Source of the DNA: a virus
Virus record (IMG/VR): IMGVR_UViG_3300032307_000983
Span: 1-31,392 of that record
Length of the DNA: 31,392 bases
Direction: 5' to 3' (one strand)
A program made the translations under genes and the position numbers. Positions 1 through 31,392 of the stretch are shown here, piece after piece (within the stretch, counting starts at the first letter, position 1; every line of letters begins with the position of its first letter). The notes under the pieces are model-generated. The model had not been told where the DNA came from. It did no database searches and saw only the letters and a list, made by a program, of their open reading frames with translations.

Positions 1-3000
1 CAACGCCAACTAATACTAATACGCCAACAATAACGCCAACGCCAGCAAATACCAATACACCTACAGTAACGGCAACTCAAACTAATACACCTACAGTAAC
101 GGCAACGCCAACAAATACTAATTCTCCAACCAATACTGTAACTAATACTCCAACATCTTCTACAACTCCTACACCAACTCCTACTAGTGGACAGTTTGTC
201 GTAACAGGGGGAACGGGAACTATTGTACCGTATACAGAATTAACTTATCTTGATGCGTTTAGTTCACAATCAGGTGTGACAACAACAGACGCATTTAATA
301 CTAATAGTGGTTGTTGGCAATTATATTACTCACATGTTCCAGTAACAATTAGTAGTGGAAGTAATAATATTGGACTAAACACTTACCTTAACGGAACCAA
401 TAGCTGGACTTGGTATGTTACAATATCAAACAGTAATAACACTATTGGTAGTTGGGGAACCGTTAGTGCAGTCACAACGAGCCAATCCTTTAGTTATGCA
501 ACTGGAGGATTTAATCAATCTAATATAACACAAACAGTTACAATACCAGCAAACAGATACTTCTTAGTATCAAATAATGGAGGTCCTTTCTATAGAACGA
601 TTAAGACCTTAGCATCAAATAGAACCGCTCAAATTGGAGGTTCAAATTATGTGACCGTTTGTAATAAGGTTGCCTTAGGAAATAATATAGGTGGAGGGAC
701 AACAACAGTACCAACCCAATTCGGAGGTGCTGGAACAGGATATGTTTTCTATTCAGGAGCATCACATGTTCACTCAATTAAATTTGGTGCCGTGCCAGTA
801 ACACCGACACCTACTCCGACTGTAACAACAACTCCAACAAGAACACCAACTCCAACAAATACTGCAACAAAAACCGCTACTCCAAGTGTAACTCCGACTA
901 ATACTGTCACTCCAACAACAACGTCAACTTTAACTTTAACTCCTACTCAGACTCCAACGCAAACACCTACCACAACAACTACGTTGACTGCAACTCTAAC
1001 TCCGACAGGAACACCAGCAGAAACTCAGACTCCTACGCCAACAACAACGACTACATTGACTGCAACTCCAACGCAAACTGAGACTCAAACTCCTACGCCA
1101 ACAACAACGACTACATTGACTGCAACTCCAACGCAAACTGAGACTCAAACTCCTACGCCAACAACAACTCCAACTCCATCACAATTACCTGTCGCTTATG
1201 GATATTGGAGTTCGGCAAATTATGATAATGCATCAGATGCTTGTAGATTAAGTAGTTTACCAAACGACACATTATACACAGACCCTGGAAACACGACTCC
1301 ATTCGTGGGTATGGTGCTTTATACCACACAAACACCTCTGTCAAATCCGTTTGACGGATTAGTTAGATATTGGAGATTACAAAGAGCGGCTACTATTTGG
1401 GGAGTTGAAATTAATAATTCAGGTGTAGTGACGGCATTTACAGACTGCTCAACCGTTCCTTCTAATACTCCAACTCAAACTTCAACATCAACACCTACAA
1501 ATACCCCAACAATAAGTACGACACCATCAAGTACTCCAACCAACTTTACCGCATTACAACTCTGTACAGATACGGGAGCAATTGGATGGAATAGTGATAC
1601 TACTGCTTGTCAAGGTATTTGTAATCAAATCACGGTATATGTGGCTCAGGCGGGTATAACATCATTCCAAGAAGCAGCAATAACTTATGGTTTATCCTTG
1701 TACACAAGTACAACATTCATACCTGCTAATGAGTTTAATGGAAACTCAAAATGGTTCAAGTCGGTTGGAAACACAGAAGTATTCCAAGTTGATTCAGATG
1801 GCGCAATGTCTTTATTTGGAGTTTGTCCATCAATGACTCCAACACCAACATTGACTCCAACATCAAGCGTAACTCCAACCATTCCAGTAACACCTACTCA
1901 GACACCTACACCTTCTGTTACTTCAATATTATACTATACTCTAAATTCTTGTAATGTTGGTGATCCATTGTATGACACTACCATAGAACCTATATTAGAA
2001 AATCAAAGATATGTTGACCCTGGAACTGGAAGGTATTGGATATGGGATAATGCAGCAGGAACATCTACTCCACAACAAACTGTAAATCCTTCACTTCAAA
2101 TTGCCTCAGGTTTTAGTGGTTGTACTGATCCACTTCCAACACCGAGTCCAACTCAAACACCTTCTAATACTCCAACTCAAACAACAACAACTACGTTGAC
2201 TGCAACTCAAACTCCTACTCAGACTGCAACTCAAACTCAAACACCTACAACAACAACTACGTTGACTGCAACTCCAACACAAACTCCAACTCCAACTCAA
2301 GCACCTATCGCATATGGATATTGGAGTTCGGCAAATTATGATAATGCATCAGATGCTTGTAGATTAAGTAGTCTACCAAATGCCACGTTATACGCCGCAC
2401 CAGGAAATACGACTCCATTCGTGGGAATGGTGCTTTATACAACACCATCGCCTTTATCAAATCCGTTCGATGGAAGCAATAGATATTGGAGATTACAAAT
2501 AAGCACTACTGTTTGGGGAATTGAAATCGGCAGTTTAGGTACGGTGTTGACAGTCACAGACTGCTCAACCATTCCTTCTAATACTCCAACTCCTACCAAC
2601 ACTCAGACTCCTACCCAAACTTCAACCCAAACTCCTACTCAAACTCAAACACCTACAACAACAACTACGTTGACCGCAACTCCAACTCAAACTCCGACTC
2701 CAACACAAGCTCCTATAGCATATGGATATTGGAGTTCTGCAAACTATAGTAGTGCAACAGACGCTTGTAGATTAAGCAGTCTACCAAATGCCACGTTATA
2801 CGCAGCACCAGGAAATACGACTCCATTTGTGGGAATGGTACTTTATACAACACAAACACCTCTGTCAAATCCGTTTGACGGAAGCTCTAGATATTGGAGA
2901 TTACAAAGAGGATCTACTATTTGGGGAGTTGAAATTGGTACTTCAGGTACGGTGCTGACAGTTACAGACTGCTCAACCATTCCTTCTAATACTCCAACTC

Positions 3001-3887
3001 CTACTAATACTCAGACTCCTACCCAAACTCCTACTCAAACTTCAACTCAAACTCCTACTCAAACAAGAACTCCTACACCTACAACAACAACTACGTTGAC
3101 TGCAACTCCAACTCAGACTCCAACTTCAACTCAAACAAGGACTCCTACACCTACAACAACAACTACGTTGACCGCAACTCCAACACAAACTCCAACTCCG
3201 TCACAACAACCTATTGCTTATGGATATTGGAGTTCGGCAAATTATGGTAGTGCAACTGACGCTTGTAGATTGAGTAGTTTACCAAATGCAACATTATACG
3301 CGGCTCCTGGAAACACGACACCGTTCATTGGAATGATACTTTATACTACGCCATCTCCTCTATCAAGTCCGTTTGACGGAAGCTCTAGATATTGGAGATT
3401 ACAAAGAGGAGCGACTGTTTGGGGAGTTGAAATTGGTGTTTCAGGCACGGTGTTAGCATTTACAGACTGCTCAACCGTTCCTTCTAATACTCCAACCCAA
3501 ACTTCAACATCAACTCCAACCCAAACTCCTACTCAAACACCTACTCAAACACCTACAGGAACACCACCATCAACTCCAGCATCAACACCTACTCAAACAC
3601 CAACTAGGTCACCACTACCAAATGCTACAACTTGGGATGTAGTCGTAACTCAAGATGATTTGGATAATGCAACTGGAAACACTGATCCAGGTAAAAATGA
3701 TGGAACTGTGTATGTAGATTATATAAACTCTGATGGAAACCCTGCAACAGCTCAATATGGTTTTGCATCGACTTATACAATATGTGTGAAGTTAAACGCA
3801 TCCCCTTCACCAAGTATTTATTACTACGCTTTCAACTCACAATCCTTTGGTTCGTCAAGTGTTAGTGATACTTTAGTATCGTGTTAG
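1..3887 (+). CDS. Thr/Pro-rich repetitive adhesin or tail-fibre protein, 5' end outside window
   Basis: The reading frame is open from the left edge (first full codon at base 3) with no stop before 3887, so at least 1294 residues are present and the true start lies upstream. The protein alternates low-complexity Thr/Pro linkers (TPTQTPTPT-type) with folded modules. Four modules of exactly 86 residues begin with (V/I)AYGYWSSANY and end with TDC at 1191-1448, 2307-2564, 2715-2972 and 3213-3470. Related single modules lie near 1553-1830 and 1927-2130, and an unrelated Cys-containing domain at about 190-800. The C-terminus is a separate small domain ending VSC. No signal peptide or TM segment is visible in the part seen. 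I infer a virion surface fibre or adhesin for host or glycan binding because the gene sits beside lysis and virion genes; the modules match no named fold I can defend. The linkers have mucin-like composition and probably act as extended spacers. Confidence 0.8.
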   Translation, partial: TPTNTNTPTITPTPANTNTPTVTATQTNTPTVTATPTNTNSPTNTVTNTPTSSTTPTPTPTSGQFVVTGGTGTIVPYTELTYLDAFSSQSGVTTTDAFNTNSGCWQLYYSHVPVTISSGSNNIGLNTYLNGTNSWTWYVTISNSNNTIGSWGTVSAVTTSQSFSYATGGFNQSNITQTVTIPANRYFLVSNNGGPFYRTIKTLASNRTAQIGGSNYVTVCNKVALGNNIGGGTTTVPTQFGGAGTGYVFYSGASHVHSIKFGAVPVTPTPTPTVTTTPTRTPTPTNTATKTATPSVTPTNTVTPTTTSTLTLTPTQTPTQTPTTTTTLTATLTPTGTPAETQTPTPTTTTTLTATPTQTETQTPTPTTTTTLTATPTQTETQTPTPTTTPTPSQLPVAYGYWSSANYDNASDACRLSSLPNDTLYTDPGNTTPFVGMVLYTTQTPLSNPFDGLVRYWRLQRAATIWGVEINNSGVVTAFTDCSTVPSNTPTQTSTSTPTNTPTISTTPSSTPTNFTALQLCTDTGAIGWNSDTTACQGICNQITVYVAQAGITSFQEAAITYGLSLYTSTTFIPANEFNGNSKWFKSVGNTEVFQVDSDGAMSLFGVCPSMTPTPTLTPTSSVTPTIPVTPTQTPTPSVTSILYYTLNSCNVGDPLYDTTIEPILENQRYVDPGTGRYWIWDNAAGTSTPQQTVNPSLQIASGFSGCTDPLPTPSPTQTPSNTPTQTTTTTLTATQTPTQTATQTQTPTTTTTLTATPTQTPTPTQAPIAYGYWSSANYDNASDACRLSSLPNATLYAAPGNTTPFVGMVLYTTPSPLSNPFDGSNRYWRLQISTTVWGIEIGSLGTVLTVTDCSTIPSNTPTPTNTQTPTQTSTQTPTQTQTPTTTTTLTATPTQTPTPTQAPIAYGYWSSANYSSATDACRLSSLPNATLYAAPGNTTPFVGMVLYTTQTPLSNPFDGSSRYWRLQRGSTIWGVEIGTSGTVLTVTDCSTIPSNTPTPTNTQTPTQTPTQTSTQTPTQTRTPTPTTTTTLTATPTQTPTSTQTRTPTPTTTTTLTATPTQTPTPSQQPIAYGYWSSANYGSATDACRLSSLPNATLYAAPGNTTPFIGMILYTTPSPLSSPFDGSSRYWRLQRGATVWGVEIGVSGTVLAFTDCSTVPSNTPTQTSTSTPTQTPTQTPTQTPTGTPPSTPASTPTQTPTRSPLPNATTWDVVVTQDDLDNATGNTDPGKNDGTVYVDYINSDGNPATAQYGFASTYTICVKLNASPSPSIYYYAFNSQSFGSSSVSDTLVSC
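1031..1168 (+). repeat. 60-bp tandem repeat in Thr/Pro linker
   Basis: Bases 1031-1080 are identical to 1091-1140, and 1081-1108 to 1141-1168, giving about 2.3 copies of a 60-bp unit. It encodes a 20-residue TPT-rich linker in frame, so copy-number change would lengthen or shorten the linker without a frameshift. Confidence 0.9.
1191..1448 (+). repeat. 86-residue fibre module, copy 1
   Basis: First of four in-frame 258-bp modules. It shares the WSSANY start, a central NTTPFVGM(V/I)LYTT segment, a RYWRLQ segment and a terminal TDC with the other copies. It differs from them mainly around the LPNDTLYTDPGN stretch and the region after WGVEI. Confidence 0.9.
2307..2564 (+). repeat. 86-residue fibre module, copy 2
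   Basis: Second 258-bp module, nearly identical in DNA to the others over long runs. Distinguishing residues include LQISTTVWGIEIGSLG near its C-terminal half. Confidence 0.9.
2715..2972 (+). repeat. 86-residue fibre module, copy 3
   Basis: Third 258-bp module. The linker before it is largely the same DNA as that before copy 2, which suggests that module and linker duplicated together. Confidence 0.9.
3213..3470 (+). repeat. 86-residue fibre module, copy 4
   Basis: Fourth 258-bp module. It carries PFIGMILYTT where the others have PFVGMVLYTT, and SSPFDG in place of SNPFDG. Confidence 0.9.
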
Positions 3888-3904
3888 TTTTGAATTTTGA
3901 ATGA

Positions 3905-3911
3905 TATTTAT
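3905..3911 (+). promoter_or_regulatory. TATTTAT box (putative late promoter) for 3936 gene
   Basis: TATTTAT lies 24 nt before the ATG at 3936, in the short gap after the adhesin stop. The same box precedes most virion and lysis genes in this window. Promoter function is inferred from position only. Confidence 0.4.
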
Positions 3912-3923
3912 TGGTAAGTAAAT

Positions 3924-3937
3924 TACCAAAATACTAT
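3924..3937 (+). repeat. Leader repeat TACCAARATACTAT, copy 1
   Basis: TACCAAAATACTAT runs into the ATG at 3936. It matches 13 of 14 bases of the longer 27-bp leader element at 8701-8727 and 23282-23308, again downstream of a TATTTAT-type sequence. Confidence 0.5.
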
Positions 3938-4187
3938 GAAAAAATTCTTATCTCAGTTGTTCGATGACAACAACACAATCAATGAAAAAAGCGTCGTAGG
4001 GTTTATGGCGTTTGTAATGATGACAGGATTCGCTATTGCGGATATTGTAACCGGATCTTTAGGTAAAGACCTAGTGATAAACGAATTCATCTTTAATGCC
4101 TTCTTATGGTTAGTTCTTGGTTCCTTCGGAATCGGGTCAGTCGACAAATGGATTAACAAAGGGAAGTCAGACCAAATCGAAGAGTAA
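3936..4187 (+). CDS. Two-TM small membrane protein, holin-like
   Basis: An 83-residue protein with an amphipathic N-terminus (MKKFLSQLFDDNN) and two hydrophobic segments, about residues 21-42 (VVGFMAFVMMTGFAIADIV) and 49-68 (FIFNAFLWLVLGSFGIGSVD). It ends in a short charged tail. Size and topology suit a class II type holin or another small inner-membrane phage protein. It has its own upstream box and is closed by a strong terminator, so it is probably a monocistronic late gene. A second two-TM candidate at 12183-12521 competes for the holin role. The function is inferred. Confidence 0.75.
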   Translation: MKKFLSQLFDDNNTINEKSVVGFMAFVMMTGFAIADIVTGSLGKDLVINEFIFNAFLWLVLGSFGIGSVDKWINKGKSDQIEE

Positions 4188-4193
4188 TTAATT

Positions 4194-4224
4194 AATCCCC
4201 ACCCGAAAGAGTGGGGATTTTTTA
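4194..4224 (+). terminator. Rho-independent terminator
   Basis: A 9-bp perfect stem, AATCCCCAC (4194-4202) with GTGGGGATT (4211-4219), encloses an 8-nt loop and is followed directly by a T run. It ends the 3936 gene's transcript. Confidence 0.9.
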
Positions 4225-4234
4225 TTTATTAAAG

Positions 4235-4241
4235 TATTTAT
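4235..4241 (+). promoter_or_regulatory. TATTTAT box just before nuclease gene
   Basis: The box ends only 5 nt before the ATG at 4247. If it is a -10-like element, the transcript would be leaderless or nearly so. Confidence 0.35.
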
Positions 4242-4246
4242 CGAAT

Positions 4247-5230
4247 ATGGATATTATTATTACGGATAAACAATTCGATAAACTTGTTCCTCGAGAACAC
4301 ATTGAATTTGTAAAAGCTTGGAAAAAAAGAACTGGTTCTTATCCACGTTTTAGAGTTCTTCAGCAAACAGGGAAAAAAGTTGGTGATTTTTTACCAACAC
4401 ATCCGTTTAGTGATATTACTACAAAGACCTATGTGGATAGATATTTGGGTAAATTTTTGAATGGTATTGTTGCTAAACTAAGTATTGATTCAGGTGAAAT
4501 ATTAGATAGAAAACGTGGTTCAAAAAACTACCCGACTGCGGATGGTAAACTTCTTCTCAGAAGCGAATTGGAAGTTATGACGTACAACATTTTTTGGTTA
4601 CATGGGGTTTCTGATAAGATTGATGTAGATTCAAGAAAATTCAAAAAAGTGTGTGCGGGTAAAGAACCTGATTTTGTTTGGGAAGAAAAGAAAATTATCA
4701 TAGAGATTGCTGGTATGACAGATGAAGGTTACAAAGAAGACCTCAAAAACGCCGAAGAATGTTTTAATAACTTAGGATACAAAACTTACATTATATGGGA
4801 TGACCAATTCAGGATAAATAGATATGTCAAATTCTATAATTATTTATGTAAATTATTAGGATTTACACCAATGGAAGAGGTTCTTAAAAATCCACTGAAA
4901 TTTTTATTAAGTGGTGAATTAACAAAAGAACAAAAACAGAAATTTATTGATGACAACATTGATAAAATGCCATATAGTTCTAATTTATATCAAAAATTGT
5001 CTCGGTATATTAATCAGTTACACGGGGAAACCATTGGAAAATATAAATTGAAACGAGGATTAAAGTATTATGAGGGATCTGTTGGATCATCAGAAATAAA
5101 AAAATTCAAGGAAGAAAATCCAACCTTGTCCTACCCTGAAATCGCAAAACGTTTGGGAGTGTCTAAAAATACTGTCGGAAGAGCAATTCGAGGGGACATT
5201 CAAAAAAAATATTATCAGACAAAGGGATAA
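4247..5230 (+). CDS. PD-(D/E)XK/Vsr-like nuclease with C-terminal HTH (possible homing endonuclease)
   Basis: I chose the ATG at 4247 because the upstream in-frame GTG lies inside the preceding terminator; this gives 327 residues. The N-terminal third is rich in Lys/Arg and aromatics. A central nuclease-like block runs from about residue 105 to 215: RSELEVMTYNIFWLHGV, then EPDFVWEEKKIIIEIAG, then GYKTYIIWDD. This is the Glu...PDF...IEIxG layout of Vsr/DUF559-type and phage EDxHD homing nucleases. Near the C-terminus, SYPEIAKRLGVSKNTVGRAI is a clear helix-turn-helix of the kind found in homing endonucleases (NUMOD/IENR1-like). The gene stands alone between a terminator and a new promoter, as a free-standing mobile gene might. 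The nuclease fold is a motif-based inference; a structural gene or transcription regulator is less likely. Confidence 0.65.
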   Translation: MDIIITDKQFDKLVPREHIEFVKAWKKRTGSYPRFRVLQQTGKKVGDFLPTHPFSDITTKTYVDRYLGKFLNGIVAKLSIDSGEILDRKRGSKNYPTADGKLLLRSELEVMTYNIFWLHGVSDKIDVDSRKFKKVCAGKEPDFVWEEKKIIIEIAGMTDEGYKEDLKNAEECFNNLGYKTYIIWDDQFRINRYVKFYNYLCKLLGFTPMEEVLKNPLKFLLSGELTKEQKQKFIDDNIDKMPYSSNLYQKLSRYINQLHGETIGKYKLKRGLKYYEGSVGSSEIKKFKEENPTLSYPEIAKRLGVSKNTVGRAIRGDIQKKYYQTKG

Positions 5231-5265
5231 AATATTACCTCAAAATAAAATAATCGGAGACCTAA

Positions 5266-5291
5266 TTTGAACTTATTTTTTTGTATATTTG
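5266..5291 (+). promoter_or_regulatory. Bacteroidetes-type promoter for 5296 gene
   Basis: The -7 box TATATTTG (TAnnTTTG) is at 5284-5291. A TTTG at 5266-5269 is only 14 nt upstream, shorter than the usual 19-21, so the -33 element is uncertain. The ATG at 5296 follows almost at once. Confidence 0.55.
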
Positions 5292-5295
5292 TCAT

Positions 5296-5508
5296 ATGAA
5301 AACATCAGGAACTACAAAGTGGGAAATTAGTTATGAGGATGAGGAATCAGTATCGGTATTTAAGTACAACTCTGACATCAACAAAAATGGACCAGTATCA
5401 GTTGAATTCAGATATAAACCCGGAGTCAAACATCCGACAGAGCAGAAAAAGAAAACTTTGGGTGATTTAGCAAAAGAGGCGAGAAAACAGACCCGAGTTA
5501 AAAAATAA
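5296..5508 (+). CDS. Small basic hypothetical protein
   Basis: A 70-residue protein starting MKTSGTTKWEISYEDEE. The ATG at 5296 is preferred over the in-frame ATG at 5281 because 5281 lies within the promoter's -7 region. The N-terminal half is predicted beta-rich (WEISYEDEESVSVFKYN, VSVEFRYKPG) and the C-terminal tail is Lys-rich (LGDLAKEARKQTRVKK). It has a host-type promoter and its own terminator, suggesting an early single-gene unit. No family is recognised. Confidence 0.65.
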   Translation: MKTSGTTKWEISYEDEESVSVFKYNSDINKNGPVSVEFRYKPGVKHPTEQKKKTLGDLAKEARKQTRVKK

Positions 5509-5509
5509 A

Positions 5510-5536
5510 AAGATGGATTTCTCCATCTTTTTTTTT
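5510..5536. terminator. Terminator between convergent genes
   Basis: An 8-bp stem, AAGATGGA (5510-5517) with TCCATCTT (5522-5529), has a TTTC loop and a T run to 5536. An A run precedes the stem, so it may also serve the convergent minus-strand operon, whose last stop codon is at 5535. Confidence 0.85.
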
Positions 5537-5951
5537 ATACTGAGAATTTAACGATTTTTCTTTCACAGGTTTCAGGTAATCCACAACTTTTCAAATAGTT
5601 GTTAATCAACCCCATCATATTTTCTCTACCTGGAGGATTGGATGAATGAACATAAACCTGAGGTAGAGGTATGTTTTTATCCATACTTTCCTGAACCAAA
5701 AACTTACAACAGTCCATACCAGTCTTTTCCAATATGTTATCGTAATTCAACATGTTATTTGGTTTGGCGTTGGCATAATATTCTGCGATGGCCGAATCGT
5801 CCAAATCATGATCCAAAGAAATTACTTCGATATTTTCTAATCCCAACCTTTGGACTACCTCAACAAATTGGTCATAATTTCTTGCAATTTCCCAATCATT
5901 TTCTATTGGAGTTCTAACGTCATCCAAATAGACCTTATACATTTTTTTCAT
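5535..5951 (-). CDS. cREC-like cyclic-phosphate-processing receiver domain protein
   Basis: A 138-residue protein with a receiver-like fold pattern. YLDDVRTP near the N-terminus carries the acidic pair, LDHDLDD follows at about residues 46-52, and VHSSNPPGREN at about 100-110. This LDD...DHDL...HS.NPxGREN set is what I recall for the cREC family, which Burroughs and Aravind linked to RNA repair and 2',3'-cyclic phosphate handling. It is the last gene of the 7265-5535 minus operon, 3 nt downstream of a metallophosphoesterase, which fits an RNA-end or nucleotide-processing role. The start may instead be the second Met, at 5942. Confidence 0.7.
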   Translation of the reverse strand: MKKMYKVYLDDVRTPIENDWEIARNYDQFVEVVQRLGLENIEVISLDHDLDDSAIAEYYANAKPNNMLNYDNILEKTGMDCCKFLVQESMDKNIPLPQVYVHSSNPPGRENMMGLINNYLKSCGLPETCERKIVKFSV

Positions 5952-5954
5952 TTT

Positions 5955-6635
5955 TTAGATATAATTAATTTCTTTTGTTTCAGTATCATACTCAACAAAA
6001 ATTGGTTTGTGAGCGTGTTCATATCTGTCATTTAGAACTGACGAGTTAAGAAATTCAATTCCACCCATCGTCTTTTGTCCATAACCGTCGTGGATGTGAC
6101 CACAAACGTGAATTTTAGGTTTCACCTCCACAATCTTGCGATATAATTCTTCACAACCAACATGACCACCTATTGGAGCATAGTCCAAAATACCATATGC
6201 TGGTCCGTGTGTTATTAACACATCAACATCGTTTGGAATTTGTTCCCATTTTTCCGCCAACTCTTCTCCTCTTGAAAGGTTGAATGCCCAATTATGAAAT
6301 TCAGGTTGCCAAGGACTTCCATAAAATTTTATTCCATCAATGGTGACATCGTTGTCGAACAAATAGATTACACCTAAGTCTTTATATACTTGCGATATAT
6401 CGGTTTGTTGTTCGAATCCAAAATCGTGATTTCCTGCAATGAAAATTTTATACTTGAAATCAGTGTTTGAAAACCATTCCAAAAACTGTTCGATTTCATG
6501 TTTATATCCCAAACTTGTGCAATCACCTGCGTGTACGAGAATATCACCACTACCCAATATGTTTCCCATCCCCTTACTTGTAAGGTGTTTGTGTTTGTTG
6601 TGAGTGTCAGAGATGAATGTTATTTTCTTTTTCAT
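5955..6635 (-). CDS. Calcineurin-like metallophosphoesterase
   Basis: A 226-residue enzyme from the ATG at 6635 (MKKKITFISDTHNKH), whose start overlaps the stop of the upstream small gene as ATGA. The metal-site motifs appear in order: D-x-H in SDTHN, GD in HAGDCT, GNHD in IAGNHDFG, THGP, and GHIH in CGHIHDGYG. The pattern is closest to the MPPED/UPF0046-like branch of calcineurin-type phosphoesterases, which hydrolyse phosphodiesters using two metal ions. Adjacency to the cREC-like gene suggests nucleotide or RNA 2',3'-cyclic phosphate as substrate, but this is inference. Confidence 0.9.
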   Translation of the reverse strand: MKKKITFISDTHNKHKHLTSKGMGNILGSGDILVHAGDCTSLGYKHEIEQFLEWFSNTDFKYKIFIAGNHDFGFEQQTDISQVYKDLGVIYLFDNDVTIDGIKFYGSPWQPEFHNWAFNLSRGEELAEKWEQIPNDVDVLITHGPAYGILDYAPIGGHVGCEELYRKIVEVKPKIHVCGHIHDGYGQKTMGGIEFLNSSVLNDRYEHAHKPIFVEYDTETKEINYI

Positions 6636-6763
6636 AATGATATTACTAATTCCCATTTTAACCAACCAATAATTAGTTCTAAATCACCATTGAGTTTTTT
6701 GGTATGGGTTATTTTTACAAATGGAAAAATATAGATTTGTCCGTATACTTCAAATATTTTCAT
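6632..6763 (-). CDS. 43-residue small protein in phosphoesterase operon
   Basis: A small open frame, MKIFEVYGQIYIFPFVKITH to the end WELVISL. It starts one base after the stop of the 7265-6765 gene (TGATATG arrangement) and its TGA overlaps the ATG of the metallophosphoesterase (ATGA). Both junctions are typical of translationally coupled phage genes, and this is the main support. The product is hydrophobic and beta-like, and no function is known. Confidence 0.6.
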   Translation of the reverse strand: MKIFEVYGQIYIFPFVKITHTKKLNGDLELIIGWLKWELVISL

Positions 6764-6764
6764 A

Positions 6765-7265
6765 TCAATCCCACCAGTAACGAATATTGTGCCCTATAAA
6801 TTTCCAAACTAATTTTTCGGCTTTCTTTTGTTTTGCGTCTGATTTACTTATAAGTTCTAATTTGACTTTTCTAATTTCCTCTGCATTATCCCATTTTTCG
6901 TATTTGCTTGTAATAAAAGATGAACCAGTACCATCACCCGTATCTTCAAACTCCCATTCTAATGTTTCTTTACCAAATTGTTCTTCAAGTTTATCAACCC
7001 ACTCCATACCGTACTCTTCATCATAAACTTTATCCATCAAACGAATTGCGGTTCTGATTCTTGACACATTTTGGTCTGCTCTATCTGAATATGATTTACC
7101 CGACTCGAAATACTTTGCTTGTCTTTCGAGTTGTTTCTTGAAAAGTTGAATTGAATAGGTGTAATCAAAATCAAATCCATTCCAAATAATCGGTAAAAAG
7201 TCGATTACTCGTTTAATTTGTTGATATTTTCTTCGGATTGGATAAGTGAGGTTTTGCCAGTTCAT
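6765..7265 (-). CDS. Conserved phage-type hypothetical protein, 166 aa
   Basis: First gene of the minus-strand operon that ends with the cREC-like gene. The protein has an alpha-helical, Trp/Tyr-rich sequence with WNGFDFDYTYSI near residue 28, RIRTAIRLMDKVYDEEYG in the middle and WKFIGHNIRYWWD at the C-terminus. It looks like a family I associate with marine and Bacteroidetes phages, but I cannot name it. A good host-type promoter lies 20 nt upstream. No catalytic motif is evident. Confidence 0.75.
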   Translation of the reverse strand: MNWQNLTYPIRRKYQQIKRVIDFLPIIWNGFDFDYTYSIQLFKKQLERQAKYFESGKSYSDRADQNVSRIRTAIRLMDKVYDEEYGMEWVDKLEEQFGKETLEWEFEDTGDGTGSSFITSKYEKWDNAEEIRKVKLELISKSDAKQKKAEKLVWKFIGHNIRYWWD

Positions 7266-7284
7266 AGTCTTTAGATTTAATATA

Positions 7285-7316
7285 CAAATATAGTAAAAAA
7301 AATAAGACCCACCAAA
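7285..7316 (-). promoter_or_regulatory. Bacteroidetes-type promoter for 7265-5535 operon
   Basis: On the minus strand, TTTG (complement of 7313-7316) is followed 20 nt later by TATATTTG (complement of 7285-7292). This is a full match to the -33 TTTG / -7 TAnnTTTG consensus. The -33 box lies in the loop of the terminator of the preceding minus-strand gene. Confidence 0.8.
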
Positions 7317-7329
7317 AAATGTGGGTCTT
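7295..7329 (-). terminator. Minus-strand terminator overlapping a promoter
   Basis: A 9-bp perfect stem, 7304-7312 with 7321-7329 (AAGACCCAC/GTGGGTCTT), is followed on the minus strand by eight T's (7302-7295). It should end transcription from the 7673 gene. The next operon's promoter uses the loop and the T tail. Confidence 0.85.
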
Positions 7330-7433
7330 AAATAAAGGGATATATGAGAACACTCACTTTGTGAGCGATTGTGTTAATAAATATATTAATTTTCAAAAAA
7401 ATTCGTTTCACGGTATCCACAGAGTAATTTTTT

Positions 7434-7673
7434 TTACTTTGCCAAGAGTCCGAATCTCGAATTTTTATTTTTGAAGAAGCACCAAAATTGATATCTCATA
7501 TATTTTACCGCATCGGCATCCGCATCAGTGAGTTTTTCTTTGGTGTGTTTGTTTTCCCAAAGATTAAAACACCGAAGTGTTGTGTCCAGATGTTCTTTAC
7601 TCTTCGAAGATTGGAGTAGTTTGAGTACCCACTTGAAATCTTTGATTGCGGAAGTCATATTCATTGTCATCAT
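7434..7673 (-). CDS. Small basic hypothetical protein, 79 aa
   Basis: The protein is helical and Lys/Trp-rich (IKDFKWVLKLLQSSKSKEHL, VKYMRYQFWCFFKNKN). There are four possible Met starts within the first six codons; the first leaves about 10 nt after the predicted transcription start. It has a host-type promoter and a terminator, so it is probably an early single-gene unit. The 104-nt stretch from its stop to the terminator hairpin contains only a small CTCAC/GTGAG hairpin (7353-7365). No family is recognised. Confidence 0.6.
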   Translation of the reverse strand: MMTMNMTSAIKDFKWVLKLLQSSKSKEHLDTTLRCFNLWENKHTKEKLTDADADAVKYMRYQFWCFFKNKNSRFGLLAK

Positions 7674-7689
7674 GGTTATTTATTTACAA

Positions 7690-7720
7690 CAAAGATACAA
7701 TAAAAATTTACTCTGCGAAA
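7690..7720 (-). promoter_or_regulatory. Bacteroidetes-type promoter for 7673 gene
   Basis: On the minus strand, TATCTTTG (complement of 7690-7697) fits TAnnTTTG. A weak -33-like TTTC (complement of 7717-7720) is 19 nt upstream. The ATG lies 17 nt past the -7 box. Confidence 0.6.
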
Positions 7721-7768
7721 CCCACAAGAATAAATAATTAAAATTGTTGAGGTTTATCTTCAACTTCC

Positions 7769-8596
7769 TTATTTCAACAATCCGAAATATTCTTTGAAGT
7801 GTTTAATTCTATCGGCAAGTCCAATAGTACCACCATTAACTCTTTTTGTTACAGCCGTCACAGTTGCGTCATCCGCTCCTTTGTCACAAATGTCCCACAA
7901 TTTATTTGAATCAAAGAAAAACGCTGCAGATGCCAAAGGATATTTTGTTGCAACTAAATCAGGATTTCCAACTGTATCTTCGCCAATAAATTTAGCGAAT
8001 CTTGTATAGTTGTCTTTTCCTGTTAATTGGATATATCCACGACCTCTAAACTTGAAACCTTCTTTTGTCGTTTCATCTCCATTACCCATTCTACTTCCAT
8101 AAACTTTTGAAGCAATTTTTTCAGGATTTCTAGCGTAACCTTCAGCGAGATTACCAGGAAAATACTTTGGAAATATTTTTTTCAAACCATCCGCAGAATA
8201 GTTAAGATTTTCTTGAACTGCTTTGAATCCTGCAGATTCGTGTCCACACTGAGCTAAAAAGTGAGCTAATCTTAGTGGATTTGAAATGTTGAATTTTTTC
8301 GCAGCGTCAGGAATCTGTGCGATTACCGCATCAGGAATATGACCTTTTAGATTTTCTAACTTCAAAGGACCTGCGTTTACGATTGGAGTCGATGGTTCTG
8401 TAATTAATTGTTTCTCTCCGAACATCTTTGCCCAAGTACCTTCACCAACAATGCCGTCAGCGGTTAATCCATTAGCCGCTTGCCATTTTTTAACCGCAGC
8501 TTCTGTACCAGAACCGAATACACCATCGGCTCCCAAACCTAATTTTGCTTGGAGTTTTTTAACGTCTTCCCCTTTAGACCCGTTCTTTAGTATCAT
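7769..8596 (-). CDS. Endolysin: peptidoglycan-binding domain plus GH19-type muramidase/chitinase-like domain
   Basis: A 275-residue modular lysis enzyme. Residues about 1-60 (GSKGEDVKKLQAKLG, DGVFGSGTEAAVKKWQ, ADGIVGEGTWAKM) are a classic PG_binding_1 repeat. After a short linker, residues about 85-275 match glycoside hydrolase family 19, with RLAHFLAQCGHESAGF carrying the likely catalytic Glu (E120), FRGRGYIQLTGKDNY and the RVNGG-type C-terminal motif. It would cleave host peptidoglycan at the end of infection. There is no signal peptide, so it needs a holin to reach the periplasm. It is transcribed divergently from the 8718-15125 envelope block, which contains a holin candidate. Confidence 0.93.
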   Translation of the reverse strand: MILKNGSKGEDVKKLQAKLGLGADGVFGSGTEAAVKKWQAANGLTADGIVGEGTWAKMFGEKQLITEPSTPIVNAGPLKLENLKGHIPDAVIAQIPDAAKKFNISNPLRLAHFLAQCGHESAGFKAVQENLNYSADGLKKIFPKYFPGNLAEGYARNPEKIASKVYGSRMGNGDETTKEGFKFRGRGYIQLTGKDNYTRFAKFIGEDTVGNPDLVATKYPLASAAFFFDSNKLWDICDKGADDATVTAVTKRVNGGTIGLADRIKHFKEYFGLLK

Positions 8597-8616
8597 AGTA
8601 ATTTATTTTTATAATG

Positions 8617-8623
8617 ATAAATA
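8617..8623 (-). promoter_or_regulatory. TATTTAT box (putative late promoter) for endolysin
   Basis: On the minus strand TATTTAT lies 20 nt upstream of the endolysin ATG, mirroring the plus-strand box at 8691-8697. The two would form a divergent late promoter pair. Confidence 0.4.
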
Positions 8624-8690
8624 TTCAAAAAATTAAATAGGAATGTCTTGACAAAATAATATAGTTTTTACCCAATAAGTATTTTTTGAG

Positions 8691-8697
8691 TATTTAT
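8691..8697 (+). promoter_or_regulatory. TATTTAT box (putative late promoter) for envelope block
   Basis: TATTTAT is 20 nt before the ATG at 8718 and immediately upstream of the 27-bp leader repeat. Confidence 0.45.
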
Positions 8698-8700
8698 TAG

Positions 8701-8727
8701 TACCAAGATACTATCGAATGAAAATAC
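8701..8727 (+). repeat. 27-bp leader repeat, copy 2
   Basis: This sequence, which begins TACCAAGATACTATCG, spans the leader and first codons of the 8718 gene. It matches 26 of 27 bases of 23282-23308. The shared part includes the start codon and the codons for MKI. Confidence 0.85.
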
Positions 8728-9212
8728 TGTTGCTCTTCGTAACTAGCATTATGCTATACATAATGCCTCACGAAAATACAAAAACTACTAATGAAATATG
8801 GGTTGAATCTGTTGTAAACAAGATTCAAATAGGAAATCTCGCAGGAAACCGAAATTTAGAATTCGGTGTGAGAAACATCACAGAGGAATTTTTGCAAGAA
8901 AAAAATTTCGACCTAAATCCCGACTCCAATCAAAAATTATCTATTGAAATTATCTACTTGGATGTACTAAAAACCAAGTCGAATGTTTCTGTATTTCACA
9001 AGGACAAGGAATCTGTTGTAATCAGATTGAAGGGAGTTCTAAAAATCGATGGAAAAAAAGTTAAGGAAGTTATTGCGGAGGAGGAATCTTCTGAAATATC
9101 CATGTCAACTCTTATTGTTGACGGTGGAGGAAACTTCAATCAACAATCATTAAGTAATGCTCTAAAGAAAGCCAGCGATAACTTGGTAACTAAATTATTT
9201 GAAACAAACTAA
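8718..9212 (+). CDS. Exported protein, possible CsgG/YajG-like periplasmic component
   Basis: A 164-residue protein with a hydrophobic N-terminus (MKILLLFVTSIMLYIMP) that looks like a signal peptide or anchor, without a lipobox Cys. The mature part alternates strands and helices and ends in a helix, KKASDNLVTKLFETN. Features such as an ILxVD-like strand and a final helical ALKKASDNL segment recall the fold of CsgG/YajG-type proteins, but the similarity is weak. It is first in the nine-gene plus-strand block; the next gene starts 1 nt after its stop. I infer a periplasmic accessory role in the block's envelope function. Confidence 0.7.
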   Translation: MKILLLFVTSIMLYIMPHENTKTTNEIWVESVVNKIQIGNLAGNRNLEFGVRNITEEFLQEKNFDLNPDSNQKLSIEIIYLDVLKTKSNVSVFHKDKESVVIRLKGVLKIDGKKVKEVIAEEESSEISMSTLIVDGGGNFNQQSLSNALKKASDNLVTKLFETN

Positions 9213-9213
9213 A

Positions 9214-11313
9214 ATGAAAAAAATATTATTAATATCATTTTTATTGATGTCGTTCTCCTCTTTCGGGCAATCCAACATGAGGTTTAGACTCCCTGATACG
9301 AGGACACTTACTGATTTGAACGGAGGAGTAATCGACAGAGGAGATGATTTCAATGTATTTGTAACTGCGAATGGAAATAGTGACACACAAACAAGACAAT
9401 TATTATTCGATTTACAATTTGACCAAACTAATTTTAGTATAGTATCCATAACTCACGTAAGTAATGGTGGTGTATTACCTGCGAATTCAAACCCACAAAT
9501 ATCATTTGAAAATTATCCTGGATATGGGTATGCTGGAAATACGACCAATTCAAACGGAACCACTAGATATCAAACCGCAGGATACACATTTAACGCTGGT
9601 AGTAGTAACTCAATTATAAGGGTAATATTGACTTGGGCTAGTAATTCAGGAACAATAAACAACACGTTCAATAATTTAATTGCAGTTAGATTCAAACTTA
9701 AACCAACCTCAACCGCAAATTCATTCAATCCTGTTAGATTGAATTTTGTTGCAGCTTGGAATGGACAAGGTAATATGATTCCAACGATTATGGATTCACC
9801 GTTATCTACTGAGGTTATTATGAACCAAAATACGGGTAAATTAATAACCGCTAAAGTTGACGCAAATACTAATTTACTCAATTTAACTAATTTGAGAGTT
9901 TCATTCAAAGATACTTTAACAAATGTTAGTCAGGCATTCAATGTATTATCAAACGGTAATGTTGATATTAACCAATCGTTATTATCCGAAAATAAAGTTT
10001 ATGAAGTTTCGGTAATGCACGAATCAGATAAATTGAATACAATTTATAATGGTTCCATTACAATTTCCGATTTCACTTCAGCACAAGGTGAATTTCTAAC
10101 GATGGGTTTATTAGGTACCAAAGGTGAAACCATAAATTCAGGACAATCATTATACGCTGCAGATATTAATCGAGACAAAAAAATCGATGCTGGTGACCTA
10201 CCAAAATTATTAGCACAAGTTGTCGGTATCGATGCTTTAGTTACAGTACCGAATGGATATACACAAGGTAGTGGTGGTTATATGAGTGTACCAACATGGA
10301 TGTCGACTGACGCAACAACTATCGCTGGTCAAGTTGAGTGGGCGATAATTACACCAAATCATTATTCTCAAAATGTATCTAGAATATTGGTTGACATGAG
10401 AGAATTTGATGCGACTAATACTCCTGAAAAAATAAAGTCACTCCAAATATTTGATTTGTATGTTGGACCTATAGAATTTGTTTCAAAGGACGCAACTTGG
10501 GCGACCTTTAGAATACCATCTAATATACCTTCGATAGGTACTTCAACTTACGCTCCATACATAAGAAATATTAATGGAGGTCCTGATTTTGGATTAAGGG
10601 CTGAATTTACATTTAATGACTCGCCCTCTCATTCGTGGGGAGCAATAACAACAACTAATTGGAATTCTTTCGATTTCCCTAAAACTTATATAAAGACAGG
10701 TATAATAGGAACAAACACAACATTAGACTTGAAATATCTTTTGTGGGGAGATGTTAACCGTTCTCATTCATCACAGGTAGTAGTAAGTAATAATGGAGTA
10801 GCATCTGTAGTGAGTAGAGCTTCCAACAGTTTGAAATCGAATACCGCATTTAGAACTATGTCTACGGAGTCATTTATTAATACTCCTAATACGGTACCAT
10901 CCATCGATGTTAATCTATCAAATGTAACTGTGACATCAAATAGTATAGAAATTCCAGTTAATGTCACAACAAATGGAAATTTAGTGACAGGATTACAATT
11001 TGAGTTTGAATACGACCCTACTAAGATAAAATTTGAGGAGTTGTCACCAAATTTACCAAACACATGGTACTTATTTGTAAATTCTGTTGATAACAAAATT
11101 AAATTTGGCGCGATAGATCAAGGTGAGAAAACTCCAATAAACGGAAACTCAACTCCTTTCAAATTGAAGTTTTCAACCATAGGTAATGGTGTTGACATCT
11201 TGACCTCAATTAAAGTTTCTTCAACTATGGACGCAAGTGCAGTTAAAGGAAATCAATTAGGTATTAATTTGAATACTAGTCAAATAAAATTAACAGGATA
11301 TAACAATTTCTAA
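9214..11313 (+). CDS. Secreted cohesin/dockerin-like protein
   Basis: A 699-residue protein from the ATG at 9214 (an in-frame TTG at 9199 would sit inside the previous gene). It has a clear signal peptide, MKKILLISFLLMSFSSFGQ. Residues about 20-180 form a beta-rich cohesin-like domain (LLFDLQFDQTNF). Residues about 315-340 hold a calcium-loop dockerin-like repeat, DINRDKKIDAGDL. A second, degenerate one (GDVNRSHSS) occurs near residue 510. The C-terminal about 140 residues (VNLSNVTVTSNSIEIPVNVT, LQFEFEYDPTKIKFEEL) look like a second cohesin domain. In bacteria such modules mediate extracellular protein-protein docking. Finding them in a phage block beside a CsgG-like gene suggests an exported assembly or surface structure. 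Assignment is by pattern only. Confidence 0.75.
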   Translation: MKKILLISFLLMSFSSFGQSNMRFRLPDTRTLTDLNGGVIDRGDDFNVFVTANGNSDTQTRQLLFDLQFDQTNFSIVSITHVSNGGVLPANSNPQISFENYPGYGYAGNTTNSNGTTRYQTAGYTFNAGSSNSIIRVILTWASNSGTINNTFNNLIAVRFKLKPTSTANSFNPVRLNFVAAWNGQGNMIPTIMDSPLSTEVIMNQNTGKLITAKVDANTNLLNLTNLRVSFKDTLTNVSQAFNVLSNGNVDINQSLLSENKVYEVSVMHESDKLNTIYNGSITISDFTSAQGEFLTMGLLGTKGETINSGQSLYAADINRDKKIDAGDLPKLLAQVVGIDALVTVPNGYTQGSGGYMSVPTWMSTDATTIAGQVEWAIITPNHYSQNVSRILVDMREFDATNTPEKIKSLQIFDLYVGPIEFVSKDATWATFRIPSNIPSIGTSTYAPYIRNINGGPDFGLRAEFTFNDSPSHSWGAITTTNWNSFDFPKTYIKTGIIGTNTTLDLKYLLWGDVNRSHSSQVVVSNNGVASVVSRASNSLKSNTAFRTMSTESFINTPNTVPSIDVNLSNVTVTSNSIEIPVNVTTNGNLVTGLQFEFEYDPTKIKFEELSPNLPNTWYLFVNSVDNKIKFGAIDQGEKTPINGNSTPFKLKFSTIGNGVDILTSIKVSSTMDASAVKGNQLGINLNTSQIKLTGYNNF

Positions 11314-11314
11314 G

Positions 11315-11671
11315 ATGAAAAAAATATTAATCATACTAAGTTGTCTTTTCTTACAGGGATGTATGAACCCATACTACGATGAATCTCCGGTAATTAATTT
11401 AGGAGTTGAATCAACTACCACCAGTATAAAATCTGTTTTTCAAAGTGATAATGTTGTAATTATTGAATTTGAAACAACTATTGGTGCAAAATACTCAATA
11501 CAAATAATCCCATTTGGCCAAGAAACACCAATTAAAAAGGAGGGATTTACGGCAACTAATAACACAACACAAAGAGTGTTTGACTTATCAAAAGAATCTG
11601 TGGGATATTATGATTTAATCTTTATAGATATCTCAGGTAGAGAAGTAAAATATCCAATAATAATAAACTAA
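11315..11671 (+). CDS. Small lipoprotein
   Basis: A 118-residue protein with the lipoprotein signal MKKILIILSCLFLQGC; the lipobox LQGC gives Cys16 as the acylation site. The mature part is beta-rich and Ig/FN3-like (NVVIIEFETTIGAKYSIQII, GYYDLIFIDISGREVKYPI). It starts one base after the stop of the cohesin-like gene, so translation is coupled. It could be an outer-membrane anchored partner of the exported proteins or an o-spanin-like factor, though it is longer and more beta-rich than usual o-spanins. Confidence 0.75.
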   Translation: MKKILIILSCLFLQGCMNPYYDESPVINLGVESTTTSIKSVFQSDNVVIIEFETTIGAKYSIQIIPFGQETPIKKEGFTATNNTTQRVFDLSKESVGYYDLIFIDISGREVKYPIIIN

Positions 11672-11686
11672 ATAAATTAAAATAAC

Positions 11687-12010
11687 ATGAGTGAAGAATC
11701 AGAAGACCACAATGACGGAACTTGGTCAGGACTAAAGAAAACAATCATCGGATTGTTAACCACTGCGGTGTTGGGGGCAGGTGGAGTTGTTACAAATAAA
11801 TTCATCGGTGGAGATGAAGAAGCTGCAACACCTGTTCAACAACAAACACCAATTATCATCAACAATAACAACCAACAGCAACAACAGTCTGGTGGAAAAG
11901 AAACTGTTATAATCAGAGAAAAAGCTGCAGAATCTGCTCCTCAGAAACAAACAGAAAATAAACCTAAAAAAGAAGGAGACGAGTTCAAAGAAACCGCTCC
12001 AAAATGGTAA
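11687..12010 (+). CDS. Single-TM protein with Gln/Asn-rich tail
   Basis: A 107-residue protein. It has a short acidic N-terminus, one TM helix at about residues 18-38 (TIIGLLTTAVLGAGGVVTN), then a long polar tail with NNNNQQQQQ and a charged, Pro/Lys-rich end. Topology suggests an inner-membrane anchor with a disordered extension. Position in the envelope block suggests a lysis or secretion accessory. No family is recognised. Confidence 0.65.
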   Translation: MSEESEDHNDGTWSGLKKTIIGLLTTAVLGAGGVVTNKFIGGDEEAATPVQQQTPIIINNNNQQQQQSGGKETVIIREKAAESAPQKQTENKPKKEGDEFKETAPKW

Positions 12011-12015
12011 AAATT

Positions 12016-12177
12016 ATGGAACAATTTTTAAGTTTTTTAGTTCTCATCACGTTGTTGATGGTAACTTTATTTGTAATTAAATCTCCAATTTTGTTTTTAA
12101 CAATATTCTTCGGAGGAGCGACTTATCTACTTTTAAGAGGTAAGAATAAAGGATGGGCTTGGCCGCATAGACCATAA
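12016..12177 (+). CDS. 53-residue two-TM small membrane protein
   Basis: A short frame, MEQFLSFLVLITLLMVTLFV then IKSPILFLTIFFGGATYLLL, ending in a basic, Trp-rich tail (RGKNKGWAWPHRP). It starts 5 nt after the previous stop and ends 5 nt before the next start, filling the only gap in the operon. Two hydrophobic helices with a cationic tail fit a small holin, antiholin or membrane-assembly peptide. Confidence 0.65.
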   Translation: MEQFLSFLVLITLLMVTLFVIKSPILFLTIFFGGATYLLLRGKNKGWAWPHRP

Positions 12178-12182
12178 ATAAA

Positions 12183-12521
12183 ATGTCAAAAATCAAACAA
12201 TCGGAAAACACAGGATTCAGAGAGTTATTAAACTCAATGATGACTAGAAGATGGCTCATCACCGCAATTGTATTAATTACATTTCTAACCTTAACTGTTG
12301 GAATAGTATTTTCAATTCATATGAACACTACGGTTGGCCAAGAATGGAAAGAACTTTTATTACTTATGTTAGGTGCGTTCATCGGATCTTATAGTAAGAT
12401 TATAGACTACTGGTTCAGCGATACTGACAAAGACAAAATGTTGGTTCAAAAAATGGATGAAGAAGATGGTGTATCTGTAAGTAACACTTTGGATTCTTCA
12501 AATAACAAATTGGAAGAATAG
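12183..12521 (+). CDS. Holin candidate, two-TM protein
   Basis: A 112-residue protein with a basic N-terminus, TM1 at about residues 24-45 (WLITAIVLITFLTLTVGIVF), TM2 at about 58-76 (LLLLMLGAFIGSYSKIIDYWF) and a charged C-terminal tail of about 35 residues. The LGAFIGSYSKIIDYWF segment followed by a charged tail is a pattern I associate with phage holin families (GxxxxIIxYWFG type). It would permeabilise the inner membrane and release the endolysin encoded divergently at 7769-8596. Alternative holin: the 83-residue protein at 3936-4187. Confidence 0.7.
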   Translation: MSKIKQSENTGFRELLNSMMTRRWLITAIVLITFLTLTVGIVFSIHMNTTVGQEWKELLLLMLGAFIGSYSKIIDYWFSDTDKDKMLVQKMDEEDGVSVSNTLDSSNNKLEE

Positions 12522-12528
12522 AAAATCT

Positions 12529-13248
12529 ATGAAAAAAATTATTTTATTGACAATTGCGAGTCTATTGTCTTCAACTTTATTGGCTCAAACGGTTGGTTCT
12601 ACGAAAACTGAACAATACAAAGCATCATTTGAAACTGCAATTGACATAAGTCAATTTATGGATTATGAAGGAAAACAAATTCCGATTCAAATTCTTAAAG
12701 CAGGTATTTCAGATGAAATGTATGAGATGTATCCTGAACTGAAAGAAAAAAGAGTTGGATTAGGTGTTGCCAACATATCAATGGAATATCTTGAGAATCT
12801 TAATAGATTCAAATTCACTGAAGACAAAACAGAGATAAAGAATAGAATGGTAAAACAATTCCAAGCGTCTCAAGCGGGTATTTCAGAGAACCAACTTGAT
12901 GGATTTGGTAAAATCAATCTTGCAGAATATTTCGTAACCATCGAATGTTATGATTATTCAATTTCTGAGGATGAAACTGTAAATCTAAAAGACGGAGTGA
13001 AAAATATGATGGTGACAAGAATTGGTCTTCAGGTAAGATTCACAAATGCTGAGACAGGTGTTGTTTTTGGAGCTTCAGGTCTTGGAGAAGCGGTGACGAC
13101 AAGAGAATTAACACTTTTATCAGACGCAACAGTCGACCCAGTCAAATTCAATCAATCTACAATATCCATTGCAACCAAAAAGGCTCTTGATATTGCTTGT
13201 GCCAGAATTTTGGATAGAATGATTAAAAAAGGAATATTCACAGAATAA
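12529..13248 (+). CDS. CsgG-like curli production assembly/transport protein
   Basis: A 239-residue protein with an ordinary signal peptide (MKKIILLTIASLLSSTLLAQ) and no lipobox Cys, unlike bacterial CsgG lipoproteins. The mature part shows the CsgG order: an N-terminal strand/helix region (RVGLGVANI), a long helix with QASQAGISENQL, a strand IN(L)AEYFVTIECYDYSI, then VTRIGLQVRFTNAETGVVFGASGLGEAV, which is the CsgG dR-vda-TG-v signature, and a final helix TKKALDIACARILDRM. CsgG forms an outer-membrane channel that secretes curli subunits. CsgG-like genes have been noted in some T4-like marine phages. Here it lies between a holin candidate and outer-membrane proteins. Confidence 0.7.
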   Translation: MKKIILLTIASLLSSTLLAQTVGSTKTEQYKASFETAIDISQFMDYEGKQIPIQILKAGISDEMYEMYPELKEKRVGLGVANISMEYLENLNRFKFTEDKTEIKNRMVKQFQASQAGISENQLDGFGKINLAEYFVTIECYDYSISEDETVNLKDGVKNMMVTRIGLQVRFTNAETGVVFGASGLGEAVTTRELTLLSDATVDPVKFNQSTISIATKKALDIACARILDRMIKKGIFTE

Positions 13249-13270
13249 AATATTTTGAAACCGATGATAA

Positions 13271-14503
13271 TTGAAAAGTCTAAAAATATTTTTAATCTTA
13301 TTTTTTGTGGCACTATTTTACCACGAATCACAGGGGCAAGTCGTAACTCAAACTTACATTGACCCCTGTGATTCAAAAACATATGTTGTTTCTATACCGA
13401 TACAATCAAACAGTGGTGTATTAGTCATCGTCAGAAACAAATCCAAAACATTTACATACCAACAATTTATTTCAGGAGAAGTGACAACTTGGATTAATGG
13501 GATTTTTTCCACTCCATGTCCGGCAAATGCGGTAGTAACCCAAACTGTAACACAAGCAGTATCACAAGCGGCATCAAGTGCTGCGTCATCCGCCGCCTCT
13601 TCAGCGGCATCCTCCGCTGCGTCATCTGCAGCATCGTCTACATCCACGAGTTCGACTCCTACGTCATCTTCTTCATCAAGTTCATCATCTCAGTCCTCCT
13701 CGTCCGAATCCTCTTCATCAAGTTCAAGTGAATCAAGTTCCAATGAAGGTGGTTCAGAAGAAGGTGGATCCGAAGAGGGTGGTTCAGATAGTGGAGATGG
13801 TGAAGATGAAAACTCAGACGGAAAAGGGGATAAAAAGAAGGCTGCTCCCGTCAATCCAATGTTGGTTGCATCTGATTTAACAACCGCACAAGGACCTGAT
13901 TTGAAATATAGTGTGATAGCGTCATTCGGAGTTAGTCAGTCATCGTTAGCTGGAAATGAATCTTGGAGTGCCAACGCAATGATTTGGAGTACATTGAATC
14001 AATTTGCGGTAGGTGGAGGATATACCAAGATGGACTTTCAAAATGGCAAGTTGAATCAGATTCATTCGTATTCAGTTACAGGAGCCTACTTGGAAGGAAA
14101 TTATATGGGGTTAGTTGGATATACAAATATTAAACCAAGTGAAAAATATGGTACCTATGGATATAACGTTGGTGTAATTACTTTATTGTTAAAAGATTCT
14201 GAAAAGAAATCGGCATTCAACTTATCTCTTTCAACTTCTGCAGTTGTGTTTTGGACAAAACCATATATCGTCAATTCAAAAATCACACTCTCACCACAGG
14301 TTTTTCTTATGAATTCACCAATATCATATAATCCTAAAATAAGAGAAACAACGGTTAATAGACAATTCTCATTTTTGGTTGGTTCCTCATTTGATTACCG
14401 AATTAGTAAAAGATTCGGTCTAAGCCTAAACTACAGAGCATTGGGAGCATCAGGTTCCCCAATCCTAAGCAACTTCTTGATTGGTTCAAGATTAATGTTA
14501 TAA
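13271..14503 (+). CDS. Ser-rich outer-membrane beta-barrel-like protein
   Basis: A 410-residue protein that I start at TTG 13271, because it gives a good signal peptide (MKSLKIFLILFFVALFYHESQGQ). The nearby ATG at 13264 is in another frame and stops after about 32 codons. After a short beta domain comes a low-complexity spacer at about residues 95-195: (SSAA)n repeats, a poly-Ser stretch, GGSEEGGSEEGG repeats and an acidic/Lys stretch. The last about 200 residues are alternating amphipathic strands ending IGSRLML, like a small outer-membrane barrel. The Ala/Ser repeats make this stretch locally GC-rich. It may be an outer-membrane partner of the CsgG-like protein or expose the Ser spacer outside. 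Confidence 0.7.
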   Translation: MKSLKIFLILFFVALFYHESQGQVVTQTYIDPCDSKTYVVSIPIQSNSGVLVIVRNKSKTFTYQQFISGEVTTWINGIFSTPCPANAVVTQTVTQAVSQAASSAASSAASSAASSAASSAASSTSTSSTPTSSSSSSSSSQSSSSESSSSSSSESSSNEGGSEEGGSEEGGSDSGDGEDENSDGKGDKKKAAPVNPMLVASDLTTAQGPDLKYSVIASFGVSQSSLAGNESWSANAMIWSTLNQFAVGGGYTKMDFQNGKLNQIHSYSVTGAYLEGNYMGLVGYTNIKPSEKYGTYGYNVGVITLLLKDSEKKSAFNLSLSTSAVVFWTKPYIVNSKITLSPQVFLMNSPISYNPKIRETTVNRQFSFLVGSSFDYRISKRFGLSLNYRALGASGSPILSNFLIGSRLML

Positions 14504-14507
14504 CGAT

Positions 14508-15125
14508 ATGAAAAAGATATTTGACATCAGACACATAGTAATACTCATAATGGTGGGTATAATAATATTCTTACAATTTTTTGTTCCTCCACAAATTGAA
14601 GTAGAAGAAAAATTGGTTTATGATACAATACCTCAAGAAGTCATCTATGAAGTGGAGGTTGAAGTACCATATGAGGTCGAGGTGGAAAAAATTGTTGAAG
14701 TACCCGCGCCAACTCCACTTGTTGACACCTCATTCATCTTAAAAAATTTTTTTATAAAAAATTTCGTCCAAGATACAATAACATTGAGTAATAATCAGGG
14801 GGTCATATATTTGTTTGATACCATATCCCAAAATAATGTTGTTGCAAGAAAATTCACCGCGAATATCAAACCAAAAATTGTGAGGGAACCTGCCCCCGAA
14901 CCACCAAAAGTTAGGAATCAAGTTTATATAGGATTGAATGGCGCGTTGAGTTATCAAGATTGGGTGAATTCATTGGGGACCAGTATTTTGTTGAAAACAA
15001 AAGATGATAAAATATTCCAACTTGGTGGAGGTGTTGCAAATAGAACTTTCGATGGGGTGACAGGAAGTTTCACTCCATACATAATGGGAGGAGTATATTG
15101 GAAGTTAAAATTTAATAAGGAGTAA
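14508..15125 (+). CDS. Membrane-anchored periplasmic protein with beta-rich C-terminus
   Basis: A 205-residue protein. It has one N-terminal TM helix at about residues 9-27 (IVILIMVGIIIFLQFFV), then an extended acidic Glu/Val repeat (YEVEVEVPYEVEVEKIVEVPAP) followed by a Pro-rich section. The C-terminal about 70 residues (QVYIGLNGAL, TSILLKTKDDKIFQLGGGVA, FTPYIMGGVYWKLKF) look like barrel or sandwich strands. The design, inner-membrane anchor, stiff spacer and outer-membrane-like end, could span the periplasm as a spanin or TonB-like protein does. It is last in the envelope block. Confidence 0.65.
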   Translation: MKKIFDIRHIVILIMVGIIIFLQFFVPPQIEVEEKLVYDTIPQEVIYEVEVEVPYEVEVEKIVEVPAPTPLVDTSFILKNFFIKNFVQDTITLSNNQGVIYLFDTISQNNVVARKFTANIKPKIVREPAPEPPKVRNQVYIGLNGALSYQDWVNSLGTSILLKTKDDKIFQLGGGVANRTFDGVTGSFTPYIMGGVYWKLKFNKE

Positions 15126-15128
15126 GAG

Positions 15129-15135
15129 TATTTAT
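15129..15135 (+). promoter_or_regulatory. TATTTAT box for 15152 operon
   Basis: TATTTATAA begins at 15129, just after the previous stop, with 16 nt between the heptamer and the ATG at 15152. It marks a new transcription unit of three coupled genes. Confidence 0.4.
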
Positions 15136-15151
15136 AAGAAATAGTAAACCA

Positions 15152-15775
15152 ATGGATTTAAGGGAACTTATCAAAGAAACATTAGAAGAACATCTAAATA
15201 AATCTTTAATTATTAAAGAGTCTGTTGAACTTTCTGAAGCATTGAAATACCATGTTGATAATGAATTAACTTTGACAAATAACATTTTCAGAGCATATTC
15301 TGAAAGTTATTTTGATTTGGTAAATGAAGTGAGAAGATTGTGGGAAGCGGGCAAGATTAAATTGAATGAAGAGGACACTTTGATGGTTGAATCAGACTTA
15401 GGTAAAAAAGTAATGATTAAAGGCCAATTAATTTATCTTGACGCTCCATTTGTGAATGAAGATGAAGATGAGGAAGACGTTTTGGAAGAAGCAAAACATA
15501 GGGGTAAAAATGTTAAGTTGAATAAACCATTCAGAACTTCAGGAGGCCCAAAGAAATTTGCGGTTTATGTCAAATCTCCGAGTGGTGGTATTAAAAAAGT
15601 ATCTTTTGGAGACCCTAACTTAAGAGTTAGAAATAAAAATAAGGGTGCTGCGAAATCATTCAGAGCACGACACAAGTGTGACCAAAAGAAAGACAGAACC
15701 ACCGCAGGATACTGGAGCTGTAACGTAGGTCGTTACGCAAAACAACTCGGATTATCATCTTCAAATTCTTGGTAA
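15152..15775 (+). CDS. Virion-associated-type protein with conserved Cys/His C-terminal domain
   Basis: A 207-residue protein. The N-terminus MDLRELIKETLEEHLNK resembles short helical leader peptides seen on internal proteins of T4-like marine phages. The middle is acidic (NEDEDEEDVLEEA). The C-terminal about 85 residues form a basic domain with FAVYVKSPSGGIKKVSFGDP, SFRARHKCDQKKDRTTAGYW and SCNVGRYAKQLG. I recall this FRARHxC...YWSC domain from many T4-like phages; its function is uncertain, and the His/Cys residues may bind metal. The stop overlaps the next gene's ATG (TAATG). Confidence 0.75.
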   Translation: MDLRELIKETLEEHLNKSLIIKESVELSEALKYHVDNELTLTNNIFRAYSESYFDLVNEVRRLWEAGKIKLNEEDTLMVESDLGKKVMIKGQLIYLDAPFVNEDEDEEDVLEEAKHRGKNVKLNKPFRTSGGPKKFAVYVKSPSGGIKKVSFGDPNLRVRNKNKGAAKSFRARHKCDQKKDRTTAGYWSCNVGRYAKQLGLSSSNSW

Positions 15776-16041
15776 TGGATTTTCCTTTTGAACAAATAGA
15801 AGTTGATAATAAAAAAATCAGGACGTTCAGTCCTGATGTGGAGGAAGAAGAATTGAAATGGCACCAAGACTTAAGTGACCGAAATGTAACCATTATTGAA
15901 GATGGTGGATGGTCATTTCAAATGGAAAATGAATTGCCGGTCAAATTGTCTCGGGCCAGTCATATTCACATTCCTAAATTTGTTTGGCACAGAGTCATAA
16001 AAGGACCGGACCAATTGGTGGTCGAAATCGAAGAATTATAA
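15775..16041 (+). CDS. Small cupin-like protein
   Basis: An 88-residue protein starting at ATG 15775, which overlaps the previous stop. The sequence WHQDLSDRNVTIIEDGGWSF...LPVKL...HIHIPKFVWHRVIKG has the spacing of a single-domain cupin barrel: H in WHQD, a beta strand ending at GGW, then HIHIP and WHR. It may bind a metal ion. Position in a late cluster suggests a structural or assembly role; cupin-like small proteins are found in other T4-like phages. Confidence 0.7.
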   Translation: MDFPFEQIEVDNKKIRTFSPDVEEEELKWHQDLSDRNVTIIEDGGWSFQMENELPVKLSRASHIHIPKFVWHRVIKGPDQLVVEIEEL

Positions 16042-16044
16042 GAT

Positions 16045-16431
16045 ATGGAACCATCAAGTCCTTTATGGAATAAAATCAATAGATTTTTAGATACACACAC
16101 ATTTGACTTGGAGTGGACTCCTCCTGGTGCCGATGAATCTTTCAAATTCCACACAAAATTCAAGATGGAATTGACAGGAAAAAAAATTTACCGACAGATA
16201 TCTGATAAAGAATATGTTGAATATAGACTTTATATTCTTCCATCAGGAGGAGGGTCAGATATATATTTTTCAACAATTAAAGATTTGGCGGGAGAGAGAA
16301 CATTAACCGCCGAGAGTGGATCTTATTATATGGTAGTTCGTAAAACCAATGATTTATTATCGGATGTTTTAATTTACTTCGGAATAGAAAATCCATTAGT
16401 TTGTACCGAAGTTGTTAATCTTGTAGATTAA
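16045..16431 (+). CDS. Hypothetical protein, 128 aa, late cluster
   Basis: Starts 3 nt after the cupin-like gene. It is beta-rich with several aromatic strands (KIYRQISDKEYVEYRLYILP, SDIYFSTIKDL, SYYMVVRKTNDLLSDVLIYF). There is no signal peptide or TM. It ends 7 nt before the stop of the convergent 17059 gene. Likely a virion or assembly protein by context only. Confidence 0.65.
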   Translation: MEPSSPLWNKINRFLDTHTFDLEWTPPGADESFKFHTKFKMELTGKKIYRQISDKEYVEYRLYILPSGGGSDIYFSTIKDLAGERTLTAESGSYYMVVRKTNDLLSDVLIYFGIENPLVCTEVVNLVD

Positions 16432-16438
16432 AGTATTG

Positions 16439-17059
16439 TTATCCTAATTTTTTCAAAACATTTTTTATTACATCAATCAAAGTTTGTCTTCCAATTAAGA
16501 TAACTCCCGCAGCCAACAATCTTTCAGCAATCAATATTGCTGCGGTTTCAATGTCTTCCGTTTGACCTAATACGGATTGAACATCTGTAATAATAGGAAT
16601 TAGGAAACTGTAGGCGATAGCCTCCAAAAATGTTCCAACTCCTGTGTTAGCAGACGATAAAAAGTTTGTAAATGCATCTCTTAATTGTGTTCCTTTTCGA
16701 AGTCCATCTTGAAAAATATCTTCCAAACCATTTTCCTTAATCAAGGACATAATTTTCATGAATGGTCTTTTGGTCTCAAAAAATAACGCAAAAATAATTC
16801 CCACTAATACCAACATTCTTTGGTCTTCATTCAAACCTAAATGTTGAGTTCTCAAATATTGGTCAAGAGGAAGAACCAAACCTCCAACTGATGTACCCCA
16901 AGTCAACAACATTCTTAGGTTTATACCATAAGATTTGAAAACTTTATTTAACATTTGTTTTGTGAAGGCATACATGTTTTTCATGTATAACCCAAGTTGG
17001 GATTTTTCTTCTTCTTGAAGAAGTACTCTTAGTTGAGATTCTGTAATTAAAAATTCCAT
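16439..17059 (-). CDS. Multi-TM protein with helical N-terminal leader
   Basis: A 206-residue protein. The N-terminus MEFLITESQLRVLLQEEEKS is a leader type that recurs on structural proteins of large marine phages. It contains LITE and LLQE, which fit the (L/I)-x-E cleavage rule of the T4 prohead protease. About four hydrophobic stretches follow near residues 48-66, 83-100, 143-162 and 173-192. A membrane or internal head protein is possible. It is transcribed from a box shared back-to-back with the 17093 gene. Confidence 0.7.
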   Translation of the reverse strand: MEFLITESQLRVLLQEEEKSQLGLYMKNMYAFTKQMLNKVFKSYGINLRMLLTWGTSVGGLVLPLDQYLRTQHLGLNEDQRMLVLVGIIFALFFETKRPFMKIMSLIKENGLEDIFQDGLRKGTQLRDAFTNFLSSANTGVGTFLEAIAYSFLIPIITDVQSVLGQTEDIETAAILIAERLLAAGVILIGRQTLIDVIKNVLKKLG

Positions 17060-17065
17060 ATGATT

Positions 17066-17072
17066 ATAAATA
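17066..17072 (-). promoter_or_regulatory. TATTTAT box for 17059 gene
   Basis: On the minus strand TATTTAT ends 6 nt before the ATG at 17059. It is one half of a divergent pair with 17082-17088. Confidence 0.4.
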
Positions 17073-17081
17073 TATTGTATA

Positions 17082-17088
17082 TATTTAT
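17082..17088 (+). promoter_or_regulatory. TATTTAT box for 17093 gene
   Basis: TATTTAT ends 4 nt before the ATG at 17093. Together with 17066-17072 it leaves a 33-nt divergent intergenic region with no room for an untranslated leader. Confidence 0.4.
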
Positions 17089-17092
17089 TGTT

Positions 17093-17326
17093 ATGAAAGG
17101 ATCATTAAATGCGGAATTAAAAGTTGGAGATAAAGTTATGTGTTATCACATGGATGGAGAAATTGGTGTTCCTCCTGGAACGATTGGTAAAGTTACCGAC
17201 GTAACCACTGACCCATTTGAACCTGGTGGAAATGAAAAGATAATTAGTGTTAAATGGGAAAATGGAGTTAATTTGGCACTAATTAGTTCTACTGATTCGT
17301 GGAAAAAACTTATGTCTGAAGAATAA
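17093..17326 (+). CDS. Small SH3/KOW-like protein
   Basis: A 77-residue protein from ATG 17093; an upstream in-frame ATG at 17060 would lie before the TATTTAT box. The sequence AELKVGDKVMCYH...GTIGKVTDVTTDPF...KIISVKWENGVNLALISSTDSW has the five-strand layout of a small SH3/KOW-type barrel. I recall similar proteins with GxIGKV and VKWENG motifs in large phages. The role is unknown. Confidence 0.7.
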   Translation: MKGSLNAELKVGDKVMCYHMDGEIGVPPGTIGKVTDVTTDPFEPGGNEKIISVKWENGVNLALISSTDSWKKLMSEE

Positions 17327-17352
17327 AAAGGGAGAGATTAATTATCTCTCCC
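17325..17352 (-). terminator. Terminator of the long minus-strand operon
   Basis: A 9-bp stem, GGGAGAGAT (17330-17338) with ATCTCTCCC (17344-17352), has a 5-nt loop and is followed on the minus strand by TTTTT. It ends the 22081-17369 operon and may also help end the convergent 17093 gene, though the plus strand has no T run. Confidence 0.8.
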
Positions 17353-17368
17353 GTAATTATCCTCGATT

Positions 17369-17569
17369 TCACGAGAAAGTGTTAAATGATTCAATCTTCA
17401 AGAAAGTTTGTCCACTTGAACGATCGAGAATTTTTTCCATTTCTGAAACTGCCATTTCTTTTTCAGTATATTTTTTACTAAACAAAATCCCTCGAAAATA
17501 TCCATACCCATCATAGTATCCATTATCGTAAGGATTAAAAATTACAAATACTTCTTTAACTTTTTTCAT
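17369..17569 (-). CDS. Small hypothetical protein, 66 aa
   Basis: Last gene of the long minus operon. It contains a Tyr/Gly-rich motif (NPYDNGYYDGYGYFRG) followed by a helix (EKEMAVSEMEKILDR). Its start overlaps the end of the upstream small gene by 14 nt. No family is recognised. Confidence 0.6.
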   Translation of the reverse strand: MKKVKEVFVIFNPYDNGYYDGYGYFRGILFSKKYTEKEMAVSEMEKILDRSSGQTFLKIESFNTFS

Positions 17570-17714
17570 TTTTTAACCAATAATCTCCTTTTATATAATC
17601 TTCAATAGTTTTTTGTGGGAGCTTGGCTTTGAATACTGCATTTATTTTTCCTTTTGAACTATAATGGAATATCCAAGGCCAACCACATTTGCAACGAGCT
17701 TTCGAATCTTCCAT
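17556..17714 (-). CDS. 52-residue small protein with CKCGWPW motif
   Basis: A short frame, MEDSKARCKCGWPWIFHYSS to the end DYWLKNEKS. It fills the gap between the 17724 and 17569 genes and overlaps the latter by 14 nt. The CxC-G-W-P-W motif could be half of a metal site. Supported by operon packing and amino-acid composition only. Confidence 0.55.
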   Translation of the reverse strand: MEDSKARCKCGWPWIFHYSSKGKINAVFKAKLPQKTIEDYIKGDYWLKNEKS

Positions 17715-17723
17715 ATTATAATT

Positions 17724-17960
17724 CTATGTTTGTAATTCGAAGTATTCGTCAATACTTTTATTTAGGGTGTAATTTAATTTTTCTAACTCACTTGTTAAAC
17801 TCTTGAGAAATTCTTCCGAATAAAATCCCCTAAATCTTTCTTGAGGTGGGGAAAAATAAAAGAATCCATCAATTTTCACAAATGAACCGACAACAATACC
17901 ATTAGATTTCAAACTTATTTCATAAGTTTGATTTTTTTGTGTTTCTGTTAACTGTAACAT
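17724..17960 (-). CDS. Small hypothetical protein, 78 aa
   Basis: Beta-rich N-terminal half (YEISLKSNGIVVGSFVKIDG) and helical C-terminus (EEFLKSLTSELEKLNYTLN). Its ATG directly follows the stop of the previous gene (TAAATG). No family is recognised. Confidence 0.65.
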   Translation of the reverse strand: MLQLTETQKNQTYEISLKSNGIVVGSFVKIDGFFYFSPPQERFRGFYSEEFLKSLTSELEKLNYTLNKSIDEYFELQT

Positions 17961-18197
17961 TTATTTCAAATTTATAACTATTTTCGTTCCGTAATCGTCT
18001 ATTTGATATCCACAAAATCGGTTGTCCAATCTGAGATACTTTGTAAAATCAAATATAATAATTTCTTTACCATTATGATAGGAAACCAAAGAATTTAATG
18101 CGTAATCTATTGAGTAACCACCCTCCAACTTGTGTCCCAAGATTAATTCTGAAATCTCTTTGGGGACATCTTTACTGAGTAGAATAACAATTTGCAC
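17961..18197 (-). CDS. Small hypothetical protein, 78 aa
   Basis: Starts 3 nt after the thymidylate synthase stop. It is alternating strand and helix (MQIVILLSKDVPKEISELIL, KEIIIFDFTKYLRLDNRFCG), a small alpha/beta protein. No family is recognised. Confidence 0.65.
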   Translation of the reverse strand: MQIVILLSKDVPKEISELILGHKLEGGYSIDYALNSLVSYHNGKEIIIFDFTKYLRLDNRFCGYQIDDYGTKIVINLK

Positions 18198-18200
18198 GAC

Positions 18201-19277
18201 TTAATTGGATAAAGGTGCTTTGATTTTTGGATGTGACTGATAACCTACCAACTCAAAACAATCAGGTCTATAACTCATAATCTTTTCACTAAATGTTTTT
18301 TCACCCCAATAATTTTTGACTGCAGCATGCAGATACCAATTTCTTTCAGTTATTTGTACCTTTGGTAATTCAAACGGTTCTCTACTGATTTGTTCTTTTG
18401 CTTGTTCAATGTGGTTTTTGTATAGATGTACATCACCCAAATTACCAATCAATTCATCAGGTATCATATTCACTTCCTTTGCAATAATCTCCAATAGTAA
18501 TCCATAAGAAGCAATGTTAAATGGTAATCCTAAAAATGTGTCCACACTTCTTTGGTTCCACATTAAAGAGATTGCTCGACTTGGGGCATAATCTATTGGG
18601 TCAAGATTTTTGGTGTAACCTCTTTTTTCATATTCCGTAATTCTTTCTTCGGCAGTCAACTCTCTTGTATAAACTTGGAATCCATAATGACAAGGTGGTA
18701 AAACCATTTGGTCTAATTCACCTACATTCCATGCACTAACCATCAATCTTCTACTATCAGGATTTGATTTGAGTTCGTTAATTAGGTTTGTGATTTGGTC
18801 TATTTCAACACTATTATGGGTTGGTTCTCCTGCGGTGACATAATGGTTCTTTTTGTTTTCATATTTCCAATTTCTCCATTGCTTACCATAGATTGGGCCT
18901 AAATCACCCCACTTCTTTGCAAACTCTTCATCGGTTTTTATTTTCTTAATGAATTGTTCTTGGTTCCAAATTAAATCAGGATCACCTTCACTATTATTCA
19001 TAAAGTTTTTGAAGGCATCACCATCCCAAATATGACAATCGTAATCCAATAAGAATTTGATGTTTGTATCACCTCTTAAAAACCATAGGAGTTCTGCCAC
19101 CATTACTTTCCATGCCATTTTTTTTGTGGTTAATAATGGAAACCCTTCACTCATTTTATGACGGATTTGTCTACCAAATACTGAAAGTGTTCCAGTACCT
19201 GTCCTGTCCTTTTTCTCTACACCCAGATGAAGAATATCTTCAAGTAGTGCTTGGTATCTTGCATCTAAATTATTCAT
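18201..19277 (-). CDS. thyA: Thymidylate synthase (ThyA type)
   Basis: A 358-residue enzyme that converts dUMP to dTMP using methylene-tetrahydrofolate, supplying thymidine for phage DNA. Visible hallmarks are DRTGTGT near residue 24 (phosphate-binding Arg), RRLMVSAWN (Arg176-177), the catalytic Cys196 in LPPCHYGFQVY, the SLMWNQRSVDTFLGLPFNIASYG block and GNLGDVHLYKNH. It is longer than the 264-residue E. coli enzyme, with insertions near residues 90-165 and 205-235 (TRELTAEERITEYEKRGY). It overlaps the thioesterase stop by 8 nt. Confidence 0.97.
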   Translation of the reverse strand: MNNLDARYQALLEDILHLGVEKKDRTGTGTLSVFGRQIRHKMSEGFPLLTTKKMAWKVMVAELLWFLRGDTNIKFLLDYDCHIWDGDAFKNFMNNSEGDPDLIWNQEQFIKKIKTDEEFAKKWGDLGPIYGKQWRNWKYENKKNHYVTAGEPTHNSVEIDQITNLINELKSNPDSRRLMVSAWNVGELDQMVLPPCHYGFQVYTRELTAEERITEYEKRGYTKNLDPIDYAPSRAISLMWNQRSVDTFLGLPFNIASYGLLLEIIAKEVNMIPDELIGNLGDVHLYKNHIEQAKEQISREPFELPKVQITERNWYLHAAVKNYWGEKTFSEKIMSYRPDCFELVGYQSHPKIKAPLSN

Positions 19278-19644
19278 ATTGATTTATCTTGTCTTTATTA
19301 ATTGGAGTTGGTTTTCCAGTTTCATCTACTCTAACAAATACTATTTCATCGACAGTAATAACATCTTCTTTGGTATATTTGTTTCTTACATTACATTTGA
19401 AGGTAATTGAGGTATTACCCAACCTTACCAAATCCATCCCTATTTCAACAATATCACCTAATTTTGGTGATGTCCTGAAATCGATTTTGGACATGGCTTT
19501 GGTAACAACCATTCGATCACCAATTTGACAAATTGCGTACACGGATGCTTCTTCATCAATCCATTTCAACAATTGGCCTCCAAAGAGTGTTCCTCTCGGG
19601 TTCAAATCTTCGTATTTTACAATTTTTCTTGTTCTGTAAATCAT
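19270..19644 (-). CDS. Acyl-CoA thioesterase, hotdog fold (YciA-like)
   Basis: A 124-residue single-hotdog protein. It contains the HGG-like N-terminal signature RGTLFGGQLLKWIDEEASVYA, with the likely catalytic Asp in WIDE, then VTKAMSKIDFRTSPKLGDIVEIG and a final strand VDEIVFVRVDETGKP. This is the layout of YciA/acyl-CoA hydrolases, which release free fatty acid from acyl-CoA. Such a gene is unusual in phages. It is coupled to thyA within the same operon, and its true substrate could be another CoA or nucleotide thioester. Confidence 0.85.
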   Translation of the reverse strand: MIYRTRKIVKYEDLNPRGTLFGGQLLKWIDEEASVYAICQIGDRMVVTKAMSKIDFRTSPKLGDIVEIGMDLVRLGNTSITFKCNVRNKYTKEDVITVDEIVFVRVDETGKPTPINKDKINQYE

Positions 19645-19646
19645 AA

Positions 19647-19754
19647 CTAAATTTTAGGCCATTGTTGGTGGTTGTTTCTGAATTCATTGGATAGGGAGAA
19701 TCCCAACCAAATATCTTTCAGAACTATTTTAATTTTTGATATCATCTTTTTCAT
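19647..19754 (-). CDS. Putative 35-residue small protein
   Basis: A short frame, MKKMISKIKIVLKDIWLGFS to the end NNHQQWPKI. It begins inside the last codons of the 19884 gene in another frame and its TAG lies 2 nt before the thioesterase ATG. Operon packing and a plausible amphipathic helix are the only support. Confidence 0.4.
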   Translation of the reverse strand: MKKMISKIKIVLKDIWLGFSLSNEFRNNHQQWPKI

Positions 19755-19884
19755 CTTCGTCAAATAAATCTTCTCCTTTATAATCAGGATGATTTTTATG
19801 CATGTAATCGATTCTTGTTACCCATAGCCACGCCACAGGTAATAAAAATATACAAATAATTGCAAATATTATTGTTCCTATCAT
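19729..19884 (-). CDS. 51-residue single-TM small protein
   Basis: A short frame, MIGTIIFAIICIFLLPVAWL, then a basic/acidic tail ending DEDEKDDIKN. One N-terminal TM helix with a cytoplasmic acidic tail. It starts 8 nt after the stop of the 20519 gene. The function is unknown. Confidence 0.6.
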   Translation of the reverse strand: MIGTIIFAIICIFLLPVAWLWVTRIDYMHKNHPDYKGEDLFDEDEKDDIKN

Positions 19885-19892
19885 GTCAGTAA

Positions 19893-20519
19893 TTATTTAC
19901 TATCTCTTAATCTATTTAATTGGTCAACTAGTCTATCTACACTACCCCAAACTATATTCGCATCTGGATCGATAGCTTTGATTTGCCCCACTAATTCTTC
20001 TTGTCTCCCTTTAGAATAATATCCTGCTTCGATGTAATCTGCCAAATCCTGAAGATGTTTTGGTGCGTTGATTGAAATCCTTAAATCATAGTCGGTCCAC
20101 TTGGTTTTGTAATCCCACATCATCATTCCTTTTGTAAGTTTTTTCTCCCAGTTGTGTAAAGTGAAATTACGAACTCTTACAATGGAGTTATCAGAACCGA
20201 ATAAGTGTAGAAAACGAAGAACCCATCTTGGACACCATTTAGGTTTTGCTTCATAGTCCATTGCAAGAACTAAAGGATACAGTGCTTTGAACAATTTCCC
20301 ATCTTCTCGGTAAGGAACTGATCCTAAATAATGATACTTCTCGTAAAAATTTTTTGGAAAAAAAACTGCACGGATTTCGTCAAAAAAAATATCTCTCGTA
20401 AAAATCATTCCTTTTTTTCTTCCCTTCCAAAACATAAGACTTTGTAAAAAATCCAATGTTTTTTCTTTGAAAGGTCTATTATCCTTAAATACGATCTTAC
20501 TTTCTGTGTTAGTCTTCAT
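19893..20519 (-). CDS. Hypothetical protein, 208 aa
   Basis: I start at the ATG at 20519 (MKTNTESKIVFKDNRPFK); an upstream GTG-type extension would run through the previous gene. The protein is basic and aromatic-rich, with FWKGRKKGMIFTRDIFFDEI, LVLAMDYEAKPKWCPRWVLR and a C-terminal helical section. No known motif is evident; it may be a conserved protein of large Bacteroidetes phages. Overlaps the upstream gene by 11 nt. Confidence 0.7.
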   Translation of the reverse strand: MKTNTESKIVFKDNRPFKEKTLDFLQSLMFWKGRKKGMIFTRDIFFDEIRAVFFPKNFYEKYHYLGSVPYREDGKLFKALYPLVLAMDYEAKPKWCPRWVLRFLHLFGSDNSIVRVRNFTLHNWEKKLTKGMMMWDYKTKWTDYDLRISINAPKHLQDLADYIEAGYYSKGRQEELVGQIKAIDPDANIVWGSVDRLVDQLNRLRDSK

Positions 20520-20838
20520 CTTGTTTTGAAAGTTTATGTTGTAACTTACTAATTTTTTTTCCGAATAATTTGAATATTTTGTATCTGATATTTTCAATAT
20601 GACGCATTGCAATCCATTTTCCGATTACACTTCCTGCAAGATAGAATGGTATAATCCACCAATCACCTTCGAATAATCTGTCCAAAGACCAATATACCGA
20701 TGCCAAGGCAACTAAATTGATGTAAATGGAATTATACAGTAATAGACCTAACTTATTTTCATAGGTGTATTTTATTTCCAACACCTTAAAGATATTGAAC
20801 ATAATTTGAAACATCAAAACCAAAAAATAATATTTCAT
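20509..20838 (-). CDS. Multi-TM membrane protein, 109 aa
   Basis: Hydrophobic segments at about residues 2-20, 33-52 and 61-77, with YNSIYINLVALASVYWSL and WWIIPFYLAGSVIGKWIAM. The Lys-rich C-terminal tail is cytoplasmic if the N-terminus is inside. Its ATG overlaps the previous stop as ATGA. The function is unknown. Confidence 0.7.
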   Translation of the reverse strand: MKYYFLVLMFQIMFNIFKVLEIKYTYENKLGLLLYNSIYINLVALASVYWSLDRLFEGDWWIIPFYLAGSVIGKWIAMRHIENIRYKIFKLFGKKISKLQHKLSKQDED

Positions 20839-21035
20839 AATTTATTCTGATTCTTCCATTCTTCGATAATGTAGTTTATGTTGTCGGACAAATGGTCTTG
20901 TTTTGATAGCCACTCCAAAAATTCCTCAATCCCCAAATCATAAGATTTTTCCATACATTTTTCAACTGAATTTCTATCGAAAAATCCTGTGTGAACAATG
21001 TATCTACTCAATATTTTTTCTAAACTCGGTTTCAT
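20835..21035 (-). CDS. Small helical hypothetical protein, 66 aa
   Basis: The start at 21035 (MKPSLEKILSRYIVHTGFFD) is chosen because it overlaps the RNA ligase stop as ATGA; a start at 21050 is also possible. Predicted all-helical (VEKCMEKSYDLGIEEFLEWL). No family is recognised. Confidence 0.65.
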   Translation of the reverse strand: MKPSLEKILSRYIVHTGFFDRNSVEKCMEKSYDLGIEEFLEWLSKQDHLSDNINYIIEEWKNQNKL

Positions 21036-22081
21036 GATTCTTTCTGCCAAAACGGTTTGCTATATTCGGGTTTTATTAATTTCCATATGAACGGAGACAC
21101 ATCTTTTCCATTCAACATACTGAATAATATTGACGGATGTTCATATATTTTTGCATTTTCTGCAAAATCTTTTACATCCAAATTTTTTGAGTTTAGTTCG
21201 TTGAATATTTCGGTGTAATCCTTTTCGATATTTTCATATCTAACAACTAAATCTCTCACGGTATTTTTTACCCATGAGTCAAATTCATCAGGAACTCTAT
21301 CCAATAAGGTGGTTAAATCTTTTTTGTCTTTCAAGTATTCCCATATATCAACAGTGGAAAACTCGGTGAGTAACCTATGAAGGTAAACGTAATCTTCCCC
21401 TTTTATTTTAACTCTAAGACCACTTCTGAACTTTATTACATAGCCCTCCCTTTCTTTGGAGATAGAAGATTTAAGGGTCTTATAATCTTGTATGTCGTCG
21501 TATTTCTTGATTACAGGTAAACCAGTTTCTTCATTTATTTTCAATAATGAATCATAATCAAGTTCTTTACCAGTGGCATTACTTATCATAGATAAGACAA
21601 CCAAAACTTCGTCCTCACCGTAGTTACAAACTATCCTATTTTCAGGGTAGATTATTTCAACCAAAGTGGTATATCCTTTTGGGATCGGTTCAACATTATA
21701 CTTCTCATTCAATATTTGTCTTCCTTTTATAGATTGGGTTGAGGTAAATGAACCCTTGCTAGCCAAAATCCATTTACCTTGATACCAAAATAAAATTCCC
21801 AAAGACCCATCGAGTTTTTCGTAAACTTCGAATTCTTCATTGGGTATTTCTTGGGGAGTATATTCCTCTAAGTTGAAAAACTTATCGAAAGATTTTGCAA
21901 TTACATTACCCTGATTATCCAAAACTAATCCCCTACAACTTTTGGTGATATTGTCCCACAATTTCTCGTATTGGGTCTTTCTGGTGTAGTTGTATATAGA
22001 CAAAGGAAGGGTAGGATGGTCATTTTTAACCACCAAACCCTTCTCTATGTAATCGTTCAATATGTTTAAGTTAAATTCCAT
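21032..22081 (-). CDS. rnlA: T4 Rnl1-type RNA ligase
   Basis: A 349-residue nucleotidyltransferase. Motif I is EKLDGSLG, with Lys89 as the AMP-accepting lysine. Upstream is the Rnl1-like SCRGLVLD...KSFDKFFNLEE, and downstream ASKGSFTSTQS (motif Ia region), LVEIIYPENRIVCNY (motif III-like), EGYVIKF (motif IV) and VKIKGEDYVYLHRL (motif V). It joins 5'-phosphate to 3'-hydroxyl RNA ends; in T4 this repairs tRNA cut by host anticodon nucleases. It is the first gene of the operon, behind a host-type promoter, as expected for an early repair enzyme. Confidence 0.93.
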   Translation of the reverse strand: MEFNLNILNDYIEKGLVVKNDHPTLPLSIYNYTRKTQYEKLWDNITKSCRGLVLDNQGNVIAKSFDKFFNLEEYTPQEIPNEEFEVYEKLDGSLGILFWYQGKWILASKGSFTSTQSIKGRQILNEKYNVEPIPKGYTTLVEIIYPENRIVCNYGEDEVLVVLSMISNATGKELDYDSLLKINEETGLPVIKKYDDIQDYKTLKSSISKEREGYVIKFRSGLRVKIKGEDYVYLHRLLTEFSTVDIWEYLKDKKDLTTLLDRVPDEFDSWVKNTVRDLVVRYENIEKDYTEIFNELNSKNLDVKDFAENAKIYEHPSILFSMLNGKDVSPFIWKLIKPEYSKPFWQKES

Positions 22082-22097
22082 TTTTTTATTGTATTCC

Positions 22098-22105
22098 CAA
22101 AGGTA
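22098..22105 (-). promoter_or_regulatory. Bacteroidetes-type -7 box for the RNA ligase operon
   Basis: On the minus strand TACCTTTG (complement of 22098-22105) is a perfect TAnnTTTG, 16 nt before the ligase ATG. No clear TTTG is seen at -33. It should drive the twelve-gene operon down to 17369. Confidence 0.65.
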
Positions 22106-22131
22106 CTAAAAAAAATGGATAAAAGAAAACG

Positions 22132-22353
22132 TCAATTTTGGATTAACATATTTGTGTTTGCAATTGGAAATCTTGCAACAGGAACACGAACTTCGTTTCC
22201 TTCTTCATCGAGTTGTTTTCTCATTACTTCATAATAAGATTCCATAACTTTTACAGTTGGAACGTCTGAGAAAGTATGAATCATATTAGATCCAGGGTGT
22301 TGTACGTAGAGTGTCACTACTTTAGTTTTTGTGTTGAATACTAATGTTTGCAT
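22132..22353 (-). CDS. Small hypothetical protein, 73 aa
   Basis: Beta-rich protein (MQTLVFNTKTKVVTLYVQHP) with a helix (VMESYYEVMRKQLDEEGNEV) and the end ARFPIANTNMLIQN. It starts one base after the previous gene's stop. It looks like a conserved small phage protein without known function. Confidence 0.65.
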   Translation of the reverse strand: MQTLVFNTKTKVVTLYVQHPGSNMIHTFSDVPTVKVMESYYEVMRKQLDEEGNEVRVPVARFPIANTNMLIQN

Positions 22354-22354
22354 A

Positions 22355-22582
22355 TTATTTAATTTGTTCTAATTTTATTTTGTCATTTTTTTTGAAGGAA
22401 CAAGTTTTCCATTCTCTCCTGTCATTTTTATCCGGTAATGAGTAGTATTGTCTATCACCACAGAATTTACATTCTCGGACATTAACCCTTATGTCTTTTC
22501 TACCTTTTGGATGGTCAATTACTTCATGTTTTTCCTTTTTGGTTTTCCAATAATGAAGCCCAATTTTACAAAATAGTTTCAT
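22355..22582 (-). CDS. Small zinc-ribbon-like protein
   Basis: A 75-residue protein with MKLFCKIGLHYWK at the N-terminus and RECKFCGDRQYY in the middle. The Cys/His spacing C-x4-H and C-x2-C suggests one zinc site, in the style of the phage DUF1660-type small proteins (C-x-GH.W...C.RCG). The C-terminus is basic. It may bind nucleic acid. Confidence 0.65.
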   Translation of the reverse strand: MKLFCKIGLHYWKTKKEKHEVIDHPKGRKDIRVNVRECKFCGDRQYYSLPDKNDRREWKTCSFKKNDKIKLEQIK

Positions 22583-22585
22583 ACA

Positions 22586-22756
22586 TTATTCTTTTTCTTT
22601 TTCGTCGGCAAATGACAAAAGTAACACAATCGCGAGGATGGTTGTTAACCATCTATAGGTATCCACTGGCGTACCAAACACAAATTGGCTTGCAGTGTAC
22701 ATACCTAAAGTAAACACTCCAATTAAGGAGATACCTTGAAATATTTTCTTTTTCAT
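22586..22756 (-). CDS. 56-residue two-TM small protein
   Basis: The start at 22756 (MKKKIFQGISLIGVFTLGMY) is chosen over an upstream frame extension that would overlap the neighbouring gene. It has two TM helices, the second DTYRWLTTILAIVLLLSF, and an acidic/basic end DEKEKE. The function is unknown. Confidence 0.6.
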   Translation of the reverse strand: MKKKIFQGISLIGVFTLGMYTASQFVFGTPVDTYRWLTTILAIVLLLSFADEKEKE

Positions 22757-22760
22757 AGTT

Positions 22761-22949
22761 TTAGTAATATTGTTTTTGTATGGTGATTCCGTATGAGAAA
22801 TTAAGAAAGGCCGCCTGAAACCCGAAAGCAGGAGTTTCGATTCCTGTTTCAAGGAAATAATATCTATCATACCAAATTGATATACAAGGGATTATCCAAT
22901 ACCTCCCTGTAAATGTTACAAATTTACCGTAATTGACTTTCCAGTACAT
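22761..22949 (-). CDS. Small aromatic-rich protein, 62 aa
   Basis: Sequence rich in Tyr/Phe/Trp and alternating strands (WKVNYGKFVTFTGRYWIIPC, SIWYDRYYFLETGI, FLNFSYGITIQ). It ends 4 nt before the next gene's start. The pattern resembles a short beta-meander; no family is named. Confidence 0.55.
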   Translation of the reverse strand: MYWKVNYGKFVTFTGRYWIIPCISIWYDRYYFLETGIETPAFGFQAAFLNFSYGITIQKQYY

Positions 22950-22979
22950 TTTTCTGTTTTTTACAATGATAATAAAAAA

Positions 22980-23234
22980 TTACTCGGAAACCAAGAATAC
23001 TGGATTTTGTTCTCCAGCATATAAACCGATGATATTGTAATCGTAAAATTCTTCAGCTTCAGAATGAGTCATTAAATCTCTTTCACAGAGAATGTTGAGG
23101 ATTTTGTTTTTTGAATATAGAATTCGAGGTCCGTTACCGAACTCTTCGACAATCCCAATTATAGCTTCATCGAGTCCATCCAAGATGATGGCACCTTCAG
23201 CGTATTCGTCGATATCATAGTCGTTGATTGTCAT
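22980..23234 (-). CDS. Conserved phage-type hypothetical protein, 84 aa
   Basis: Acidic protein with AEGAIILDGLDEAIIGIVEEFGNGPRILYS at the N-terminus and YDYNIIGLYAGEQNPVFL at the C-terminus. I recall near-identical motif strings in many unrelated large phages, but no function. First gene of the small minus-strand cluster. Confidence 0.75.
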   Translation of the reverse strand: MTINDYDIDEYAEGAIILDGLDEAIIGIVEEFGNGPRILYSKNKILNILCERDLMTHSEAEEFYDYNIIGLYAGEQNPVFLVSE

Positions 23235-23281
23235 AGTAGAGAAATAACAAGTGAGTCCATAAATTGAGGCGATAAATAAAT

Positions 23282-23308
23282 TACCAAGATACTATCGGAT
23301 GAAAATAC
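23282..23308 (+). repeat. 27-bp leader repeat, copy 3, without a full gene
   Basis: Matches 26 of 27 bases of 8701-8727, including the ATG and MKI codons. Here the frame from ATG 23299 ends after only eight codons (MKIRNSLV). The element sits in a 171-nt gap (23235-23405) that otherwise holds a 10-bp inverted repeat and the promoter of the 23406 gene. Confidence 0.85.
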
Positions 23309-23381
23309 GGAACTCACTTGTGTAATACAATAATAAAATTTACCTGAGATAATGTCAAATGAAAAAACAAAGAAATAAAAG

Positions 23382-23388
23382 TATTTAT
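23382..23388 (+). promoter_or_regulatory. TATTTAT box for 23406 gene
   Basis: TATTTATAA begins at 23382, with 17 nt between the heptamer and the ATG at 23406. Confidence 0.4.
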
Positions 23389-23405
23389 AAATAAAACTAA
23401 TAGTT

Positions 23406-24875
23406 ATGAGAGGATACTTCGGATTAGGTCAATTATCTGCAACAGAGAAACAAAATATTTTGGACCAACACAAGAGTTTGTATAATGGGTACCAAACAAT
23501 GCTACCACAGGTTTCTAACACCCAACCTTTATATACCTACGATTTCGCTGGTGACAAAGACGGAATGGTTGTTAACAACAAAGGTGAAGTAAAGAAATAT
23601 ACAAATATGGGAATCAACGAACAAGTTGAAGGGAAAGGAATGTGTGAGCAATGTGGAGGTCGAATGACTGAAGGTATATGTGAACAATGTGGTAATGGAG
23701 AAATGGAAGAAGGTGTTGGAAAACTTGACGACATCTATGATGAGGAAGATTTGAATCCATCTGCAGGGTTTGATTACATTGAAGGCCCATCCAATAGTAT
23801 TGATACCTTTGAAAAAATGCACAAAAATTTATATAAGGAAGAGGAATACGAAGATCCTGACAACGAAGATGATGGATTTGAAGATTTAGAGGTCGGTGAC
23901 CAAATAGATGAAGATGAAACAGACGGAAAACCTTATGAGATGGGTAAAAGAGGTATGAAAGCATCTCGAGCAAGAGCGTCATTTACCCCAACTCCACAAG
24001 AAAATGAAATTCTAAATAATTTATTCGGACAATATGGAGAAGATATTCCACCGATTGTAATTAGATATTTGAGAAAACTACCAAGAAAAACTTTATTGAA
24101 TCGTTTAGTAAGAGTTGGCCTTATCGACAAAGATTTGTTGAAGGGTACAGAAACTATCGATGAACAAGGTTATACAGGGGGTGGAAATGCTCCTGATATG
24201 GATTTAAGTAATATTGATCCAGCTTACGACTTTATTTCTGACGGACCAATGGCGGGAGGAGATGTATATCCTACAGAAGGAGAAATGGAAGAACAATCAC
24301 CTGAGGATATGATGAGATATAAAAGAAGAGGAATTATTTATAAGAATTTGTTAACTTTTATCGAATATGAAAAAGACCAATTCGATACTTGTCAAGACTT
24401 TGGTGATGAATTTGAATATGCCGACAATATTATTACTGCGGCATTAGATTCTTTTTTTATCGAAACTGAACAAGAATTACATTCTGATTTCTATTTTGAA
24501 GTTCACGATTTATGTAAAGATTGGTTCGGTGACGATTTAATCACGGAGTATATGGAAGAATGTGGAGGTCAAGAAGAGGAAGAAGAAGAGGACTTCATGT
24601 TTATGGAGTCGGCATTCGCGGATGAAATAGATGAAGTTGACGTATCAGGTTCTCAAGGAATTTATGGTGAAATGGATCCTCCATATGACTTTGACTCTGA
24701 AGGACCAGGTAAAGCAGGACCATATCAGAGATCAAGTTATAATGAAGAAGAAATAGATGAGATGGAAGTTGAAGATGAGGAAGAATTTGAAATAGATGAA
24801 GATTTACAAGAATCCTTCCACAATCAGAAAAACAAAATTGTAGAAATGATGAGTAGAATGAAAGTGATAAAATAA
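23406..24875 (+). CDS. Acidic virion/internal-type protein with zinc-ribbon-like motif and repeated DP-YDF-GP motif
   Basis: A 489-residue, very acidic protein. The N-terminus GLGQLSATEKQNILDQHKSL then NGYQT...LYTYDFAGDKDGMVVNNKGEV resembles a leader on structural proteins of large Bacteroidetes and T4-like marine phages. Four Cys in CEQCGGRMTEGICEQCG suggest one zinc site. A central helical region (residues about 195-230) is followed by a dense alternation of acidic linkers with the motif (D/N)P-x-YDF-x-(S/I)-(D/E)GP three times (NPSAGFDYIEGP, DPAYDFISDGP, DPPYDFDSEGP). The end is a helix, NKIVEMMSRMKV. It has its own upstream box and a strong terminator. A head-internal or scaffold role is plausible but not shown. 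Confidence 0.7.
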   Translation: MRGYFGLGQLSATEKQNILDQHKSLYNGYQTMLPQVSNTQPLYTYDFAGDKDGMVVNNKGEVKKYTNMGINEQVEGKGMCEQCGGRMTEGICEQCGNGEMEEGVGKLDDIYDEEDLNPSAGFDYIEGPSNSIDTFEKMHKNLYKEEEYEDPDNEDDGFEDLEVGDQIDEDETDGKPYEMGKRGMKASRARASFTPTPQENEILNNLFGQYGEDIPPIVIRYLRKLPRKTLLNRLVRVGLIDKDLLKGTETIDEQGYTGGGNAPDMDLSNIDPAYDFISDGPMAGGDVYPTEGEMEEQSPEDMMRYKRRGIIYKNLLTFIEYEKDQFDTCQDFGDEFEYADNIITAALDSFFIETEQELHSDFYFEVHDLCKDWFGDDLITEYMEECGGQEEEEEEDFMFMESAFADEIDEVDVSGSQGIYGEMDPPYDFDSEGPGKAGPYQRSSYNEEEIDEMEVEDEEEFEIDEDLQESFHNQKNKIVEMMSRMKVIK

Positions 24876-24922
24876 ATTACCCCTCCTATGATAGTCTCGT
24901 AGGACCGACTCAAATGAGTTTC

Positions 24923-24949
24923 AACCCCATAGAAATATGGGGTTTTTTT
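24923..24949 (+). terminator. Rho-independent terminator after acidic virion-type gene
   Basis: A 9-bp stem, AACCCCATA (24923-24931) with TATGGGGTT (24936-24944), is capped by a GAAA tetraloop and followed by T's to 24949. A smaller hairpin, ACTCA/TGAGT, lies just upstream. Confidence 0.92.
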
Positions 24950-25015
24950 ATTTAATTCTAACAAAAATATAACTTTTCATATATTTTCTAATATTTGTTA
25001 ATAAATTGTTGTCAT

Positions 25016-25318
25016 ATGGAAATAAAAGAAATTGTTTCTTACTTCTTTAACGGTGAGAAAAACCTATTGGAAGTTTCGTTCAGAACTATTGAGGACGAAG
25101 AAGATGTTGTGAGAATCGACACTATCAATTATGATGTAGTTGAAAGTTATGGATTCGATTTGATAACAGAATCTTTTGATTTTTTTGATGATGACCTTGA
25201 GGAAGATTCTTATGATGACGAAGAGAAAGTTGAATTGGATGAAGACGAACTAATGTCTTTTTTGAACGAATATTATATCGTCAATCCAGATTCAGTTCCG
25301 AGCCCCGAATTTTATTAA
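25016..25318 (+). CDS. Acidic hypothetical protein, 100 aa
   Basis: The start at 25016 (MEIKEIVSYFFNGEKNLLEV) is preferred over 24995, because the sequence between looks like leader DNA. Contains a long acidic stretch, FDFFDDDLEEDSYDDEEKVE. Its stop overlaps the stop of the convergent lipoprotein gene (TTAA). An AATATTTG at 24990-24997, one mismatch from TAnnTTTG, might be its promoter. The function is unknown. Confidence 0.6.
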   Translation: MEIKEIVSYFFNGEKNLLEVSFRTIEDEEDVVRIDTINYDVVESYGFDLITESFDFFDDDLEEDSYDDEEKVELDEDELMSFLNEYYIVNPDSVPSPEFY

Positions 25319-25839
25319 GGACCGACCCGAGTCAAATACAGTGTCATGACTTGTTTTTCTCCGAACTGATTGTTTGGCCAAATTCCTGTAGACTTCAATT
25401 GGAGAGTTTCCAAACCATCGTCTTCGATAATAAATTTCATTGACCTACGGGAACCATCTTTCGATATGTAATCGAATTCAAGATAACCTGAATGAAAAGG
25501 AGTTGTACGAGATACTCGATAAAAAATTTCTTTTGGTGACATCCCATAGTCCCAAATATCTCGACCATCTTCCACTCGAATTCCACCCATTCTTATCGTA
25601 GAATAATCAAAATGAATATAAAAATTATTTATAGTAATCTCGTTAAATGGATTACCAAAATTGTTATTTATATATGTACCATTATTGTATTTTTCAAGTC
25701 TTGGGTCGCTTTGGTCGACACTAGTAATATCCAATCTCGAAACAACGTATTTACCACTTAACGTAACGTCCTTAATTTCAGTGACGTAGAATTGACAAGA
25801 GTTTAGAAATAGGAGGAGTATTAGTGTAAACTTTTTCAT
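25315..25839 (-). CDS. Lipoprotein, 174 aa
   Basis: Signal MKKFTLILLLFLNSC with lipobox LNSC (Cys15). The mature part is beta-rich and carries NGTYINNNFGNPFNEI and ESNFYI-type strands with a C-terminal ...VMTLYLTRVGP. It is on the opposite strand from the virion-type genes around it, with a weak host-type promoter, so it may be an early gene. Superinfection-exclusion lipoproteins of other phages are small early lipoproteins too, but nothing in the sequence proves that role. Confidence 0.7.
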   Translation of the reverse strand: MKKFTLILLLFLNSCQFYVTEIKDVTLSGKYVVSRLDITSVDQSDPRLEKYNNGTYINNNFGNPFNEITINNFYIHFDYSTIRMGGIRVEDGRDIWDYGMSPKEIFYRVSRTTPFHSGYLEFDYISKDGSRRSMKFIIEDDGLETLQLKSTGIWPNNQFGEKQVMTLYLTRVGP

Positions 25840-25843
25840 CTTG

Positions 25844-25876
25844 TAAATGTATGAAAAAATTTTCTAATTAAACAAA
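25844..25876 (-). promoter_or_regulatory. Weak host-type promoter for the 25839 lipoprotein gene
   Basis: On the minus strand TACATTTA (complement of 25844-25851) matches TAnnTTTG in 5 of 6 fixed positions, with TTTG (complement of 25873-25876) 21 nt upstream. The ATG follows 4 nt after the -7 box. Confidence 0.4.
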
Positions 25877-25883
25877 TATTTAT
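25877..25883 (+). promoter_or_regulatory. TATTTAT box for 25888 gene
   Basis: TATTTAT ends 4 nt before the ATG at 25888, back-to-back with the lipoprotein promoter. Confidence 0.4.
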
Positions 25884-25887
25884 TAGT

Positions 25888-26133
25888 ATGATATTAGACG
25901 TTGACTTCCTTATAGATTTTTTTTCAAAGTATTCTCAAATTGGAGATAAAGATGAAATGGGTGAACAAGATGATGCTGGCGCAGCCCCGGCATCTTCAGG
26001 AGGTGGTGGAGGAAAAGTTCCAAAATGGTCTGATTCATACACAATTACAAGAGGTAAGGCAAATAGATTGGGAGCGTCAGGTGAAAAATGGGAAACAGGT
26101 CTTACGAGAGGAGCTGCCAATCAAATTTGGTAA
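25888..26133 (+). CDS. Small virion-type protein with conserved C-terminal motif
   Basis: An 81-residue protein with a hydrophobic/acidic N-terminal helix (MILDVDFLIDFFSKY), a Gly/Ala/Ser-rich linker (PASSGGGGG) and a basic C-terminus, KWSDSYTITRGKANRLGASG then KWETGLTRGAANQIW. The C-terminal segment resembles short modules I recall from structural proteins of large Bacteroidetes phages. By context it belongs with the two genes that follow. Confidence 0.65.
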   Translation: MILDVDFLIDFFSKYSQIGDKDEMGEQDDAGAAPASSGGGGGKVPKWSDSYTITRGKANRLGASGEKWETGLTRGAANQIW

Positions 26134-26141
26134 ATTACGTG

Positions 26142-26148
26142 TATTTAT
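26142..26148 (+). promoter_or_regulatory. TATTTAT box for 26167 operon
   Basis: TATTTATAA begins at 26142, with 18 nt between the heptamer and the ATG at 26167. It serves the 26167 and 27072 genes. Confidence 0.4.
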
Positions 26149-26166
26149 AATATAAATTAGTCAATT

Positions 26167-27063
26167 ATGGTCCAACCAAAATATAGCCCTGAAGAAGCAT
26201 TAGAGAGAGTAAAGTTGATGATGAAGTATGATTTATCAAAAACTTCTGTTGAAAATAAAAAGGTAGTTTCAGAACAAACTCAATCTATCGCACCTGACCC
26301 ACTTTTATGTATCAAAAATTATTTTCGAACTAAAACTTACTTTTATTACAAAGGTGCCAAGTTTAACAAAAATTCAATAACAGGGATTAGTGAGATGGAA
26401 GTAACATTAAATTCGAAACTAATTTGGAAATTTTTTAGTGCGAATAATGGAAACAGAACTTGGAAACAGTTTTCAGAAGGAACTTTAACTGACGAAGGTT
26501 CATGGAGTTGCAACGGTGATTCAAACTTTACTATGAAAAGTAATTCAGGCAAGTTGAATTTTGATAGTAAAAATGCCGAACAATTTTTCAAACAAATTCA
26601 ATCTGGTACTCAACCAACACAAGCTCAGCCGGTTGCTCAACCAACTCAAACTCAACCAACTCAAACTCAACCAACTCAAACAGGACCTGCTGCAGGGTAC
26701 ACGGACGCTAATCAACAATCCACACTTAAAAGACAAGATAGTATTTTAAGTGATATTTTAGATAATCAATCGATTGATAAATCGGTTTGTTCAAAATACA
26801 TTACAAAGTTTTACAAATCATTCAAACAAAAAAATAGTATTGTTGTTGACCCTGAAACCATTGCCAAGGAAAAAAGAATTGTTCAGGCTTGTAAAGACCA
26901 ACATGGCAGAAAATTCGGTATGTATGGTAAGTTAGATTCGCGTCGAATGACAGACCCTGATGGCAAGAAAATTGATATTGGTGGCATACTAGATATTCTA
27001 TCAGGTCGTGTATCAGGAGGACCATTAACACAGGGATCTGATTCTATGTGGAGAATTAAGTAA
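26167..27063 (+). CDS. Virion/internal-type protein, 298 aa
   Basis: The helical N-terminus (SPEEALERVKLMMKYDLSKT, then NKKVVSEQTQ) is like leaders on internal proteins of large marine phages. Residues about 40-140 are a beta-rich domain with two Cys. A low-complexity linker of PTQTQ repeats follows at about residues 143-178, of the same style as the adhesin linkers. The C-terminal about 110 residues are helical and basic (SKYITKFYKSFKQKNSI, CKDQHGRKFGMYGKLDSRRM) with a final GGPLTQGSDSMWRIK. The next gene starts 8 nt after its stop. A structural role is inferred from context. Confidence 0.65.
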   Translation: MVQPKYSPEEALERVKLMMKYDLSKTSVENKKVVSEQTQSIAPDPLLCIKNYFRTKTYFYYKGAKFNKNSITGISEMEVTLNSKLIWKFFSANNGNRTWKQFSEGTLTDEGSWSCNGDSNFTMKSNSGKLNFDSKNAEQFFKQIQSGTQPTQAQPVAQPTQTQPTQTQPTQTGPAAGYTDANQQSTLKRQDSILSDILDNQSIDKSVCSKYITKFYKSFKQKNSIVVDPETIAKEKRIVQACKDQHGRKFGMYGKLDSRRMTDPDGKKIDIGGILDILSGRVSGGPLTQGSDSMWRIK

Positions 27064-27071
27064 TTACACTT

Positions 27072-27740
27072 ATGTTAGAAATTAAAGTAAAAAAAGCGAT
27101 TTTAGAAACAAAAGAAAGGAAAGAAAAACTTTTGATTGAGCAGTCCTTAGTCAAAAAGAGAATTCTTATGATTTTTGAATCTGAAAAAAATATTAAAAAT
27201 TTTGGTTCATTATCGAAATCGAAACAAGAGAAAATTGCATTCAAACTTGTTTCTGAAATAAATTATTTACAAGAAACAAATTTATTGAATGAACAATTAA
27301 AGGATTTTTTGGGTAAAATTTTTGGAGATGGATTTACAGGGATTTTCCAAACAATCATTGACCCAATAGTAAATTCTCTAATGAAATCATTACAACTTGC
27401 AGATTATTTCAAGGAGTCCTTGAAGTCTTCTTTGTCGGCAGACCCAACAAAGTTGGCCCAAGCGTTAAGAAGTTGTGACGAGTTATCAAAGTTGATTGCG
27501 GATGTTTTATCAGATGTAATACACAAAAGAATTCTTCAACAAAGTGGTACTGATGCCATAGAATCCAAATTCTTGAATAGTGCTTTAGCAGATGCAGTAC
27601 AAGACCAAAGTTTTTCTGAAAATGTACAAAGAAAGATTAGAGATGTAGTATGTGATTTATTTAATACAATGAGTGAAAAGGCTTCGAAAGTTTATGACAA
27701 ATTGAAACCTGATGTGAATGGAGGATTATTCACACAATAG
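27072..27740 (+). CDS. Helical virion/internal-type protein, 222 aa
   Basis: Almost entirely alpha-helical. The N-terminal about 75 residues (AILETKERKEKLLIEQSLVK, ESEKNIKNFGSLSKSKQEKI) are charged. A Gly-containing amphipathic part follows (LGKIFGDGFTGIFQTIIDPI), then long helices to the end. It is the second gene of the 26167 unit. A 8-bp AT-rich inverted repeat (27742-27749 with 27756-27763) follows the stop, then the bidirectional terminator. The function is unknown; a core or internal head protein is plausible. Confidence 0.65.
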   Translation: MLEIKVKKAILETKERKEKLLIEQSLVKKRILMIFESEKNIKNFGSLSKSKQEKIAFKLVSEINYLQETNLLNEQLKDFLGKIFGDGFTGIFQTIIDPIVNSLMKSLQLADYFKESLKSSLSADPTKLAQALRSCDELSKLIADVLSDVIHKRILQQSGTDAIESKFLNSALADAVQDQSFSENVQRKIRDVVCDLFNTMSEKASKVYDKLKPDVNGGLFTQ

Positions 27741-27806
27741 CCAAAATAAGTAAAATTATTTTGTGATAAACTGACGAACAAAAAGAAAAGGGGGTGTTCT
27801 AAGTCT

Positions 27807-27838
27807 AAAAAAAAGAGGGGTTATTTACCCCTCTTTTT
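27807..27838. terminator. Bidirectional terminator between convergent genes
   Basis: An 11-bp stem, 27811-27821 with 27827-27837, has a GAGGGGT/ACCCCTC core, a 5-nt loop and T runs on both strands (eight on the minus strand). The stem contains the end of the clpP coding sequence and its stop codon. Confidence 0.9.
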
Positions 27839-28501
27839 CGTTTTAACAATCTCGTCAATAATTCCATATTCGAGAGCTTGTTCACTATCCAACCACAAAT
27901 CTCTACTAGCATCCAACTTAACTTGTTCAGGGTCTTTTCCACAAAACTCACCAAGAAGACCAAATAGAATATCATTCAATTTTGCCCATTCTCTCATTGT
28001 AATTTCCGCGTCTTGAATGTTACCCACAGCACCACCAGAAGATTGGTGTAACATTGTTCTCGAAAATCTCAAAGAACTTCTTTTCCCTTTAGTTCCCGCT
28101 CCCAACAATACAGAACCCATAGATGCCGCCATGCCCGTGTTCACCGTTCTGATATCGCAAGCAATGTAGTTCATTACATCAACCATAGACAATCCAGACT
28201 TCACACTTCCACCTGGACTATCAATGTGCATTGTAATGTCGGTCTTATCAACATTGTCCATAAACATTAATTGTGCTTGTACAATAGTTGACATTCTATC
28301 ATCCACAGGGCCAGCAACCCAAATAATTCTGTCTCTCATCAATCTTGAAAAGATGTCAATCTGAGTTGCTCTCATTTCTCTTTCTTCAAGAATATAAGGA
28401 GTCATTGATGATTGAATTTGATTTGAGAAGTTGTAAAGGTCCAATGACCCTTTTCCCAAATGTTTCACGTAATAGTTTTGAAATTCTTGTCCGATGTTCA
28501 T
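27821..28501 (-). CDS. clpP: ClpP-type serine protease
   Basis: A 226-residue ClpP peptidase subunit from the ATG at 28501; an in-frame GTG at 28519 falls in the -7 box, upstream of the expected transcript start. The catalytic Ser127 is in GMAASMGSVLLGAG, His152 in MLHQSSGG and Asp201 in RDLWLDSEQA. IDSPGGSV is the oligomer/oxyanion strand. The EEREMRATQIDIFSRLMRDR region resembles Bacteroidetes ClpP, which supports the host guess. No ATPase partner is in the window, so it may work with host ClpX/ClpA, or in head maturation as in some phages; a host-type promoter argues for early expression. Confidence 0.95.
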   Translation of the reverse strand: MNIGQEFQNYYVKHLGKGSLDLYNFSNQIQSSMTPYILEEREMRATQIDIFSRLMRDRIIWVAGPVDDRMSTIVQAQLMFMDNVDKTDITMHIDSPGGSVKSGLSMVDVMNYIACDIRTVNTGMAASMGSVLLGAGTKGKRSSLRFSRTMLHQSSGGAVGNIQDAEITMREWAKLNDILFGLLGEFCGKDPEQVKLDASRDLWLDSEQALEYGIIDEIVKTKKRGK

Positions 28502-28518
28502 ATCTGATTTATTTTTCA

Positions 28519-28549
28519 CAAAGTTAATACAATTTTTATTTTATACAAA
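28519..28549 (-). promoter_or_regulatory. Bacteroidetes-type promoter for clpP
   Basis: On the minus strand TTTG (complement of 28546-28549) is followed 19 nt later by TAACTTTG (complement of 28519-28526). Both boxes match consensus exactly. The box decides the start codon of clpP. Confidence 0.85.
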
Positions 28550-29026
28550 AGATTTTTGGAAATCTGTCCAAACATTTAATAATACCACATCATCATACAT
28601 TATTGGTGGCTCGTATGCAGGTTTTTTCATTGGCATCTTTGCTTCATCAGGAGTTTTGTTGTCCTTATCTCGATTACACTTTGAACAACAAGTAACCAAG
28701 TTTGTCCATTCATTTGAACCACCTCTTGATTTGGGTATTACGTGGTCTAAGGTTAGATTCTTTTTCGACCCACAATAAACACACTCATATCCGTCCCTTT
28801 TATAAATGCGACTACGGTTGGGTTTATTTAATCTTGTCCTATGTCTGATATATTTTAATAGGCGTATGATAACGGGTCGTATAAACGTCTTATAACCTGT
28901 TACAATAGGATTCTCATCCGACCTTAACACTTCCGCCTTTCCTTTGGTAACCAATACAAAACCTCTCTGAACACTTGTCACGTTCAAGGGTGTGTAATCG
29001 GAATTCAAAACTAATACTGCACTCAT
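28541..29026 (-). CDS. HNH endonuclease (McrA-like)
   Basis: A 161-residue protein. The N-terminus VLNSDYTPLNVTSVQRGFVL is the lead-in of a common Bacteroidetes-type HNH protein. The HNH core CVYCGSKKNLTLDHVIPKSRGGSNEW...NLVTCCSKCNRDK has the two zinc CxxC pairs (Cys82/85 and 114/117), the catalytic His95 in LDHV and Asn109/118. It could nick or cut DNA, as a homing enzyme or in host-DNA degradation. It has its own promoter, back-to-back with the tRNA promoter. Confidence 0.92.
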   Translation of the reverse strand: MSAVLVLNSDYTPLNVTSVQRGFVLVTKGKAEVLRSDENPIVTGYKTFIRPVIIRLLKYIRHRTRLNKPNRSRIYKRDGYECVYCGSKKNLTLDHVIPKSRGGSNEWTNLVTCCSKCNRDKDNKTPDEAKMPMKKPAYEPPIMYDDVVLLNVWTDFQKSFV

Positions 29027-29042
29027 TTATCAAATATTTCAA

Positions 29043-29073
29043 CAAAAGTAATTTATTTTTTTTAGAAACGAAA
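29043..29073 (-). promoter_or_regulatory. Bacteroidetes-type promoter for HNH gene
   Basis: On the minus strand TACTTTTG (complement of 29043-29050) fits TAnnTTTG; a weak -33-like TTTC (complement of 29070-29073) is 19 nt upstream. Confidence 0.6.
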
Positions 29074-29074
29074 G

Positions 29075-29105
29075 TTGTTGTGAATGAAAAATTTTATTAC
29101 CTTTG
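29075..29105 (+). promoter_or_regulatory. Bacteroidetes-type promoter for the tRNA cluster
   Basis: TTG at 29075-29077 and a consensus TACCTTTG at 29098-29105 are 20 nt apart. The first tRNA begins 45 nt downstream. Confidence 0.75.
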
Positions 29106-29150
29106 TCATGTTGATTTGATAGAAAACATACTTAATATTTACACTACTTC

Positions 29151-29224
29151 GGGCCTGTAGCTCACTCGGTTAGAGCGGCACACTCATAATGTGAAGGTAG
29201 TAGGTTCGATTCCTACCAGGCCCA
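29151..29224 (+). tRNA. tRNA with CAT anticodon (Met, or Ile2 reading AUA)
   Basis: Cloverleaf: acceptor GGGCCTG/CAGGCCC, D-stem GCTC/GAGC, anticodon loop CTCATAA with CAT, T-stem GTAGG/CCTAC with TTCGATT loop. The first anticodon-stem pair is mismatched (G-A). CCA is not encoded. The acceptor and D-arm sequence is the usual tRNA-Ile body, so C34 may be modified to lysidine and read AUA, a useful codon in an AT-rich genome. Confidence 0.9.
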
Positions 29225-29241
29225 CAGATATTTAATTATAC

Positions 29242-29316
29242 GCTCCTAAAGCATTGCTGGCGATGCGCATGACTTGTAATCATGATAACTTGGTTCGATT
29301 CCGAGTGGGAGCTCCA
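29242..29316 (+). tRNA. tRNA-Thr (TGT)
   Basis: Acceptor GCTCCTA/TGGGAGC (one T-G wobble), D-stem GCAT/ATGC, anticodon stem CATGA/TCATG with loop CTTGTAA giving TGT, T-stem CTTGG/CCGAG with TTCGATT loop, discriminator T and an encoded CCA at 29314-29316. Reads ACA threonine codons. Confidence 0.92.
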
Positions 29317-29320
29317 AAGT

Positions 29321-29390
29321 ACTTACCACGCTACCCATAAGAATAGCGTCCCAGGGTAAGTCATTTGAAGGGGACGGGTAGTTGCAAATG
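29321..29390 (+). ncRNA. Structured RNA candidate between tRNA-Thr and tRNA-Ser
   Basis: Two adjacent stem-loops not belonging to any tRNA. Hairpin 1: ACTTACC (29321-29327) pairs with GGTAAGT (29355-29361) and, inside, ACGCTA (29328-29333) with TAGCGT (29344-29349), with a 5-nt bulge CCCAG on one side and a 10-nt loop. Hairpin 2: CATTTG (29362-29367) with CAAATG (29385-29390). No reading frame. It is co-transcribed with the tRNAs and could be a stable RNA or a processing signal. Confidence 0.55.
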
Positions 29391-29403
29391 CTCATCCCTA
29401 TTT

Positions 29404-29488
29404 AGAGGAGTGGCCGAGTGGTTGATGGCGGCAGTCTTGAAAACTGTTTTACTGAAAGGTAACGGGGGTTCGAATCCGTCCTCCTCTG
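29404..29488 (+). tRNA. tRNA-Ser (TGA), class II
   Basis: Acceptor AGAGGAG/CTCCTCT, D-stem GCC/GGC, anticodon stem GCAGT/ACTGT with loop CTTGAAA giving TGA, long variable arm with TTAC/GTAA stem, T-loop TTCGAAT, discriminator G. The T-stem has a G-G mismatch in the middle. CCA is not encoded. Reads UCA serine codons. Confidence 0.9.
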
Positions 29489-29491
29489 CAT

Positions 29492-29606
29492 AATTGTAAC
29501 GATTCGTAAGAATGACGGAACGGACGCTAAGTATGAAATGGAAACTTTCGAAACACAATAAAAGTGTGGATGGGAAACAAACCGTACAGACGTTACAATT
29601 TTTTTT
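29492..29606 (+). ncRNA. Multi-branched structured RNA candidate ending the tRNA transcript
   Basis: A 10-bp perfect helix, AATTGTAACG (29492-29501) with CGTTACAATT (29591-29600), encloses 89 nt and is followed by a T run (29599-29606), so it both closes an RNA domain and can terminate transcription. Inside are ATTC-GTAA-GAAT (29502-29513), a hairpin with a GNRA-type loop stacked on the closing helix, ACGG/CCGT (29515-29518 with 29582-29585), GAAA/TTTC (29535-29538 with 29546-29549) and ACAC/GTGT (29553-29556 with 29564-29567). No open frame of note. The class is not recognised. Confidence 0.6.
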
Positions 29607-29621
29607 CACAAATAAAATCTA

Positions 29622-29975
29622 ATGGCACATCCAAACTTACATGCGAAATCATCTGCCAAAAAATTTGGTGGAAAACCTGAAGACTATATTCACCTCCACG
29701 AATGGTTGGATGAGACCAAATCTTGGTTTGGTGATTCTTTACACAGAATGTTTAGACACCATAGTGAAGGAATATTTGAAATGGAAAAAAGGTTTGGAAC
29801 CGAATTCAAAAACTCAGATGGAAAAACTGTTTACACCCGTTATGTTGGAGAACAACATGTAAAAGAGGACTGTAATAACTATATTCCATCAGCAAAAGAG
29901 TGGGTTAACAATATGATGTCCAATCAAAGACCACAGTGGATGTTGAAGACCGTTAAATTAGAATTCGAAGACTGA
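29622..29975 (+). CDS. Conserved His-rich protein (DUF6915-like)
   Basis: A 117-residue protein with evenly placed His/Trp motifs: AHPNLHAKSSAKKFGG, DYIHLHEWLDETKSWFGD, LHRMFRHHSEGIFEMEKRFG and VGEQHVKEDCNNYIPSAKEW. I recall the same string of motifs (AHP.LHA.SS..KFGG...HxWxDxTK...HR..HH..GI...E...EQH..ED) as the family I believe is DUF6915, found in bacteria and phages. The conserved His, Asp and Glu residues suggest a metal-dependent helical enzyme. It starts 15 nt after the T run of the structured RNA; no separate promoter is seen. Confidence 0.8.
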   Translation: MAHPNLHAKSSAKKFGGKPEDYIHLHEWLDETKSWFGDSLHRMFRHHSEGIFEMEKRFGTEFKNSDGKTVYTRYVGEQHVKEDCNNYIPSAKEWVNNMMSNQRPQWMLKTVKLEFED

Positions 29976-29982
29976 TATTTAT
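29976..29982 (+). promoter_or_regulatory. TATTTAT box before 29987 gene
   Basis: TATTTAT begins directly after the stop of the His-rich gene and ends 4 nt before the ATG at 29987, the same close spacing as at 4247, 17093 and 25888. Confidence 0.35.
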
Positions 29983-29986
29983 TTGT

Positions 29987-30685
29987 ATGGCACAAAATAT
30001 ATTAACACCAGAAGAAAAAAAATATTTAGGAAAAATTGCGAGATATCTCTCTTCATTGGGAATGAGGTTTGGAGAAATTAATTTTGAAATGGAACCCGAC
30101 GACGAAGAAATTTCATACGATCCAAATGATTTTCCAACCTATTTTGATAATAATTATAACGCAGAAATTCCAGACGGACTTGTCCCAATATTAAAAAGAA
30201 TTATCGACTATTTTGATGATGCTGATTTATACAGTAACTTACCTGATGGTAGTGATATCGATTATCAAAGATTTGAGATTACAATTGACGGAGTTAAAAG
30301 AGAAATATCCTTAACACACATCTATAGTTTTTTCAGTGAGGGAGATTCAACGGGAATCGAATACGATGATATGATTGAAGAGTGGGAAGAAAAAGGTGTT
30401 TTCGATGATGTCTCAATTCCTGAAGATGGTTATTTGGTCTTAAAGTATAATGGAGGTGGTGATAGTGGATACATTGAATCGGATTTTGAGAATGGAGAGC
30501 CTGCGCCAGGAGCAGTAGAAGAATGGTGTTATCAACAATTGAGTGATAACTTCGGAGGTTGGGAAATTAATGAAGGATCTCAAGGAGAATTCCAATTTGA
30601 TTTTAACGAAAAAACAGTTATATTATCACACACATACAATACCATGGTGGATGAATCCAATACAATATGGGAAGAAGAATTTTAA
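29987..30685 (+). CDS. Acidic hypothetical protein with GGWEINEGS motif
   Basis: A 232-residue very acidic protein. The N-terminal helix (LTPEEKKYLGKIARYLSSLG) is followed by an acidic, Asp/Tyr-rich middle. The C-terminal part, WCYQQLSDNFGGWEINEGSQ then GEFQFDFNEKTVILSHTY, has a motif I remember from uncharacterised bacterial and phage proteins of the DUF6878 kind. Possible defence or anti-defence protein, but no function can be assigned. Confidence 0.7.
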   Translation: MAQNILTPEEKKYLGKIARYLSSLGMRFGEINFEMEPDDEEISYDPNDFPTYFDNNYNAEIPDGLVPILKRIIDYFDDADLYSNLPDGSDIDYQRFEITIDGVKREISLTHIYSFFSEGDSTGIEYDDMIEEWEEKGVFDDVSIPEDGYLVLKYNGGGDSGYIESDFENGEPAPGAVEEWCYQQLSDNFGGWEINEGSQGEFQFDFNEKTVILSHTYNTMVDESNTIWEEEF

Positions 30686-30701
30686 GGTGATTAACTAATT
30701 T

Positions 30702-31352
30702 ATGGTGGAAACAACAATTATCAATGACGACTTCAGAAACTGCGTCATACCCAAAGGATTAACAATTACAGACCCACCTTATAATCAAGAATATTCGTAC
30801 AACGAATACAAAGACAAGTTAAGTGAAGAGGATTATATTGAACTATTGTCCAAAATCCCCACCCCTTGTGTAATCATTCATTACCCCGAAGAAACAATCA
30901 ACTTGTTACCGAAAGCAATTAACGCCAAGTGTGAACAGGTTGTTTGTTGGGTGTATAATTCAAACACAGGGAAACAAAGTCGTTTAATTTCATGGTGGGG
31001 ATGCAAGCCTGATTTCAGAAAGGTTAGACAACCTTATAAGAACTTGAAAGATAAAAGGATTCAACAACGAATCGCCGAAGGAAAGACGGGAGCAAAACTT
31101 TATGATTGGTGGGAAATCAATCAGGTGAAGAATGTTAGTAAGGAAAAGACCGAACACCCTTGTCAGATCCCTGAGGAAGTTATCAGAAGAATTATCTTAA
31201 CAACTGCGGAACCAAATCAAACAATCATTGACGTTTTCGGTGGTAGTGGCACCACCAGTAAAGTAGCCAAAGAGTTGGGATTCAATTCTATTAGTTATGA
31301 AATCGATGAAAAATATTGTGAAATAATGAATCATCGAGTACAAAATATCTAA
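30702..31352 (+). CDS. DNA methyltransferase, DPPY class (probable N6-adenine), orphan
   Basis: A 216-residue enzyme. The catalytic motif DPPY is at residues 24-27 (TDPPYNQ) and the SAM-binding motif I, DVFGGSGTT, at about 177-185. Motif IV before motif I is the order of the beta class. TEHPCQIPEEVIRRII precedes motif I, and YEIDEKY follows it. There is no target-recognition domain of the usual size between, so it is compact. No restriction partner is near, so it probably protects phage DNA from host enzymes or methylates for regulation. Confidence 0.9.
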   Translation: MVETTIINDDFRNCVIPKGLTITDPPYNQEYSYNEYKDKLSEEDYIELLSKIPTPCVIIHYPEETINLLPKAINAKCEQVVCWVYNSNTGKQSRLISWWGCKPDFRKVRQPYKNLKDKRIQQRIAEGKTGAKLYDWWEINQVKNVSKEKTEHPCQIPEEVIRRIILTTAEPNQTIIDVFGGSGTTSKVAKELGFNSISYEIDEKYCEIMNHRVQNI

Positions 31353-31361
31353 AATATTCAT

Positions 31362-31369
31362 TATATTTG
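31362..31369 (+). promoter_or_regulatory. Bacteroidetes-type -7 box at right edge
   Basis: TATATTTG at 31362-31369 follows the methylase stop. No TTTG is seen at -33. Transcription would start about 31376, just before the putative tRNA start. Confidence 0.5.
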
Positions 31370-31378
31370 TACAATAAT

Positions 31379-31392
31379 GTCCGGGTGATGAA
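31379..31392 (+). tRNA. Possible 5' end of a tRNA-Leu, cut by window edge
   Basis: The last 14 bases, GTCCGGGTGATGAA, look like the acceptor and D-arm start of a class II tRNA-Leu (acceptor GTCCGGG, then TG and the D-stem). They lie about 10 nt after a host-type -7 box, and no good open frame starts there. Only 14 bases are visible. Confidence 0.3.

Follow-up and report, generated by a model that had tools for sequence, protein, structure and literature searches.

What is encoded in the gap between the end of a phage tRNA array and the next protein gene? In the window, by which we mean the whole stretch of viral DNA analysed (31,392 nucleotides; IMG/VR record IMGVR_UViG_3300032307_000983), an element of about 109 nt begins 2 nt past the end of a tRNA-Ser gene, and a DUF6915 gene begins about 20 nt downstream of it (Table 1). 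A sequence-only reading had proposed here a multi-helix structured RNA that closes the tRNA cluster, carries a built-in terminator and might be an analogue of the stable RNAs C and D of phage T4. Judging by the comparison of its relatives, the element belongs to a family of structured noncoding RNAs that is conserved across dozens of related phages. It is probably the gene of a small structured noncoding RNA that travels as a passenger of tRNA arrays, is released by tRNA processing and acts in trans, and our doubt lies mostly with the function.

Table 1. Features of the window at and around the RNA element.
Feature	Position	Strand	Basis or remark
tRNA-Met(CAU), first gene of the array	29151..29225	+	ARAGORN, Rfam
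tRNA-Thr(UGU)	29242..29316	+	ARAGORN, Rfam
tRNA-Ser(UGA), immediate upstream neighbour, no encoded CCA	29404..29489	+	ARAGORN, Rfam
RNA element, P1 to P1', about 109 nt	29492..29600	+	Covariance model R1 and 38 distinct relatives
P1 5' strand, AATTGTAACG	29492..29501	+	Rewritten in relatives with matching 3' strands
P2 hairpin, ATTC-GTAA-GAAT	29502..29513	+	GNRA loop in most members
P3 5' strand, ACGG	29515..29518	+	100% of cells paired
Core strand, AACGGACGCTAAGTATGAAATGGAAAC	29519..29545	+	Conserved
P4 hairpin, ACAC-AATAAAA-GTGT	29553..29567	+	ACAC 29553-29556 pairs with GTGT 29564-29567; length and sequence variable
P3 3' strand, CCGT	29582..29585	+	
Junction ACAGA between P3' and P1'	29586..29590	+	Invariant, 38/38
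P1 3' strand, CGTTACAATT	29591..29600	+	
Run of eight T	29599..29606	+	Clade-specific

Comparative evidence for the structure

The window sequence alone was no more than suggestive, since its RNA had the same folding energy as shuffled sequences (z -0.27) and, when the stretch was dinucleotide-shuffled 2000 times, a 10-bp perfect inverted repeat came up in 27 cases. Relatives were collected starting from the downstream DUF6915 gene, which led to 80 phage loci, 12 of them with the RNA by blastn, and the set was expanded iteratively with gapped core patterns in IMG/VR and two covariance models, R1 (built from 16 sequences) and R2. The final set, with members from IMG/VR only, comprised 52 phage loci, all with E < 1e-6, and 38 distinct sequences of 94-114 nt; the latter number is the honest sample size because several contigs carry identical copies. 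R1 gave the window 123.4 bits over 29493-29599, the window being part of its training set. Outside that training set, L173/L045, in which P1 is wholly different, were matched by R1 with E 2e-16, and 14 further loci with E values from 1e-29 to 3e-8.

In alignment A9, which leans towards structure because it was fitted to the covariance model, 95.0% of pair cells formed standard pairs compared with 77.6% after shuffling, both-side changes occurred at 19 of 23 pairs (145 cells against a shuffled mean of 39), and the covariation score of 0.478 compared with 0.176 for shuffles and at most 0.093 when the structure was slid by 1-3 columns. The structure-free MAFFT alignment A3 agreed with A9 (9 pairs versus 3.6, with 0 of 500 shuffles as high), and RNAalifold returned P1, P2 and P3 without a supplied structure. 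We accepted the structure on this comparative covariation, where single-sequence energy did not suffice. On this comparison the RNA folds as a three-way junction of P1, P2 and P3 in which the P3 arm holds an invariant loop core.

The helices drift under compensation. P1 takes at least six unrelated sequences; its forms include TGTAACG/CGTTACA, TGTAATG/CATTACA, GTGTTG/CAACAC, ACACATCG/CGATGTGT, AATACACTG/CAGTGTATT and AACACACTA/TAGTGTGTT, and TACACTG and CACACTA are among the rewritten 5' strands of relatives. In P2, all cells are paired and 4 of 4 pairs show both-side changes; a longer P2 loop, CUUGAGAAA, is common to L218 and L224. P3 occurs as ACGG/CCGT, ACTG/CAGT, GCGG/CCGC and ACAG/CTGT, and 3 of the 4 pairs of P4 changed on both sides. 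One possible extra pair in the core (columns 64-116, G-C to A-T) is not claimed, as the change tracks clade lines.

Several parts of the sequence-only reading were borne out by these comparisons: the multi-helix RNA itself, with abundant compensatory changes at homologous loci, the 10-bp perfect closing stem around 89 nt, which is P1, and the hairpin of GNRA type, which is P2 with its GTAA loop. The stem had also been called unlikely to be chance; some of the shuffles above contained one too, and it was the relatives that settled its reality. The run of eight T noted after the stem is real, though its first two T are paired within P1 and six lie beyond it.

About 20 loop positions were without change in all 38 sequences, an invariance that is partly a matter of ascertainment because the pattern scans require an intact core. 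The unchanged positions comprise the unpaired ACGCUA-N-G-N-AUGAA after P3, in which the N positions vary freely, AA before P3', and ACAGA before P1'; the motif ACRGA follows each of the two P3 strands. Most scans demanded ACGCTA, ATG and ACAGA, and a scan with TGTAACGA...CAGACGTTACA, in which ACGCTA and ATG were not demanded, returned members with both intact. Fixed loops amid rewritten helices are the pattern expected of a putative binding site or active site, and neither a spacer nor a coding frame accounts for them. We gave up the idea of a short conserved reading frame (ATGAAATGGAAA...) since neither frame nor stops are kept: stops per frame differ, and none is open in all members.

Beyond the set, no model match came from several large phages belonging to these groups, whose records may be fragments. 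By blastn, isolated phages returned only fragments of 24-29 nt, and the covariance models found no credible match in huge phages, Lak phages, Cellulophaga phi4:1, Bacteroides DAC19 or T4; a Lak-C1 match (E 0.01) was rejected for having no nearby tRNA and several broken P1 and P2 pairs. In 84,980 cellular genomes, 38 exact-pattern matches were judged by the covariance model to be chance. The source genome of L127 is a Bacteroidales MAG, and 396 genomes of its phylum gave no match under strict filters with no positive control. Thus no homologue was found in cellular genomes, at limited sensitivity.

Placement in tRNA arrays and a proposed mode of action

In 42 of the 52 copies, 0-6 nt separate the start of the element from a preceding tRNA or from a 3' half that is still recognisably tRNA-like, and the upstream tRNA may be of Ser, Leu, Glu, Ala or Arg type, some having no assigned identity. 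Ten of the 52 loci have no adjacent upstream tRNA. L245 and L272 lack a tRNA within 490 nt upstream and have one 5 nt downstream, and in L224, L293 and L310 the element lies outside tRNA arrays, at a locus without tRNA, which shows that its presence is not bound to tRNAs. Downstream neighbours differ as well, comprising tRNA-Arg, Ala, Thr, Asp and Leu, tmRNA and unrelated genes. The description of an RNA closing the tRNA cluster holds only locally, as a tRNA follows 2-14 nt downstream in 19 of the 52 loci.

From this position, the element would be co-transcribed with the tRNAs and then cut out by ordinary tRNA processing, as with other RNAs embedded in tRNA transcripts. Its 5' end would come from 3'-end cleavage of the upstream tRNA, and its 3' end from RNase P cleavage of a downstream tRNA or from a local 3' end. 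The product would be a stable RNA some 95-115 nt long. The core suggests a binding or active site and an RNA that acts in trans, most likely bound during infection to a protein or a complex that serves translation or the upkeep of tRNAs, the link to translation being drawn from the neighbours only. That the element sits so close to tRNA 3' ends could also reflect a role on the tRNA itself instead of shared processing.

T4 offers a precedent for this position, and the element most likely has a function like that of T4 RNAs C and D with an unrelated sequence. The annotated lengths are 139 and 119 nt for rnaC and rnaD and 94-114 nt for the element; rnaD starts 1 nt after T4 tRNA-Arg, as the element lies directly 3' of a tRNA, whereas rnaC has a T-arm-like 3' end that the element lacks. 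The suggested likeness to these RNAs thus stands for the place in the array but not for homology: models R1 and R2 found no match anywhere in the T4 record, including rnaC and rnaD.

The class had not been recognised from the sequence, and Rfam 15 has no family above its gathering threshold over the element, with only tRNA, tmRNA and GOLLD elsewhere. GOLLD and ROOL are phage-borne noncoding RNAs often near tRNA islands with no function assigned, and GOLLD is often longer than 800 nt (PMC12286853). Both are far larger than the element of about 110 nt and differ from it in fold; the element model had no match inside GOLLD stretches, and GOLLD (RF02032) was absent over the element. GOLLD occurs in the same arrays in L245 (1420-1826), L236 (117-531) and L264 (1-351). 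tmRNA shares the arrays too, but is a separate gene of about 375-390 nt with no sequence relation seen; it lies downstream of the element in L164 (10313-10690, tag peptide GEEKSSFTFEDALAFVGAEYAVAA), L160 (2331-2708), L225, L231 and L254. Being stable RNAs, these other array members, tmRNA and GOLLD, count in support of the proposed explanation.

Alternative explanations

The main rival is a new self-cleaving ribozyme with a fixed cut near its own helices, which would separate the upstream tRNA or set the ends of the RNA. We consider it unlikely, though the compact junction fold and the invariant unpaired core amid free helices are the conservation style of small ribozymes, and the element abuts tRNA 3' ends. 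Two of its motifs superficially resemble a hatchet sequence, and we treat this as a lead only. The hatchet is likewise a small junction-rich RNA from metagenomes. It self-cleaves at the base of P1 in Mg2+ (PMC4604424), and its features are those listed in two papers (PMC4604424, PMC7357161). RF02678 (gathering threshold 51 bits) did not match the RNA in any of 12 records, the window and 11 related ones, at E<=10, nor was there a match in a permissive cmscan of 29300-29650, and no other Rfam ribozyme matched. This verdict concerns membership of the class and leaves room for a distant common descent. Furthermore, a cut that matures the tRNA would not be fixed, since the distance to the tRNA ranges over 0-6 nt and an adjacent upstream tRNA is missing in 10 loci, and the usual tRNA enzymes would be enough.

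A passive role in the tRNA operon, as a structured trailer or spacer or as a transcription terminator, is very unlikely. It would account for the T run after P1 in the window's clade and for the place of the element there as the last one before a protein gene. The T run is limited to that clade, however, while many relatives lack it and have a tRNA 2-14 nt later instead, and a passive spacer is not expected to keep some 20 invariant loop bases across rewritten helices. No terminator-like site, taken as a short hairpin rich in GC with a T tract behind it, was found, and the built-in terminator of the sequence-only reading is not a trait of the family.

Different tRNAs precede the element in different phages, and the tandem RNA/tRNA-like unit of L218 contains a second, core-less copy, as a mobile RNA element inserting at tRNA 3' ends would predict. 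Against this reading, which we hold to be highly improbable, all 21 records in which a match was confident, the longest of 326 kb, had a single one, no associated gene was identified, and nothing but the tRNA end recurs consistently as a target sequence. A cis-acting riboswitch or leader of the downstream gene, suggested by the DUF6915 gene close behind the element in the window, can practically be dismissed because the type of downstream neighbour is not constant among the loci.

A more tentative possibility, which we regard as rather doubtful, is that the family is a new class of natural ribozyme or of RNA cofactor from the tRNA arrays of large phages that acts on tRNAs or translation during infection. 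Phage-array noncoding RNAs such as T4 C and D, GOLLD and ROOL have long been without an established function, and the element adds a further, unrelated and compact class that covaries strongly and whose invariant core is sharply defined. It is small enough to be tested directly for cleavage in vitro, probed, used in pull-downs and studied structurally, and the covariance model can be used to scan metagenomes and metatranscriptomes. If the RNA were catalytic or bound the translation machinery, it could help to explain the purpose of array-borne RNAs.

Other RNAs and genes at these loci

A second structured candidate (z -2.84, no Rfam match) lies at 29317-29403 of the window, between tRNA-Thr and tRNA-Ser, and consists of a TACTTACC...GGGTAAGT hairpin and a GGGGACGGGTAG-TTGCAAAT-GCTCATCCCT hairpin. 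It recurs in L004, L005, L006 and L160, and its stems are changed in L011/L013. A third RNA, the conserved hairpin ACCCTATGACGAAGGRACTCGATTGGGAACYGGAAGTGAGGGTACTATACACATAGGGT, is about 70 nt long and in most cases has a T tract behind it; it intervenes 5' of the element in L002, L007, L008, L009 and L167 and stands 5' of tRNA-Glu in L163.

tRNA-like units lie beside the element in L218 (4592-4816 and 4818-5050) and L164 (10005-10163), with an acceptor, D-arm-like and T-arm parts and a long unusual middle. L218 has two tandem RNA/tRNA-like units, and in the first of the two RNA copies P1 and P2 are retained around a wholly different core. We discarded the reading of a permuted tRNA in L218, as each flanking tRNA-like unit has its own 5' and 3' halves.

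In L224 (4358-4810) and L310 (6700-6985), the element sits within long noncoding stretches without tRNAs, which share TGAGNNCTCAGCNAG right after the element and GAGGGTGCTAA further on. Here the element may form one domain within a longer RNA; the folding energy of the L224 stretch gave no support for a larger RNA (z 0.62).

The window also encodes a phage ClpP (27821-28519), an HNH endonuclease adjoining the tRNA array (28541-29026) and a protein like T4 RNA ligase 1 (21032-22081). RNA ligase 1 is a tRNA-repair enzyme in T4, and the ligase-like gene fits a phage that guards its tRNAs, while proving nothing about the element RNA. Finally, L310 has at 6487-6705 a short frame with four TGA that would give a plausible protein if TGA were read as Trp (WPFWPSNPETIW...), and the standard code leaves the frames on either side open.
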